Shown here: positions 1-64,000 of the stretch, piece by piece
How the letters are laid out: every line of letters starts with the position of its first letter
Numbering within the stretch: position 1 is the first letter of the stretch
Assembly (NCBI GenBank): GCA_004297765.1
Contig: SCTZ01000071.1
Location: forward strand, 1-64,000
Direction: 5' to 3'
Length of the DNA: 64,000 nucleotides
From: Chloroflexota bacterium
GTDB lineage: Bacteria > Chloroflexota > Dehalococcoidia > FW602-bin16
Notes under the pieces: generated by a model
The model's database searches: none
What the model saw: only the letters and a program-made list of their open reading frames with translations
What the model was told of the DNA's origin: nothing
Program-made: the position numbers and the translations under genes

Positions 1-583
1 TGTAGATCGCAACGTCTCGTCCCACCTGGGCCGGCAGCACGGACCGCGCCTCGCTGGTAGGCATGGCAAACTCCGGGATCAGGAGAATGGCCCGCAGATC
101 CTCAGGCATCGGAACCTTGGTCCACAGCAATCCCTGCCCCTCGACGACCGTGACGACGCATCCACCGAAGATGGCCGCTCCCACGTTATCGGGATGGCCT
201 TCCAGCTGGCACGCCAGCATGGCGATCTGGTCCTGGTCCAGCGCATCCCCCAGCAGAGCGTTGGCGGCCACCAGCCCGGCCACCGCGGCGGCCGCGCTGC
301 TGCCCAGTCCACGCGCCACCGGGATGCGGTTGTCGATGGTCAGCGACAACGCAGGAAGCGGTCGGCCCACTCGCTCGAAAACCAGTCGCATGGCCCGCAA
401 GACCAGATTATCCGATGCCGACTGAATCGCCTCCGCCCCCTCACCCGTGACAACGGTCTGGGGGCGATCGGACAACTCCACCGTGAACGTGCTATAGATC
501 TGCAGAGCAATAGCCAGGCAGTCAAACCCGGGACCCAGGTTGGCCGTCGTGGCAGGAACGGTCACACGTACTCTCTCTCGCAC
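1..583 (-). CDS. thrB: Homoserine kinase (GHMP family), C-terminus truncated by window edge
   Basis: Reverse-strand translation from GTG at 583: VRERVRVTVPATTANLGPGFDCLAIALQIYSTFTVELSDRP...PVARGLGSSAAAAVAGLVAANALLGDALD; GHMP kinase motif GLGSSAAA. Missing from the ORF track because it has a GTG start and no stop in the window. Confidence 0.9.
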   Translation of the reverse strand, partial: MRERVRVTVPATTANLGPGFDCLAIALQIYSTFTVELSDRPQTVVTGEGAEAIQSASDNLVLRAMRLVFERVGRPLPALSLTIDNRIPVARGLGSSAAAAVAGLVAANALLGDALDQDQIAMLACQLEGHPDNVGAAIFGGCVVTVVEGQGLLWTKVPMPEDLRAILLIPEFAMPTSEARSVLPAQVGRDVAIY

Positions 584-3303
584 TAGGGCCCCCTTTGCAG
601 CATATCAGACAGCCGTCTTAGATCTGCCTCGAAATCCTTCAACTCGGACTGAATCTTTCCGTAGCGCTCTTGAAGAGAACGCGTCAGGTCAATAGCAGCG
701 TTGCTGGCCGAGCCTGAGGGCTGCGGGGGTTGGGCGGAGGGCTGGGGCTGACTCACGCCGGGCGTGGTGGTAATCTCAGTAGCAAAAAGACTGGCTATGG
801 CAGCACTGACGGTCTGCTCCATCACCACACGATTGCCGGCCGCAAGCACGACCCGCTTCATCTCAGGCAAGCTGCTTTGCTCTGCTTGCAGGTAGATGGG
901 CTCCACGTACAGGTTGGATTTCCCGATGGGAATGATGGTCATGTTGCCCCGGATTACCCGTGAACCGGCTTGGTCCCACAGCGACAATTGCTCAGAGATG
1001 CGGGTGTCCTGATCGATGCGCGCCTCCACCTGCAATGGTCCGTAGATCAACTTGTCCTTCGAGTACTTCAAGGCCACCAGACGGCCGTAGTTGGCACCAT
1101 CGCTGCGTGCCGCCAGCCAGGTGATCATGTTGTTCTTGTTGGGTGGCGTATAGGGCAGGATCAGCGCAAACTCCTCGCCGGGTTCGTCCGGCAGACGCAG
1201 AATCACGTAGTAGGGCTCGATACTGCGCAACTGGTTGCCCCGCCCGACCTGAGGAATGGTCCAGGCATCCTCTCGATTGTAGAAGACCCGTGCATCCTGC
1301 ATATGATAGATGCTGTACATACGGGCCTGCACGGAGAACAGATCCTCGGGGTACCGGACGTGGCTCCTGATCTCGGCCGGCATCTGGTCTATCGGAGAGA
1401 ACAACTGCGGAAAGGCCGCGGCGTAGGTTCGGATGATAGGATCCGTGTCGTCCGCGATGAAGAAGCGGACCGAGCCGTCGTACGCGTCAGTCACCACCTT
1501 AACGCTGTTGCGCATATAGTTGACGCGCGCCTGCACGGGTTGCGAGTAAGGATAGTGGTCGCTGTAAGTGTAGGCATCCTGCAGCCAGTAGAGCCTGCCG
1601 TCCGCAATGACCAGGTACGGATCGCGGTCGTATAACAGGAACGGCGCGATCTTCTGGGTACGCTCGCGGATGTCTCGATGCATGAGAAGCTTGCTCTGCT
1701 GCCCGACGTAGCTGGATAGCATCAGGTTGGCGTCTCCCAGTTGCCACGAGAACAGTAGCCTTGTCAAGTAGCCGTTTAGCTGAATTCCCGAGTCACCCTG
1801 ATAATCGCTGTAGGCGTTTTCGTCGCCCTTCGGGTAGTCGAACTCCGGCGTGCCAGTGTTGACGACGACGTAGTCGGAGTCCCGCTCCCCGTAGTAGATC
1901 TCCGGGCGATCGATCTGCAGCTTTCCTTTCGGCGGAACGTCCTGTACGATCAGGTTCGGCAGCCCTTCGGGAGAAACCGCGTTCACGAGGCTGGCAGCCA
2001 CTCCGTAGCCATGGGTGTACTTAAGGCGCCGGTTCACCCAGGTCTGGGCTTCGCTGGAGAGACGAGAGGCGTTCATTTCGCGGGCGCTGAGCATGACCTG
2101 CCGATACTCTCCATCGATAATGTAGCGATCCACGTCGATGTCGCCGAACTCGTAGTAGGCACGGATGCTTTGAATCTGGTTGTAGGTATCGAGCAACGGA
2201 TTCGGATCCAGCAGGCGCACATTGTTTACGCTCCCGCGATTAGCCTGCAAGTCCGCCAGCGTCAGCGATTCCTCAGCCGGGTAGGGTTGCTCCGCTATCC
2301 GATCCAGCGCGTAGGCGGTGCGCGTCGCCTGGATATGGCTCTCGATGTACGGCTTCTCCTTGTCAAGCTCGCTGGGCTGGACCTCGAACCGCTGCACTAT
2401 CGACGGGTAGATGCCTCCGCCCAGCACCATCGCCAAGACCAGCAAAGCGCCCCCGGTCAGAGACAGCAGGTGGCCGCGTCGGAATACGTTGGCGACCAGC
2501 AGCCCAGCCGCCAGGATCGACACGCCAAACAACAGCAGTAGCATAGGCTGGTTAGCGTGGACGTCGGTGTAGCCGGCCCCGAAGATGGCCCGCCGCTGGG
2601 TGAGAAGCAATTCGTATCGACTCAGCCAATAGTGCCAAGCCAGGAGTAGCAATAGAGCAGCCCCCAGCAGCGACAGGTGTGCCTTTACGCCCCGACTGAC
2701 GGACAACTGAATGTGCACCGTCCCTCCCCGCGCACCAAGCTCCCCCGCGCTAGCAGGCAGTTGAGGCACGATCAGCCGAAGCGTATACACGGCCGCCGTC
2801 CCGATGAAGACCAGGGCGACGAGACCGACGAGCCAGGAGTGCAGGAACCGGTAGAACGGAAGAAGGAAGACGTAGAACGACACGTCGCGACCGTATATGG
2901 GATCGATGGTCTCAAACGGGATGGCCAGCGCGTAGCGGAGCACGGTGTCCCACTGACCGGAAGCGGCGGCCCCCATGATCACGGCCAGCACCAGCCCCAT
3001 CAGGATCAGAACGCCCGTGAAAAGACGCTCAGTGGCTCTGCCCTCGATCGAGGCGACGAACTGCCAGAGATTGTGGTCACCGTGGGACAACCTGCGCGCC
3101 GTGAAGGTGCTGGCACACCAGACGACGAAGAAGACGATCGCAGCTCCAAAGAAAAGTAGAACCTTGACGATGAGAGTCGTGGCGAGGATGCTCTGCAGAC
3201 CGACGCTCGCGTACCAGAGCCAATCGGCGTAGATGCCACCGAGCACCAGGGCGACGATGAACAGCACCGCAAGTACCCCGAGTGTTACCAGCCTTGCTCG
3301 CAC
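583..3303 (-). CDS. UPF0182 (COG1615) family multi-pass membrane protein
   Basis: 906 aa; seven or so N-terminal TM segments followed by the conserved soluble region (YIESHIQATRTAYALD, NVRLLDPNPLLDTYNQIQSIRAYYEFGDIDVDRY). Confidence 0.9.
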   Translation of the reverse strand: MRARLVTLGVLAVLFIVALVLGGIYADWLWYASVGLQSILATTLIVKVLLFFGAAIVFFVVWCASTFTARRLSHGDHNLWQFVASIEGRATERLFTGVLILMGLVLAVIMGAAASGQWDTVLRYALAIPFETIDPIYGRDVSFYVFLLPFYRFLHSWLVGLVALVFIGTAAVYTLRLIVPQLPASAGELGARGGTVHIQLSVSRGVKAHLSLLGAALLLLLAWHYWLSRYELLLTQRRAIFGAGYTDVHANQPMLLLLFGVSILAAGLLVANVFRRGHLLSLTGGALLVLAMVLGGGIYPSIVQRFEVQPSELDKEKPYIESHIQATRTAYALDRIAEQPYPAEESLTLADLQANRGSVNNVRLLDPNPLLDTYNQIQSIRAYYEFGDIDVDRYIIDGEYRQVMLSAREMNASRLSSEAQTWVNRRLKYTHGYGVAASLVNAVSPEGLPNLIVQDVPPKGKLQIDRPEIYYGERDSDYVVVNTGTPEFDYPKGDENAYSDYQGDSGIQLNGYLTRLLFSWQLGDANLMLSSYVGQQSKLLMHRDIRERTQKIAPFLLYDRDPYLVIADGRLYWLQDAYTYSDHYPYSQPVQARVNYMRNSVKVVTDAYDGSVRFFIADDTDPIIRTYAAAFPQLFSPIDQMPAEIRSHVRYPEDLFSVQARMYSIYHMQDARVFYNREDAWTIPQVGRGNQLRSIEPYYVILRLPDEPGEEFALILPYTPPNKNNMITWLAARSDGANYGRLVALKYSKDKLIYGPLQVEARIDQDTRISEQLSLWDQAGSRVIRGNMTIIPIGKSNLYVEPIYLQAEQSSLPEMKRVVLAAGNRVVMEQTVSAAIASLFATEITTTPGVSQPQPSAQPPQPSGSASNAAIDLTRSLQERYGKIQSELKDFEADLRRLSDMLQRGP

Positions 3304-3470
3304 CGATACCGACCTCCGCTCCAGGATGGTAGATTATAGCATCGGCCCCTCGGTAATTCAATACACAAACCTACACGCGAGCAGTGGCATGGTCGGGTGG
3401 GCGCCGTTTGTCATCGGATAGGTCCACTGCTACAATTCGATCAAGTGGCGCTATCGGGAATCGTCTCTGT

Positions 3471-3509
3471 CCGATCGGACCGATCGGTCCGATCCGACTG
3501 ATCGGACGG
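3471..3509. repeat. Short-period (about 9 bp) palindromic repeat, CGATCGGAC-type units
   Basis: ccgatcggaccgatcggtccgatccgactgatcggacgg upstream of murJ; related copy at 54795-54836. Confidence 0.75.
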
Positions 3510-3559
3510 ATGCGCATCCTTATCAGTAGTAGGGTATCAATCTCTGTTGGAATCAACCG

Positions 3560-5116
3560 TTGGCTAGCCGCACCAAGGCTATCGTTTCGGCCACCGCCAT
3601 CTTGATGGTGGCCTTCGTGGCGAGCCGCGTGCTTGGGTTGGCGCGCGATATCGTCATCGCCCACGCCTTCGGCACCAGCGCCGAGCTGGACGCCTATAAC
3701 GCCGCCTTCCGACTGCCAGACTTCGTCTTCCAGCTTGTGGCCGGTGGAGCCTTCGCCAGCGCGATCATTCCAGTCTTCAGCACCTACGCTACCCGGCGGG
3801 GTCCCGAAGAAGCCTGGCGCATCGTCAGCGCTGTGGCCAACGCCGTCGTGCTCGGCGCGCTGCTCATCGCCCTAGCCGCCTTAGTCCTCGCCCCCAGGCT
3901 CGTTCCATGGCTGGTCCCGGAGTTCTCCCCCGCGCATCAAAGCTTGGTCGTGAATCTCACGCGCGTGATGCTCATTTCGCCCGTGGCGTTCAGCGTGAGC
4001 ATCGTAGTCACCAGCGTTCTGAATGCCCGCCAGCATTTCCTCTGGCCGGCCATCGCTCCGATCGTCTACAACCTGTCCACCATCACGGGGGCCTTGCTTG
4101 CCACCACCGGATTGGGCATTTATGGATTGGCGGCGGGAGTGGCCGCCGGCTCGGTGTTGCACCTGGCCGTCCAGCTACCAGCCCTGTCGCGCTGCGGCGC
4201 GCGCTACAATCTAACGCTGGATCTAGGTCATCCGGGAGTGCGTGAGGTCCTCAGGTTGCTCTTGCCCAGAACCATCGGTCTGACCGCGGCCCAGATCAGC
4301 CTTGTGGTCTACACGGCCCTAGCTTCGGGTCTGGCCAGCGGCAGCATCGCCTCCCTCAACTACGCCTGGCTCTTGACTATGATGCCACTGGGTATCTTCG
4401 GGATCGCCGTGGCCAACGCCGTCTTTCCCACACTCGCCGAGCAAGTGGCAGAGCACGATCTGGATAGTCTAAGACGGACTGTGCACGGCGCGCTGCGCAT
4501 GGTCCTGTTTCTCACGATCCCGGCTAGCGTTGGACTGATCACGCTGCGTGTGCCGCTGATCGCCCTGCTGTTCCAGCGAGGCAGCTTCGACCAGCAATCG
4601 ACGCAGATGACGGCCTGGGCCCTTCTCTTCTTCGCGGCAGGGCTCTTCGCCCATGCTACCCTGGAGGTCGTCACGCGCGCCTTCTATGCGTTGCATGACA
4701 CGCTCACGCCAGTGACCCTGGCCGTCGTGTCCATGATACTAAACGTCGGCTTGAGCTTTGTGCTGGTGCGCTTTCTGCAACATGGAGGGCTGGCTTTGAG
4801 CATGTCCATCGCAACGATGGTCGAGGCAAGCTTCTTGCTAGTGATTCTGTCCCGACGCGTGCCCCAGCTAGTAGACTGGCGTCTCGCAGCGGCCTGCGGC
4901 AAGGTCCTGACCGCGGCGGGGGTTATGGGTGGCGTGATCGGCGTACTGGGCTCACGCGGTTTCATCGAACAGACCTCCGAGATGACGCAGTTGGTGGCCG
5001 TCGTCGCGGCCGCGATGCTGGGCGGTTTCGTCTATCTGGGGATCGCGCTCGTCTTGAGATCCGATGAGATCGGCGCAGCCTTGCGGGCTCTTGCAAATAT
5101 CCGGAAAAAGATATAA
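3560..5116 (+). CDS. murJ: Lipid II flippase MurJ / MviN family
   Basis: 518 aa polytopic protein; FVASRVLGLARDIVIAHAFGTSAELDAYNAAFRLPDFVFQLVAGGAFASAIIPVF is a typical MurJ N-terminus. Confidence 0.93.
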   Translation: MASRTKAIVSATAILMVAFVASRVLGLARDIVIAHAFGTSAELDAYNAAFRLPDFVFQLVAGGAFASAIIPVFSTYATRRGPEEAWRIVSAVANAVVLGALLIALAALVLAPRLVPWLVPEFSPAHQSLVVNLTRVMLISPVAFSVSIVVTSVLNARQHFLWPAIAPIVYNLSTITGALLATTGLGIYGLAAGVAAGSVLHLAVQLPALSRCGARYNLTLDLGHPGVREVLRLLLPRTIGLTAAQISLVVYTALASGLASGSIASLNYAWLLTMMPLGIFGIAVANAVFPTLAEQVAEHDLDSLRRTVHGALRMVLFLTIPASVGLITLRVPLIALLFQRGSFDQQSTQMTAWALLFFAAGLFAHATLEVVTRAFYALHDTLTPVTLAVVSMILNVGLSFVLVRFLQHGGLALSMSIATMVEASFLLVILSRRVPQLVDWRLAAACGKVLTAAGVMGGVIGVLGSRGFIEQTSEMTQLVAVVAAAMLGGFVYLGIALVLRSDEIGAALRALANIRKKI

Positions 5117-5221
5117 AATCTGCGACACTCAGCGCCTCACAGGCTGCGAAGGCTGTGCAGGAACGAAACGTGCACACTTGACCTTCGATGCCGAGGTGTT
5201 GTATCTTCAAAGAGGTGGGGC

Positions 5222-6058
5222 ATGACCCAATACCAGCCCGAGGAGAAGGCTCGGCTGAAGCGGCAACTTACTGAGCAGGCGATCTCGCTGGCCATGCAGA
5301 GCCGCTGGGAAGAGGCCGTCTCCGCCAACCAGACGATTATCGACGTCCACCCATCAGATGTGGACGCGTACAACCGTCTGGGCAAGGCCTACACGGAGCT
5401 CGGCCGCTATCCGGACGCCAGTGCCGCTTACGGACGAGCTTTAGAGGTTGATCCGAACAACTCAATCGCCAAGAAGAACCTGACGCGACTCTCTCATCTG
5501 AGTCAGACCAGGGCGGAGGCTCCCCTGGCAGAGAAAGTCGACCCCCGGCTGTTCATCGAGGAGATGGGCAAGACGGGCTTCACCGAGTTGCAGCATCCGG
5601 CACCCCGGAACGTCATCGCGAAGATGAGCGCTGGCGATCCGGTCTATCTCAAGCCGGTCGGGCCGCAACTGGAGGTGGCGAACGCGCGGGGCGAGTATCT
5701 CGGAAGAATCGAGCCGCGCTTGTCGTTACGTCTCCTCAACTTCATGAATCACGGAAATCAATACGCGGCTGGCATCACAAGCTTGGATGACAGTAACATC
5801 CGCATCATCATCAAAGAAGTTCACCAAGACCCCAGCATGGCCGGCCGAGTTTCCTTCCCGCCCAGAGGGCCGGAAGGAATCCGCCCCTATATCAAGGACA
5901 GCCTCCTGCGCTACGAGCTCGAGGACGAGGAACTCCTCGATGAAGGCGAGTATCCCGAGGGACACTGGGAGGCAGAGCCTGAGCAACTTGGCGAGGAGAC
6001 CGAACTCTACGAAGAGGAAGGACATCCTCCCGAGAAGCCAGAGGAGTTCGAACTCTAG
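5222..6058 (+). CDS. TPR-repeat protein with an uncharacterised C-terminal domain and acidic tail
   Basis: 278 aa; TPR motif AYNRLGKAYTELGRYPDASAAYGRALEVDPNN; Glu-rich C-terminus. Confidence 0.8.
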   Translation: MTQYQPEEKARLKRQLTEQAISLAMQSRWEEAVSANQTIIDVHPSDVDAYNRLGKAYTELGRYPDASAAYGRALEVDPNNSIAKKNLTRLSHLSQTRAEAPLAEKVDPRLFIEEMGKTGFTELQHPAPRNVIAKMSAGDPVYLKPVGPQLEVANARGEYLGRIEPRLSLRLLNFMNHGNQYAAGITSLDDSNIRIIIKEVHQDPSMAGRVSFPPRGPEGIRPYIKDSLLRYELEDEELLDEGEYPEGHWEAEPEQLGEETELYEEEGHPPEKPEEFEL

Positions 6059-6270
6059 CGAGTTCCGCAGCCGATCACATCGAGGTCCTCCACCACCAGC
6101 GCCCACCAGTGTCGTGGCGACCGGTACGGGCGGTGGGATATCCGAGAGACGCCGGCAGCGGACTGGAACGGCAGGGGCAAGGAGCCGCCCTCGGGTGGCA
6201 CTGCGGCGAAATGGCGCAAGGGGGCGCCGGCAATCTTGGGTCTCGGGAGCTTCGAAGCAACGACGCCGAA

Positions 6271-6293
6271 GCCTCTCTTTAGGAGAGGCTTTG
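6271..6293 (+). terminator. Candidate intrinsic terminator
   Basis: gcctctc-tttag-gagaggc perfect 7-bp stem followed by a short ttt, between the TPR gene and the zinc-ribbon gene. Confidence 0.4.
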
Positions 6294-6347
6294 CCTATTG
6301 TTGGGACGAGGCCTTGAGATACGCACACTAAAAGCGGGAGGACCTCG

Positions 6348-6650
6348 GTGAACTATTCAGACAAGTACCTGAAGTGTCGTGACTGCGAGGCGGACTTTAC
6401 TTTCACCGCGGGAGAACAGGAGTTCTACGCCTTGAAGGGTCTGCAGAACGATCCACAGCGCTGCCCGGCGTGCCGAGCGCTGAAGCGGCAGCAGCGCTAC
6501 GGCGGCGTTCAGCGCGACATGCATCAGGTAGTTTGCTCTGAGTGCGGCGCAAGTGCCCTCGTGCCCTTCAACCCGCGGCAGGATCGGCCGGTCTATTGCA
6601 GCCCTTGTTTCGACAAGGTGCGCGCCGCCCGAGCCGAGGCCGAGGCGTAG
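6348..6650 (+). CDS. Small protein with two zinc-ribbon-like cysteine pairs
   Basis: 100 aa; CRDCEADFTFTAGEQEFYALKGLQNDPQRCPACR and VVCSECGASALVPFNPRQDRPVYCSPCF. Confidence 0.85.
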   Translation: MNYSDKYLKCRDCEADFTFTAGEQEFYALKGLQNDPQRCPACRALKRQQRYGGVQRDMHQVVCSECGASALVPFNPRQDRPVYCSPCFDKVRAARAEAEA

Positions 6651-6889
6651 CCTCTACGGCGGCAACTCGCACACCCAGACAACAACTGAACAGCTACTAG
6701 CGAGCCAGAAACATTCTGAGCCGAGCGGTGGGGCTGCCAGCGTCGCCAGCCTTGCACCCGATCATAGTGGTGTGCTCTCGCGTGCCCATAGGTTCATGGC
6801 GCCGCCGATAGCATGATCGATCGCTTGCGAACACCCCCGGGTTGGTATTTCTGTGCCCCCCAGAGCCTCATCTGGCCGCCTGGTTCGGG

Positions 6890-6918
6890 TTGACAAGGAC
6901 TCCTGTTTAGGCTATCCT
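6890..6918 (+). promoter_or_regulatory. Sigma70-type promoter for gyrA
   Basis: TTGACA (6890-6895), 17-nt spacer, TATCCT (6913-6918). Confidence 0.7.
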
Positions 6919-6954
6919 AATGGAGTATTCTTGCCCCCCGGAGGTCAGTTCCCC

Positions 6955-9537
6955 ATGGAGATAGGTACCGTCAGACTCGTCAACGTCGAAGACGAGATGA
7001 AGGCATCCTACCTGGACTACGCCATGAGCGTGATCGTCTCGCGCGCGCTGCCGGACGTTCGCGACGGGCTAAAGCCAGTCCATAGACGCATCCTGTACGC
7101 CATGGACGGCCTGTCGCTGCATTTCGACAGCCCGTACAAGAAAAGCGCGCGTATCGTCGGAGAGGTGCTCGGCAAGTACCATCCCCACGGCGATGCGCCG
7201 GTCTACGATGCCATGGTCCGGATGGCTCAGGACTTCTCCATGCGTTACCCTCTCATCGACGGGCAAGGCAACTTCGGCAGCGTAGACAACGATCCACCGG
7301 CGGCAATGCGCTACACTGAGGCCCGCATGGCGGCCCTGGCCGAGGAGTTGCTGGCGGACATCGACAAGGACACCGTGGACTTCACGGACAACTTCGATGG
7401 CTCGCTGAAGGAGCCGCTGGTCTTGCCGGGCAAAGTGCCCAACCTGCTGGTGAACGGCTCCGCGGGTATCGCCGTGGGCATGGCCACCAACATTCCGCCC
7501 CATAATCTGACCGAAGTCTGCAATGGCATCGCCCACCTTATCGAGCATCCTGACGCGACGGTCGAGGATCTCGTAGCAATCGTTCAGGGTCCGGACTTCC
7601 CGACCGCGGGGATCATTCTGGGGACCGAGGGCATCAAGAGCGCCTACTCGACCGGTCACGGTCGGATCGTCGTGCGCGCCCGCGCTCACATCGAGGAGAT
7701 GAGCAAGGGCGGCCGCATGCAGATCATCGTCACCGAGTTGCCATTCCAGGTCAACAAAGCCGGCCTCATCGAGAAGATGGCCGATCTAGTCAAAGAGAAG
7801 AAGATCGAGGGAATCAGCGAGCTCCGCGACGAGTCAGACCGCCAGGGAATGCGGATCGTCATCGAGCTGCGCAAAGACTGCAAGCCCAAGCAGGTTCTAA
7901 ACAACCTGTACAAACATACGGCTATGCAATCGGCCTTTTCCGTCAATATGCTAGCACTGGTAGACGGGGCACCGCGCGTCCTGACGCTGAAGATGGTCCT
8001 CCAGCAATACCTGAACCATCGCCGCGAGGTGATCACGCGGCGCACTCAGTTCGAGCTGCAGAAGGCCAAGGACCGCGCGCACATCCTGGAAGGTCTGCGC
8101 ATCGCGCTGGACAACCTGGACGCCATCATCAGCACCATTCGCAAGTCGCAGACGGCTGAATCGGCGCGCAACAACCTCATGAAAGACTTCAAGCTCACGC
8201 AGATCCAGGCCCAGGCTATCCTGGACATGCAGCTACGCCGACTGGCTGCCCTCGAGCGCAAGAAGATCATGGACGAGTACGCGGAGGTGCTCAAGACCAT
8301 CGCCTACCTCGAGGATCTTCTGGCCAACCCCCAGAAGATCCTGTATCTGATTCGCGATGAGTTGGGCGAACTGAAGGAGAGGTTCGGCGATGCGCGCCGC
8401 ACCCGCATCCTGAAGGAAGAGCTCACCGACTTCACCGAAGAGGACCTCATCCCCGACCAGGAGATGGTGGTCAGCCTGAGCACGAAGGGCTATATCAAGC
8501 GAGTCTCCAGCGATACGTACCGCTCGCAGCGGCGCGGCGGTCGCGGCATTACGGGCGTCGTGACACGCGAGGCGGAGAGTGTGCAGCAACTGCTGGTCAC
8601 CAGCACCCACAGCAGCATCCTCTTCTTTACCGATCGCGGGCGTGTCTTCCAGTCCAAGTGCCACGAGATCCCGGACTCGTCGCGTCAGGCGAAAGGGCTG
8701 CCCCTAATCAACCTGATCGCCCTCGACCAGAACGAGGCGGTCACGGCCATGGTTGCCGTGCGCAACTTCGAGCAAGGGCACTACCTGGTGCTAGCAACCC
8801 GGCGCGGCGAGATCAAGAAAACCGCCGTGGACGAGTTCGCCTCTGTCCGCAGCAGCGGCATCATCGCCATGGACCTGGAGGAGGGCGATGCCCTGATCGT
8901 CGCTCGCGCCATCCCGGCCAAGGGCGACGTCATCATGGTCACCCAGCAGGGTCAATCCATTCGCTTCCCGGTCGCGGAACTCCGCTCCGCGTCCCGCGCT
9001 AGCGGCGGGGTGCGCGGCATTCGTCTGGAAGTGGGCGATCGATTGGTCGCTATGGACGTGGTTGACCCGGAGGCCGATCTGCTGGTGGTCAGCAGCGCCG
9101 GCTACGGCAAGCGCACCGCCCTGTCAGAGTACACCCTCCAGGGTCGCGGCGGCGGCGGCATCCGCACGCTAAAGGTCACCCCCAAGACCGGCGATCTGGT
9201 GGCTGCGCGTGTGGTCACCGACGCCGACGAGCTCATGATCGTTTCCAGCGAGGGCATCGTCCTACGCACACCGATAGGAAGCATCCAGCGCTACGGTCGA
9301 TCCAGCCAGGGCGTCAGCCTGATGCGCGTGGAGCAGAACGACCGGGTCGCCTCCATCGCCATCGTCCGAGCCACGGATGGAGATGGTCCGGAGACGAGCA
9401 CCGACCCAGGCTCCGCCCCCACCAAGGGGCGCCCGAGCGCCGCCGAGAAGTCCCGCGGCAGCGGTCTGGCCATCGATAAGCTCCCGGGCTCTGTGCCCCC
9501 CAAGAAAAGTGGGCCATCGGCCACACGGAAGCGCTAG
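6955..9537 (+). CDS. gyrA: DNA gyrase subunit A
   Basis: [50 protein letters not shown]; GyrA box QRRGGRG present. ATG 6955 has GGAGG upstream and lies downstream of the 6890-6918 promoter, so the 6853 start in the track is probably too long. Confidence 0.95.
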
Positions 9538-9706
9538 CCGTCGACCGAACGCTTCACTCAATCAACAGCCCCCTTCCCGTCACCTGCTCCGCTCGCCCAG
9601 ACGAGTCGTCTCTGGCTACAGCGTCTGGTTGCTTCCTGCAGATCGGCTACACGACACCCGGCCTATCCCTGATCGGCCTTCCTGGCAGTCAAGAGAAGAA
9701 CAACAG

Positions 9707-9940
9707 CTACTTCGAATGAGCGGACTTGAGCCTGCTACTCCACGACTTCTTCAGAGTATCCAGACCTGGGTACTTTCCAGGCTTGTATGCCCCGCCAGGA
9801 ACGAACGTTGTTGCTTTCTCACCCTCGGTATTCTTTGCAACAGGCCCCGTTTGTCGCTTAGTTGCAGGACCTCGGATAAGACGAATCTCGCTCCCTTGGA
9901 TATGTATCGTGCGTGAAGTCGACCGTCGAGTAGTACTCAT
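9707..9940 (-). CDS. Small basic hypothetical protein (77 aa) downstream of the SIR2-like gene
   Basis: MSTTRRSTSRTIHIQGSEIRLIRGPATKRQTGPVAKNTEGEKATTFVPGGAYKPGKYPGLDTLKKSWSSRLKSAHSK; same strand, about 83 nt after the SIR2-like stop. No family recognised. Confidence 0.5.
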   Translation of the reverse strand: MSTTRRSTSRTIHIQGSEIRLIRGPATKRQTGPVAKNTEGEKATTFVPGGAYKPGKYPGLDTLKKSWSSRLKSAHSK

Positions 9941-10023
9941 GGCTGGTTCCTCTTCTGTCTTGGGCACGATAGACATTCATGCTCATTCAAAGTATAGCAG
10001 ATGCTCAGCCCAGAATAAACCTC

Positions 10024-11643
10024 CTATCGAGCACGCACACGAAAGCCTGAAATCAATGTCATCCCCACTTCGGACAGCCAGGCATATAGATCATCCAATG
10101 AGCGCTCGCTGGGTTCGACTTCGACTCGCGGTCGAAGTCGAAACAGTGTCCCATTGCCTGTGGAAGTTGTTACATAGACTACTCCGAGGGGAATCCCGCC
10201 TTCGTGCCAATCAGTGATCGGAGCCGAGATTATCCCTTTCACATTCTGTGGGAGAGGCGCATTGCTCGGGTCCAATCCATAATTATACAGAGAATGGTCA
10301 GGCGTCACTCGCACAAGATCGCCGGAGACAAACACGCGTCCAGCAACGCCTGTTGGCTTGTCCGGATCACCTGAGAAAAGCGTAGCGCCCTGGCTGGCAA
10401 TGTCAGTCCCTCCACCCCGGAATGTTAATTCCAACGTGGCCGCATCCGGCTTCAGCAGGAAAACGCCTATCTCAATAACCTCGGCTGGATCGGACACGGA
10501 GAAATCATCTGCTAGGGCCCTGACAGCGTCCGCGAGAAACCAACTGGCCATCTTCTGGCGGTCTGCTCGCCAAGGGTCCACGGACTCGTAACCAAGCTCG
10601 GCCCCACGCCTCCACAGATCACCTGGTTGCCCGCCAAAGCTCTCATACCGCAATCTTACGAGGAAGGGTAGAATGCTGTCATAGTCGGGAATCTCAACTA
10701 TCTCGATTCCATGGCGTTGCCAATACCACGAGCGCGACTCGTTCACCCATGCAGCGCTCGACTTGCGTGTGGTCGCCCTTGTCCTCCATAGTTTCATGTC
10801 TTCTTCCGTAATCGATCGCATGAGTGCGAAGTGTCGAGGCTGCAGGCCGGTCTTGTCACATGGCACCGTCGCCAGAACACGACGCAGGTTGGGATCTGCC
10901 AGCGACATGCCCAGCACCAGCACCCTATGCTCATCGAAGAGGCGATAAAGCTCACGATTGGTCCAGCCGATCAGGTCCGCTGCAATCGCGTGGTAATCAT
11001 CTTCCGCGAGTACAACAGTAGCCTGTCCGGGCTTCGGGTTACCGGCAGACCGATCAGGGGGAGCCAGGAACCCATGCAGGTGCGCGACGAGAAGATCGTT
11101 GTTGACTTGACGGCGATCGGGATCTAGGGTGCGAACCGGGATACCAGCGCGACGCGCAGCCTCTTCCAACAAATCATCGTAGTTGGTCGTCCACAAGCGA
11201 CGTGGCCGCTGAGCAAACAGCGCCACCAAATGGCGATGCACGTGGTCTGGGTCCGGCGTGAAAAGGTCTTCTGACCGCCGCTGTCGACTATATAGGGCAC
11301 TATAGAGTAGTTGCCCTAGCCCTTGGAAAGCCCCGGAGTCCCCTGCCGCGTCAATCCGGCTCCGAAGGTATGAGACGGTTGCCAAGTTGCTGAACCCAAA
11401 CGCCTGATCGACCAGGCCGGCGTAATTACCTTGCGAAAGACGTCGAGCCACGTCGGACGGATCCCATTCTCGCCAGGCGAGGACCATCCGAGTGATCAAC
11501 TGGATCCAGTCAGGAAGACCGGCTCGCAGCGAGATACCAGTGCCTACCAGCGGCGCAAGTTCCGCATTCCGGACCACTCTGGCAATTCCTCTTATCTGCC
11601 CTACCAGCATGCTTGATAGGAGTGGTGCAGGATTCGCTATCAT
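10024..11643 (-). CDS. SIR2-like (putative NADase) protein with GAF-like C-terminal domain
   Basis: 539 aa; SIR2 motifs LVGTGISLRAGLPDW, WTTNYDDLLEEAARRAG, AHLHGFL, LVLGMSLADPNLRRVL; C-terminus GVAGRVFVSGDLVRV...VKGIISAPITDWHEGGIPLGVVYVTTS looks GAF-like. Confidence 0.82.
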   Translation of the reverse strand: MIANPAPLLSSMLVGQIRGIARVVRNAELAPLVGTGISLRAGLPDWIQLITRMVLAWREWDPSDVARRLSQGNYAGLVDQAFGFSNLATVSYLRSRIDAAGDSGAFQGLGQLLYSALYSRQRRSEDLFTPDPDHVHRHLVALFAQRPRRLWTTNYDDLLEEAARRAGIPVRTLDPDRRQVNNDLLVAHLHGFLAPPDRSAGNPKPGQATVVLAEDDYHAIAADLIGWTNRELYRLFDEHRVLVLGMSLADPNLRRVLATVPCDKTGLQPRHFALMRSITEEDMKLWRTRATTRKSSAAWVNESRSWYWQRHGIEIVEIPDYDSILPFLVRLRYESFGGQPGDLWRRGAELGYESVDPWRADRQKMASWFLADAVRALADDFSVSDPAEVIEIGVFLLKPDAATLELTFRGGGTDIASQGATLFSGDPDKPTGVAGRVFVSGDLVRVTPDHSLYNYGLDPSNAPLPQNVKGIISAPITDWHEGGIPLGVVYVTTSTGNGTLFRLRPRVEVEPSERSLDDLYAWLSEVGMTLISGFRVRAR

Positions 11644-11686
11644 CCAGATTAGCCTTCTGCCGAAACGTTATTCTGCGGTTAGCTCC

Positions 11687-12472
11687 CTAGTCGTCGTCAA
11701 CACGACAAGTGTGGACGTGTGGACTCACCATTTCATCGGGGAATCGTATGGCATCCGGATACTCGGCCAGAGCTCGGTCCAGCCCGGCGAGATCGATGCT
11801 GGCAAGGCGAATAAGGACCGGCCTTCTCCCGATGTCCTCCAGCGCGTGCGCGTCTGAGCCCTGCACGCACGCGTACGGCTTGGGATACCCATGCACCTTC
11901 CCGGCGTTCCAGGCCGCCTTACGCAGGGGATTCGTGATCTCCAGCGCGGATAAGTGCTCGCTGGCATGGATCGCGCGCTTCCTGCGAAAGTCATAGGTTG
12001 ACTCCAGAAAGCCACGCGGCGATCGCTCGATGTGCGCAGCGATGGCAAGTCCTCCATGCCTCCGGATCGCCGCCAGCGCCTCGACCGTTCCAAGCCTGGT
12101 CTCCACGAACGCTTCCCCTTCGTTGGAGGGCGAGAGCCCAACCTCATTCAGCAGAAGCCGTATCTCCGCCGAGGGCGTCCCCCGATCGAACAGCGCCAGG
12201 ATGTGACCGCCCGGGGTCGTAATCTCCACCCCAGGAAGCACGACAAGCCCAGTCTGCTCTGCCGCTTGCCGCACACCATCGACCGCCCCCACGCCGTTGT
12301 GATCTGTTATCGCGATCAAATCGAGGCCCGCCTCCAGGGCCGCGTCCACGATCTCTGTCGCTTTCACGTGCCGCGCAGCGGGCTCGTAGCAGTTCGAGAG
12401 AGGTGTATGCACATGGAGATCGCACTTGCTATATCCGTCTAACATCGTCTCGCCTCGGTCGCGCCCGATCAC
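11687..12472 (-). CDS. PHP-domain metal-dependent phosphoesterase
   Basis: [67 protein letters not shown]. Start is either GTG 12472 (overlaps the upstream stop) or ATG near 12445. Confidence 0.88.
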
Positions 12473-12930
12473 TCCTGTCGGGCGGTCTTCTTCGGGCTCC
12501 GCTTCATCAGGAGCCAGTTCTTGCCCGGGCCGGTCCGGATCAGCGCGTATGAGCCAACGAGCTTCTGACCGTGCAGCTCAAAGGACAGACGATCCTCCCT
12601 GCGCTCCTCGAGAGTGAACCGGCCGGCGTCCCATATCTCGACCGTGCCCCCCCCGTACTGGTCAGCCGGGATCGTGCCCGCGAAATCGATGTACTCGACC
12701 GGATGGTCCTCTACCTGTACGGCAAGTCGCTTCACCCCTGGCTCGAGCGGAGGACCCTTCGGCACAGCCCAGCTCTTCAACACGCCGTCCATCTCCAGCC
12801 GAAAGTCCCAGTGGAGATGGCTGGCATGGTGTTCCTGGACCACAAAGCGGTCTCCACATGTCTCGCCAGGCCGGCCCGCCGGCTCAGGCGTCGCACCGAA
12901 ATCTCGTTTCCGCTTGTATTCCTCCAGCAT
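12469..12930 (-). CDS. Stand-alone DNA ligase D 3'-phosphoesterase-domain protein
   Basis: From ATG 12930: [19 protein letters not shown]...[74 protein letters not shown]; no ligase or polymerase domain attached. Confidence 0.9.
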
Positions 12931-13098
12931 GCGCTTACCTCCGACCGTCACGTCGCGTCTCCATGATAATAGACGTATCCACATGCGCTGGTCAAATCGG
13001 TCTGCGTTGCTCGCCGACCGCAAGTATGGTATCATTACCCGCCGGTGCCTTGGCGGAACCGGCCGCCCTGGCATGGCGAGAACGCAACGGAGAGCTCG

Positions 13099-14028
13099 AT
13101 GAGGATTCTAGTGACAGGCGGCGCAGGTTTCATTGCCTCGGCGATAGCCAGGGCGTATCTGGATCTGGGGCACGAGGTGACCATTCTCGACGATCTCTCG
13201 CATGGTAAACGCGAGCGAGTCCCCGCGGGCGCCCGCTTCCTGCACATGGAACTGCTGGATCCTGAGCTAGAGCAGGTCTTTGCCGAGAGCGCTTTCGACC
13301 TGGTGAACCATCACGCCGCCCACGTCAGCGTCCGAGAATCCGTGCTCGATCCCGAGCAGGATGCCCGCGTCAATGTCCTGGGCTCCCTCAACATCTTTCG
13401 ATTGGCGGCCGCCCACCGGGTCCCTCGCGTCATCTACGCGGCCTCCGTGGCCGGCTATGGGGAACCCCAGGAGCTGCCCGTCACCACGGAGCATCCGCTG
13501 CGTCCCATGTCGCCCTACGGCATCTCCAAGGCCGCGGCCGAGCAGTACGGTTTCTTCTACGCCCAGACCGCGGGGCTGCGTTTCATCGCGCTGCGCTACG
13601 CTAACGTCTACGGTCCCAACGCCGAGGTGGAGGGCGAGGCCGGGGTGGTGACCATCTTCGTCAACAAGCTCTCCCAGGGGCAGGCGCCCACCATCTTTGG
13701 GGATGGCGAGCAGACCCGAGACTTCGTCAACGTCCAGGACGTGGTGCGGGCCAACGTTCTGGCCCTGGAGTATCAGGGCAGCGAGTGCTTCAACATCTCG
13801 ACTTGCACCGAGATCACGGTCAACCAGCTCTTCGCGCTGATGAAAGAGCTGTCCGGCTTCCCCGATGAGGCTCTCTATGCGCCCGAGCTGCCGGGAGAGA
13901 TTCGTCGCATCTACCTGGACAATAGCAAAGCCAAACGCCTTCTCGGATGGCATCCTACAGTCGCGCTGCGAGAGGGACTCGCCCAGGTGGTCCAATTGGC
14001 TCCCAAGCCAATCCAATCGTCCCATTAG
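13099..14028 (+). CDS. NAD-dependent epimerase/dehydratase (UDP-glucose 4-epimerase-like)
   Basis: [36 protein letters not shown]...; extended SDR with [11 protein letters not shown]. Confidence 0.88.
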
Positions 14029-14041
14029 CGTGAGGTGATGC

Positions 14042-14998
14042 GTGGCCGTTCTGGTCACAGGCGTTGGCTACATAGGCTCTCGCCTGGTCGTGGATCTACT
14101 TGAGCACGGACAAGAAGTCGTTGCCATCGATAATCATTTCTCGACCGACGCGATCGCCCTCGAACGTCTCAAGCAGCGCGCAGGGTTTCATTTCGTCCAT
14201 GGCGATGTCGGCGACCGACAGGTGATCCAGAAGGCCCTGGGATTGCGCCCCATCGAGGCTGTCTTCAGCCTGGCCGCCCAGTCCAGCGGCCACCCCCAGG
14301 CGGCGGATCCGCGCTATACCGAGACCACCAATCTTCTAGCACCGCGACTGCTCTTGGATGCGATGCTGGCTTATGGCATAGAGACGATCGTCTTCGCCAG
14401 CTCCCTCAGGGTCTACGGTAACGCGCTTCCCAGCACGGTGAACGCCGAGACCCCATATGGGCGCTTCTCCGATCTCTCGCATCTGAGCAAGTGTTATGTC
14501 GAGAAGCTCCTGGAGATGTACGCGACGTTGCACGGTCTGCGCTGCCTGTCTCTGCGCCTCGGCGTTGTCCACGGAGTTGCCCCCATCATGAAGACCGACT
14601 ATCGGTTCATGACAGCGCCCAACAAGTTTTGCCTGCAACTGGTGCGCGGGGAGCCCATTCAGATCTACGCGGCGGGACACGCCACCACCGGCTATATTCA
14701 CGTTGCCGACGCTTCGGCCGCCATGATGGCGGTCGCGCGGCAATCGGACCTCACAGGATACGCGATTCTGGACGTCTTCACGGAGGTGACGTCGGCACAC
14801 GCCGTCGCCGCTCAGGTAGCGTGGATCGGCCGCGCTCGTGGGCTGCGCGCCGAGGTCATGGTGGAGGGCGCCTTCCCGGCTGAGGAACCATCGCCCCCCG
14901 CGCGTCCTGCCCTTGCCGGTCAGCAGTTGGAAGAGAGAAACCTGATGCGGCACAGCCTGTCAGAGGTTATGAGCTACTATCAATGCGCATCCTCATAA
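14042..14998 (+). CDS. NAD-dependent epimerase/dehydratase
   Basis: GTG start; AVLVTGVGYIGSRLVVDLLEHGQEVVAIDNHFSTDAIALERL...; SDR Rossmann motif GVGYIGS. Confidence 0.82.
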   Translation: MAVLVTGVGYIGSRLVVDLLEHGQEVVAIDNHFSTDAIALERLKQRAGFHFVHGDVGDRQVIQKALGLRPIEAVFSLAAQSSGHPQAADPRYTETTNLLAPRLLLDAMLAYGIETIVFASSLRVYGNALPSTVNAETPYGRFSDLSHLSKCYVEKLLEMYATLHGLRCLSLRLGVVHGVAPIMKTDYRFMTAPNKFCLQLVRGEPIQIYAAGHATTGYIHVADASAAMMAVARQSDLTGYAILDVFTEVTSAHAVAAQVAWIGRARGLRAEVMVEGAFPAEEPSPPARPALAGQQLEERNLMRHSLSEVMSYYQCASS

Positions 14999-15915
14999 CG
15001 GGCAGTACCGGGCTCATCGGAAGCCATCTTGCGCCGCGTCTGGTGCGAGAAGGTTATTATGTCATCGGACTCACCAGCAACACCACCGATCGGCAGGTCT
15101 CGGAACACCGCGTCTGCGATGTGGCTAGCCCGGAGGCGGTGGAGGCAGCCAGCGGGGCTGACCTGCTCATTCACCTGGGTGGGCTCGCCGACGCTTCGTC
15201 CTCCCGAGCGAATCCGGTTCTATACAACCGGATCAACGCCCTGGGTACCCTGCACATGCTGGAAGCGGCCCGCCGTTCGAAGAGCGCGTTCGTGCTGGCT
15301 TCGACCCAGCGCATCTTTCGCCCCCAAGCTCAGCCGATCGATGAGGACACACATCCCGCCCCCGTGGATCCGTACGGCTACTCCAAGCTCGTAGCTGAGC
15401 AATGGGTGCGCATGTACCGGTCCGAGTACGGCGTGCCAACCATGATCCTGCGCTTCTTCTCCGTCTACGGACCCGGGCAGGAGGTGGCGCCGGGGGCAAC
15501 CAGCGGTGTGGTGACAATCTTTCTGCGGGCAGCCCTGGCGCAGCGCGACCTGTTTATCAACAACCATATGTGTCGCGACTTCACCTATGCCGGCGACGTG
15601 GCGGACGGGATCCGCGCGGCCATCTGCCAGCCGGCCGCGTGGGGAAAGACGTATCACATCGCGACCGGGGTGGCCACCCACCTGCGGGACCTGGCGCTGA
15701 CTATCAAGGAGATCACCCAATCCCGCTCCCGCATCGTGGTCGCGGGCGAAGATGGTGAGGGCGAGAACTACGTGGCCGATATCTCCCGAGCACGCGATGA
15801 GCTCGGGTATCGGGCCGGCATGCCGCTGGCCGATGGAGTGCGACTCTATGCGCAATGGCTCCGGGAACATGGCGCGGGTGCTGCTGAAGGCGCGCCCGAC
15901 CAAACCCCAGCTTGA
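14983..15915 (+). CDS. NAD-dependent epimerase/dehydratase
   Basis: MRILITGSTGLIGSHLAPRLVREGYYVIGLTSNTTDRQ...YGYSKLVAEQWVRMY; start overlaps the preceding stop by 16 nt. Confidence 0.87.
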   Translation: MRILITGSTGLIGSHLAPRLVREGYYVIGLTSNTTDRQVSEHRVCDVASPEAVEAASGADLLIHLGGLADASSSRANPVLYNRINALGTLHMLEAARRSKSAFVLASTQRIFRPQAQPIDEDTHPAPVDPYGYSKLVAEQWVRMYRSEYGVPTMILRFFSVYGPGQEVAPGATSGVVTIFLRAALAQRDLFINNHMCRDFTYAGDVADGIRAAICQPAAWGKTYHIATGVATHLRDLALTIKEITQSRSRIVVAGEDGEGENYVADISRARDELGYRAGMPLADGVRLYAQWLREHGAGAAEGAPDQTPA

Positions 15916-16786
15916 TGATCGTCTAACCCAAGGGCCCATCGAGGGGCTTGAGTTATATCTGGACGCGATAGACATCTCTGGTCCCGATTGGTGCGAGAAT
16001 CTCGTCTCATTGGTGCGGAGCTACTCGGTGCCCAGCGAGTTCGCCTGGGTCGTCGAGGGTCCCCTGCGCTCGCTGGACGATAACTTCTTCAACATCGCGC
16101 GCAACGCTCAGGCGGATCGAGAGGTCATCCGCCGCGTCTGTCGGATCGGCCAATTGCTCGGCGCCAAAGCGGCGGTGATTCACTGCATCGCACCGGTGCG
16201 AGATCCGGCCCTGGTGGACGGACCGGCGCGAGCCGAAGCCTTGAGCCAGGCTGTGGAGTTCCTCCGGTACTACGCCACGGTGTGTCGGGACAGCGGATTG
16301 GTCCCAACCGTCGAGAATATCCCGCCCATCGCCCGCATGCGGGAGTCCACCACCATGCACTCCAGTATCGGCATGGAGCCTACCGATCTGATATACTTCG
16401 CGGACAATGTGGACGGTCTCCGCCTGACGCTCGACGTGTCCCACGCGCAGTTGTACATCAACGCGGCCCGGGGCGACTCTGACCAGCCGAGCGACCTCCA
16501 GCCACTGTTCAGCGTGCTGCGAGCTCGGCGTGTCGCCTCCAACCTGGACGAGTTCATCGACCTGGTGGCGGATCGGGTCTTCGAGGTTCATGTCTCGAAC
16601 GCAACCGGCGTGTGGGGTGAAGGTCTCCCATACGAGCGGGGTGAGCTGAATCTGGATGCCATCATGGCCCGTCTGCTGCCGCTGGTCCACTACATTGTCA
16701 CCGAAACGATCGAGCCAAACGCTGACCAGGCGACCCTTATGCGGCAGGCGAGAGAGCGCATTTTGGCCGTTCGCAGCAGACTCTAG
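15869..16786 (+). CDS. TIM-barrel sugar-phosphate isomerase/epimerase-like protein
   Basis: MARVLLKARPTKPQLDDRLTQGPIEGLELYLDAIDISG...AAVIHCIAPV...PTVENIPPIARM...LTLDVSHAQLYI...EVHVSNATG; xylose isomerase-like barrel pattern. Start overlaps the previous gene. Confidence 0.7.
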   Translation: MARVLLKARPTKPQLDDRLTQGPIEGLELYLDAIDISGPDWCENLVSLVRSYSVPSEFAWVVEGPLRSLDDNFFNIARNAQADREVIRRVCRIGQLLGAKAAVIHCIAPVRDPALVDGPARAEALSQAVEFLRYYATVCRDSGLVPTVENIPPIARMRESTTMHSSIGMEPTDLIYFADNVDGLRLTLDVSHAQLYINAARGDSDQPSDLQPLFSVLRARRVASNLDEFIDLVADRVFEVHVSNATGVWGEGLPYERGELNLDAIMARLLPLVHYIVTETIEPNADQATLMRQARERILAVRSRL

Positions 16787-16797
16787 AGGAGAAACGG

Positions 16798-17898
16798 ATG
16801 CAGGACCACTCGCGACGATTGCCCGTGGCCCCCGAGCAGATCGACCTTCGGGAACTGGTCGGACGTGCGCCACTGGCTTTCGATATATCGTACCTCAAGA
16901 AGCACCTGACCGGGCGGAGGATTCTCGTCACGGGGGCAGGCGGGTCGATCGGAGAGAACCTCTCGGAGATGCTCCTCTCGTTCGAGCCCAGCTCGCTGAT
17001 CCTGGTCGATCACCACGAGCTATCGCTGTTCCAACTGGTGCGCAGACTGTCCAGTCGGTCCTGCCCTACCTCTGTGGAGGCCCTTCTGGCCGACGTCCGC
17101 GATCGTGGCAAGCTCGCGCGCATGTTCCAAGAGCATCACCCTGAGGTCGTCTTCCACCTGGCGGCCTACAAGCACGTGCACATCGGCGAGGCCAACTCTG
17201 ACGAGGTCTTCACCGCCAACGTGCTCGGCACTGTGAACATGGTCGAGGAATCCGTCCGCGCGGGCGTCCAGCGCTTCGTCTACGTTTCGACCGACAAGGC
17301 CGTCGATCCGGTCAGCGTCTACGGGGGAACAAAGCGGATCGTCGAGCTGCTGGTGGCCGCCATTAAGCAGGAGAGAACGGCCACAACCTTCTCCATCGTG
17401 CGATTGGTCAACACGGTCGGAGCCTCTGGTGGTGTAATCCGGGTCTTCGCCGAGCAGATCGGTCAGAGACAGCCCATCACCGTGACCCATCCGGAGATGA
17501 CACGCTACTGGATCAGCATGGACGAGGCGATCAAGTTCTTGTCCCTGGCGGCCTGCGTGGACGAGGTGCCTGGTTTGCTGGTTCTGAACATGGGTGAGCC
17601 AGTTCGTCTGATGGATGTGGCCGACAAGATGTGGGAACTGGTGGGGGATCCGGAACACCCTTTGAAGATCACCTACGTCGGGTTGCGACCGGGAGAGAGG
17701 CTGCACGAGCGTGTTGCAGGCGACACGGAGACGGTGACCGCCACGCCACACCCGGGCGTCCTCGAGGTGCGCGGCAGCGCGCTGGCCCCGATCGGGCTAT
17801 CGGATCTGCTGGCGCGCATCGCGGAGATAAGCGAGCAGGCCTCCCGCGGCGATCTGACTGAGCTGCGGCGGCGAATCGCGGCACTGGCGGCGCTATGA
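16798..17898 (+). CDS. Polysaccharide biosynthesis nucleotide-sugar dehydratase (CapD/FlaA1-like)
   Basis: LTGRRILVTGAGGSIGENLSEMLLSFEPSSLILVDHHELSLFQLVRRL...EVVFHLAAYKHVHIGEANSDEVFTANVLGTVNMVEES...FVYVSTDKAVDPVSVYGGTKRIVE. Confidence 0.88.
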   Translation: MQDHSRRLPVAPEQIDLRELVGRAPLAFDISYLKKHLTGRRILVTGAGGSIGENLSEMLLSFEPSSLILVDHHELSLFQLVRRLSSRSCPTSVEALLADVRDRGKLARMFQEHHPEVVFHLAAYKHVHIGEANSDEVFTANVLGTVNMVEESVRAGVQRFVYVSTDKAVDPVSVYGGTKRIVELLVAAIKQERTATTFSIVRLVNTVGASGGVIRVFAEQIGQRQPITVTHPEMTRYWISMDEAIKFLSLAACVDEVPGLLVLNMGEPVRLMDVADKMWELVGDPEHPLKITYVGLRPGERLHERVAGDTETVTATPHPGVLEVRGSALAPIGLSDLLARIAEISEQASRGDLTELRRRIAALAAL

Positions 17899-18965
17899 TC
17901 GAGCTGAGCCTGGCCCTGGTCTTGCTCGTCTCGCTGGGGCTGGCGCTGGTCCTCACGCCCCTGGCGGGGCGGGTCGGCGTGCGGCTGGGGATAGTCGATA
18001 AGCCCAGACGAGGGGAGCTGCAATCCCGCGTCATCCCGCGCTGCGGCGGCTACGCCCTCTTCATCGCTTTTGTGGTCGGCGTTCTTCTGAGCATACCCAC
18101 CATCCAGCGCTTTCCCGACGAGTACCCGAGGCTGATGGGTTTGCTGCTCGGGGCACTGGTGATCCTTCCGCTGGCCATCATCGACGACTTCAAGCGCCTG
18201 GGGCCACGCCCCCAGTTGATCGGTCAGATCGTGGTGGCAAGCGTGCCACTGGCCTTCGGCGTGGCTTTTGACGGACTGGTCAATCCGTTCGGCGGGGTGA
18301 TCGCGATACCATCTTTATTGGCAGGTCCGCTCACGATCCTCTGGATCGTGGGAATGACCAACACGTTCAACTTTATCGACACAATGGACGGTCTGGCCGC
18401 CGGCATTGGCTTGATCGGCTCGGTTGTGCTTTTCGCGATCAGTTTCCAATTCGGGCAGTTCAGCATCTCGGCGCTCCCCCTGGCTCTGGCCGGGGCTACC
18501 GCCGGCTTCCTGGTGTTCAACTTCCACCCCGCGCGCATCTTCATGGGCACCTCGGGCTCGATGCTTATCGGTTACGCGCTAGCCGTGCTCGCCATTATCG
18601 GCGGCGCCAAGATCGCCACCACGGCTATGGTGCTGGGCATACCCATCGTGGACGTGGCCTTCGTGATTGTCTATCGCCTATCGCGCCGCCGCTCGCCGTT
18701 CACAGGCGGCGACTCCGCGCACCTGCCGCACAGGTTGCTGGCTCTTGGTCTGTCTCAGCGAGAAGTGGCGCTGCTGCTGTATGCCCTCTGCCTGGTCTTC
18801 GGATTGCTGGCCCTGCTGCTCACCCGGGCTCAGAAGCTCTACGGCTTCGCGGCCCTCGCTCTGGTGATCGTGGCCTTAATCACCTTCGCCGCCACACACA
18901 AGGGGATCGCCCCGCAGCGAGACAATCGCCTGCCTTCGCCGGAGAACGGACCAGAGAACAGTTAA
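17895..18965 (+). CDS. Undecaprenyl-phosphate sugar-1-phosphate transferase (MraY/WecA family)
   Basis: Polytopic; VDKPRRGELQSRVIPRCGGYALF, IIDDFKRLGPRPQLIGQ, GMTNTFNFIDTMDGLAAGIG, GDSAHLPHRLLALGLSQREV. Confidence 0.92.
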   Translation: MIELSLALVLLVSLGLALVLTPLAGRVGVRLGIVDKPRRGELQSRVIPRCGGYALFIAFVVGVLLSIPTIQRFPDEYPRLMGLLLGALVILPLAIIDDFKRLGPRPQLIGQIVVASVPLAFGVAFDGLVNPFGGVIAIPSLLAGPLTILWIVGMTNTFNFIDTMDGLAAGIGLIGSVVLFAISFQFGQFSISALPLALAGATAGFLVFNFHPARIFMGTSGSMLIGYALAVLAIIGGAKIATTAMVLGIPIVDVAFVIVYRLSRRRSPFTGGDSAHLPHRLLALGLSQREVALLLYALCLVFGLLALLLTRAQKLYGFAALALVIVALITFAATHKGIAPQRDNRLPSPENGPENS

Positions 18966-19676
18966 GGCGAACCGTGGCAGAGCTAGCTGCCGGCGCCAGC
19001 GCCAAGGTTGGCGCACTAGCCGGTAGAGCCATTCCAGCCCCAGATCGCGCATCCACTTTGGCGCACGCGGCACGCGCCCCGAGAAGTAGTCGAACACGCC
19101 GCCAACGCCCATAGCGACGGGCGTCCCCAACCGCTCCAAGTTTCTCGCGATCCACAATTCCTGGGCCGGCGCGCCATACGCAACAAGGAGAACATCCACA
19201 CGTCCGGCTTGTCTGACCCGTGCCACCATCTCCGCGTCCCGGCCCGGATCGGGCGATCCTCCATACGTTCCAGCCACCTGCAGTCCCGGATATTTTGTAC
19301 TGAGACGCCGCCCTGCTTCCGCGGCAACGCCCTCCGCCGCCCCTAGCAGAAAGAGGCGGTGCCCTTCCAGCGCGCAAAGCTCCGCCAGGCGATCGGCCAG
19401 ATCCGTACCCCGCACCTGCTCGCGCAGAGGGAAGCCGAAGATTCGCCCAGCTAGCAGGAGCCCTCCACCATCTGGCACGGATAGCGCGGCGGTATTGATC
19501 ACGTCTCTGAAGCGCGCGTCCTTCTGCGCACTGACGACAAACTCGGTATTCACTGTCACGAGAAGGTGCGGTTTCCCTGAGCGAATAAAACGCCGGGAGA
19601 ACTCCAGCGCCTCCCCATACGTAACATCGTCCACACGCACGCCCAGGATGGCCAGCGACCGGGGTCGGCTAGTCAT
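18876..19676 (-). CDS. WecG/TagA/CpsF family glycosyltransferase
   Basis: MTSRPRSLAILGVRVDDVTYGEALEF...VTVNTEFVVSAQKDARFRDVINTAALSVPDGGGLLLAGRIFG...LLVAYGAPAQELWIARNLERLGTPVAMGVGGVFDYFSGRVPRAPKWMRDLGLEWLYRLVRQPWRWRRQ. Confidence 0.92.
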   Translation of the reverse strand: MTSRPRSLAILGVRVDDVTYGEALEFSRRFIRSGKPHLLVTVNTEFVVSAQKDARFRDVINTAALSVPDGGGLLLAGRIFGFPLREQVRGTDLADRLAELCALEGHRLFLLGAAEGVAAEAGRRLSTKYPGLQVAGTYGGSPDPGRDAEMVARVRQAGRVDVLLVAYGAPAQELWIARNLERLGTPVAMGVGGVFDYFSGRVPRAPKWMRDLGLEWLYRLVRQPWRWRRQLALPRFALTVLWSVLRRRQAIVSLRGDPLVCGGEGD

Positions 19677-19677
19677 G

Positions 19678-21009
19678 TCAGTGGCTGCGCCCGATTTTGA
19701 ACACGCGATCTCCGCCCGCGATGCCCTTGGTGGCATTGCAGGTATCTACAACCAGGTTGGCCGTGCGCACGATGTGCCCATAGTCGTAGGCGCTGTGGCC
19801 AGCCACTACCAGGACGCAATCGGCCCACGAGAGTCGGTCGTCGTCCAGAGCGACCGACTCCATGACCACTCTCTCTCGGTGAAACGCGTTGCCGCCGACC
19901 TCAAAGCTCGAGATATACGGATCGTTGTAGACGACGTCCGCCCGCTGTGCCAGGAGCAACTCGATCACCCGCTCGGCAGCGGAGTTGCGCGCATCGTCGA
20001 TGTCCTTCTTGAAAGCCACGCCCAGAACTAGGATCTTGGCGTTGCGCAGGGCGCGATCGCGGCTATCTAGAGCCTGGACAACCTTCTCCACCGTGTGGTA
20101 GGGCATACTCTGATTGACATCGGCCGCCAGCTCGATGAAGCGCGTGTAGAAGTCGTACTCTCGCGCCTTCCAGGAGAGATAATAGGGATCGACCAGGATG
20201 CAATGGCCTCCCACGCCCGGTCCCGGATAGAAAGGCATGAAGCCGAACGGTTTGGTGGAGGCCGCGTCGATGACCTCCCAAATATCGATCTGCATCCGCT
20301 CACACAGCTTGGCGAGCTCGTTCACCAACGCGATGTTTACGTTGCGGAAGATATTTTCCAGCAGCTTAGCCATCTCCGCCGTGCTTGGCGAGCTGACACG
20401 ATGGACCGAAGCTCCCAGGCTTGCCAGCAATTGGGCTGCCAGCTCGGTGCTTTCGTCGGTCAGACCGCCGACGACTTTGGGCGTATTCTCCACGCCGAAC
20501 TTCCTATCGCCAGGATTGATCCGCTCGGGACAGAAGGCCAGGTGGAAATCCTGCCCGGCCGTCAGCCCGGAGGACTCGAGAATGGGCCGCACGTCCTCCT
20601 CGGTCGTTCCAGGGTGCGTGGTGCTCTGCAGGATAACGAGCTGTCCAGCTTTCAGACGCGACGAGATCCCCTTAGCGGCTTGCACGATGAAGGAGATATC
20701 GGGCGCCTTGGAGGAGGTGAACGGCGTCGGCACGCAGATGAAGATGATGTCGCGCTCGGCCAACTCATCGTAGTTGGTGCTAGCGCGCAGCTTGCCGCCA
20801 GAGACAAGCGCGGCCAGATCGGGCGTATCGACATCGGGAATGTAGCTGATGCCGCGGTTAATGGTATCCACTCTATCGGCATCCACCTCGATCCCGAGCA
20901 CCGGATATCCGGCCTTCGCAAAGCCAACTGCCAGAGGCAATCCGACGTAACCCAGGCCGACAATGGCCATGCGTGCTGATCTGTCTTTGATCCGATCGAT
21001 TAGGGCCAT
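19678..21009 (-). CDS. Nucleotide-sugar dehydrogenase (UDP-N-acetylhexosamine 6-dehydrogenase type)
   Basis: MALIDRIKDRSARMAIVGLGYVGLPLAVGFAKAGYPVLGIEVDADRVDTINRGISYIPDV...PGPGVGGHCILVDPYYLSWKAREY. Confidence 0.92.
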   Translation of the reverse strand: MALIDRIKDRSARMAIVGLGYVGLPLAVGFAKAGYPVLGIEVDADRVDTINRGISYIPDVDTPDLAALVSGGKLRASTNYDELAERDIIFICVPTPFTSSKAPDISFIVQAAKGISSRLKAGQLVILQSTTHPGTTEEDVRPILESSGLTAGQDFHLAFCPERINPGDRKFGVENTPKVVGGLTDESTELAAQLLASLGASVHRVSSPSTAEMAKLLENIFRNVNIALVNELAKLCERMQIDIWEVIDAASTKPFGFMPFYPGPGVGGHCILVDPYYLSWKAREYDFYTRFIELAADVNQSMPYHTVEKVVQALDSRDRALRNAKILVLGVAFKKDIDDARNSAAERVIELLLAQRADVVYNDPYISSFEVGGNAFHRERVVMESVALDDDRLSWADCVLVVAGHSAYDYGHIVRTANLVVDTCNATKGIAGGDRVFKIGRSH

Positions 21010-21145
21010 GCTGGAGCCTCCCATGCCGCCGAGGAGAGAATAGTCTCCCGGTCTGATTACCTATCGACGGTGAACCCCGTCGCCGTCCTGTCCATTATAG
21101 TGGTCCGATCCAGGTAGAGGCAACAAGCAATTGGTCAGGGACGGA

Positions 21146-21670
21146 CTATTCTTCGGAGTGATCCCAGAGGGTGACGAAGGGGAGATTACGGTAGAGCTGC
21201 CGGTGATCGAGCCCATAGCCAACAACGTACTCGTCAGGAATCTCGAAGCCCACGTGGTCGATGGACATCTCCACCAGACGGCGCTTCGGTCGGTCCAGCA
21301 GCACACAGACGCCCAGACTGGATGGATGTCGCAACAGGAGGTTCTTGCGAATGTAGCGCAGGGTCAGTCCAGTGTCGATGATGTCTTCGACCAACAACAC
21401 GTGCTTGCCGGCGATGGGATGATCGAGGTCTTTGATGATCCGCACCGCTCCCGACGAGGGCGCCGGCGTTGTGTAGCTGCTGATAGACATGAAGTCGATG
21501 GAGACCGGGACGGTGATGGAGCGCAACAGATCGGCGAAGAAAGGTGCGGCCCCACGCAACACGCCCACCATTAGAAAAGGCTGCTTATCTCGATAGGTGG
21601 CGGAGATAGCAGCTCCCAACTCCCGCACCCGCGCCTGTATTCGCTCCTCAGAGAGCAGGATGCTAGACAT
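21146..21670 (-). CDS. hpt: Hypoxanthine phosphoribosyltransferase
   Basis: MSSILLSEERIQARVRELGAAISATYRDKQPFLMVGVLRGAAPFFADLLRSITVPVSIDFMSISSY...HVLLVEDIIDTGLTL (PRPP motif). Confidence 0.94.
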   Translation of the reverse strand: MSSILLSEERIQARVRELGAAISATYRDKQPFLMVGVLRGAAPFFADLLRSITVPVSIDFMSISSYTTPAPSSGAVRIIKDLDHPIAGKHVLLVEDIIDTGLTLRYIRKNLLLRHPSSLGVCVLLDRPKRRLVEMSIDHVGFEIPDEYVVGYGLDHRQLYRNLPFVTLWDHSEE

Positions 21671-22111
21671 CTAGGACTGCTCCAGACGCACGCCATAGCG
21701 AGAAAGGAACTTGCGCACGTCCTTGCTGTAGAATAGCTTGATGCGAACGTTCGGATAGAGCTCGCGCAGCCGGCGTAGCTTGCGGTTCTTTCGCGTCACG
21801 AGCTTCTGGCGAAGAGTAGTCAACTCGATATAGAGATCGAACTCCTTGAGGTAGAAGTCCGGGGTAAAATACTCGACTGGGTCGCCCACCTCGTTCCAAC
21901 GGAGCGGGAAGGAATGAGGCTCGTACTCCCACTCCACCTGGTAGAAATCGAGAACTCTGGCGAATGCCGCCTCACTGATATGAGCGAAGCTCGGCCGTTC
22001 CTTCTTGCGGCCGGGCTCGCCTTCGGGCGTCCTCGTCTGCTCTATGTCATCCACCAACAGGCCGAGTCCACGTGGGTGCCAAATTGCGTCCGATGTGCAC
22101 CGGGCATACAT
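21671..22111 (-). CDS. Conserved hypothetical protein, possible PD-(D/E)XK-like nuclease fold; start uncertain
   Basis: YFTPDFYLKEFDLYIELTTLRQKLVTRKNRKLRRLRELYPNVRIKLFY. Start chosen at ATG 22111 (MYARCTSDAIWHPRG...); an upstream GTG is possible. Confidence 0.55.
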   Translation of the reverse strand: MYARCTSDAIWHPRGLGLLVDDIEQTRTPEGEPGRKKERPSFAHISEAAFARVLDFYQVEWEYEPHSFPLRWNEVGDPVEYFTPDFYLKEFDLYIELTTLRQKLVTRKNRKLRRLRELYPNVRIKLFYSKDVRKFLSRYGVRLEQS

Positions 22112-22251
22112 CCAAGCATACCGATCGCACTTCTCCAACGCCTCACGCCGGGCACGAAAGCGCTGCCCCGGCGGAAGACCCACGTACCATATGGTACGAC
22201 TATAGCACAGGGGAGGAGACCAAATCAAACCAGGACTCCGTCTGGTTTGGC

Positions 22252-22279
22252 TTGGCAAAAGCGCCCCGGATGATATAAT
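22252..22279 (+). promoter_or_regulatory. Sigma70-type promoter for fhaA-fhaB-ftsW
   Basis: TTGGCA (22252-22257), 16-nt spacer, TATAAT (22274-22279), about 40 nt upstream of the fhaA ATG. Confidence 0.7.
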
Positions 22280-22317
22280 CTCCATGAATTCCCGTCTCGA
22301 ATCGAGAGGATAGCTAC

Positions 22318-23091
22318 ATGGGTCTCTTGTCCGGTCTGGAAGAGATGATCGAGAGCGTGTTCGAGAACGGCGTGGCCTCGCTGATGCGCAGCAGGCTCCA
22401 GCCGGTCGAGATCGCCAAGAAGCTGGCCAAGGCAATGGAGAACCACCAGAGCATCGGCGTCGGCAAGACCTACGTACCGAATAACTACGCCGTTCATCTG
22501 GGCCCGAGCGACTACGCCGTCTTCGCCCCTGGCAAGGGCGGCTACGAGCGGGATCTCTCGGACTACCTCGTAAACTTCGCTCGCCAGCGGGGCTATGCGC
22601 TCAAGAGCCGACCGACAGTGCAGCTCATCGCCGATCAAACGGTGGGCAAGCGTCAGGTGCGCATCTCGGCCCGGCTTCTGGATACCGTCAACGATGCCGA
22701 GTTGGATGATCCGCGCGCCACCAACTCGGGCTACACGACGCGACTTAACATCACGTCAGAGCCAATCGCCAAGCCGGCCGCTGCGGCTCCCCTGCCATCC
22801 GCCCACCTCGTGATCAACGAGGGCGCGGCCGCTCTGCGTTACCCTATCGACCACATGCCTTTCAGCGTAGGGCGTGCCCTGGACAACGACGTCGTGGTAG
22901 ATGATCGTCGAGTCTCTCGCCACCACGTGCAGATACGAGAGATGAACCAGAGGTACTTCCTGGTGGATCTGGATAGCACCAACGGCACCTTCGTCAACGG
23001 TGAGCGGGTGACGCGCTGCGTGCTGAAGGACAAGGACGTCATCTCTCTGGGGGGCATGCAGGTTGTTCTATCCACGCAGGGACAAGCATGA
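22318..23091 (+). CDS. FhaA-like protein (DUF3662 N-terminus plus C-terminal FHA domain)
   Basis: GLLSGLEEMIESVFENGVASLMRSRLQPVEIAKKLAKAMENHQSIGVGKTYVPNNYAVHLGPSDYA...; FHA core FSVGRALDNDVVVDDRRVSRHHVQIREMNQRYFLVDLDSTNGTFVNG. Confidence 0.93.
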   Translation: MGLLSGLEEMIESVFENGVASLMRSRLQPVEIAKKLAKAMENHQSIGVGKTYVPNNYAVHLGPSDYAVFAPGKGGYERDLSDYLVNFARQRGYALKSRPTVQLIADQTVGKRQVRISARLLDTVNDAELDDPRATNSGYTTRLNITSEPIAKPAAAAPLPSAHLVINEGAAALRYPIDHMPFSVGRALDNDVVVDDRRVSRHHVQIREMNQRYFLVDLDSTNGTFVNGERVTRCVLKDKDVISLGGMQVVLSTQGQA

Positions 23092-23525
23092 GCACTGACG
23101 TTACCATCCTGGTGCTGCGCATCGCCGTCATCGCCCTCCTGTACTTCCTGATCTTTCAGTTGCTTAGAACCATGCGGCGCGACCTACGGCGCACGGCCCA
23201 GCCCACAGCAGCTCATCCGCGCGCAAGCTGGCTGACCGTTGTCGAGCCGGGGCACTCGGATATGATGAGAGGGGACGAGATCCCGCTGGAGACGGTCAAC
23301 TCCATCGGACGAGCGCCCAGCAACACCATCTGTGTCAACGACGACTTCGTCTCCGCCCAGCACGCGATTCTGAGCTTCCGCCAGAAGCAGTGGTGGCTGG
23401 AGGATTTGGGAAGCACTAACGGCTCGTTCGTTAATCGGCATCCGGTTGAGACACCCACCATAGTCGCCCCGGGAGACATGGTCGAGATCGGACGCGTCAA
23501 GCTGAAGCTGGGGAAGCAAGATTAG
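23088..23525 (+). CDS. FhaB-like FHA-domain protein with N-terminal TM segment
   Basis: VLRIAVIALLYFLIFQLLRTMRRDL...SIGRAPSNTICVNDDFVSAQHAILSFRQKQWWLEDLGSTNGSFVN. Confidence 0.92.
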   Translation: MSTDVTILVLRIAVIALLYFLIFQLLRTMRRDLRRTAQPTAAHPRASWLTVVEPGHSDMMRGDEIPLETVNSIGRAPSNTICVNDDFVSAQHAILSFRQKQWWLEDLGSTNGSFVNRHPVETPTIVAPGDMVEIGRVKLKLGKQD

Positions 23526-23583
23526 ACCTGTATTTCGTATCACCGAGTTCCAACTTCTGCTCACCTCTTGGCTGTTCTTCGGG

Positions 23584-24819
23584 GTGGGCATTGTACAGAT
23601 TGCCCTCACCAAAGGGCTCGAGCTGACCACGGCCGGGTTGGCTCCGGCCATCGTCTTCGTCGCCCTGACCTTCGGCGTGCACGCCGCCCTGGCTATTTTT
23701 CGCTGCCGCGGGGATCAACTGCTTTTGCCCATCGTGAGCACACTGACCGCCATTGGGCTGGTGGTCATGTACAGGCTGCCGCAGGCCGATTTGGTCTCCC
23801 GGCAGACCATCTGGGCCGTGATATCCTACGGCGCCATGCTCGCCACGCTGGCCCTGGTCAAGGACCCTCCCAGACTCCGGCACTATCGCTACATCAGCGC
23901 CATCGCGGGGCTGCTCCTGGTGGCCGTGACCTTTGTCATCGGCTCCGCCCCCCCTGGCTCCGACGAGCGACTCTGGATCGTCCTGGGACCGTTCCAGTTT
24001 CAGCCCTCCGAGATCCTGAAGATCCTGCTGGTAATCTTCTTTGCAGCCTACCTGGACGAATATCGTGAGCTGATCTCCCGCGGGCGCTACCGCCTGGGGC
24101 CTTTCACACTGCCTCCCCTGCCATATCTTCTGCCATTGCTGGGTATGTGGGGCATTTCTCTGCTCCTGCTCTTGATACAAAAGGACCTAGGCGGGGCACT
24201 GCTCTTCTTCGGCATCTTTCTGACCATGCTTTACGTAGGTAGCTCCCGCGCCAGTTGGGTATACATTGCTCTGGTGGCTTTCGGGATAGCCGCCACCGCC
24301 GCGCATAGAGTCGTGCCGGTGGTACAGCGCCGGGTCGAAGGCTGGGTCGATCCATGGACCCACGCCTCCACGTCAGCCTACCAGGTCGTGCAGGGGCTGA
24401 TTGCGCTCGCGGCGGGCGGTATCTTCGGCAGCGGTCTCGGCCACGGTCGTCCGACCTCGGTGCCGGCAGTTCACACCGACTTGATCATCGCTGCCATTGG
24501 CGAGGAGTTGGGATTACTCGGCAGCTTCGCCGTCCTGATCCTCTATATGCTCCTGATCTACCGCGGCTTCAGAATCGCCGTGGCGGCGGCCAACAGCTTC
24601 AACCAGTTGCTTGCCACCGGTCTGACCAGCGTTCTAGCCCTGCAGACCCTCGTCATCCTGGGCGGGTCGGTGCGCCTGCTGCCCCTCACCGGCATCACTC
24701 TGCCCCTGGTGAGCTATGGTGGCAGCTCACTACTGGCCAACTTCGTTATTGTCGGCCTATTGTTGCGCATATCCCATGACAATGCGCGCGAGGCGGCACG
24801 GGCACAGGGTGGTTCCTGA
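23584..24819 (+). CDS. FtsW/RodA/SpoVE family peptidoglycan polymerase; N-terminus may extend upstream
   Basis: Polytopic; LWIVLGPFQFQPSEILKILLVIFFAAYLDEY, QKDLGGALLFFGIFLTMLYV, YQVVQGLIALAAGGIFGSGLGHG, VHTDLIIAAIGEELGLLG, LPLVSYGGSSLLANF. Confidence 0.93.
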   Translation: MGIVQIALTKGLELTTAGLAPAIVFVALTFGVHAALAIFRCRGDQLLLPIVSTLTAIGLVVMYRLPQADLVSRQTIWAVISYGAMLATLALVKDPPRLRHYRYISAIAGLLLVAVTFVIGSAPPGSDERLWIVLGPFQFQPSEILKILLVIFFAAYLDEYRELISRGRYRLGPFTLPPLPYLLPLLGMWGISLLLLLIQKDLGGALLFFGIFLTMLYVGSSRASWVYIALVAFGIAATAAHRVVPVVQRRVEGWVDPWTHASTSAYQVVQGLIALAAGGIFGSGLGHGRPTSVPAVHTDLIIAAIGEELGLLGSFAVLILYMLLIYRGFRIAVAAANSFNQLLATGLTSVLALQTLVILGGSVRLLPLTGITLPLVSYGGSSLLANFVIVGLLLRISHDNAREAARAQGGS

Positions 24820-24888
24820 TGCTAGAATAGTGTGGAACCCTGACCCTGTCATGGCGACCAAGTGGTGTATCCGGCCAGTCCATACGCT

Positions 24889-24963
24889 CTTCGTAGGGGC
24901 GCAATTCATTGCGCCCGGCGGGGTAGAGGGGCGCTGGGCGTGATGAATCACACCCCTACGAAG
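24889..24963. repeat. Nested palindromic (MITE/REP-like) intergenic element
   Basis: 11-bp perfect terminal inverted repeats cttcgtagggg / cccctacgaag enclosing two smaller hairpins (gggcgcaa-ttca-ttgcgccc and gggcgtgat-ga-atcacaccc). Confidence 0.8.
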
Positions 24964-25009
24964 GCGAAAACGACCTATCGGATGAACCACTGAATAGGAT
25001 GAGAAGATT

Positions 25010-26236
25010 GTGACTAACAAGACCAAGCGAGATCCTCTACGCGTACTCATGCTGTCCTGGGAGTATCCTCCCCACAATGTGGGCGGACTCGGAAAACACG
25101 TCACCGAGCTGGCTCCGGCTCTCGTCAAGCAGGGAGTGGAGGTCCGCATATTGACCCCTCGCTGGGTCGGCGGAATGGGCGAGGAAGTGCTGGTCGACGG
25201 CAGCACGATCTATCGCGTGGAACCTCCGCAGGTAGACATGCCGGATTTCTTCACCGGCGCGTGGCGCACGAACCTTTCGCTGGAGCAGAAGGGTAACGAG
25301 ATATTCGGGCAGAGCGGAACTTTCGACATCATTCACGCCCATGATTGGCTAGTGGCTTTCGCGGCCATCGCCCTGAAGCACGCCCACAAGACCCCGCTGC
25401 TTGCCACGATCCACGCCACCGAGTACGGTCGCTCACGTGGCTACCTTGGTGGCGAGATGCAACGGGCCATCCACAACGTGGAGTGGTGGCTGACCTTCGA
25501 GGCCTGGCGCGTCATCTGCTGCAGCCAGTTCATGCGGGCCGAGATCAGTCAGACAGTGAACACGCCCTGGGACAAGATCGACATCATTGCAAACGGCGTA
25601 GATGCCAGCATCTTCGACGGGGCGAGCGCGGCCGAGTTGCAGGAGTTCCGCAAGAAGTTCGCGTTGCCCAACGAAAAGATCGTGTTTCATGTCGGTCGAT
25701 TGGTGCAGGAAAAAGGGGTCCACATTCTAGTAGAGTCCATTCCGCATGTTTTGCGCCAGTTTCCCATGGCAAAATTCGTGATCGCCGGAACCGGGGGCAT
25801 GTTGCCTGAGCTGAAGATACGTGCCGAGCAGCTGGGCGTGTCGAACAAGGTCTTCTTCACGGGCTTCATTCCGGACGAGGATCGCAACCGCCTCTTCCAG
25901 GTAGCGGACGTGGCCGTGTTTCCCAGCCTGTACGAGCCATTTGGCATCGTCGCGCTTGAGGCTATGGCAGCCAGGACACCTGTGGTGGTTTCGAGCGTGG
26001 GAGGATTCGCCGAGATCGTGCAGAATAACGAGACCGGCATGGTCGTCTACCCGGATAGCGTAGAGTCGCTCACCTGGGGGATAACCCATACGCTGGCACG
26101 ACCCGACTGGGCCCAGGCCCGAGCCGACAATGCCTATCGCATGGTGCTGCGAGACTACTCCTGGGATGAGATCGCGCGGCGCACGCGCGAGGTGTACGAG
26201 CGGATCAGAGACGAGCGCGAGCGGACCGCGTGGTAG
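25010..26236 (+). CDS. GT4-family glycosyltransferase (glycogen synthase-like N-terminus)
   Basis: VLMLSWEYPPHNVGGLGKHVTELAPALVKQGVEVRILTPR...HAHDWLVAFAAIALKH...FHVGRLVQEKGVHILVESIPHVL...PSLYEPFGIVALEAMAARTPVVVSSVGGFAEIV. Confidence 0.92.
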   Translation: MTNKTKRDPLRVLMLSWEYPPHNVGGLGKHVTELAPALVKQGVEVRILTPRWVGGMGEEVLVDGSTIYRVEPPQVDMPDFFTGAWRTNLSLEQKGNEIFGQSGTFDIIHAHDWLVAFAAIALKHAHKTPLLATIHATEYGRSRGYLGGEMQRAIHNVEWWLTFEAWRVICCSQFMRAEISQTVNTPWDKIDIIANGVDASIFDGASAAELQEFRKKFALPNEKIVFHVGRLVQEKGVHILVESIPHVLRQFPMAKFVIAGTGGMLPELKIRAEQLGVSNKVFFTGFIPDEDRNRLFQVADVAVFPSLYEPFGIVALEAMAARTPVVVSSVGGFAEIVQNNETGMVVYPDSVESLTWGITHTLARPDWAQARADNAYRMVLRDYSWDEIARRTREVYERIRDERERTAW

Positions 26237-27564
26237 ATCAAGCTATGAGTGGCGAAATCGCGGTGGTGGATCTCCTCGCACGCAAGCGCGATGGGGGTCA
26301 GTTGACCGGTGAAGAGATCAGCTACCTGATCCGGGGCTACCATGATGGCCGCGTTCTGGACTCCCAGATGGCCGCGCTGCTGATGGCCATCAACTGGCGC
26401 GGGCTTTCCAGGAGCGAGACCAGCTTCCTGACGCAGGCTCTGGTGGACAGCGGCCGAGCCCTGGATCTACGCCCGGTCGTGCCGATGGCCGCGGACAAGC
26501 ACAGCACTGGAGGGGTCAGCGACAAGACGACGCTAGTGGTCGCTCCCCTCGTCGCCGCCTGCGGTCTGCCGGTCGCGAAGATGGCAGGGCGTGGTCTGAG
26601 CTTCACGGGGGGAACGCTGGACAAGCTGGAATCCTTCCCCGGCCTGCGCGTGGAGCTAACCGAGAGTGAGTTTCTTCACACACTGGAACGCGTGGGACTG
26701 GTCATCGGGGGGCAGTCCCCGGATCTGGCCCCCGCGGAGGGCAAGCTGTACGCGTTGCGAAACCTCACAGCGACCGTGCCAAACATCGGGCTAATCGCCA
26801 GCAGCATCATGGCCAAGAAGCTTGCCGCCGGAGCCCAGGTCATCGTTCTGGACGTCAAAGCCGGCAGCGGCGCGTTCTGTAAGACAGAGAGCGAGGCAGT
26901 GGATTTGGCCAGGCTAATGGTGGAGATCGGACAGAGCGCAGGACGCCAGGTAGCGGCGACCATCTCGCGTATGGACCAGCCGCTAGGGCGCGCTGTTGGC
27001 AACACCCTGGAGGTCCAGGAGGCCATCGCCACGTTACGCGGGCATGGTCCGGAGGATGTGTTGGAGCTCTCTCTCCACCTGGCCAGCCAGATGATCCTCC
27101 TCTCCGGTCTCTACGCCGACCAGGCCGCGGCGTCGGCACGTCTGCAGCGTGCCCTGGAGGACAGCACCGCACTGGACAAGCTCGCTCAGATGGTGGAGGT
27201 CCAGGGCGGCCGAAGCGCCGACGTGTACCACCCCGAGAACCTGGCCTCCGCCCCTTATGTCGAGACGCTTCGCGCCCAGCGCGCCGGATACGTCACGGCC
27301 GTCGATGCGCTGAAGGTGGGGGTTGCCTGCCTGACACTGGGTGCCGGCCGCACCAAGAAGGACCAGTCCATCGACCACGCTGCCGGGATAGTGCTGCACG
27401 CAAAGCGGGGCAGCTATGTCGGGGTCAGCGATGCGCTGGCGGAGATTCACTGCTCGGACGATAGAAAGCTCGGCCGGGCGCGGGAGTTGCTTGAGGATGC
27501 TTTCGCCTGGGGAGAAGAGCCGCCGGGCGAGATCGCGCTGATTGCCTCTGCGACGGTCCTGTAG
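26230..27564 (+). CDS. Pyrimidine-nucleoside / thymidine phosphorylase
   Basis: AADKHSTGGVSDKTTLVVAPLVAACGLPVAKMAGRGLSFTGGTLDKLESFPGLRVEL; glycosyltransferase family 3 nucleoside phosphorylase signature. Confidence 0.94.
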   Translation: MVDQAMSGEIAVVDLLARKRDGGQLTGEEISYLIRGYHDGRVLDSQMAALLMAINWRGLSRSETSFLTQALVDSGRALDLRPVVPMAADKHSTGGVSDKTTLVVAPLVAACGLPVAKMAGRGLSFTGGTLDKLESFPGLRVELTESEFLHTLERVGLVIGGQSPDLAPAEGKLYALRNLTATVPNIGLIASSIMAKKLAAGAQVIVLDVKAGSGAFCKTESEAVDLARLMVEIGQSAGRQVAATISRMDQPLGRAVGNTLEVQEAIATLRGHGPEDVLELSLHLASQMILLSGLYADQAAASARLQRALEDSTALDKLAQMVEVQGGRSADVYHPENLASAPYVETLRAQRAGYVTAVDALKVGVACLTLGAGRTKKDQSIDHAAGIVLHAKRGSYVGVSDALAEIHCSDDRKLGRARELLEDAFAWGEEPPGEIALIASATVL

Positions 27565-27611
27565 CTGTTGACCGCGGAGAAGATGCAAGCCCCTACTACC
27601 TGGTACTCCTT

Positions 27612-28102
27612 CTACCCGTTGCCTTCCTTCCCCCAAGAAGCTTGAGGTGGGTGAGGCACTGCCCTGTTGGGAGGAACCTCCAAAGTGTCCCCGACCGGAC
27701 TGGCCAGTGATCGCTCGAAGAGGGTAAACATGTCCACAAGCCCCTTCGTCTCGAAAGCTCGGTTCCGTCGAACGTCTCGTACAGGACGTAGCACGCCAGT
27801 GGCAACAAGCTGTTCTACGGCAGCGTTGGTGGCCGGTATACTGCGCTTGATCAAAACTGCATGGCCTCGATATTACCCAGTACGGCCTCCGCAGTGGAAT
27901 CCCGCTCCCTGACGGAGGGGAAATCCATTGCACGATCTGCCTCTGCTCGAAGCAACCTGCGAGCGCCTATCTCTAATCCTTCGATCCTTGACGAAGCCAC
28001 GGCTTCGGCCCGCAATAGAAGCCGGGCCACAGCTTCAAGGCTAGCGGCGATAACATTAGTCAAGCCCGCGCTCTGTATCAAGTTATCGCCCTGCTTCGTC
28101 AC
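27612..28102 (-). pseudogene. Fic/DUF4172-type protein remnant: N-terminal and C-terminal pieces present, catalytic core absent
   Basis: 28102-27851: LLLRAEAVASSRIEGLEIGARRLLRAEADRA...STAEAVLGNIEAMQF (Fic N-terminal region); 27854-27612, different frame: IPATNAAVEQLVATGVLRPVRDVRRNRAFETKGLVDMFTLFERSLASPVGDT (C-terminal winged helix). No HPFxxGNGR between them. Confidence 0.75.
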
Positions 28103-28337
28103 CTAACCGGCTACCTGAGCTTTGCTTCATACGATTGAGTTCTCGATGCACCGGCCATTCGGCAAATGCGAGATAGAACAATAGAATAATGTTAAGAAGG
28201 GGAACAAGCTGCCCTAAACCCAACCATCCAGGGAAACCCGCCCTTGAAAATATTCTCCAATAAGGCACTACTACGATTCCGGCGATGGCTAACATGGCTA
28301 ACACAATCATCAGTTCAGGTACACCGATCCCAGGCAT
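28083..28337 (-). CDS. Small hypothetical membrane protein
   Basis: MPGIGVPELMIVLAMLAIAGIVVVPYWRIFSRAGFPGWLGLGQLVPLLNIILLFYLAFAEWPV; at least two hydrophobic segments. Confidence 0.6.
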   Translation of the reverse strand: MPGIGVPELMIVLAMLAIAGIVVVPYWRIFSRAGFPGWLGLGQLVPLLNIILLFYLAFAEWPVHRELNRMKQSSGSRLGDEAGR

Positions 28338-28635
28338 AGCCTTTCCTCCTTGCTTTATCGGCGGTGTCGCCTACACTACTTTGGCCTATTGGTCATTGGT
28401 TCGTCTTGAGCAAGCCGCTATGCGTATGATCAATATCAAGCCAAAGACCACGATCGCAATTGCTACAACAATAATTTTTCAGCGACGGATAGGGATGCTA
28501 CCGATTACCTCAAATGCCCCGAGGTTTATACCAATTGCCGGCGGTGAAGTCCCATATTCGGCGCTCAGCGCCGCAGGGCCCGGCACAAAACCCCGGGAAA
28601 TAGGATCGATGCTCGCGCAATTGGTATTACTTGTG

Positions 28636-30612
28636 CTATTGCACAACGAACTTCTGGACGCGATTGAACAGCATCTCCGTGACGTAGACACTGCCCGCGC
28701 CGTCCACCGCTACGCCAGACGGGGCATAATCCTGACCGTCGACGCTGTACGGTGAACCCCACTTGCCCAAAAAGCGGCCATCGGAGCTGAACTTCTGCAC
28801 GCGAGCGTTACGCATGTCCGCGACTAGCACATTGCCCGCCCCATCCACCGCTATGCCCGCCGGCTCATTGAACTCACCCTCGGCGCTGCCCGAGGCCCCC
28901 CACTTGCCCAGGAACTGGCCATCGGAGCCGAATTTCTGTACGCGGCTGTTTCCAGCGTCTACGACAAAGACACTTCCTGCCGCGTCTACCGCTATGCCCA
29001 CCGGCTCATTGAACTCACCCTCGGCGCTACCCGAGGCCCCCCACTTGCCCAGGAACCGGCCGTCAGAGCTGAACTTCTGGATGCGGTTGTTTCCGCTGTC
29101 CGCGACGAAAACGTTGCCAGCCCCGTCCACAGCTATGCCGACCGGCTCAAGGAACTCACCCTCAGCACTGCCCCAGGATCCCCACCCGCCTAGAAACCGA
29201 CCGTCGGCGCTGAACCTCTGAACGCGACCGTTTCCAAACTCGGCGACCAAGACGTTGCCCGCCCCGTCCACCGCTATTCCCGACGGCATATTGAACTCAC
29301 CATCGGCGCTGCCTGAGGATCCCCACTTGCTCAAGAAGCGACCATCAGAGCTGAACTTTTGGATGCGAGCGTTCCTGGCGTCCGCAACAAGCACGTTTCC
29401 TGCCCGGTCTACCGCTATGCCGTGCGGCTGCTTGAACCAACCATCGGCGCTGCCTCCTCACCCCCACTTGTCCTGAAGACGGCCATCGGAGCTGAACCTC
29501 TGGATACGACTGGTTCCAACGTCCGTGACGAAAACGTTGCCAGCTCCGTCCACCGCTATGCCCAAGGGAGTATGTGTCTGACCATCGGCGTCGTTCGGTA
29601 ATCGCCACTTGTCCTGGAAGCGGCCGTCGGAATTGAACTTCTGGATGCGATTGGTCATGTTGTCCGTGATGAAAACGTTGCCTGCCTCGTCCACCGCTAT
29701 GCCCCATGGCTCACTGAACTGACCATCGGCTTTGCCCCGTGATCCCCATTTGCCCAAGAAGCGGCCATCGGAGCTGAACTTCTGGACGCGACCGTTTCGC
29801 AACTCCCCAACGAGAACATTGCCTTGCCCGTCTACCGCTATTCCCAACGGCATGTCCAAGTCACCGTCGGCACTGCCCCCTGACCCCCACTTGCCTTGGA
29901 AGCGGCCATCGGCGCTGAACTTCTGGACGCGGTTGTTTCCACTGTCCGTGACGAAGACGTTGCCCTGCCCGTCCACCGCCACGCCCAGGGGCTCATCGAA
30001 CTCACCGTCGGCGCCGCCCCTTGATCCCCACTTGCCTAAGAAGCGGCCATCGGCGCTAAACCTCTGGATACGATTGTTCCCGCTGTCCGCGACGAAGACA
30101 TTGCCTGCCCCATCCACCGCTATGCCCTGCGGAGCGAAGAACTGACCGTCGGCGTTGCCGAGTGATCCCCACTTGCCCAAGAAGCGTCCGTCATAGGCGA
30201 ACTTCTGGACGCGGTGGTTGCCGTTGTCCGCGACATAGACATTGCCTGCTCCATCCACGGCGACCGCACGGGGAAGGTCCAATCGGCCATCTGGAGCCGG
30301 CTTCCACCAAGTTGCTAGATGGTATACTTCCAGCCCGGTGGCCTGCACCCGCTTCCCTTGTTGGCTCGAAGGAAGTGAGGGAACCGCTGTTGGCGAAAGC
30401 GCTGTCTTGGAAATTTGCTGGCCGGTAGCCGACGTTGACGTGGCTGAAGCAGCAGAATCTGAAGACTTGTCGAACGACGCAGGCGCGCTAGGTGCAGTGC
30501 ATGCGCTTGCAGCGCCAAGCAACAGAGCCAATGAGAGAAGCGTGAATAGGTGTGAGACCTCTCGTAACCGATGCCGTCGCATGTCCATCCTCTTTCTTTT
30601 CGTTTGCGCCAA
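28636..30612 (-). CDS. NHL-repeat (beta-propeller) lipoprotein, 12 blades, interrupted by in-frame TGA at 29458-29460
   Basis: ORFs 29458..30612 and 28636..29394 share a frame. Repeats of the form GIAVDGAGNVFVADSGNNRIQKFSSDGRFLGKWGSxGSADGEFxEP, 47 aa each. Lipobox-like LLGAASAC at the N-terminus. Confidence 0.88.
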
Positions 30613-30727
30613 GGCGGAATACTGGTAATCTGGCTCAGGCGGTAGGCGGCAGTAGGCAAGGATGCCTCAGGTTCAATCAAGAGTGACAACAACTCTGGAT
30701 ACCTACTTGCTCTCAGACAGCTCGGAT

Positions 30728-32212
30728 CTACTTGACCCTTTCCAGATAAGCCACTTCAACTATGGGCAAACCAGCAACAAATATCGAGCCCTGCGACTTA
30801 TTGCCGCTCAGGCTTCCTTTGATCAGATATTGATGACTGTCTCCCGAACGGAAGGCTACGCCCCCTGCCTCTTTATCCTCCGCTGGCACCTGCAATTTGA
30901 CTTCCGGCAGAAGCTCAATGGCGTAGTTCGCTTTTCGACCGTGGAATATCAGGGTTTGACCCAGATTGGTCGGAGTCTTTTGCCCCAGGTCTACCGTACC
31001 CGAGAACATTACTTCGACCCACCCTATCTCATCGATAACAGTACCAGCGCCTGCACTTGGTGTGGCAGGCCCATACGTCGGTTTTGGTGTTACTGCCGGT
31101 GGCACAGGCGTGGCCGTCGGTGGCACACGCACGGCCGTCCCGAGTGCAGGGAGCTCCTCGATGGAAACCGAGTCGATATGGACGTCTACCATTGGCGAAG
31201 AGAGCTCTCCGCCACGGATGGCTTGGACCGGCACGGCAGCGATCTTGTCTACGACGCCCATACTCGCCTGATCCATGACCTTGCCGAAGATGGTGTAGTT
31301 CTTCGGCAGTTTGCCTCCCGACATGTCCGCGTGGGTGATAAAGAATTGGGCGCCGTTGGTGTTCGGCCCGGCGTTGGCCATGGCCAGCGTCCCGGCCTCG
31401 TAGTCGCGGGTGATCGGCTCGTCTTTGAAGCGATACCCCGGGGTGCCGGTGCCCGTTCCAGTTGGATCGCCCGACTGAATTATGAAGCCTTTGATGACGC
31501 GGTGGAACCTAACGCCGTCGTAGTACCCGTCACGGGCCAGGAAGACAAAGTTGTTGACGGTCTGCGGAACCTCACCGGCGAAGAGCTTGATCTTGATGTC
31601 GCCCATGTTCGTGCGCAGAGTAGCCGTATAGTCCTTCTTGGGATCGATAGTCACCGCGGGCGGTGCTGAATAGGTCTTCTGCGGTTTGGTCGCCGCTTCA
31701 GGCTTGCTTGACGGTGAGGCAGCCGCACTCGCAGACGCGGCGGGTCTGCTCGACAGTGAGGCTGTCCCAATTTCCTGTAGTTTTGCTTTCTGCGATGGCT
31801 TCAGCCAGAGATTGACACCAAAGCCGCTGCCAAAAGTCACCTTGATCTTTCCATAGTCTTTTGTGGCAATGAACACCTCTTTCCCCTCCAGCAGCATATC
31901 ATCCGTGACCAACTCGATTGACTTCCCACGCAGGGCAAGTCGCGTAACTTTTCCTCCCCCAAATTCTGTAACGTTGCCATCCGCGTCCCACCTAACTGCT
32001 CCGGCCATACTCGCTTGGGAGTCTATCGGCAACTCGGATGAATCGACCTTCTCGTACTCCTCTTCTGCTAGAGTTGGCATGGGCGCCTCTCCGGCCGTGG
32101 ATGTCGGCGCAGGGCCGGAAGCCGTGCCTCCACAGCCAGCCGTGATAGCTAGCAACATAATGGTGAGCATGAATGCGAACATCGCTTTCGCCTCTTGCGC
32201 CAGTCTAGCCAT
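30728..32212 (-). CDS. Lipoprotein with cyclophilin-type peptidyl-prolyl isomerase domain and flanking domains
   Basis: From ATG 32212 (MARLAQEAKAMFAFMLTIMLLAITAGCGG lipobox); YYDGVRFHRVIKGFIIQSGDPTGTGTGTPGYRFKDE...GTLAMANAGPNTNGAQFFITHAD. Confidence 0.9.
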   Translation of the reverse strand: MARLAQEAKAMFAFMLTIMLLAITAGCGGTASGPAPTSTAGEAPMPTLAEEEYEKVDSSELPIDSQASMAGAVRWDADGNVTEFGGGKVTRLALRGKSIELVTDDMLLEGKEVFIATKDYGKIKVTFGSGFGVNLWLKPSQKAKLQEIGTASLSSRPAASASAAASPSSKPEAATKPQKTYSAPPAVTIDPKKDYTATLRTNMGDIKIKLFAGEVPQTVNNFVFLARDGYYDGVRFHRVIKGFIIQSGDPTGTGTGTPGYRFKDEPITRDYEAGTLAMANAGPNTNGAQFFITHADMSGGKLPKNYTIFGKVMDQASMGVVDKIAAVPVQAIRGGELSSPMVDVHIDSVSIEELPALGTAVRVPPTATPVPPAVTPKPTYGPATPSAGAGTVIDEIGWVEVMFSGTVDLGQKTPTNLGQTLIFHGRKANYAIELLPEVKLQVPAEDKEAGGVAFRSGDSHQYLIKGSLSGNKSQGSIFVAGLPIVEVAYLERVK

Positions 32213-32322
32213 GACGATCTCCTTTCGGTCGGTACCTGTTCTCCAGCCTATGATGTGGTCGACCGATAGTAAGATTACCCCGTAAGCAGGCAATGTGCCG
32301 TGACAAATGCCTTACGAATCTA

Positions 32323-32877
32323 TCACCTGAGAAGATACTTGCTGACCACAAGATAGAGCACCGAATGACAACGTCCGCTTTCATCGAACCCCTTTTCCGC
32401 CTTCGTATAGAATGTCGAACCCAAAACGACTGTTGCGGGCAAGCCTATGAACAGTCCCAACACGATCACACCCTCCCAGTAGCTCGTAAGACCAAGGAGT
32501 GATGAGAGTAGTCCCAACAGAAATGCACTCGCCACACCACTGGACCAAACAACCTTGTACTCGTCGAACTTCCTGCGATGGTTCCCCAATACGGGTGTAG
32601 AACCAATGCCGACAACGAAGCCGATCAGACCGGCAACCGCAGCAATGACGATTACCCTATCAAGATGGCCGCTGTAAAGAGCTTCCAGGAATCCCGCTGC
32701 GTCCTTGGGTGAGGCGGCTGGCCGGCCAGGCAGCGATACAATTCCGAGCAAAGCGAGTGCAAGCGGAAAAAGCGCACCGGCCAGGACTCCCAGCACACCA
32801 ACTTGGATTGCGTTTATCAGCGCCCGAAAGATCCAGGGGCGAACAGGCACACCTTTCAGTTCGGTGGGATTTGACAT
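32323..32877 (-). CDS. Hypothetical membrane protein
   Basis: From ATG 32877 (AAAGGAGG upstream): MSNPTELKGVPVRPWIFRALINAIQVGVLGVLAGALFPLALALLGIV...; four or so hydrophobic segments. Confidence 0.7.
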   Translation of the reverse strand: MSNPTELKGVPVRPWIFRALINAIQVGVLGVLAGALFPLALALLGIVSLPGRPAASPKDAAGFLEALYSGHLDRVIVIAAVAGLIGFVVGIGSTPVLGNHRRKFDEYKVVWSSGVASAFLLGLLSSLLGLTSYWEGVIVLGLFIGLPATVVLGSTFYTKAEKGFDESGRCHSVLYLVVSKYLLR

Positions 32878-33377
32878 GTCTTTGCTGCCTCCTTTTCCTA
32901 CGCCTTTGCGCCAACTACTGATAAGGCTTCGTGTCAGACCGACGATTTGTACCGTCGTGTGCGGGTGGATATTGGCGTGTGCGTTCCCCCCCGTTCGGGC
33001 ATGTGTCGGACAGTGCCCCATCGTTCCTTCATTGCTTTGCCATCACGACACTGAAGGAAGGACCGAACAGCAAGACAAGGTATCTGTTCCCTTTCTCGTC
33101 TGTGAGTAACAGACGCCCTTGCACAATTTGTGGTGAAGCGAGCCAACAATGATTCGGCTGATCTGAATAGCATGCGGAGTCTTGTCTTGATGTATATGTT
33201 GACCACGCTGCGTCACGTCACACCCCCGCCATGGCGGTCGTGCACTTACGATTCGTTGCGCTTGTCCCTCAAATGCATCGTTGACCTCTTGGGGTGGTAG
33301 GTCGCCGGAATTCTTAACTAGCACCCGGCCTAGCGTTATCTGAACTCATGCGGAATGTTTCCGCAATCGGGCGTACT

Positions 33378-34388
33378 TTACCGGAAACTTGAGCCGGACC
33401 CGAAGCCTGTGCTGGACGGGAAACTTGGGCTTGATGGGATGCTTGGGCTCGACAAGATGTTTGGGCTCGACAAGATGCTCGGGCTGGACGGGATGCTCGG
33501 GCTCGACAAGATGCTCGGGCTCGACAAGATGCTCGGGCTCGACAAGATGCTCAAGCTAGACGGGAAACCTGGGCTCGACGAAATGCCAGGGCTCGACGGG
33601 AAATCTCGGCTGGATGGGACGCTTGGGCTCGACGGAAAATCTCGGCTAGATGGGATGCTCGGGCTGGATGAAAAACTTGGGCTAGACGGGAAGCTCGGGC
33701 TCGACGAGAAACTTGGCGACTGCTGATTGAAGCTGCTTCCGCTGAAGGTCTCGTGTTGGACACTAGAAATGGTGGACTCTCGGCTGATCGTGTCGGTGGC
33801 GGGGTCGTACCCATAATTACCCAGGACCCCGGGCGCGGACGAAGAGAACTGTTCGCTAATTCTAACGGTGATGGACGACAGGATGTTCCGGGCCCCGTCT
33901 GAGTAATGCTGAAGTGTCTCCGTCGAGAGCGTGTTGGTTGGCTGGTTAAACGGGCCTCTAATGGCTTGCCAGGACTGCACGAGGTGCGGAACCCAATCCC
34001 GAAGGGCCTCCGGCTCCGCGCGAAACGTGCCCACCTGGAACGCGTTGTAGCCGAACCGGACCATGTCCACAAGTTGATAGGCCTGGACTGCCTTGCCATA
34101 GCCAGCCATCGTCAGCGCTTCCCCAAACACTAACTCGCCGACCTTTGAAGCGGCCGCACGGGTCAGCTCACCTATGTTGATTGGGTCGGTGCTAATGCCG
34201 GAGTGGCGCAAACCGTCCCCGATCACTGAGTCCGGACCGTGCCCGGACGGCTGGGCATCGACGTAGTTCTGCACCTCGGAGCCCAGGTCCGTCGGCCCAT
34301 CCGCTCTGGCGACGCCAAGGCCGACGGCAGACAGGCTCACTGCTACCAACATCGTGGCAACCCACCATACTAACTGCCCGCGGTTCAT
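33378..34388 (-). CDS. Putative secreted protein with Ser/Pro-rich hexapeptide C-terminal repeats
   Basis: From ATG 34388: MNRGQLVWWVATMLVAVSLSAVGLGVARADG (signal peptide); C-terminus (SSPS[IF][LPS]) repeats. Confidence 0.7.
   Translation of the reverse strand: MNRGQLVWWVATMLVAVSLSAVGLGVARADGPTDLGSEVQNYVDAQPSGHGPDSVIGDGLRHSGISTDPINIGELTRAAASKVGELVFGEALTMAGYGKAVQAYQLVDMVRFGYNAFQVGTFRAEPEALRDWVPHLVQSWQAIRGPFNQPTNTLSTETLQHYSDGARNILSSITVRISEQFSSSAPGVLGNYGYDPATDTISRESTISSVQHETFSGSSFNQQSPSFSSSPSFPSSPSFSSSPSIPSSRDFPSSPSVPSSRDFPSSPGISSSPGFPSSLSILSSPSILSSPSILSSPSIPSSPSILSSPNILSSPSIPSSPSFPSSTGFGSGSSFR
33415..33715. repeat. 18-bp-period tandem repeat
   Basis: Repeated ctcgacaagatgctcggg-type units; encodes LDKMLG on + (ORF 33355..33726) and SSPSIL on -. 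Confidence 0.85.
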
Positions 34389-34608
34389 GCTGCTCCTCCT
34401 CTGGGTGGCGATACCTCCCAGTCGGGAGAACCCCGGTGCGGAGAAGCGCGGGTTCCATTGCGGCCCGCATCGGGCTGTCGCCTGCTGTGGAAGGTATCCC
34501 ATCGTTTTTCTTAATCAATGATACGCGGAACGCAGGCAGTGTGCCGCTTATTTCTTCCTTACGAACCCTACGAATATCCGATCGGCCGTGGGTGTTCGGC
34601 GCTACTCG

Positions 34609-35283
34609 TCACTGGATCAGGTCGAGCATATACCCGTAGCCACGGCGGGTCTTTACGAGGTGCCCGTATGGACCCAATTGGTCACGCAGGCGATGAACCA
34701 CGCTATCGATTTCTTGCTGACTCACCTCGGGGACTCCTTTGGCATCCTTCGGCCGCTCTGGCCAGATCGCCGTCTTGATCTGCGCGTGGTTGACGACGTG
34801 TCCTCTTTGTCGATACAGGCACGCCAGAAGGTCAAAGAGCTTACCGCTGACTTTCAGCGATCGGCCGTCAAGTCGAACCTCCCGGCGGCGTTCGTCCACG
34901 CACAAGTCCACCTTCGTGCCGGGCTCGGACCGGATAATCGTGCCGTCTGGCTCGGGTACGGCGCGGAACTCCAACGCAGCCTCGCCGTCGGCCAGGCTGA
35001 TATGGTCTCCGTTCCGCAGATCATAGGGCACCCCCTTGGCCAGGCGGCTTCCGTTGACGTTGACGCCATTTGCACTGATGTCGGTGAGGGTGTACACGCC
35101 ATCCTCGTAATCGATGGTCGCGTGCCTGCGAGAGATGCCCTTGCCGCTGAAAGAAACGTCCGGCTGGTGCCCCTCAGTTTCCCGGCCGAGCAACACCTTG
35201 CCTACCGGCAGCGGTACCACCTCATCCGCCTGGTAGCCATCGGCTTTCTTCACGATCAGGTAAGCGCGATTTGCCTCCTCCAT
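34609..35283 (-). CDS. FHA domain fused to OmpR/PhoB-type winged-helix DNA-binding domain
   Basis: From ATG 35283: VLLGRETEGHQPDVSFSGKGISRRHATIDYEDGVYTLTDISANGVNVNG (FHA); VRLDGRSLKVSGKLFDLLACLYRQRGHVVNHAQIKTAIWP...QEIDSVVHRLRDQLGPYGHLVKTRRGYGYML (wHTH). Confidence 0.9.
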   Translation of the reverse strand: MEEANRAYLIVKKADGYQADEVVPLPVGKVLLGRETEGHQPDVSFSGKGISRRHATIDYEDGVYTLTDISANGVNVNGSRLAKGVPYDLRNGDHISLADGEAALEFRAVPEPDGTIIRSEPGTKVDLCVDERRREVRLDGRSLKVSGKLFDLLACLYRQRGHVVNHAQIKTAIWPERPKDAKGVPEVSQQEIDSVVHRLRDQLGPYGHLVKTRRGYGYMLDLIQ

Positions 35284-35480
35284 GTGCGTGTCACCTCCCT
35301 CAATTGGCGCTATTCCGTCTTGACGCATAGAGGCTCCCGCGTCGCGGGCGCCTGTCTCAGGTCTTTCCACTCGTATGCACCCCCGCCTGGCTAGCCCGGA
35401 GAGGGATCCGCAGCACCGGGCATCGTGCATACATCCTAGCATACGTACGCTGCTCAGTCAACGTTTTCTTTTGCAGCCGA

Positions 35481-35510
35481 TTGACTGGTCACGGGCTGTT
35501 GCTGTAATAT
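35481..35510 (+). promoter_or_regulatory. Sigma70-type promoter for the Ser/Thr kinase gene
   Basis: TTGACT (35481-35486), 18-nt spacer, TAATAT (35505-35510). Confidence 0.6.
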
Positions 35511-35637
35511 GCGGGTTGGGTGCCAGGCTTCCATACATCGTCTACGCGGGAGCGGGCGACGTGACATCTGTGGGCGGATAGGATAGGACATCGGGCGGCG
35601 CGACCTTGCTGCGAAGACGGCTGGGCACGGAGGTGCG

Positions 35638-38600
35638 ATGAGCGCTGAGCCAGTCAGACTTGCGCTAGGGCTATTGAAAGCGAGGCTGACGGCGTGGCGC
35701 CGTCAGTATCCGGTCGTCCTGGCGCTCGCCTTGGCGACGGCGACGGGATTCCTGCTCCCGTCACTCGCCGGGTTGCTGCATAGCCGAGGCATGCCCGTCA
35801 GGCTTGACCGTCCTGTCAGTCTGCTGGGTCGCCAGGTCATCCCCGCCGATCTGATCTGTCTCGTCCTGGCGCTGGCGATCTGCGTGGTGATCCTCCGGAC
35901 GCGGGCGAGCATCCGACGAGACCTTGCGGGAGGGGCACGCCGCCTCCTCGGCGCTCTCCAGAATACGGACAGTCCTCATCAGCTCAGCAGAGGCGCTCCT
36001 CCGGACGCGTCCACCCTCGGGGCGGCCATCGCGTGCAGCTTATTCGACCTGACGCTTGTTCTGATAATCCAGGGGATTCTGCGTGTGCCGTTCGTGGCCG
36101 TGGTCGCGGCCTACACTCCGAGAGCCTGGGTCGACGGCGGCTTTGTCGCTGTGGTCTGTGCCAGCGTCCTCTTCATGCTCTTCCACCTTTACCGGACGAG
36201 CCGTCCGCTAGCGGAATACCTGGTTTGGGTTGGTCTGGACCAAATCGCGCCGACGTCAGGGTACGGCCACGATGATCCTCCGTCCGCGAGTCCTAGGTCG
36301 GCGCCACGTCCCGGAGCGACTCCGCAGTCTGCCGAACCGGCCCTCTCCGCGGGCTTCCTACCCGCCCAGCCCGCGGTTCCTACCTTGACGCCTGCTGGAC
36401 CCCCGACCGACGCTTCCACCGGCGCGACAAGGCCCGCCGCCGTGGCACCGGAACCTGGCACCGAGGAGGATGCCACGCCGATCGTTGCCCCGGCGGCTCC
36501 AATGCAAGCTGAAAAGATAGCGGCCCACCTTGAAGGTCGGTCGCTATGGGCCGGTGAGTACGAGATCAAAGAGAAGATTGGACGGGGCGCTATGGCGTTC
36601 GTCTACAAGGCCTACGCGCGCTCTCTCGACACCACCGTCGCTGTGAAAGTGTTGTCATCGCGGCTGGCTCAGGAGCCGCCTTTCAAGTCGCGCTTCCACG
36701 CCGAGGCGAGGAGGGTTGCTGCGCTCCACCATCCCAACATCATCGAGGTACATCACTTCGGCGAGGAGGATGGCGTTCCGTACATCGCCATGCGCTACGT
36801 ACCCGGGGGTACCCTGAAGGAGCGGCTGCAGGGGCTCGGTGGGCCGATGGAATTGCGTGCGGCAGCACGCGTTACCGCCCAGGTCGCCTCGGCGCTACAG
36901 CATGCCCACGAAGCCGGATGCGTCCATCTCGACGTAAAGCCCGCCAACGTGCTGCTTGGAAACGCCGGCTGGCCGCTCCTCTCGGACTTCGGGATCAGCC
37001 GCACGGTCGGCGATGCGCGCGAGGACGATCAGGAGATCGTCGGCACCCCGTACTACTCGTCGCCGGAACAATGCCAGCGACTACCCCTGGATGGCCGTAG
37101 TGACCAGTACGCGCTCGCTGTGATGTTCTACGAGTTGGTAACGGGGCAGCCGCCGTTCCGCGGTGAAACGCCCGCCGAGCTTACCGCCCAGCATGTCGGC
37201 GCGCCGCCGCTCTGTCCTCGCGAGCTGAACCCGGGCATCCCTGGACCGGTTGAGGAAGCGGTGCTCAGGGCGCTCGAGAAGCGGCCGGAGGACCGCTTTC
37301 CGACCGTCGGCGACTTCGGCGCGGCGCTTGTCGAGTCGGTCGAACGCTCGCAAGGCGTGCAGCTCGAGACCAAGCAATCTATCGTGGCCGTGGCACCAAG
37401 GCTTATGGCGCTCGTTCTCCTCTCCGTTGTCGCGCCCCTACTTGGCGGTCTGCCCCGCCCGGATCTCCCCTTGTTTCGCGCGTTCACCCTGAACTGGCCG
37501 ATCAACCTCGCCACCGCCCTATTGCAGGTGGCTCTACTTGCGAGCATCCGCTGGCAACTCATCGGGCTCGGCAGTCGACTGCTCCGCGCGGCGGTGGATG
37601 CACTTGACGTCCTCACCCGCGTTCACGTGCGACTCGGCACGGATGCGGAGGGGCCGCTCCACGTCGGTGCTTGGCGCAACCGCCTGGTGGGCTCTGCGGA
37701 GAGCATCGTGAACGTCACGTACCTGTTCCTCGTCTATCAGATCGTCGGGCCCTCGCTGGTCAAGACCGCAGCCCTGCTGCTGAACCCAAACGCCGAGACT
37801 CTGATCGCCACGGCGGTCGTCGCACTGGTGCTGCTGGTGGCCGTGGCGATCGTAGTCAAGGTCCACCGTGCCAATGGCTCCATCGCCGCCGCGTGCGCCT
37901 CCGCCATCTGCTGGGGATTCATCAGCGCGATGCCCATGGTGGAAAAGCGGGTATATGAACAGTTGTCTCTGCAGTGGCTGGCCAAGCTCATCGTTGGCTT
38001 GCTCGTGATGGCGATATTCCTGCGCGCGCGGGAGAGGGTGCATGGTGTGGTTCGCGGGTTCGCGATTCCGTTGGCAAATCAGTTGCTCAGAGAGTTGCGA
38101 TGGGGATATAGCCCAGATCAGGCGGCCGCCCAACGGCAGTGCATTGAGCAGACGTGCGATAGGCTAGTCGACGTGGTGTACTTTATCGTGGGCTACTCCA
38201 TCATCGCATTGCCGCTCCAGCGGGTGCTGGACCCCCTCATTGGCAGCACGCCGGCCGCGGTCGTGATCGCCGCCGGCGTAGTCATCGTCAGTGGTCTGCT
38301 CCTGCGTAGATTGTTCCTCGACGCCGGAGTCGTCGCCACCACGATGGGCGTTCTGATGTGTGCTCAGATGTGGATGGCGCTGCCTTTGTTTGAAGGAAAG
38401 CTTGTGGGCGTCTCGTTGAAGTGGGCGCCCTATCTCCTGATCGCTGTCCCCATCCTGGCGATCCTTTTCAGGGAGCGACGGCGTGTGGGGGATGTCGCCC
38501 GTGTGGTGGTTGTGCCCGCTGTCGACAACCATCTTGGCATCCTGCTACCCGCGGATAACGAGGCGCAGGCTGAGACCCGACGTAAGCGTCTTGAAGAGGC

Positions 38601-38838
38601 ATCGGACAGATTGGTGGACCTGCTGTATCTTTTCCTCGTGTACGTCGTCATCGTCCGCCCGCTCAGCGGCGCCCTCGCCGGTGCCGCCAATATCGGCTGG
38701 TCGCACCTGCTCATCTGGGCCATGTTTGTCCCAGCGGTGGTGTCTGTGGCTGTCAAGTTCGAGCGTCTCATCGCGCCGACGCTCAGGGGCGACCGGCCGG
38801 CCCCGCCGATGTTGGTGCGCGTCTCGTCTGTAGATTAG
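35638..38838 (+). CDS. Membrane-embedded Ser/Thr protein kinase with large polytopic C-terminal region
   Basis: 1066 aa; kinase motifs IGRGAMAFVYKAY, VAVKVL, HLDVKPANVLL, LSDFGISRT, GTPYYSSPEQ; multiple hydrophobic segments before and after the kinase domain. Confidence 0.92.
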   Translation: MSAEPVRLALGLLKARLTAWRRQYPVVLALALATATGFLLPSLAGLLHSRGMPVRLDRPVSLLGRQVIPADLICLVLALAICVVILRTRASIRRDLAGGARRLLGALQNTDSPHQLSRGAPPDASTLGAAIACSLFDLTLVLIIQGILRVPFVAVVAAYTPRAWVDGGFVAVVCASVLFMLFHLYRTSRPLAEYLVWVGLDQIAPTSGYGHDDPPSASPRSAPRPGATPQSAEPALSAGFLPAQPAVPTLTPAGPPTDASTGATRPAAVAPEPGTEEDATPIVAPAAPMQAEKIAAHLEGRSLWAGEYEIKEKIGRGAMAFVYKAYARSLDTTVAVKVLSSRLAQEPPFKSRFHAEARRVAALHHPNIIEVHHFGEEDGVPYIAMRYVPGGTLKERLQGLGGPMELRAAARVTAQVASALQHAHEAGCVHLDVKPANVLLGNAGWPLLSDFGISRTVGDAREDDQEIVGTPYYSSPEQCQRLPLDGRSDQYALAVMFYELVTGQPPFRGETPAELTAQHVGAPPLCPRELNPGIPGPVEEAVLRALEKRPEDRFPTVGDFGAALVESVERSQGVQLETKQSIVAVAPRLMALVLLSVVAPLLGGLPRPDLPLFRAFTLNWPINLATALLQVALLASIRWQLIGLGSRLLRAAVDALDVLTRVHVRLGTDAEGPLHVGAWRNRLVGSAESIVNVTYLFLVYQIVGPSLVKTAALLLNPNAETLIATAVVALVLLVAVAIVVKVHRANGSIAAACASAICWGFISAMPMVEKRVYEQLSLQWLAKLIVGLLVMAIFLRARERVHGVVRGFAIPLANQLLRELRWGYSPDQAAAQRQCIEQTCDRLVDVVYFIVGYSIIALPLQRVLDPLIGSTPAAVVIAAGVVIVSGLLLRRLFLDAGVVATTMGVLMCAQMWMALPLFEGKLVGVSLKWAPYLLIAVPILAILFRERRRVGDVARVVVVPAVDNHLGILLPADNEAQAETRRKRLEEASDRLVDLLYLFLVYVVIVRPLSGALAGAANIGWSHLLIWAMFVPAVVSVAVKFERLIAPTLRGDRPAPPMLVRVSSVD

Positions 38839-38870
38839 GGGCACTGGCGCAAGCAATCATCGACGTGGAC

Positions 38871-41150
38871 TTACGCTTGCTTCCCACTACCAACACGGAA
38901 CACTCCCGAGTGGCTGGGAGCCGCAGCATCACGCATGACGTTGATCACACCGCGGATGCCCTCCAGACGGGAGAGCACCTTGCTGAGCTGTCCGATGCCG
39001 GTGGTCTCCAGGGTGAGGCTGATCGTGGCAGTGCTGTCGCCGTTCACCACCGTGTTGACGTAGCTCATGTTGACCTTCTCTTCGGAGACCAACGTGCTGA
39101 TGTCGCGAATCAGCCCGACCCGGTCCCAGGCCTCGATTCTCACCGGCACGGGGTAGAACTGCTTGGTGGTCAGTGACCATTCGACCGGGATCTGACGCTC
39201 CTTGTCCGGGGAGTTACGGATGTTGTGACAGTCATGGCGATGCACGGTGACGCCACGCGAGCGTGTGATGTAGCCCACGATGCCATCACCGGGAACTGGG
39301 TTGCAGCAGCGAGCCAGTTGGGTCAGCAGATCTCCCACACCCATGACGCGAATGGATGAGGCGGCGCCCTGAGAGCGGGTGACCAGGCTCTCCTGCGTGA
39401 CCGGCTTCTCCTCCTGAACCGCCAATCGCATGGCGATCTGATGGGTCGTGACCTCGCCGATCCCGATGGCTGCCATGAAATCGTCTACTCGATCATACTT
39501 GAAGAGCTTGGCGAGATCGTCCAGAGCCAGATGGTCCAGAGCCAGACGGCGCAGCTCTTTCTCCAACATCTCCCGCCCGCGTTCCACGTTCTCGGCACGC
39601 TCCTGTTTGCGGAACCATTGGCGAACCTTCTCTTTGGCGTGCGACGTCTTGACGAAGCCAAGGGCCGGATTGAGCCAGTCCCGGCTGGGCCCACGGGCGC
39701 TCTTGGATGTGATGACCTCGACGATGTCGCCGTTCTGAAGCGGGGTGCTGAGCGACACCAGTCGACCGTTCACCTTGGCCCCGATGCAGCGATGGCCGAG
39801 ATCTGTGTGGACCTTGTACGCGAAGTCCAGAGGCGTCGCGTTGGCCGGCAGGTCTTTGATATCGCCGCGCGGCGTATAGACGAAGACCCAGTCGCGAAAG
39901 ATGTCCGTCTTAACCGTTTCGACGAACTCGGACGCACCGGTCAAGTCGTTGTGCCACTCCATCAACTGCCGCAGCCAGGCCACCTTCTCCTCGAAGCGCT
40001 GGTCTCTGCGATTCGAGCCCTCTTTGTAACGCCAGTGGGCTGCGATGCCGTACTCGGCCAGGCGGTGCATGTCGTACGTCCGAATCTGGATCTCCAGCGG
40101 CTTACCGCCTGGACCGATGACCGAGGTATGCAGCGACTGGTACATGCTTTCTTTCGGCGTGGCGATGTAGTCGTCGAACTGGCCCGGGATCGGATGCCAC
40201 AGGTTATGAATGACGCCGAGCACGCTATAGCAGTCGGGCACCGAGGGTACCAGTATCCGGACAGCCAGAAGATCGTATATCTGGCTGAAGTCGCGGCCGA
40301 CCAGCGCATAGCGCTGCATCTTCTTGTGAATGCTGAAGATATGCTTGGGACGCCCGGAGACCTCGGCCTTGACCCCGGCGTTCTCCAACTCTGTCTCTAG
40401 GATGCGAATCACCTGATTGACGTACCGCTCACGCGACGTGCGCCGGCTGGCCAGCAGATGCGCGATCTCCTTGTACCTTTCCGGCTCCATGTGCCGGAAG
40501 GACAGATCCTCCAACTGCCATTTGATCTGCCAGATACCCAGGCGATGGGCCAGGGGAGCGTAGATCTCCATCGTCTCCCGGGCGATAGTCTGACGCTTGC
40601 GCGCGTCGTGCGCGGCGAGTGTGCGCATGTTGTGCAGACGGTCGGCCAGTTTGATGAGGACCACGCGAATATCTTCCGCCATGGCCAGGAGCATCTTGCG
40701 CAGGTTCTCAGCGCGAGACTCGGTGTCATCGGTGCCACCACGCCCGGCAAACCGCTCGTCGTGCGCATGAGAGGCGATACGGGCCAGCTTGGTCACGCCG
40801 TCCACCAGCCTGGCAACATCCGGACCAAACTCCCGCTCAATCCTGAGCATGGGAACGCCACAATCCTCGGGAACATCGTGCAGGAGCGCGGCCGCTATGG
40901 CGTCGCCATCAAGCTGAAGCTCGGCTAGAGTCATGGCCGTCTGGATGGGGTGCTCCAGATATGGCTCACCGGTCAGACGGACCTGCGCCCCGTGGGCCTC
41001 TTTGGCAAACGCCAAAGCCTTCTCCACCAGCATGATCTTGTCCGGCGGCAGATACGTGCGCACTTTGTCCAGCAAATTAGCGGCAGAGATCATTGACATA
41101 TCCTCAACTGGGACAAAGTATACCGCAAGGGCACGATCAGGTGCAACCAC
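38871..41150 (-). CDS. RelA/SpoT family (p)ppGpp synthetase/hydrolase
   Basis: HD domain (YLEHPIQTAMTLAELQLDGDAIAAALLHDVPED), synthetase domain (GRPKHIFSIHKKM...YDLLAVRILV), TGS and ACT domains. Start may be the internal MSMISAANLLDKV. Confidence 0.94.
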   Translation of the reverse strand: MVAPDRALAVYFVPVEDMSMISAANLLDKVRTYLPPDKIMLVEKALAFAKEAHGAQVRLTGEPYLEHPIQTAMTLAELQLDGDAIAAALLHDVPEDCGVPMLRIEREFGPDVARLVDGVTKLARIASHAHDERFAGRGGTDDTESRAENLRKMLLAMAEDIRVVLIKLADRLHNMRTLAAHDARKRQTIARETMEIYAPLAHRLGIWQIKWQLEDLSFRHMEPERYKEIAHLLASRRTSRERYVNQVIRILETELENAGVKAEVSGRPKHIFSIHKKMQRYALVGRDFSQIYDLLAVRILVPSVPDCYSVLGVIHNLWHPIPGQFDDYIATPKESMYQSLHTSVIGPGGKPLEIQIRTYDMHRLAEYGIAAHWRYKEGSNRRDQRFEEKVAWLRQLMEWHNDLTGASEFVETVKTDIFRDWVFVYTPRGDIKDLPANATPLDFAYKVHTDLGHRCIGAKVNGRLVSLSTPLQNGDIVEVITSKSARGPSRDWLNPALGFVKTSHAKEKVRQWFRKQERAENVERGREMLEKELRRLALDHLALDDLAKLFKYDRVDDFMAAIGIGEVTTHQIAMRLAVQEEKPVTQESLVTRSQGAASSIRVMGVGDLLTQLARCCNPVPGDGIVGYITRSRGVTVHRHDCHNIRNSPDKERQIPVEWSLTTKQFYPVPVRIEAWDRVGLIRDISTLVSEEKVNMSYVNTVVNGDSTATISLTLETTGIGQLSKVLSRLEGIRGVINVMRDAAAPSHSGVFRVGSGKQA

Positions 41151-41307
41151 CGTTGTGACCCCCTGGCAGTCACTTTCTTCACGTTGCCTTCTTGTCGAGC
41201 GGACGCTTCAAATGCTACAATACGGGCCCGCGCGCTGAAAACATGCGCCGGTCCGACTCCCAAGACCCGGCCTCACCCGTTGCGAGACTGGACAAGGAGC
41301 ACGCCTG

Positions 41308-44265
41308 TTGCCGCTCGATCGTATAATCGTCCACGGCGCCCGTGAGCACAACCTCAAGAACATCGACGTCGTCATCCCGCGTGACAAGCTCGTGGTAATC
41401 ACCGGTGTCTCTGGCTCCGGCAAGAGCTCTCTCGCCTTCGACACCATCTACGCCGAGGGGCAACGCCGTTATGTCGAGTCCCTCTCGGCCTACGCGCGCC
41501 AGTTCCTGGGACAGATGGAGAAGCCCGACGTCGACTACATCGAGGGACTCTCCCCGGCCATCTGTATCGACCAGAAAGGGGCCAGTCGCAATCCGCGCTC
41601 CACGGTCGGCACCATTACCGAGATCTACGATTACCTGCGGCTACTCTTCGCACGGGTCGGCCATCCGCACTGCCCGCAGTGCGGACGCGAGATAGCCCAG
41701 CAGACGGCAGAACAGATCGTCGACGCGATTCTCGAGATGCCCGAGGGCTCCCGCATCATGATCATGGCGCCGCTCATCCGGGACCGCAAGGGCGAGCACC
41801 AGGCGATCTTCGAGGATATTCGCAAAGCGGGCTTCGTTCGAGCCCGCGTGGACGGCCGCGTCTACGACGTCTCCGAGCAGATCAAACTGGACAAGAACCG
41901 CAAGCATACCATCGAGGTAGTTGTAGATCGCCTGATAGTACATCACCCACGGCCCGTCGCGACCGATGGCGAGTCAACGGCAGAGAGCGATGGAGATACC
42001 GCAGTCGATGCAGATTCCACCCGGCGCCGCATCGCCGACTCCGTCGAGACGGCCCTCAAGCTGGGCGGCGGAGTGGTGCTGGTCTCGGTGATCGACGGCG
42101 AGGAACATCTCTTCTCCGAGCACTTCGCCTGCCTGCACTGTAGCATCAGCGTCGGCGAGATCGCGCCCCGCACTTTTAGCTTCAACAGTCCCCATGGCGC
42201 CTGCCCGGCCTGCACCGGTCTGGGCACGCGGCTGGAGGTCGATCCGGACCTGATTATTCCGGACAAGAGCCTGACCATCGCCCAGGGCGCTATCGTACCC
42301 TGGGCACGTAACACCAATACGAGCACGTGGTACTACAATATCATGGAGGCCGCGGCTCGGCTGCACGGCTTCAACGTCCAAACGCCCATCAGCCAGTTGA
42401 CCCCGGAGCAGGTCAAGCTCCTGCTCTACGGCAACCGGGACGAGGTACTGACCGTTCGCCACGAAAACAAGTACGGGCGGACCCGTGAGTACGACACGAC
42501 CTTCGAGGGCGTAGTCTCCAATTTGGAGCGGCGCTACAAAGAGACCGACTCGGATTACGTGCGGGCCGAGATCGAGAAGTACATGTCTTCCCGCCCTTGC
42601 CCGGCCTGTAAGGGCCAGCGTCTCAAGCCAGAGGCTCTGGCGGTGCAGGTAGCAGGGAAGCGCATCGTGGACGTCACGGCCATGGCTGTCTCGCAGGCTC
42701 AGTCCTGGATCGACGAGCTACGCGGCACCTCGGCGCCCATCGAGGGCAACGGACACGTAGCACGTCGCCCCTTGCTAAACGAGCGTGAGCAGACCATCGC
42801 CCATCAGATCCTCAAGGAGATCCACGCCAGACTGAGCTTCCTGCTGGACGTGGGGCTGGATTATCTGACGCTGGATCGTTCCGCCGGGACCCTGAGCGGC
42901 GGCGAGGCGCACCGCATTCGGCTGGCGACGCAGATCGGCAGCGGGCTGATGGGAGTGCTGTACATCTGTGACGAGCCCTCCGTGGGGCTACACCCTATCG
43001 ACGACCAGCGACTAATCCAGACGCTCAAGAAACTGCGGGATATCGGCAACACCGTGCTGATCGTGGAGCACGACGAGTCGATGATGCGTGCCGCCGACTA
43101 CCTCATCGACATGGGACCCGGCGCCGGTGAACACGGCGGTCAGGTAGTTTCGGCCGGCACGGTCGAAGAGGTCGCGAACGACCCGGTCTCGCTGACCGGG
43201 CAGTATCTGAAGGGCACCAGGCAGATACCAATGCCCAGACAGCGCCGCCCGGGTTCCGGTCGGCATCTGGTAGTCGTTGGCGCCCGCGAGAACAACCTCA
43301 AGAACGTCGAGGTGCGCATTCCGCTGGGCATGTTCGTCTGCATCACCGGCGTCTCCGGCAGCGGCAAAAGCACGCTGCTGGACGACATTCTGTATCGCAA
43401 GCTCGCCCAGGTACTCTACAAGGCCAAGGAGCGTCCCGGAGACTGCGACAAGGTCCTGGGCGTGGAGCACATCGACAAGGTCGTGAACGTCGACCAATCG
43501 CCCATCGGGCGCACTCCGCGGAGCAATCCGGCCACCTACACCGGCGTCTTCACGCCGATCCGCGAGCTCTTCGCCACCATGCCCGAGGCGCGCATGCGCG
43601 GCTACGGGCCCGGGCGCTTCTCGTTCAATGTGAAGGGTGGGCGCTGCGAGGCCTGCAAGGGTGAAGGCTACGTCGAGATCGAGATGCACTTCCTGCCCAA
43701 TATCACTATCCCCTGCGAGGTCTGCAAGGGTGAGCGCTACAACCGGGAGGCGCTGGAGATCCGCTACAAGGCGAAGAGCATCGCCGACGTCCTGCGCATG
43801 ACAGCGGAGGAGGCCTTGACCTTCTTCGAGAACATCCCCTCGATCAGATCCAAGCTCCAGACGCTCAACGACGTGGGGCTATCCTATATCCGGCTGGGTC
43901 AACCGGCCACCACCCTCAGCGGCGGCGAGGCGCAGCGCGTCAAGCTGGCCACCGAGCTATCGCGCCGGGCCACGGGGCGCACCCTCTACATCCTGGACGA
44001 GCCGACGACCGGTCTATCATTCGAGGACACTGCCGCCCTCCTGCGGGTGCTGCAGCGGCTCGTGGATGGCGGCAACACAGTGATCGTGATCGAGCACCAC
44101 CTCGACCTGATCAAATCGGCCGACCACATCATCGACCTCGGCCCCGCCGGCGGCCAGCGCGGCGGCTACATCGTCGCCCAGGGCACGCCCGAGGAGGTAG
44201 CGGAGAATAAGGCCTCGGTCACAGGGCTATTCCTACGGCCGCTGGTCGGTGTCATGACCGGGTAG
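41308..44265 (+). CDS. uvrA: Excinuclease ABC subunit A
   Basis: TTG start; [82 protein letters not shown]; two ABC domains and CxxC zinc motifs. Confidence 0.97.
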
Positions 44266-44335
44266 ATGTCCTTGTGCACCGGGCGGGGATTTTGTGATCC
44301 TGCCAGGGCATCAAGAACTTCGACATGATCTCCCC

Positions 44336-44785
44336 TCAGCGGAGCGACGTATCCCCTCCGGTCTCCAGATGCGCCCGCAAAGTCGCGGTCGTCCACACCG
44401 GCACGCCGCAGCCGAAGTAGTCGAAATCACCCGCCCAAATGCCGCACTCCATGGCGAGCGCCAGAGCGACAGTGGGTGCATCTCTAGGATCCCGCGGAAC
44501 CCGTCGCAACGCCTCCTCCAGATGGCCAGCATAGGTCTCCCGTGGAGCCAGAATGGCCCGGTTGGCAATCGAGGCCACGGCTGCATCAAGCAACTCACCG
44601 GCGGCCGCTGCCTCCAGATGCCCTCGCTTTATCAGTAGCGCCACGCGCTTGCGCAGCTCGTGCTCCGCCTCGCTCCAGGCGTCGGCAGCCACTGCCAAAT
44701 CGAGCGCGGGGTGCGTCAGAAGCTTGCGGCCTCGCACTCGCAGAACCTCTGCCACCAACGTGCTCGCATCAACGACAAGTCGCAC
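44336..44785 (-). CDS. PIN-domain protein (putative toxin)
   Basis: MRLVVDASTLVAEVLRVRG...DPRDAPTVALALAMECGIWAGDFDYFGCGVPVWTT; PIN acidic residues; follows the antitoxin-like gene. Confidence 0.8.
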   Translation of the reverse strand: MRLVVDASTLVAEVLRVRGRKLLTHPALDLAVAADAWSEAEHELRKRVALLIKRGHLEAAAAGELLDAAVASIANRAILAPRETYAGHLEEALRRVPRDPRDAPTVALALAMECGIWAGDFDYFGCGVPVWTTATLRAHLETGGDTSLR

Positions 44786-44797
44786 GCGCGTCTGCCG

Positions 44798-45073
44798 CTA
44801 CCCTGCCCGCCGCCGAACCGGTCGCTCGGGCACTGATTCGGACAGATCGTACAGCCGACTCAACTCCTCCTCGGACAATCCGGTCTCGGAAAGCACACGT
44901 TGGACGGTCTGCTCCAACCGTGCCAGCGCTTCCGCAAAGCTCCCCTCGCGGCTGGCTCCCGACGGAATGTAAAAGCCAATCGTGTGTCCATGCCGCTCGA
45001 TGGCTAGAACCTCATCGCCTGCCAGATACTGCGTGGCGCGGTCACGGAACTCGCGGACTCCTACTCGTTTCAT
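44798..45073 (-). CDS. Phd/YefM-like antitoxin
   Basis: From ATG 45073 (AGGAGG upstream): MKRVGVREFRDRATQYLAGDEVLAIERHGHTIGFYIPSG. Confidence 0.8.
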   Translation of the reverse strand: MKRVGVREFRDRATQYLAGDEVLAIERHGHTIGFYIPSGASREGSFAEALARLEQTVQRVLSETGLSEEELSRLYDLSESVPERPVRRRAG

Positions 45074-45087
45074 GTCCACCTCCTGTC

Positions 45088-45113
45088 ATGTGACCACTTG
45101 TGGCCACATTATA
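45088..45113 (-). promoter_or_regulatory. Toxin-antitoxin promoter/operator
   Basis: Near-perfect 22-bp palindrome ATGTGaCCACttGTGGcCACAT (45088-45109) abutting a minus-strand TATAAT (45113-45108). Confidence 0.65.
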
Positions 45114-45127
45114 GCACAGGATGAGCA

Positions 45128-45718
45128 CTACCGGTTGAACCAATTCATCGCGGCCACTGTTCCCTCCGCCAGGATCGCCTCCACGGCCTCCACGGCCTTC
45201 TGACGCACATCTTCGATCACCGGTCTCTCGGACGGCAGGAAGTTGCGAAGCACGTAATCCACCGTCGGTATGCCCGCCTCGCGCGGTTCGGCGTCCCCTG
45301 GGCGACCAATGCCGATTCTGACGCGCACGAACTCTTGAGTGCCCACATGCTCGATGATGGACTTGACACCCTTCTGACCACCGGCGCTGCCGTTTTCCCG
45401 AATTCGAATGCGCCCCAACGGCAAGTCCAGATCGTCGTGGATCACGATCAGCTCGCGAGGTCCTCGGCCATACTTCCTGAGCAGAGCGGCCACTGCTTTG
45501 CCGCTCTCGTTCATGAAGGTCTGCGGCTCCGCCAGAACCACGGAATGCCCCGCGATCTCGCCCTCACCAACGATGGAGAACCCCACCTTGCGGCTCAGAC
45601 CGATGCGGTGCTTCGCCGCCAGCAGATCAACGACCTGAAAACCGGCATTATGCCGGTTGCCGGCGTAGCGCGGTCCAGGGTTGCCCAAGCCCACGATAAG
45701 CCATTCCGAATTCTGCAT
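45128..45718 (-). CDS. pth: Peptidyl-tRNA hydrolase
   Basis: From ATG 45718: MQNSEWLIVGLGNPGPRYAGNRHNAGFQVVDLLA...PQTFMNESGKAV...VIHDDLDLPLGRIRIRENGSAGGQKGVKSIIEHVGTQEFVRVRIGIGRP. Confidence 0.96.
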   Translation of the reverse strand: MQNSEWLIVGLGNPGPRYAGNRHNAGFQVVDLLAAKHRIGLSRKVGFSIVGEGEIAGHSVVLAEPQTFMNESGKAVAALLRKYGRGPRELIVIHDDLDLPLGRIRIRENGSAGGQKGVKSIIEHVGTQEFVRVRIGIGRPGDAEPREAGIPTVDYVLRNFLPSERPVIEDVRQKAVEAVEAILAEGTVAAMNWFNR

Positions 45719-45722
45719 CGAT

Positions 45723-47129
45723 TTAGTACGCGTTGTCCCCGCGCAGCGCGGCGATGAGGGTGCCCAACATGATACGGATGTCCAGCCAGGGGGTCCAGTT
45801 CTCGACGTACCAAAGGTCAAAGGCGGTACGCTCTTCGATGCTGGAGTTGCCACGCAAGCCATGGATCTGGGCCCAGCCCGTGATCCCCGCCTTCTCCTTG
45901 TGGCGCTCCTGGTAGCGGGGCACGATCTGGCTAAACTTCTCCACGAAGAACTGCCGCTCCGGTCGCGGCCCGACCACACTCATCTCGCCAAGGAGCACGT
46001 TGATGAACTGAGGTAGCTCGTCGAGGGAGTAGCGTCGCATGAAACCGCCCAGCGGCGTCCGGCGCGGATCCGATTGGCTGGCCCAGACCGGACCGGTGGC
46101 CGCCTCCGCGTTGGGACGCATGGTGCGGAACTTCATACAAGGAAAAGGCTTGCCGTCCAGACCGACCCGCTCCTGCACGTAGAAGACCGACCCTCCAGGC
46201 GAGGTAACCTTCACCAGCAGGGCCAGCAGCAGGAGCAGTGGTGAGAGGAGAACCATCATAACGCAACTGACCACAAGATCCATCCCGCGCTTGATGGTCA
46301 GGTTCCAACCACGCAAGGCCAGGTCCCGTACGCTTACCATCGGCAAGCCGTTGAGATCGCTGATGCCCACGCCGGAGGTCATAATCTGAAAGACATCGGG
46401 GAAGACGCGAATGCTGACCTGTGACTTCTCACAGCGCGCCACGATCTCCAGGATCTCGCCGCGAGACAGATCGGGCTCCGCGATGATCAACTCGCCGATC
46501 CGGTACTTCTGGATCAGATCGCCAACCATCTCCACATCCCCGAGAACGGGCACACCTTCTATGCGCCGCGCATCCGGCACCTGCCTCGAAACAATGCCGA
46601 TTGGTCGATAACCCAGCCCAGGCGATTGCCTGATATTCTGGATGATGAATCGGGCCATGTCGCCGCTGCCCACCAGCAGCACGTTCACCCCACCCAATCC
46701 ATGGCTGCGAGCGAAGGCCCTGGCAAAGTGCAGCGTCCACCGAAACACCACGATCAAGGCCACGCCGACCAGCCACGAGAGTCCCAGCAGAGCACGGGAG
46801 TAGTTGAAGTCGCCTGAGATGAAGGCGCTGATGGCCATGGTCGCGACAGACGTGATCGAGAAGGACGTAAAGACCCCGTACACCTCGTCCATCCGGGAGT
46901 TGGACCTCTTCGGTCTGTAGAGACCAGCCGCAAAGAATACCACCGGGACCAGCACGGCCTCCAGCGCGACGATGCCCCAGTACACGCTCCATTGGTGGAA
47001 CTCCACGGCGGGCGGCAGCAGCCCCGTGCGGAACCGCAGCCGGTAGGCTAGATAAACGGACAGCGCCGCGGCCACGACGTCGGAGCAAAGCAGGATCAGT
47101 CCGAAGATGAGATCAATCTTACGTGTCAC
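45723..47129 (-). CDS. Polyprenyl glycosylphosphotransferase (initiating sugar transferase)
   Basis: CoA-binding-like middle domain; MDLVVSCVMMVLLSPLLLLLALLVKVTSPGGSVFYVQERVGLDGKPFPCMKFRTM...RRYSLDELPQFINVLLGEMSVVGPRPERQFFVEKF. Confidence 0.93.
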   Translation of the reverse strand: MTRKIDLIFGLILLCSDVVAAALSVYLAYRLRFRTGLLPPAVEFHQWSVYWGIVALEAVLVPVVFFAAGLYRPKRSNSRMDEVYGVFTSFSITSVATMAISAFISGDFNYSRALLGLSWLVGVALIVVFRWTLHFARAFARSHGLGGVNVLLVGSGDMARFIIQNIRQSPGLGYRPIGIVSRQVPDARRIEGVPVLGDVEMVGDLIQKYRIGELIIAEPDLSRGEILEIVARCEKSQVSIRVFPDVFQIMTSGVGISDLNGLPMVSVRDLALRGWNLTIKRGMDLVVSCVMMVLLSPLLLLLALLVKVTSPGGSVFYVQERVGLDGKPFPCMKFRTMRPNAEAATGPVWASQSDPRRTPLGGFMRRYSLDELPQFINVLLGEMSVVGPRPERQFFVEKFSQIVPRYQERHKEKAGITGWAQIHGLRGNSSIEERTAFDLWYVENWTPWLDIRIMLGTLIAALRGDNAY

Positions 47130-47224
47130 GGTTCTCTACACAGCAACGGGCGAAGAGCAGATGACTGGCACCCCCATCCCAGTGTGAACGGTTCCTCCGA
47201 GAGTGTATGAGGCGTCACGTCTCC

Positions 47225-47257
47225 AGACCGACTCGGTCTTCGAGACCGAGTCGGTCT
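47225..47257. repeat. Strong hairpin, perfect 14-bp stem with TTCGA loop
   Basis: agaccgactcggtc-ttcga-gaccgagtcggtct between the GT2 and sugar-transferase genes; no T-tract on either side. Confidence 0.75.
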
Positions 47258-47288
47258 CGGGGTCGGTCTCTTCCTCGCTGTCACGCGC

Positions 47289-48158
47289 CTACTGTCCCCT
47301 GCGCAACCACTCGTGCTGCAGCCTGGCCAGCGCCAGACGGCCCTGCACGGCCGAGACGATCAGCCAGTGCAGCGGAGCCACGGTGTCGCGTTCATAGTGC
47401 TTCTTGTAAAAAATCTGCATGGCGCGGTAGAACTCCGGAACCGTTTTGCGCTTGCTTTGCTTGCTACTCTCACCTTTGTAGTGCTTCACCACAACGCCGG
47501 GGTTGTAGACAACACGCCACCCCATCTGCTTGAAGCGCAACGCCCAGTCCAAATCCTCGCCATACATGAAGAAGGACTCGTCGAGCAGGCCTACCTTCTC
47601 CATGGCGTCCCGGCGCACCATCATGAACGCGCCGCAGACAGAGTCGACCTCGCATAGCTCGTCCGGGTCCAGATAGGTCAAGTTGTACTGCCCGAAGCGC
47701 CGGCTGCGCGGAAACAGCTTGCTAAGCCCGAGCATGCGATAGAAAGAGACCTCAGGCGTCGGAAAGCTACGCCGGCAGGCAAGGTCCAGGCTTCCATCCT
47801 GCCGCACGAGCTTAGGTCCCACTACGCCAACCTGGGGATAATGCCGCATGAAGGCACCGATCTGCGCCAGCCCGTCGGGCGGCACAGTCGTGTCTGGATT
47901 CAACAATACAACGAACTCGCCCCGCGCCAGTTTCAAGGCCAGGTTGTTGGCGTAGGCGTACCCACGGTTCTCGGCCGTCTCGATCAGGTGGGCTTGCGGA
48001 AATTGACTCCGCACCCGCTGAACGCTGTCGTCCGTGGAGCAATTGTCCACCACGAACACCTCCAGCGCCACCTGCGTGCTGGCATACACCGACCGCAGGC
48101 ACTCGACCAGCAGCGGAGCGACGTTATAATTGACGATGACCACCGATACATCAAGCAT
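47289..48158 (-). CDS. Glycosyltransferase family 2
   Basis: From ATG 48158: MLDVSVVIVNYNVAPLLVECLRSVYASTQVALEVFVVDNCSTDDSVQRVRSQFPQ...GYAYANNLALKLARGEFVVLLNPDT. Confidence 0.93.
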   Translation of the reverse strand: MLDVSVVIVNYNVAPLLVECLRSVYASTQVALEVFVVDNCSTDDSVQRVRSQFPQAHLIETAENRGYAYANNLALKLARGEFVVLLNPDTTVPPDGLAQIGAFMRHYPQVGVVGPKLVRQDGSLDLACRRSFPTPEVSFYRMLGLSKLFPRSRRFGQYNLTYLDPDELCEVDSVCGAFMMVRRDAMEKVGLLDESFFMYGEDLDWALRFKQMGWRVVYNPGVVVKHYKGESSKQSKRKTVPEFYRAMQIFYKKHYERDTVAPLHWLIVSAVQGRLALARLQHEWLRRGQ

Positions 48159-48306
48159 TCCGGGGAGGATTATACCGCAAGAACGCTCGGGCAACAATCG
48201 CTGTGACGAGCGATCCCGGATAGCCGTGACCTCGCCACCGCCAGAACCAAAGATCACGGGTCAGAAACTGCCACCCTCCGCAAAGATAAGCGCAAAGATA
48301 AGCGTA

Positions 48307-48335
48307 TTGACACCTCCGTGCTCACCTGCTATTAT
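48307..48335 (+). promoter_or_regulatory. Sigma70-type promoter of the cobalamin operon
   Basis: TTGACA (48307-48312), 17-nt spacer, TATTAT (48330-48335), just upstream of the riboswitch. Confidence 0.8.
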
Positions 48336-48359
48336 CACAGCACTGAAAAGAGAATACGC

Positions 48360-48490
48360 AACGGCCGGGGTGCCCTCGTAGAGGCTATCCAGAGGAAGTT
48401 CGGTGCGATTCCGACGCTGTCCCGCAACTGTAAGCCGGTTCGCCAGCCGGCAAGCCAGACCGCCTGTCCCCAGCCGTGATGCCGTGATCC
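48360..48490 (+). ncRNA. Cobalamin riboswitch aptamer (boundaries approximate)
   Basis: gaggaagttcggtgcgattccgacgctgtcccgcaactgtaagccgg...gccggcaagccagaccgcctg matches the conserved core and B12 box. Confidence 0.95.
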
Positions 48491-48537
48491 TTCGAGGAAA
48501 GGCACGGAGTGACGAGGTCGCCCACGGCGCACGTCTC

Positions 48538-48568
48538 CCCTGTCCACTACTTAAGGGCAGGGTTTTTT
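48538..48568 (+). terminator. Intrinsic terminator, candidate riboswitch expression platform
   Basis: ccctgtcc-actacttaa-gggcaggg followed by TTTTTT, 28 nt before the cobO ATG. Confidence 0.85.
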
Positions 48569-48595
48569 GTTGTGTCGGCGACCGGAGGAAGTGAT

Positions 48596-49138
48596 ATGGC
48601 TGCCACTAAGAGCGGTCCCGGACTCATCGTCGTCTATACAGGCAACGGCAAGGGCAAGACAACCGCCGCGCTGGGGCTGGCCTTCCGAGCCGTCGGACGC
48701 AGCAGGCGCGTCTTCATGGTACAGTTCATCAAAGGCTCGCAGACCACCGGCGAGACCGAGACGGCCAAGCGCCTCGCCCCGGATCTGGAGATCGTCCCGA
48801 TGGGCATTGGCTTCGTGCCAACGCCCGCGGCCAAGCGGCACCCCAAGCACATCGCGGCCGTTCAACAGGCCTGGGAGCTCGGCGTCCAGAAGGCAGCTTC
48901 CGGAGACTTCGACGTGGTGATCTTCGACGAGATCAACAACGCCCTATCCTACGGTATGCTCGACCCAAACCTGGTGCTGGAGTTCCTGAAGCACAAGCCA
49001 GAGCAACTGGACGTCGTGCTGACCGGGCGAGACGCTCCAGCGGAGATCATCGAGCTGGCCGACCTGGTCACCGAGATGCGCGAGATCAAGCACCCGTATC
49101 AGAAGGGTCTCGCGGCCCGCGAAGGCATTGATTTTTAG
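48596..49138 (+). CDS. cobO: Cob(I)yrinic acid a,c-diamide adenosyltransferase
   Basis: From ATG 48596 (GGAGG upstream): GLIVVYTGNGKGKTTAALGLAFRAVGRSRRVFMVQFIKGSQTTGE...VIFDEINNALSYGML. Confidence 0.95.
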   Translation: MAATKSGPGLIVVYTGNGKGKTTAALGLAFRAVGRSRRVFMVQFIKGSQTTGETETAKRLAPDLEIVPMGIGFVPTPAAKRHPKHIAAVQQAWELGVQKAASGDFDVVIFDEINNALSYGMLDPNLVLEFLKHKPEQLDVVLTGRDAPAEIIELADLVTEMREIKHPYQKGLAAREGIDF

Positions 49139-49168
49139 GGGGCTAGGGGTTGGGGGCTGGGGGCTGGG
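49138..49168 (+). repeat. G-run tract (potential G-quadruplex)
   Basis: gggggctaggggttgggggctgggggctggg: five G-runs of 3 to 5, in the cobO-cobT gap. Confidence 0.7.
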
Positions 49169-49196
49169 ATCCCCAACGACGAAAGGAGTTACTGCT

Positions 49197-50276
49197 GTGA
49201 ATCTACCCGAAACTCTTGCTCGTATTCAGCCGCTCGACGCGGCAGCCATGGCCGCGGCACGGGCGCGACAGGATATGCTCACCAAGCCTCATGGCAGCCT
49301 GGGACGGCTCGAAGAGTTGTCGGTCAAAGTGGCCGGCATGACTGGACAACCTCTCCCACGGACCGACCGCAAGGCGGTCGTGACCATGGCGGCCGACCAT
49401 GGCATTGCCATGGAGGAGCAGGTTAGCGCGTATCCATCCGAGGTCACGCCGCAGATGGTCTACAACTTCCTCAACTCCGGTGCGGCCATCAACGTCCTGG
49501 CCCGGCAGCTCGGCGCGCGAGTCACCGTCGTCGACATGGGCGTGGCGGTCGAGCTGGACGCTCCCGCGACGCTCTTGAACAAGAAGGTCGCCTTTGGCAC
49601 GCAGAACATGGCTAAGGGTCCCGCCATGAGTCGCGACCAGGCAATCCGCGCCATCGAGGCCGGCATCGCCGTGGTCGAAGGATTGGTCGGCGAGGGACTG
49701 GATCTGGTTGCCACCGGCGACATGGGCATCGGCAACACCACCGCATCCAGCGCCATCGTGGCGGCCATTACCGGCGCCCCGGTGGCAGCCGTGACCGGGC
49801 GAGGCACCGGCATCGACGATAACCTCCTGGCGAACAAGGTCGCCCTCATCCAGCGCGCGCTGGAGATCAACCGGCCAGACCCTGCCGACGCTCTCGACGT
49901 GCTCGCCAAGGTGGGCGGCTTCGAGATCGCGGGACTGGTGGGAGTGATCCTGGGCAGCGCGGCCCATCGGGTGCCTGTCGTGGTGGATGGCTTCATCTCC
50001 GGCGCCGCCGCCCTGGTTGCCGGCGAGATGTGCCCCCAGGCTCGCGATTACCTCATCGCGGCGCATTCGTCGGTGGAGATCGGCCACCGCGTGATTCTGG
50101 AACGTATGGAGCTGGCCCCCCTTCTGAACCTGGACCTGCGGCTGGGTGAGGGAACCGGCGCGGCTCTGGCCATGCACCTGGTGGAGGCCGCCGTGCGTAT
50201 TCTGAAGGAGATGGCCACCTTCGCCGAAGCCGGCGTCTCCGAATCCAAGGAACAGGATGCTTGTTCGGCTTCTTAA
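49197..50276 (+). CDS. cobT: Nicotinate-nucleotide-dimethylbenzimidazole phosphoribosyltransferase
   Basis: From GTG 49197: LTKPHGSLGRLEELSVKVAGMTGQPLPRTDRKAVVTMAADHGIA...GEGLDLVATGDMGIGNTTASSAI. Confidence 0.96.
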   Translation: MNLPETLARIQPLDAAAMAAARARQDMLTKPHGSLGRLEELSVKVAGMTGQPLPRTDRKAVVTMAADHGIAMEEQVSAYPSEVTPQMVYNFLNSGAAINVLARQLGARVTVVDMGVAVELDAPATLLNKKVAFGTQNMAKGPAMSRDQAIRAIEAGIAVVEGLVGEGLDLVATGDMGIGNTTASSAIVAAITGAPVAAVTGRGTGIDDNLLANKVALIQRALEINRPDPADALDVLAKVGGFEIAGLVGVILGSAAHRVPVVVDGFISGAAALVAGEMCPQARDYLIAAHSSVEIGHRVILERMELAPLLNLDLRLGEGTGAALAMHLVEAAVRILKEMATFAEAGVSESKEQDACSAS

Positions 50277-51040
50277 CTGCCGTCAACTTTCTCACCACGC
50301 TGCCGTGGCTGTCCCATCGCGATGTGACAGCCGCGGACGTGGCGCGCTCGTTTTCGTATTTCCCATTGGTCGGGGCCGTCCTTGGGCTAGCCGCAGCCGT
50401 CCTTGATATGGCGGCGCGCCAGTTGTTCGGCATCACCACGACCAGCGTTCTGGTCCTGGCACTGCTGGTCGTGGTGACAGGCGCCCTCCATCTGGACGGC
50501 TTCATCGATAGCTGCGATGGACTCTTCGGTGGGCGAGAACCCGGACGTCGCCTCGAGATCATGCGCGACAGCAGGATTGGCAGCTTCGGCGCGGTGGCCG
50601 TATGCATGCTCCTGATCGCCAAGTTCGCGGCCCTGGTGTCTCTGCCGATCGCGTGGCGCTTGCCGGTTCTTGTTGTGTTTCCGGCCCTGGGACGCTGGGC
50701 AATGGTGTACGCGACCGTCGCTTTTCCAGCCGGCCGGCGCGATGGGTTAGGCAACAGCATGAAGGCCGAGCTGAGTCGAAGCCAGCTCCTCATCGCCACC
50801 TTGCTGATGATCGCCATCGCCGTCGCGGCGCTCGGAGCACGTGGCTTGATCGCGCTAGTAATCGTCGCGATCGTCACCTACCTGGTGGCCAGATTGATCC
50901 TGCGCAAGATCCCGGGGCTCACCGGCGACTCGTATGGTGCAATCAACGAGGTAGCCGAGATCGTAATACTCTTAGGGATGCCACTTCTAATGGCCCTGCC
51001 CCTGCCCCAGGGGCTAGATCTACTCTTTCGTCTTGGGTGA
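50261..51040 (+). CDS. cobS: Adenosylcobinamide-GDP ribazoletransferase
   Basis: FGFLTAVNFLTTLPW...YFPLVGAVLGL...TGALHLDGFIDSCDGLFGGREPGRRLEIMRDSRIGSFGAVA. Confidence 0.96.
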   Translation: MFGFLTAVNFLTTLPWLSHRDVTAADVARSFSYFPLVGAVLGLAAAVLDMAARQLFGITTTSVLVLALLVVVTGALHLDGFIDSCDGLFGGREPGRRLEIMRDSRIGSFGAVAVCMLLIAKFAALVSLPIAWRLPVLVVFPALGRWAMVYATVAFPAGRRDGLGNSMKAELSRSQLLIATLLMIAIAVAALGARGLIALVIVAIVTYLVARLILRKIPGLTGDSYGAINEVAEIVILLGMPLLMALPLPQGLDLLFRLG

Positions 51041-51986
51041 GACCGTGCTCGAGAACGCACTGATGCTCCTGATAGCGCTGGTCATCGATCAGTTCGCGGG
51101 GGAACCGCCGGCTGTACTTCATCCCGTGGTCTGGATGGGCAAGGTCATCGCCGCTCTGGAGTCTCACGCTCCACGCCGCTCGCGAGGACTGCAACTTCTC
51201 TACGGGGGGGTGATCGTGTTCGTCCCTGCGCTGCTCTTTGGGTTCCCAGTGTGGATCCTCATGAGCAAGCTGCACGCCTGGGACTCCATTCCGTACGTCC
51301 TGGTAGGCGCCGTACTGCTCAAGACAACCTTCTCGGTGCGAGAGCTGGGCTCTAGCGCGCGAGGCGTCCACCTGGCCCTGCAGTTGGGCGAGCTGGAGGT
51401 GGCCCGGCGTGAGCTGTCCAGCCTGGTCAGTCGCGAGACCGGCGATCTGGACGCCTCTCAGGTCGTCGCGGCCGCGACAGAATCCGTGGCGGAAAACACC
51501 TCCGATAGCTTCGTCGCTCCCGCCTTCTACTATCTGCTCTTTGGCGTGGCCGGCGCCGTGGTCTATCGGGTGGTCAACACCTGCGACGCCATGGTCGGCT
51601 ATCGTGGGCGCTACGAGTATCTGGGCAAGCTGGCCGCACGTCTGGACGATCTCCTGAACATCATCCCGTCTCGTCTGACCGGTCTGCTGATCCCGGCCGC
51701 GGCCAAGCTCGCCGGGGGCGATGCACGGCAGGCCTGGCGCATCGCCTGGCGCGATCACGGCCGCACGGAAAGCCCGAACGCCGGCTGGAGCATGAGCGCC
51801 ATGGCCGGAGCCCTGGGCGTCACTCTGGAGAAAACCGGACACTATCAATTGGGCGACATGCGTTCCGCCCTGGTGCCTGCCAAGATCAAGGAGTCCATCC
51901 GCATTATGCAACTGGTAGTGGTGCTGATAGTCGCCCTGTACCTGATCGCGGATTTCGGATTGCGCATTCCGGATTGGAAGTTCTGA
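51033..51986 (+). CDS. cbiB: Adenosylcobinamide-phosphate synthase
   Basis: ALVIDQFAGEPPAVLHPVVWMGKVIAALE...SVAENTSDSFVAPAFYYLLFGVAGAVVYRVVNTCDAMVGYRG...ESPNAGWSMSAMAGALGV. Confidence 0.96.
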   Translation: MGETVLENALMLLIALVIDQFAGEPPAVLHPVVWMGKVIAALESHAPRRSRGLQLLYGGVIVFVPALLFGFPVWILMSKLHAWDSIPYVLVGAVLLKTTFSVRELGSSARGVHLALQLGELEVARRELSSLVSRETGDLDASQVVAAATESVAENTSDSFVAPAFYYLLFGVAGAVVYRVVNTCDAMVGYRGRYEYLGKLAARLDDLLNIIPSRLTGLLIPAAAKLAGGDARQAWRIAWRDHGRTESPNAGWSMSAMAGALGVTLEKTGHYQLGDMRSALVPAKIKESIRIMQLVVVLIVALYLIADFGLRIPDWKF

Positions 51987-51987
51987 C

Positions 51988-53091
51988 TTGCATAGGTTAA
52001 TACGCCCACAATTACAGGATGTTCCCCTCTGCCCGCACGGGAGCGTGCTAGAGTCCGAGTTGGAGAAGCTAGGAGCCACGCGGCACGTGATCGACTTCAG
52101 CGTCAATACAAACCCGCTCGGCCCGCCCCCGGGCGTGGCGAAGGCCCTGGCCACCGTGGATTTCTCGCGTTACCCCGATCCCGATGCGAGGCCGCTGCGC
52201 GCCGCGCTAGCCGATCGGCTGAGAGTGGATGCACATTCTCTGCTCATGGGCAACGGCTCGGCGGAGCTAATCTGGCTGATAGCGCTGGCCTTTCTCGAAC
52301 CGGACGACCGCGTCCTGATAGTCGGTCCGACCTTCGGTGAGTACGAGCGCGCCTGCAAGATCATGGGCGCGCAGGTGGTCCAGTACCACGCCAGGATGGA
52401 CCAGAGCTTCCGGCCCGAGCCGGGCAAGATCCGACAGCTCATCAGCAGGCTACAGCCGAAGCTGGTCTTTCTCTGCAACCCCAACAACCCGACGGGAGTT
52501 CTCCTGCCTTCGGATTGCATCGACGCGACCTTGGGGAACAGCGAAGCCCTCACGATAATCGACGAGGCGTACGCGACCTTTGCCCCTGAGAAGGCGGATT
52601 TTCCTCGCCCAAGTCCAAGCGCTGGACGGATCCTGCTGCGCTCGCTGACCAAAGACTACGCACTGACCGGGCTGCGCCTGGGCTATGTGGTGGCGGAACC
52701 GGAGACTATAGAGGCTCTGGAGACGGTCCGGCCGCCCTGGAGCGTCAACGGCATGGCCCAGGCCGCGGGGCTGGCCTGTCTGGGCGACCCGGAGCACTTG
52801 CGACGATCCCTCGAAGCGATCGAGACCGCCAAGCGCTATCTCTATACGGCCCTCGGCGCGCTAGGTCTGCATCCCCTGGGCTCGGCCGCCAACTTCTTCT
52901 TGCTGGAAGTGGGCGATGCCCCGGGCTTCCGGCGACAGTTGCTGGAGCACGGCTGCTGCGTGCGCGATTGCACATCCTTCGGGCTCCCTCAATTTGTGCG
53001 GATTGGAGTGCGCACCCTGCCCGAATGCCAGACTCTGGTCGAGGTCATCGCAAATGTGCTGGGCACGCAGCCCGGAAGGACAGCCTCATGA
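51988..53091 (+). CDS. cobD: Threonine-phosphate decarboxylase-like PLP aminotransferase
   Basis: VIDFSVNTNPLGPPPGVAKAL...LVFLCNPNNPTGVLLPSD...ILLRSLTKDYALTGLRLGYVVAEPE; position between cbiB and cobQ. Confidence 0.9.
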   Translation: MHRLIRPQLQDVPLCPHGSVLESELEKLGATRHVIDFSVNTNPLGPPPGVAKALATVDFSRYPDPDARPLRAALADRLRVDAHSLLMGNGSAELIWLIALAFLEPDDRVLIVGPTFGEYERACKIMGAQVVQYHARMDQSFRPEPGKIRQLISRLQPKLVFLCNPNNPTGVLLPSDCIDATLGNSEALTIIDEAYATFAPEKADFPRPSPSAGRILLRSLTKDYALTGLRLGYVVAEPETIEALETVRPPWSVNGMAQAAGLACLGDPEHLRRSLEAIETAKRYLYTALGALGLHPLGSAANFFLLEVGDAPGFRRQLLEHGCCVRDCTSFGLPQFVRIGVRTLPECQTLVEVIANVLGTQPGRTAS

Positions 53092-54632
53092 CAGGACGCG
53101 TGCTGATGGTGCAGGGGACGGCATCCTCTGTCGGCAAAAGCATTCTGGTGAGCGCCCTGTGCCGAATCTTCAAGCAGGATGGGCTTTCCGTCGCGCCCTT
53201 CAAGGCCCAGAACATGGCGCTCAACTCCTTCGTCACACCGGAGGGGGGCGAGATCGGTCGGGCCCAGGCTGTTCAGGCCGACGCCGCCGGACTGGATCCT
53301 TCGGTGGATATGAATCCCGTACTGCTCAAGCCGGAGGCGGACGCGACCTCACAGGTCATCGTCCACGGTCGTCCGTTGTGTACACTCTCCGCCCGCGACT
53401 ACTACCAGAGCAAGCTCGATCTGTGGCCATACGTCGTGCAGTCGCTGGATCGGCTGCGAGCACGTCACGACCTGGTGGTCATCGAAGGGGCGGGCAGCCC
53501 TGCCGAGATCAACCTGAAAGAACGGGACATCGTCAATATGCGCGTGGCTACCTACGCCCAGGCGCCGGTGCTGTTGGCCGGCGACATCGATCGGGGAGGC
53601 ATATTCGCCGCGCTGCTGGGAACCATCGAGCTCCTGGAGCCCGCGGAGCGCGCGCTGATCGGAGGGTTCGTCGTCAACAAGTTCCGCGGCGACGTCACCC
53701 TCCTCCAGCCGGGGCTCGACTTCCTCGAACAACGGACCGGAAAGCCAGTGCTGGGCGTGGTGCCATACCTGCGCGATCTGGGCCTCGCCGAGGAGGACTC
53801 GGTGGCTCTGGATCGCCGTGTGAAGCAAGGGCCATCCCCGGGACTCCTCGATATCGCAGTGGTGCGCCTGCCACACATCTCCAATTTCGACGATTTCGAT
53901 CCCCTGGATCGTGGACCGAGCAGGGTGCGCTACGTCTCGATACGCGAGGAGCTAGGAACTCCAGATCTGCTCATCGTGCCCGGCACCAAGAGTACTATAG
54001 CCGATCTTCATTTCCTGCGGCAGACCGGCCTGGGTGACGCCATCGTGGCGCTGGCTCGACGCAAAGTGCCGGTCCTGGGCATCTGCGGCGGCTACCAGAT
54101 CATCGGACAGCGCATCGAAGACCCGGACGGCGTTGAGTCAGACCAGCGCGCGGCGGAGGGGCTGGGGCTCTTGCCGGTCCGCACGACCTTCGCAGCCGAG
54201 AAGACCACCCACCAGATGACGGGACGTATCCTGGTCAGACAGGGCTGGCTGGGCGAGGCTCACGGCGAGCTAGTGCGAGGCTACGAGATACATATGGGAC
54301 AGAGCCGTCAGGAGGGCGCCGATCCTGCTCTGCAGGTCGAGACGCGCTCAGGGCGCCAGGCCGATCACGAAGATGGAGCGATCGCTTTCGATGGTCGCGT
54401 GGGCGGTACCTACGTTCACGGCCTCTTCCACAACGAGCGAATAACCGCGGCCGTCCAGCGTTACCTGGCGCGCCAGCGTGGGATCTCCATAGACGAGCAC
54501 GCCACGGGTCCCACGCGAGACGAGGCCTACGACCGCCTGGCACAGCACGTCCGCGATAGCTTGAGGATGGACCGGATCTACGCACTGCTGGATTTGGTGC
54601 CGGGACAATGCTCTTTGCCAATCCAGACATAG
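53088..54632 (+). CDS. cobQ: Cobyric acid synthase
   Basis: From ATG 53088: GRVLMVQGTASSVGKSILVSALCRIFKQDGLSVAPFKAQNMALNSFVTPEGGEIGRAQAVQADAAGLDPSVDMNPVLLKPE; GATase motif GICGGYQIIG. Confidence 0.97.
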   Translation: MTGRVLMVQGTASSVGKSILVSALCRIFKQDGLSVAPFKAQNMALNSFVTPEGGEIGRAQAVQADAAGLDPSVDMNPVLLKPEADATSQVIVHGRPLCTLSARDYYQSKLDLWPYVVQSLDRLRARHDLVVIEGAGSPAEINLKERDIVNMRVATYAQAPVLLAGDIDRGGIFAALLGTIELLEPAERALIGGFVVNKFRGDVTLLQPGLDFLEQRTGKPVLGVVPYLRDLGLAEEDSVALDRRVKQGPSPGLLDIAVVRLPHISNFDDFDPLDRGPSRVRYVSIREELGTPDLLIVPGTKSTIADLHFLRQTGLGDAIVALARRKVPVLGICGGYQIIGQRIEDPDGVESDQRAAEGLGLLPVRTTFAAEKTTHQMTGRILVRQGWLGEAHGELVRGYEIHMGQSRQEGADPALQVETRSGRQADHEDGAIAFDGRVGGTYVHGLFHNERITAAVQRYLARQRGISIDEHATGPTRDEAYDRLAQHVRDSLRMDRIYALLDLVPGQCSLPIQT

Positions 54633-54715
54633 AGGAGGCTGCACGCCTCTCCGGGAGTGGACAAGTCCTCACGACAAGGCATAATGGATTTCGGTAGTGG
54701 GAGGATGCGTTCTTC

Positions 54716-54741
54716 CCCTCTCCCTTCGCGAAGGGAGAGGG
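54716..54741. repeat. Perfect 26-bp palindrome
   Basis: ccctctcccttcgcgaagggagaggg in the cobQ-cobU gap. Confidence 0.85.
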
Positions 54742-54794
54742 AATGGTTCGTCAGCCAGCGCCGCGTCGTCGATATGGACGAAAGGATACCTCCT

Positions 54795-54836
54795 ATCGGA
54801 CCGATCGAACCGATCGGACCGATCAGTCCGATAAGA
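54795..54836. repeat. Short-period (about 9 bp) palindromic repeat, second copy of the 3471 element
   Basis: tatcggaccgatcgaaccgatcggaccgatcagtccgataag. Confidence 0.75.
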
Positions 54837-54867
54837 CGCGCACCTGTCAGCTCATCAGTCACGCACC

Positions 54868-55458
54868 ATGAGGACAAAGGCTATGAACAACCCCAACAAG
54901 AAGCTCATACTGCTTCTGGGCGGCGCGCGAAGCGGCAAGAGCGCGCTGGCCGAGGAGATTGGGCGGGCCAAGGGCGAAGGCGTGGTGGTAGTGGCGACTA
55001 GCACCGCTGACGACGACGAAATGCGCGCTCGCATCGCGGCACATCGCGCACAGCGACCCGTCTCATGGCACGTGGTCGAGGAGCCGATCCACCTGAGCAC
55101 GGCTCTCACCAGGCATCTGGATAGCGCGAGGCTGGTAATCGTAGATTGTCTGACCATCTGGACGTCGAACATCCTGCTGGCCGAGGAGACCGCAGGCGCC
55201 GCCGCAGCGGAGGAACGGGCGCGGTCTGAGATCGGAGCACTGCTGCGGGCATACGAGGAAAGCCAGTCCTCGTTCGTACTGATCTCTAATGAGGTAGGCA
55301 TGGGACTTGTCCCGCCTTACCCGCTGGGTCGAGCCTATCGAGACCTTCTCGGTAGAATCAACCAGATCGTGGCCGCCCGAGCCGACGAGGTGTACCTGGT
55401 CGTGGCCGGGCTCCCCGTCGAGTTGAAACGACTCTGTCCGAACTGGTTTCCCCGATGA
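54868..55458 (+). CDS. cobU: Adenosylcobinamide kinase / guanylyltransferase
   Basis: [62 protein letters not shown]...[30 protein letters not shown]. Confidence 0.96.
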
Positions 55459-56381
55459 GCGAGCAGAATACCCGCGCCACCGCGGGCCCATCGAGCAAAG
55501 CAGCGACATATCGTGGTGCCGTCCGGATGCCCGCCACGTGCGGCGAGCTGGCCCAGGGTGCGCTGGGAGGGGTTCACTTCCACGTGTCCTGTCCCGTGGA
55601 CATGTATGCGACAATCGAGGTGGAGCTGGATCCGCGACTGGAGGACATCACGGCCGACGCCGGGCACGCAAAAGCCAGAGCGGCCTGCGAGGCCGCCCTG
55701 GCTGATATAGGAGGGAAGCACCTAGGTGGCAAGCTGACAATTCGGTCACCCATACCCCGGGCCAAGGGGATGGGCAGCAGCACCGCGGACGTCGCGGGAG
55801 CCATCTACGCCGTGGGACAAGCCCTCGGGATCGTGCTTCCGCCGCGGCGTGTCGCCGAGCTCGCCCTGGAGATCGAACCGACCGATGGATCGATTTTCCC
55901 CGACGTGGTAGTTTTTGACCACCGCCAGGGTCTGATTCTTGAAGCCCTCGGACCTCCCCCGCCCCTCGGGATCCTCTGCCTGGACTTCGGCGGGGAAGTT
56001 GACACCGTGGAATTCAATTGTACCGATCGTTCGGCCGCCCTGCGGGAAACCGAGCCCGCCACCCGGCGCGCGCTAGAGTTCATCAAGGATGGCTTCGCGC
56101 TTCAGCGTCCGGACCTGATCGGGGCCGGAGCCACGCTCAGCGCAGAGGCCAATCAGTGTATTCTGTTCAAGCCGGCGTTTGATTCCGTTGGTCGTTTCGC
56201 CGAAGATATCGGAGCCCTGGGAGTCGTCGCGGCTCACAGCGGCTCTATCCTCGGCATCCTATTCGATCCGGGTCGGTGCGACGGTCGCCAACTAAAGGTC
56301 CTTGCACACCGGACACTACCGACCCTCCGCGTCTCGTACCTTCACAGGATTACCGGAGGTGGGGCGCGCCCACTCCTGTAA
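55455..56381 (+). CDS. GHMP kinase, PduX-like L-threonine kinase
   Basis: [35 protein letters not shown]...[28 protein letters not shown]...[23 protein letters not shown]; start overlaps the cobU stop. Confidence 0.85.
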
Positions 56382-56479
56382 TCCCGGAAATCCCGGAACT
56401 GCTCCCCGGTAAGGTGCCCGATCGCCCCACTACAATCCGCTGCCCCAACATCCCCTGGACGATCGGGCACTCTCCCGGA

Positions 56480-56974
56480 TTACGCGGCGACGACCTTCCC
56501 CACCTCAGCGCTCTTGGTAGCGTTCAGGACGAGGACGGGCACCGATGATTCTTTCAGTACTGCCGAGGATACGCTGCCATGGATAAGTCTATCCAGACCC
56601 TTCCGCCCGTGGCTCGCCATGGCGACCAAATCGACGCCATGAGTAGCGGCCGACTCCAGAATCTCCTTGACGGGCTTACCGAACCGAACCTCAGTCGTGA
56701 CCTTGATGCCGCGATGACGCAGCGAGGCACCCGTGCGGCGTAGGTAGTGGCTGAAATGGGTCTCCAGGCTGACGCGCTGCTCCCAGACGGGAATCAGGCG
56801 TCCAGTCTCGGCCAGAACGTCGTGCTCCACCGGCGCGGCGACACGCAGCAGAACGACTTCGGCTGGCGGCGTGGACAGCTCTTCGACGAACTTGATAACG
56901 GTCTCGGCGGTTTCCGAGCCGTCTAGCGGAACGAGAATCTTGCTGTACATCTTCAGTACCCCCTCCATGATCAA
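56480..56974 (-). CDS. Universal stress protein (UspA family)
   Basis: KILVPLDGSETAETVIKFVEEL...VDLVAMASHGRKGLDRLIHGSVSSAVLKESSVPVLVL. Confidence 0.93.
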   Translation of the reverse strand: MIMEGVLKMYSKILVPLDGSETAETVIKFVEELSTPPAEVVLLRVAAPVEHDVLAETGRLIPVWEQRVSLETHFSHYLRRTGASLRHRGIKVTTEVRFGKPVKEILESAATHGVDLVAMASHGRKGLDRLIHGSVSSAVLKESSVPVLVLNATKSAEVGKVVAA

Positions 56975-57031
56975 TCATTGATCAACCGTAGAGTCTGAAA
57001 TTGTTCCCTGGCCCAGGGTTACTCCACGGGA

Positions 57032-57307
57032 CTAGCTGGCCCTGGCGAGATCCCAGTCTTTGACATGTTGCTCGTCTCGCTGCGGTCGCGCGCCGACCGG
57101 CTCTCGCACGAGGGACACGTCTTCCAGGTAGACCGGCCCGCCGCAGCGATTACAGCGGAGCGGCTGTCCTGGTCTGGGCACCAGGCCTCGGAATGTGGAC
57201 GCCGGCTTGAACAACCTTGCCCTGATGGGTTCGTCGGGGCTACCGATCAACTCTCCCGAGATATGGCCGCAGTGGTAGCATTTCACATCCGCCCGCACCT
57301 TCATCAT
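57032..57307 (-). CDS. Small zinc-ribbon-like protein
   Basis: CYHCGHISGELIGSPDEP...LRCNRCGGPVYLEDV; two CxxC pairs. Confidence 0.75.
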   Translation of the reverse strand: MMKVRADVKCYHCGHISGELIGSPDEPIRARLFKPASTFRGLVPRPGQPLRCNRCGGPVYLEDVSLVREPVGARPQRDEQHVKDWDLARAS

Positions 57308-57750
57308 CTCTGTACCCTCCTGAACGATTGGACCTCAGTCCACGAAGAGTCGGATTCTGAGCACGCCCGCCTGGTGCTGGTTGGGTATGTTCGGCTACGG
57401 CAACTGGCCGTCACTCGAACAGTAGCTGTACGGGATCGCCTCGGCTCTCCCGGGCTCCGGTCGTCTCGGGCTCCTTTTCGGGAGCCCACCCTTGTCTCCT
57501 AGGAACATAATAGCACAGGTTCCAGCGTCTGTCAATACTTCTGTGATATGGCGTTTGCAGCACGCGCGTTTGGGAAACGCCATAACCATACTGGATACAG
57601 TTGCTCCGATTTACTGATGTCTTGAGCGAGCCTCTCCCCATAAGCGGCGTCAGCTCGCGCCAAACGCATCAGCCATGCTGCCTCCAGATCCTCATCTTCG
57701 ATGCAGCTCGTCCATCCCGTGTTCACTACCCTGCGCAGCCATCACACAAC

Positions 57751-57825
57751 TCGCCACACGGAACACTATTCCGTATTCCACACGACCATCGCAAGCTTCG
57801 CTACACGGAACACCATTCCGTATCC
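57751..57825. repeat. Two direct copies of a palindromic motif, 47 bp apart
   Basis: tcgccacacggaacactattccgtattcc (57751-57779) and tcgctacacggaacaccattccgtatcc (57798-57825). Confidence 0.7.
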
Positions 57826-58204
57826 CCCAGTTGACTGAGTATCTGATCCCTCGGCATGCCATCGGACGATCCGATGCGTTCGGCTGCCCCCATTCTAGAA
57901 GATCGTCCCTGGACCAACTGATAACTAGGGGGTCCGTCTGCGACAATAATTCCCGGTACTTCCAGATCCGTACAGCGATCGAAAGGCCGTACGTGCATAC
58001 AATGGGTAGGTTTGTCCCATGCTCGATCGTTGCGGGTTACGCTGTAACTGAACCGAATGGGGCGAGGACACCCGCGCTCCCCGGGGATGATTCGGTACCG
58101 AGAACGTCCGGCGGCGGGTTTTCGCAGAAGGTCAGGGGCCGAAGCAATACGTCATAATCCAGTGTACAGCACAGCGTGGTTCGCAAACAGAGGACGTGGA
58201 GGGC

Positions 58205-58840
58205 TCACTCGTCCGCGGGCGTTACGATGAAGGAGCAGTACCCCTCACCCTGCTGAAGACAATTCACCTTCTCCACGCGGGCCGCCAACAGGCGCGCCAT
58301 CATCTGAACATCCGCGGAGCAGATCTGCGGATATTCCCTGGGGATGCATCCGTACGGGCAATTGTACCCCCTGAGCACGAAGGTCCCAGCCTGCTCCTCG
58401 TGCTCCAGAAGCGTGCCAAGTTCGTTGAGAACACCTGCCAGCAGCGTGACTCGCTGCCCCAGAGGCTTTCCCTCGAAGGTATGATTGTGACGCTCGGACA
58501 TGCGCATTGCCGCCCGATCGAACAGCGTGGCGATCTTCTCGTGGCCGTCTTCCTCGGCCATCTCCCGCAACAGACCACGCAGGAGAAGATCATACTGCTT
58601 GGGGAAGAGGTCATCACCGGCTCCAGTCAGCGAGTAGGCAAAGCAGGGCTTGTAGCGACCGCGCCGCAGCGGCTCTTGGCCGATTAACCCGTCCCGCTCC
58701 AGTACAGCCAGTTGCTGCCGAATAGCGTTGGCGCTCAAGCCGAGGCTTTCGCTCAGATCGTCGACGGTGCAGAGACGCCTCTTGCGCAACAACTGCAGGA
58801 TCTGGCCACGCGTCGATCGGAAGAAGCGCTCGTCGTACAT
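58205..58840 (-). CDS. HTH transcriptional regulator with cysteine-rich C-terminus (SufR-like)
   Basis: From ATG 58840: RGQILQLLRKRRLCTVDDLSESLGLSANAIRQQLAVLERDGLIGQ; C-terminal CPYGCIPREYPQIC...VNCLQQGEGYCSFIV. Confidence 0.82.
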   Translation of the reverse strand: MYDERFFRSTRGQILQLLRKRRLCTVDDLSESLGLSANAIRQQLAVLERDGLIGQEPLRRGRYKPCFAYSLTGAGDDLFPKQYDLLLRGLLREMAEEDGHEKIATLFDRAAMRMSERHNHTFEGKPLGQRVTLLAGVLNELGTLLEHEEQAGTFVLRGYNCPYGCIPREYPQICSADVQMMARLLAARVEKVNCLQQGEGYCSFIVTPADE

Positions 58841-59204
58841 GGTCGGTCCGCCTCCGACTGAAGCAGGGTCGGTGATCGGCTCGTGAACGAGCAGATTCAC
58901 CGCCAGGACAAACAAGAACCGTGGGAACATATCCCAGTCCCCGCCGCCGCGGCAGGCGGAGACCAGAGGGGCGCCGACGCCAGGTCGAGAACAAGGGACC
59001 GGAGACGCTACCAGGAAGGTGTACCCTTGTTTGCACGGAAGGAATGGCGGCGAGTATCCGCCCACCGGTTCGCAGGTTATTATAACACGCTTGCGGCCCA
59101 AATGCACCTAGCACAGTTAATACTGTGTGAGGTGCAAGAACCTTGCGTATGGCACGCCGCCCAGAGGACCAATACGGACCGCTGTCCCAAAGAGGACGCC
59201 GACG

Positions 59205-59678
59205 TTACCTCCCTGGTGGCGCCTCGCCCATCGTGCGAGTCCAGGCTGTCTCCATGACTTTGCGAGCCATATATGTGGCCAACGTCAGACCTGCGCTGAC
59301 CATGATCCCCCACATCAGGCGCTTCATGAGCCCTTCGCTCCGCGTCGGTTCATGATGCTCCTCGTGCATCACCGCCTGACCTCCCAGACGAATCACTTTC
59401 CTGTTCGTGTCCTCGACGAGCGAGCCATGCTGCGCGGCGCCAAAGGGCCACACCCCACCACCCGGACCGTGCGAGCGCGTCCACAGGCTATAGAAAAGCA
59501 CTCCCAACCCTCCCAGCGCCGCGACACTCAACCCCAGGAACGCAAAGGGATGCCGTTTCGCCTGCTTTCTCACGTCGGTGGCCTCCGTCAGCCGATTCTC
59601 GAGCTCGGCGAGGACGTGGCTCGTGTCTTCACGCAGCCGTCTCAGGTCGCGCTCGAGCTCCCCCGATGTCTCACCCAT
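59205..59678 (-). CDS. DUF3618-like small membrane protein
   Basis: GETSGELERDLRRLREDTSHVLAELENRLTEATDVRKQAKRHPFAFLGLSVAALGGLGVLFY plus a second TM segment. Confidence 0.65.
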   Translation of the reverse strand: MGETSGELERDLRRLREDTSHVLAELENRLTEATDVRKQAKRHPFAFLGLSVAALGGLGVLFYSLWTRSHGPGGGVWPFGAAQHGSLVEDTNRKVIRLGGQAVMHEEHHEPTRSEGLMKRLMWGIMVSAGLTLATYMARKVMETAWTRTMGEAPPGR

Positions 59679-60043
59679 TCCATATTCTCCTTCACACTCT
59701 CCCGTGTCCGCGCCAGAGGATTCGTCACGATGCTATTCTTGCCACTCCATGCCAAAATGGACCCAACGATGCCCAGGATGATCGCGACGACAATCGCCGA
59801 TAGCCACCCCGGGATCAGCAGAGCCAGAGCAAAGATAGCCGCGACCACGAGAACGATCCAGGTCGTCAGCAGCAGCAGCGCGGCAACGACGAGGAGCTTG
59901 GCTCCCGAGATCGTCTGGAAGAGATTCTCTCGCGCCTCCACCCGCCCCAACTCGATCTGCTTCTCGACCAGCTCAGACACGTCATTGACCAGCCTTCCGA
60001 CCAGGTCAACCATGCTCAGTCCACGTAACTTGCCCTCTTGCAT
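59642..60043 (-). CDS. Phage_holin_3_6 / DUF1469-like membrane protein
   Basis: From ATG 60043: GLSMVDLVGRLVNDVSELVEKQIELGRVEARENLFQTISGAKLLVVAALLLLTTWIVLVVAAIFALALLIPGWLSAIVVAIILGIVG. Confidence 0.75.
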   Translation of the reverse strand: MQEGKLRGLSMVDLVGRLVNDVSELVEKQIELGRVEARENLFQTISGAKLLVVAALLLLTTWIVLVVAAIFALALLIPGWLSAIVVAIILGIVGSILAWSGKNSIVTNPLARTRESVKENMEWVRHRGSSSAT

Positions 60044-60270
60044 ACCCAGCACCCTCTTCCGCTCGGAAAGCTTCTCATCACGTGGCGGCAGGATATTCCG
60101 CCGTGCGGCTTCCCGCCGGGTATCATGACTCAGCCATTCACAACACTGGTGCAACCCCTGTGCCACGCGGAGTCTACTCGTCTGTCGCAGCCAAGCTGAC
60201 GGAACCCGCGTTTGACACCCGTCGCCCACCCTGCTATAAGTACCTTCGTCGATGATAGATCGCAAAGACG

Positions 60271-61533
60271 ATGAAATGTATCATGAAGTCTGAAATCGCA
60301 CCAACGGATCCCGCGCCCAACAACGAAGTGATCGCCAATCTACTTACACGCGGTGTCTCCGATATCATCCCCCGCGAGCTGGTGGAGCGCCGCCTACGAC
60401 GCGGCGATAGGCTCCGCATTTACTTCGGCGTCGATCCGACCAGCCCAGTGATCCACATCGGGCACACGGTCTGTCTACGCAAGCTGCGCGCCTTTCAGGA
60501 TGCCGGCCACGAGGTGATCCTGTTGATCGGCGACTTCACTGGACGCATCGGCGACCCCACCGATCGCAGCGCCACACGTGTCCAGCTGACCCATGAGCAG
60601 GTCCTGCAAAACGCGCGCACTTACAAAGAGCAGGCGGCCAAGATCCTGGACTTTGACTCTCCCACCAACCCGGTCGTGGTGCGCTTCAACGGGGAGTGGC
60701 TGGACAAGCTGACCTTCCGCGAGGTCCTGGAACTGGCGTCCGTCTTCACTGTGCAACAGATGGCCGAGCGCGACATGTACCAGCGCCGACTCGCCGAGAA
60801 CAAACCCATCGGACTACATGAGTTCCTCTACCCGCTCATGCAGGGCTACGACAGTGTGGCCCTGGAAACGGACGGCGAGATCGGCGGTACCGATCAAACC
60901 TTTAACATGCTGGCCGGACGGACCTTGCTGCAGGTCCTGAAGGGCAAGGAGAAGTTCGTCATCACGATGCCTCTGCTGGAGGGCACCGACGGCCGCAAGA
61001 TGAGCAAGAGCTTCGGAAACGTGATTGGCGTCAGCGATCCCCCCTCCGATATGTACGGGCGTGTTATGTCGCTCAAGGACGAGCTCATCATCAAGTACTT
61101 CGAGCTGTGCACCAACGTGCCAGACGCCGAGATCGCCGCCATGCGGGCACAACTGGAAGCAGGCGTCAACCCCATGCTCCTCAAGAAGCGACTGGCCCGC
61201 CAGATCGTGACAGAGTTCCACAGCGCAGAGGACGCCGCGGCCGCCGAGCGCGATTTCGAGCGCGTGGTACAGGCCCGTGAGGTACCGGAGGAGATCCCGG
61301 AGGTACGGCTAGACAGCCTGCGCGACCTGACCATGGTCGACCTCGTGCTGGCGTGCGCTCTGGCCCCGAGCCGAAGCGCGGCCCGTCGACTGGTGGAACA
61401 AGGAGGCGTGGAGATCGACGGCACGCGCATCACCGATCCTCGAGCGCCCGCGCAGGTCCGCAATGGCTCCATCGTGCGCGGCGGCAAGCGCAAGTATGTG
61501 CGCATCTCCATACCAGCCAACCTGACGGTTTGA
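60271..61533 (+). CDS. tyrS: Tyrosyl-tRNA synthetase
   Basis: YFGVDPTSPVIHIGHTVCLRKLRAFQDAGHEVILLIGDFTGRIGDPTDRSATR; GRKMSKSFGNVIG; C-terminal S4-like domain. Confidence 0.96.
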   Translation: MKCIMKSEIAPTDPAPNNEVIANLLTRGVSDIIPRELVERRLRRGDRLRIYFGVDPTSPVIHIGHTVCLRKLRAFQDAGHEVILLIGDFTGRIGDPTDRSATRVQLTHEQVLQNARTYKEQAAKILDFDSPTNPVVVRFNGEWLDKLTFREVLELASVFTVQQMAERDMYQRRLAENKPIGLHEFLYPLMQGYDSVALETDGEIGGTDQTFNMLAGRTLLQVLKGKEKFVITMPLLEGTDGRKMSKSFGNVIGVSDPPSDMYGRVMSLKDELIIKYFELCTNVPDAEIAAMRAQLEAGVNPMLLKKRLARQIVTEFHSAEDAAAAERDFERVVQAREVPEEIPEVRLDSLRDLTMVDLVLACALAPSRSAARRLVEQGGVEIDGTRITDPRAPAQVRNGSIVRGGKRKYVRISIPANLTV

Positions 61534-61613
61534 CAGGGCTGGAGGGCCAGGGCTACACTTTAGAGTGGATAGCGCATTCAAAGCTGCTCCAGGTCCAGAA
61601 TGGAGGCGCGGGG

Positions 61614-62801
61614 ATGGCGAAGTTCGTTGCCGGTCTTGAAGATGTCATCGCGTTGGAGTCGTCGATCTGCCTGGTGGACGGCACCCACGGGAAGCTCTAC
61701 TACCGGGGCTACTCGATCGAGGAACTGGCGGCCCACTCGACGTTCGAGGAGACGGCCTACCTCCTCTGGTTTGGCGAGCTCCCCACCAGCTTCCAGCTCA
61801 AGGATGTAGAAGACAGCCTCCTCGACAACCGCGAGTTTCCCGGGGAAGTGCTGGATATTATCCGGGACTTCCCGCCGACGGCTACGCCCATGGAGGTCCT
61901 GCGGACCGTAGTCTCCGCCCTGTCCTCGTTCGACCGTAACGCCTGCTACTTCTCGCGCGAAGCCGACCTGTGCAAAACGATGCGCCTGACGGCCCAGATC
62001 CCGGTGGCGGTGGCAGCACACCATCGCATCCGCTCCGGGCTGCCGGTGATGACGCCACGCGCGGAGCTCGGCCACGCGGCCAACTTCCTCTACATGCTGC
62101 AAGGAATCGAGCCGGACGCTGTGAGCGCCCGCGCCTTCGACGTCGCCTTGGTTCTGCACGCCGACCACGAGCTGAACGCATCGACCTTCGCCGCACGCGT
62201 CAGCGCGGGAACCCTGGCCGACATGTATTCGTCCATCACCTCGGCCATCGGCACCCTGGCCGGGCCGCTCCACGGCGGAGCCAATCAGCAGGTCATGCAG
62301 ATGCTGGAGGAGATCGGCGACATGGCGCGTGTTGAGGAGTACGTCGACCGGACTTTGAAGGAGAAGAAGCGCGTGATGGGCTTCGGCCACCGCGTGTACG
62401 ACACGACCGACCCCCGTGCGGAAGTGCTCAGGCAACTCTCGCAGGAGGTCGGGGCCAGCAAAGGCGACCTCAGATGGTTCGAGATCTCCGAGAAGATAAG
62501 AGAAACGGTCTGGCGCAAGAAGCAGTTGTACCCTAACGTGGACTTCTACTCAGCGTCCTTGTACCACGTCCTAGGCATCCCTCACGATCTCTTTACACCC
62601 GTTTTCGCGATCAGCCGGATCGCGGGCTGGACGGCCCACGTCCTGGAGCAGTATGCCAACAACCGCCTGATTCGCCCGCGCGCCGAGTACGTCGGACCGC
62701 GTAACCGCCAGTACGTTCCAATTGACGACCGTGGTGAGTATCCCGTCCTGCCCGAGTTGCGCGACCAAGAATCACCACAGGAGGGAACTCAGACACAATA
62801 G
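61614..62801 (+). CDS. Citrate synthase
   Basis: From ATG 61614: AKFVAGLEDVIALESSICLVDGTHGKLYYRGYSIEELA...LHADHELNASTFAARV...GPLHGGANQQVMQMLEEI...KKRVMGFGHRVY. The 61353 start overlaps tyrS and looks too long. Confidence 0.95.
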   Translation: MAKFVAGLEDVIALESSICLVDGTHGKLYYRGYSIEELAAHSTFEETAYLLWFGELPTSFQLKDVEDSLLDNREFPGEVLDIIRDFPPTATPMEVLRTVVSALSSFDRNACYFSREADLCKTMRLTAQIPVAVAAHHRIRSGLPVMTPRAELGHAANFLYMLQGIEPDAVSARAFDVALVLHADHELNASTFAARVSAGTLADMYSSITSAIGTLAGPLHGGANQQVMQMLEEIGDMARVEEYVDRTLKEKKRVMGFGHRVYDTTDPRAEVLRQLSQEVGASKGDLRWFEISEKIRETVWRKKQLYPNVDFYSASLYHVLGIPHDLFTPVFAISRIAGWTAHVLEQYANNRLIRPRAEYVGPRNRQYVPIDDRGEYPVLPELRDQESPQEGTQTQ

Positions 62802-63250
62802 CATACCTCGTCGCATCGTTCTCGTCCTCGAATCCTGGTCGTCATCGGCGTCGTGCACCTCTCCCGCACGCCGCCTACTGCCTATCGTTGGCTCAAGCGT
62901 TCGATCCTCATATCCATCTACTTCGTCCAACCCTTCCTATGTGCAGTCTGAGATTGCGTTCCCGATCTTAAGAGGTGACCGAGCGGCGTTCAGCCGGAGT
63001 CCGTATTCATCGTGAAGCTGAGCATAGTGACCCTTGTTCAGCAGGCAGTGCGAGATATGGGATGGCATAACCCTGATCACCTGTATAGTCTGCCATTCCC
63101 AGCGATGAGTCACCAACGACGATACGTCCGCCAACCGGTCAATGCATAGTATCAGCGCGCAACATCGCTACTGCCACTCCGCCGACTCCACGTTTGCAGG
63201 CGCGTGCCAGAGTCGCCTGGGGATTCGTAACGCCTGGAAGGCCAGCACGG

Positions 63251-63279
63251 TTGCGTGCGAAGGTCGCGTGGAGTACAAT
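63251..63279 (+). promoter_or_regulatory. Sigma70-type promoter for the EF-G-like gene
   Basis: TTGCGT (63251-63256), 17-nt spacer, TACAAT (63274-63279). Confidence 0.5.
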
Positions 63280-63323
63280 ATCGTTTGTCTTTCCCAGCGT
63301 TCCAAACTCCTGAAGGAGGACTT

Positions 63324-64000
63324 ATGAAGCAATACGGAGTGGATGCATTAAGGAACGTCGGACTTTTCTCTCACGGCGGCGCCGGCAAGACCTCGCTGGC
63401 TGAGGCCGTGCTGTTCAACTCCGGAGCAATCAATCGGCTGGGCAAAGTTGATGAAGGCAACACAGTTTCGGATTTCGACCCCGACGAAATTAGACGCCAT
63501 ATTTCGATCAACGTCTCTGTTGTTCCCTTCGAGTGGAAAGGTTATAAGGTCAATATCATCGATACTCCCGGCTACGCCGACTTCGTCGGCGAAGTCAAAG
63601 AGGGCATGCGGGTCTCCGATGCCGCCTGCATCCTGCTCGACGCCGTCGGCGGCGTAGAGGTCGGCACAGAGGCCATGTGGACCTACGCCGATGCCCACGA
63701 GCTGCCGCGCATGTTGGTCGTGAACAGGATGGACCGCGAGAACGCCGATTTCTTCCGAGTCCTCGAGCAGGTCAAGAGCCGCTTCGGCAAGAGCTGCGTC
63801 GCACTCAATATGCCCATCGGCGCCCAGGCGAGCTTTGACGGCGTCGTCGATCTGATCTCGATGAAAGCCCTGCGCGGCACCAAGGGGGAGGAGGGGACTG
63901 TCCCCACCGATCTGGCCGATCAGGCGGCTTCTCTGCGCGAGCAACTCGTCGAAGCCATCGCCGAGACAGACGACGAGCTGATCACGAAGTACCTGGAGGG
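63324..64000 (+). CDS. Elongation factor G / EF-G-like GTPase, truncated by window edge
   Basis: From ATG 63324 (AAGGAGG upstream): MKQYGVDALRNVGLFSHGGAGKTSLAEAVLFNSGAINRLGKVDEGNTVSDFDPDEIRRHISINVSVVPFEWKGYKVNIIDTPGYADFVGEV...VVNRMDRE. Not in the ORF track (no stop). Confidence 0.93.
   Translation, partial: MKQYGVDALRNVGLFSHGGAGKTSLAEAVLFNSGAINRLGKVDEGNTVSDFDPDEIRRHISINVSVVPFEWKGYKVNIIDTPGYADFVGEVKEGMRVSDAACILLDAVGGVEVGTEAMWTYADAHELPRMLVVNRMDRENADFFRVLEQVKSRFGKSCVALNMPIGAQASFDGVVDLISMKALRGTKGEEGTVPTDLADQAASLREQLVEAIAETDDELITKYLE

Follow-up and report, generated by a model that had tools for sequence, protein, structure and literature searches.

A SIR2 protein with a GAF-like C-terminal domain as a candidate single-gene NAD-depleting immune effector

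A gene in the window, by which we mean the whole 64,000-nucleotide stretch of Chloroflexota DNA analysed here, encodes a 539-residue protein that joins a SIR2 core with intact catalytic residues to a tail that resembles a GAF domain and is not a SLOG domain. Plasmid-borne relatives have the same layout, and no conserved partner gene accompanies them. We favour, with a probability of about 0.6, the reading that this is a single-gene, two-domain effector of the immune type, in which a SIR2 NADase carries a divergent GAF-like sensor instead of SLOG. The gene was probably acquired by horizontal transfer and probably has an anti-phage role.

With a SIR2 domain of the familiar NAD-destroying, antiviral kind as its front half and a GAF-like domain as its back half, the protein could by itself act as an alarm. 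The N-terminal SIR2 domain would hydrolyse NAD+, as the conserved catalytic residues suggest, and the GAF-like tail would be the control domain that replaces SLOG. Binding at the tail may rearrange or assemble an oligomer, and this change would then deplete NAD+ and lead to abortive infection, in which the infected cell is killed. To our knowledge, control of the SIR2 defence NADases described so far is exerted by SLOG or by sensor parts that are either separate or very large. Precedents for gating by a ligand are gcADPR acting on the SLOG domain of ThsA and dITP acting on KomC via KomB (PMC12948488).

If this reading is right, the SIR2 defence NADases would gain a further type of sensor, a compact control domain of GAF-like character, and ligand, switch and toxic activity could be studied together in a small system made of one protein. 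SIR2-GAF-like proteins are at present annotated just as "SIR2 family protein". More tentatively, and at less than even odds, they may form a class, as yet without a name, of NAD-depleting immune effectors encoded by one gene, in which a built-in GAF-like domain detects an infection signal directly and no separate signal-making enzyme takes part; the class would be present in at least the Actinomycetota and the phylum of the window.

The gene and its SIR2 core

The reading frame lies exactly where the original prediction had placed it, on the minus strand (Table 1). It is a single open frame with an ATG start and a ribosome-binding site (AGAAGG) 9 nucleotides 5' of that codon, and the 5.6-Mb assembly contains no second copy. 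The motifs that the prediction had quoted are all present: GTGISLRAGLPDW, TTNYDDL with N154 and LHG with H190 in the SIR2 part, and GVAGRVFVSGDLVRV...GIISAPITDWHEGGIPLGVVYVTTS in the C-terminus.

Table 1. Positions in the window of the SIR2 and GAF-like gene and of its parts.
Feature	Residues	Position	Strand	Basis
Whole gene, SIR2 + GAF-like protein	539 aa	10024..11643	(-)	Open reading frame, single copy, ribosome-binding site
SIR2 (SIR2_2) NADase-like core	~16-332	10648..11598	(-)	Pfam PF13289; profile of relatives
NAD-binding glycine motif GTGISLRAGLPDW	34-46	11506..11544	(-)	G34, G36 and S38 invariant against relatives
Counterpart of ThsA catalytic N112 (TTNYDDL)	N154	11182..11184	(-)	Alignment to 6lhx and 8bto; invariant against relatives
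Counterpart of ThsA H152 (HLHG)	H190	11074..11076	(-)	Alignment to ThsA chains and relatives
C-terminal GAF-like domain	~355-539	10027..10581	(-)	hhalign against 40 GAF domains from this genome
Stretch collinear to GAF, with GVAGRVFVSGDLVRV and VKGIISAPI..IPLGVVYV	392-495	10159..10470	(-)	hhalign

The predicted SIR2 NADase core is borne out by several lines of homology. Pfam SIR2_2 (PF13289) matches residues 149-288 (E 8.3e-20) with 71.8 bits, where the cut-off is 24.5, and the best PADLOC model for the protein is ThsA (E 4e-19), which matches residues 148-330 only, that is, the SIR2 part. A profile built from the protein and five actinobacterial relatives matches the solved chains of ThsA, KomC, DSR2 and other SIR2-like proteins. 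In the alignments, the NAD-binding glycine motif and the catalytic Asn and His are conserved (G34, G36, S38, N154 and H190), and N154 and H190 fall opposite N112 and H152 of ThsA. The counterpart of N112 is recognisable because chain 8bto, which we take to be the N112A mutant of ThsA, reads TTAYD at the same place.

Cleavage of NAD by ThsA is abolished by N112A, and H152A is inactive as well, although this second substitution also disturbs the oligomer (PMC7272460). Since N154 and H190 match residues that ThsA needs, we infer that NADase activity is likely; this chemistry is well backed by homology.

The GAF-like C-terminal domain

The tail was compared by hhalign with a profile made from 40 GAF domains that the genome itself encodes. 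It scored 20.6 over 89 columns, in register with the order of the GAF elements, and a full-length query picked out residues 392-495 as the GAF-aligned stretch unaided. Only one of 192 unrelated 180-residue protein segments scored above 20.6, over only 29 columns; one of 200 shuffles also did so, and all shuffle alignments spanned 40 columns or fewer. Score and alignment length jointly were matched by none of the segments and none of the shuffles, and the claim that GVAGRVFVSGDLVRV...GIISAPITDWHEGGIPLGVVYVTTS reads as GAF thus goes beyond chance. Against other profiles the tail gave 9.8 over 1 column (PAS) and 19.0 over 15 columns (SLOG). When the tails of the actinobacterial relatives were added to the GAF profile, the score of the window tail rose to 24.6, as high as which none of 200 shuffles and none of 281 control segments came.

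Genuine GAF domains, each left out of the profile in turn, score between 56 and 167 against 20.6 for the window tail, so if the tail is a GAF domain at all, it is a very divergent one; the probability of the GAF match is 4% for the window tail alone. Residues 330-539 gave no convincing match in Pfam, NCBIfam, PHROGs, PADLOC or the PDB sequences, the GAF models of Pfam and NCBIfam did not match the tail even at E 10, and neither did a local GAF model in HMMER. AlphaFold run without an alignment, on the full protein and on residues 350-539, gave a pLDDT of 36 and no confident model, and a fold search with the model of residues 350-539 yielded nothing meaningful. The GAF-like C-terminus of the original prediction is therefore upheld in part: profile-profile comparison and relatives of the same layout speak for it, but no curated model, PDB sequence or predicted structure confirms it. 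On this weak but reproducible resemblance, we regard a GAF fold as supported but not proven by the sequence comparisons.

Gating by cyclic nucleotides, which had been suggested with the fold, is not supported. The NKFDE motif is a signature of cyclic-nucleotide-binding GAF domains. It is absent from the window tail and from the actinobacterial tails, so a cyclic-nucleotide ligand is without support, and the neighbouring genes inspected included no recognisable nucleotide-signal synthase. GAF-like domains also sense other things: that of PprI, which controls its protein through the sensing of single-stranded DNA, is needed for this sensing (PMC10904395). PprI/IrrE itself differs from the window protein in being a metalloprotease and not an NADase.

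Relatives and alternative explanations

The SIR2 core led to proteins encoded on Rhodococcus and Paenarthrobacter plasmids (WP_054246159, WP_072636836 and ABM10367, with no annotation beyond SIR2 family or conserved hypothetical) that share the layout of the window protein, with a SIR2 core, a GAF-like C-terminal domain of similar length and a solitary gene. The profile of their tails matches GAF more strongly than the window tail does (27.5, E 6.6e-4, 104 columns). Among the other SIR2 proteins tested, no tail matched GAF; that of Methylorubrum, a clean control, scored 12.4, and the other stretches reached at most 14.4 over 20 columns, in a set of which only part is a fair control, the longest frame having been used, which at some loci is not SIR2. 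The actinobacterial proteins differ from the window protein in that identity is 22-29% overall, the region before the catalytic Asn is shorter, and their tails do not align significantly with the window tail, in direct pairwise comparison either. A single clade of window and actinobacterial SIR2-GAF proteins is neither supported nor rejected by the SIR2 tree (AU p 0.23). The actinobacterial genes lie next to recombinase and transposase genes, one of them also next to an Abi-family gene, and no recurring partner gene was found beside them. Two Paenarthrobacter plasmids carry SIR2-GAF-like copies (L075 and L076, both at 4962-5927) that are truncated N-terminally near IS3 transposases and have no catalytic Asn region.

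By tree path, the cores nearest to that of the window protein belong to plasmid SIR2 proteins of Cupriavidus and Klebsiella (L005 and L006), which show 25-29% identity over the SIR2 core and differ in having no C-terminal domain. The Klebsiella protein (L006:2934-4448, plasmid p2020S07-151-550k) has an N-terminal extension of about 170 residues without a convincing Pfam match. Phage records and viral contigs yielded no relative, and 286 genomes drawn from the same class no relative of the tail. Samples of 330 genomes from the phylum and 329 around a Serratia genome gave no further protein whose match to the profile ran through the tail. The weak tail matches seen in 349 genomes of the phylum to which a Serratia genome belongs were at chance level.

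Like Thoeris ThsA, the window protein has a SIR2 core with the same catalytic Asn and His, and a single C-terminal domain of about 190-200 residues comes after the core. Given this similar layout and size, and ThsA as the best PADLOC model, the protein might be a ThsA that has a SLOG domain too diverged to be recognised and is activated by a cADPR isomer from a TIR protein elsewhere. We consider this very improbable. The SLOG match covers only 15 columns and PADLOC matches nothing on the tail, no TIR gene adjoins the SIR2 gene, a search of the genome gave no ThsB_TIR, and the SIR2 tree rejects grouping with ThsA (AU test p 0.026). Outside its SIR2 core, the protein is not a Thoeris ThsA. It is also unlikely that we are dealing with a metabolic or regulatory NAD-dependent SIR2 enzyme that carries a GAF regulatory domain and has no part in defence. 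The chromosomal and housekeeping look of the neighbourhood and the lack of a Thoeris-type gene context would suit such an enzyme, but the core matches the SIR2_2/ThsA/KomC/DSR group, the relatives are patchy and lie on plasmids beside mobile-element genes, and the GC3 of the window gene is anomalous.

A further explanation keeps the SIR2 effector and changes the role of the tail, which might sense a phage protein or nucleic acid directly, or serve as a dimerisation module, rather than form a pocket for a small molecule. We rate this as possible though somewhat doubtful. DSR2 is activated by a phage tail tube protein (PMC11263360), the GAF-like domain of PprI is required for sensing single-stranded DNA (PMC10904395), and no signal-synthase partner adjoins the window gene or recurs by its relatives; however, sensors of the DSR2 type are far larger than the roughly 185 residues of the window tail. 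The favoured reading, a SIR2 NADase with its own GAF-like sensor, would work like Kongming, where a SIR2 NADase is likewise triggered by a ligand, but there ligand binding falls to a separate protein, KomB, and KomC is a stand-alone SIR2. Full-text searches, in which subscription journals are largely absent, found no paper on a SIR2-GAF protein in defence.

Genomic surroundings

The neighbours of the SIR2 gene are a PHP-domain gene, a LigD_N gene, gyrA and a polysaccharide cluster, the last two named by reading their translations. These surroundings are housekeeping- and polysaccharide-like and are not a defence island. The GC3 of the SIR2 gene (0.58) lies below that of its neighbours (0.72-0.82), which suggests acquisition; a search for repeats that could point to its insertion gave none that was convincing.

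Directly 3' of the SIR2 gene lies a small ORF (9707-9976, minus strand) of 89 residues, or of 77 if read from a second ATG that follows AGAGGA. Its GC3 is 0.51, and it may be non-coding or a small foreign gene. A functional link with the SIR2 gene was considered and rejected; the ORF has no clear codon periodicity, and no relatives were found. On the other side, at 11687-13074 of the minus strand, the PHP-domain phosphoesterase gene and the stand-alone LigD_N (3'-phosphoesterase) gene overlap by 4 bases and are likely to form an operon upstream of the SIR2 gene.
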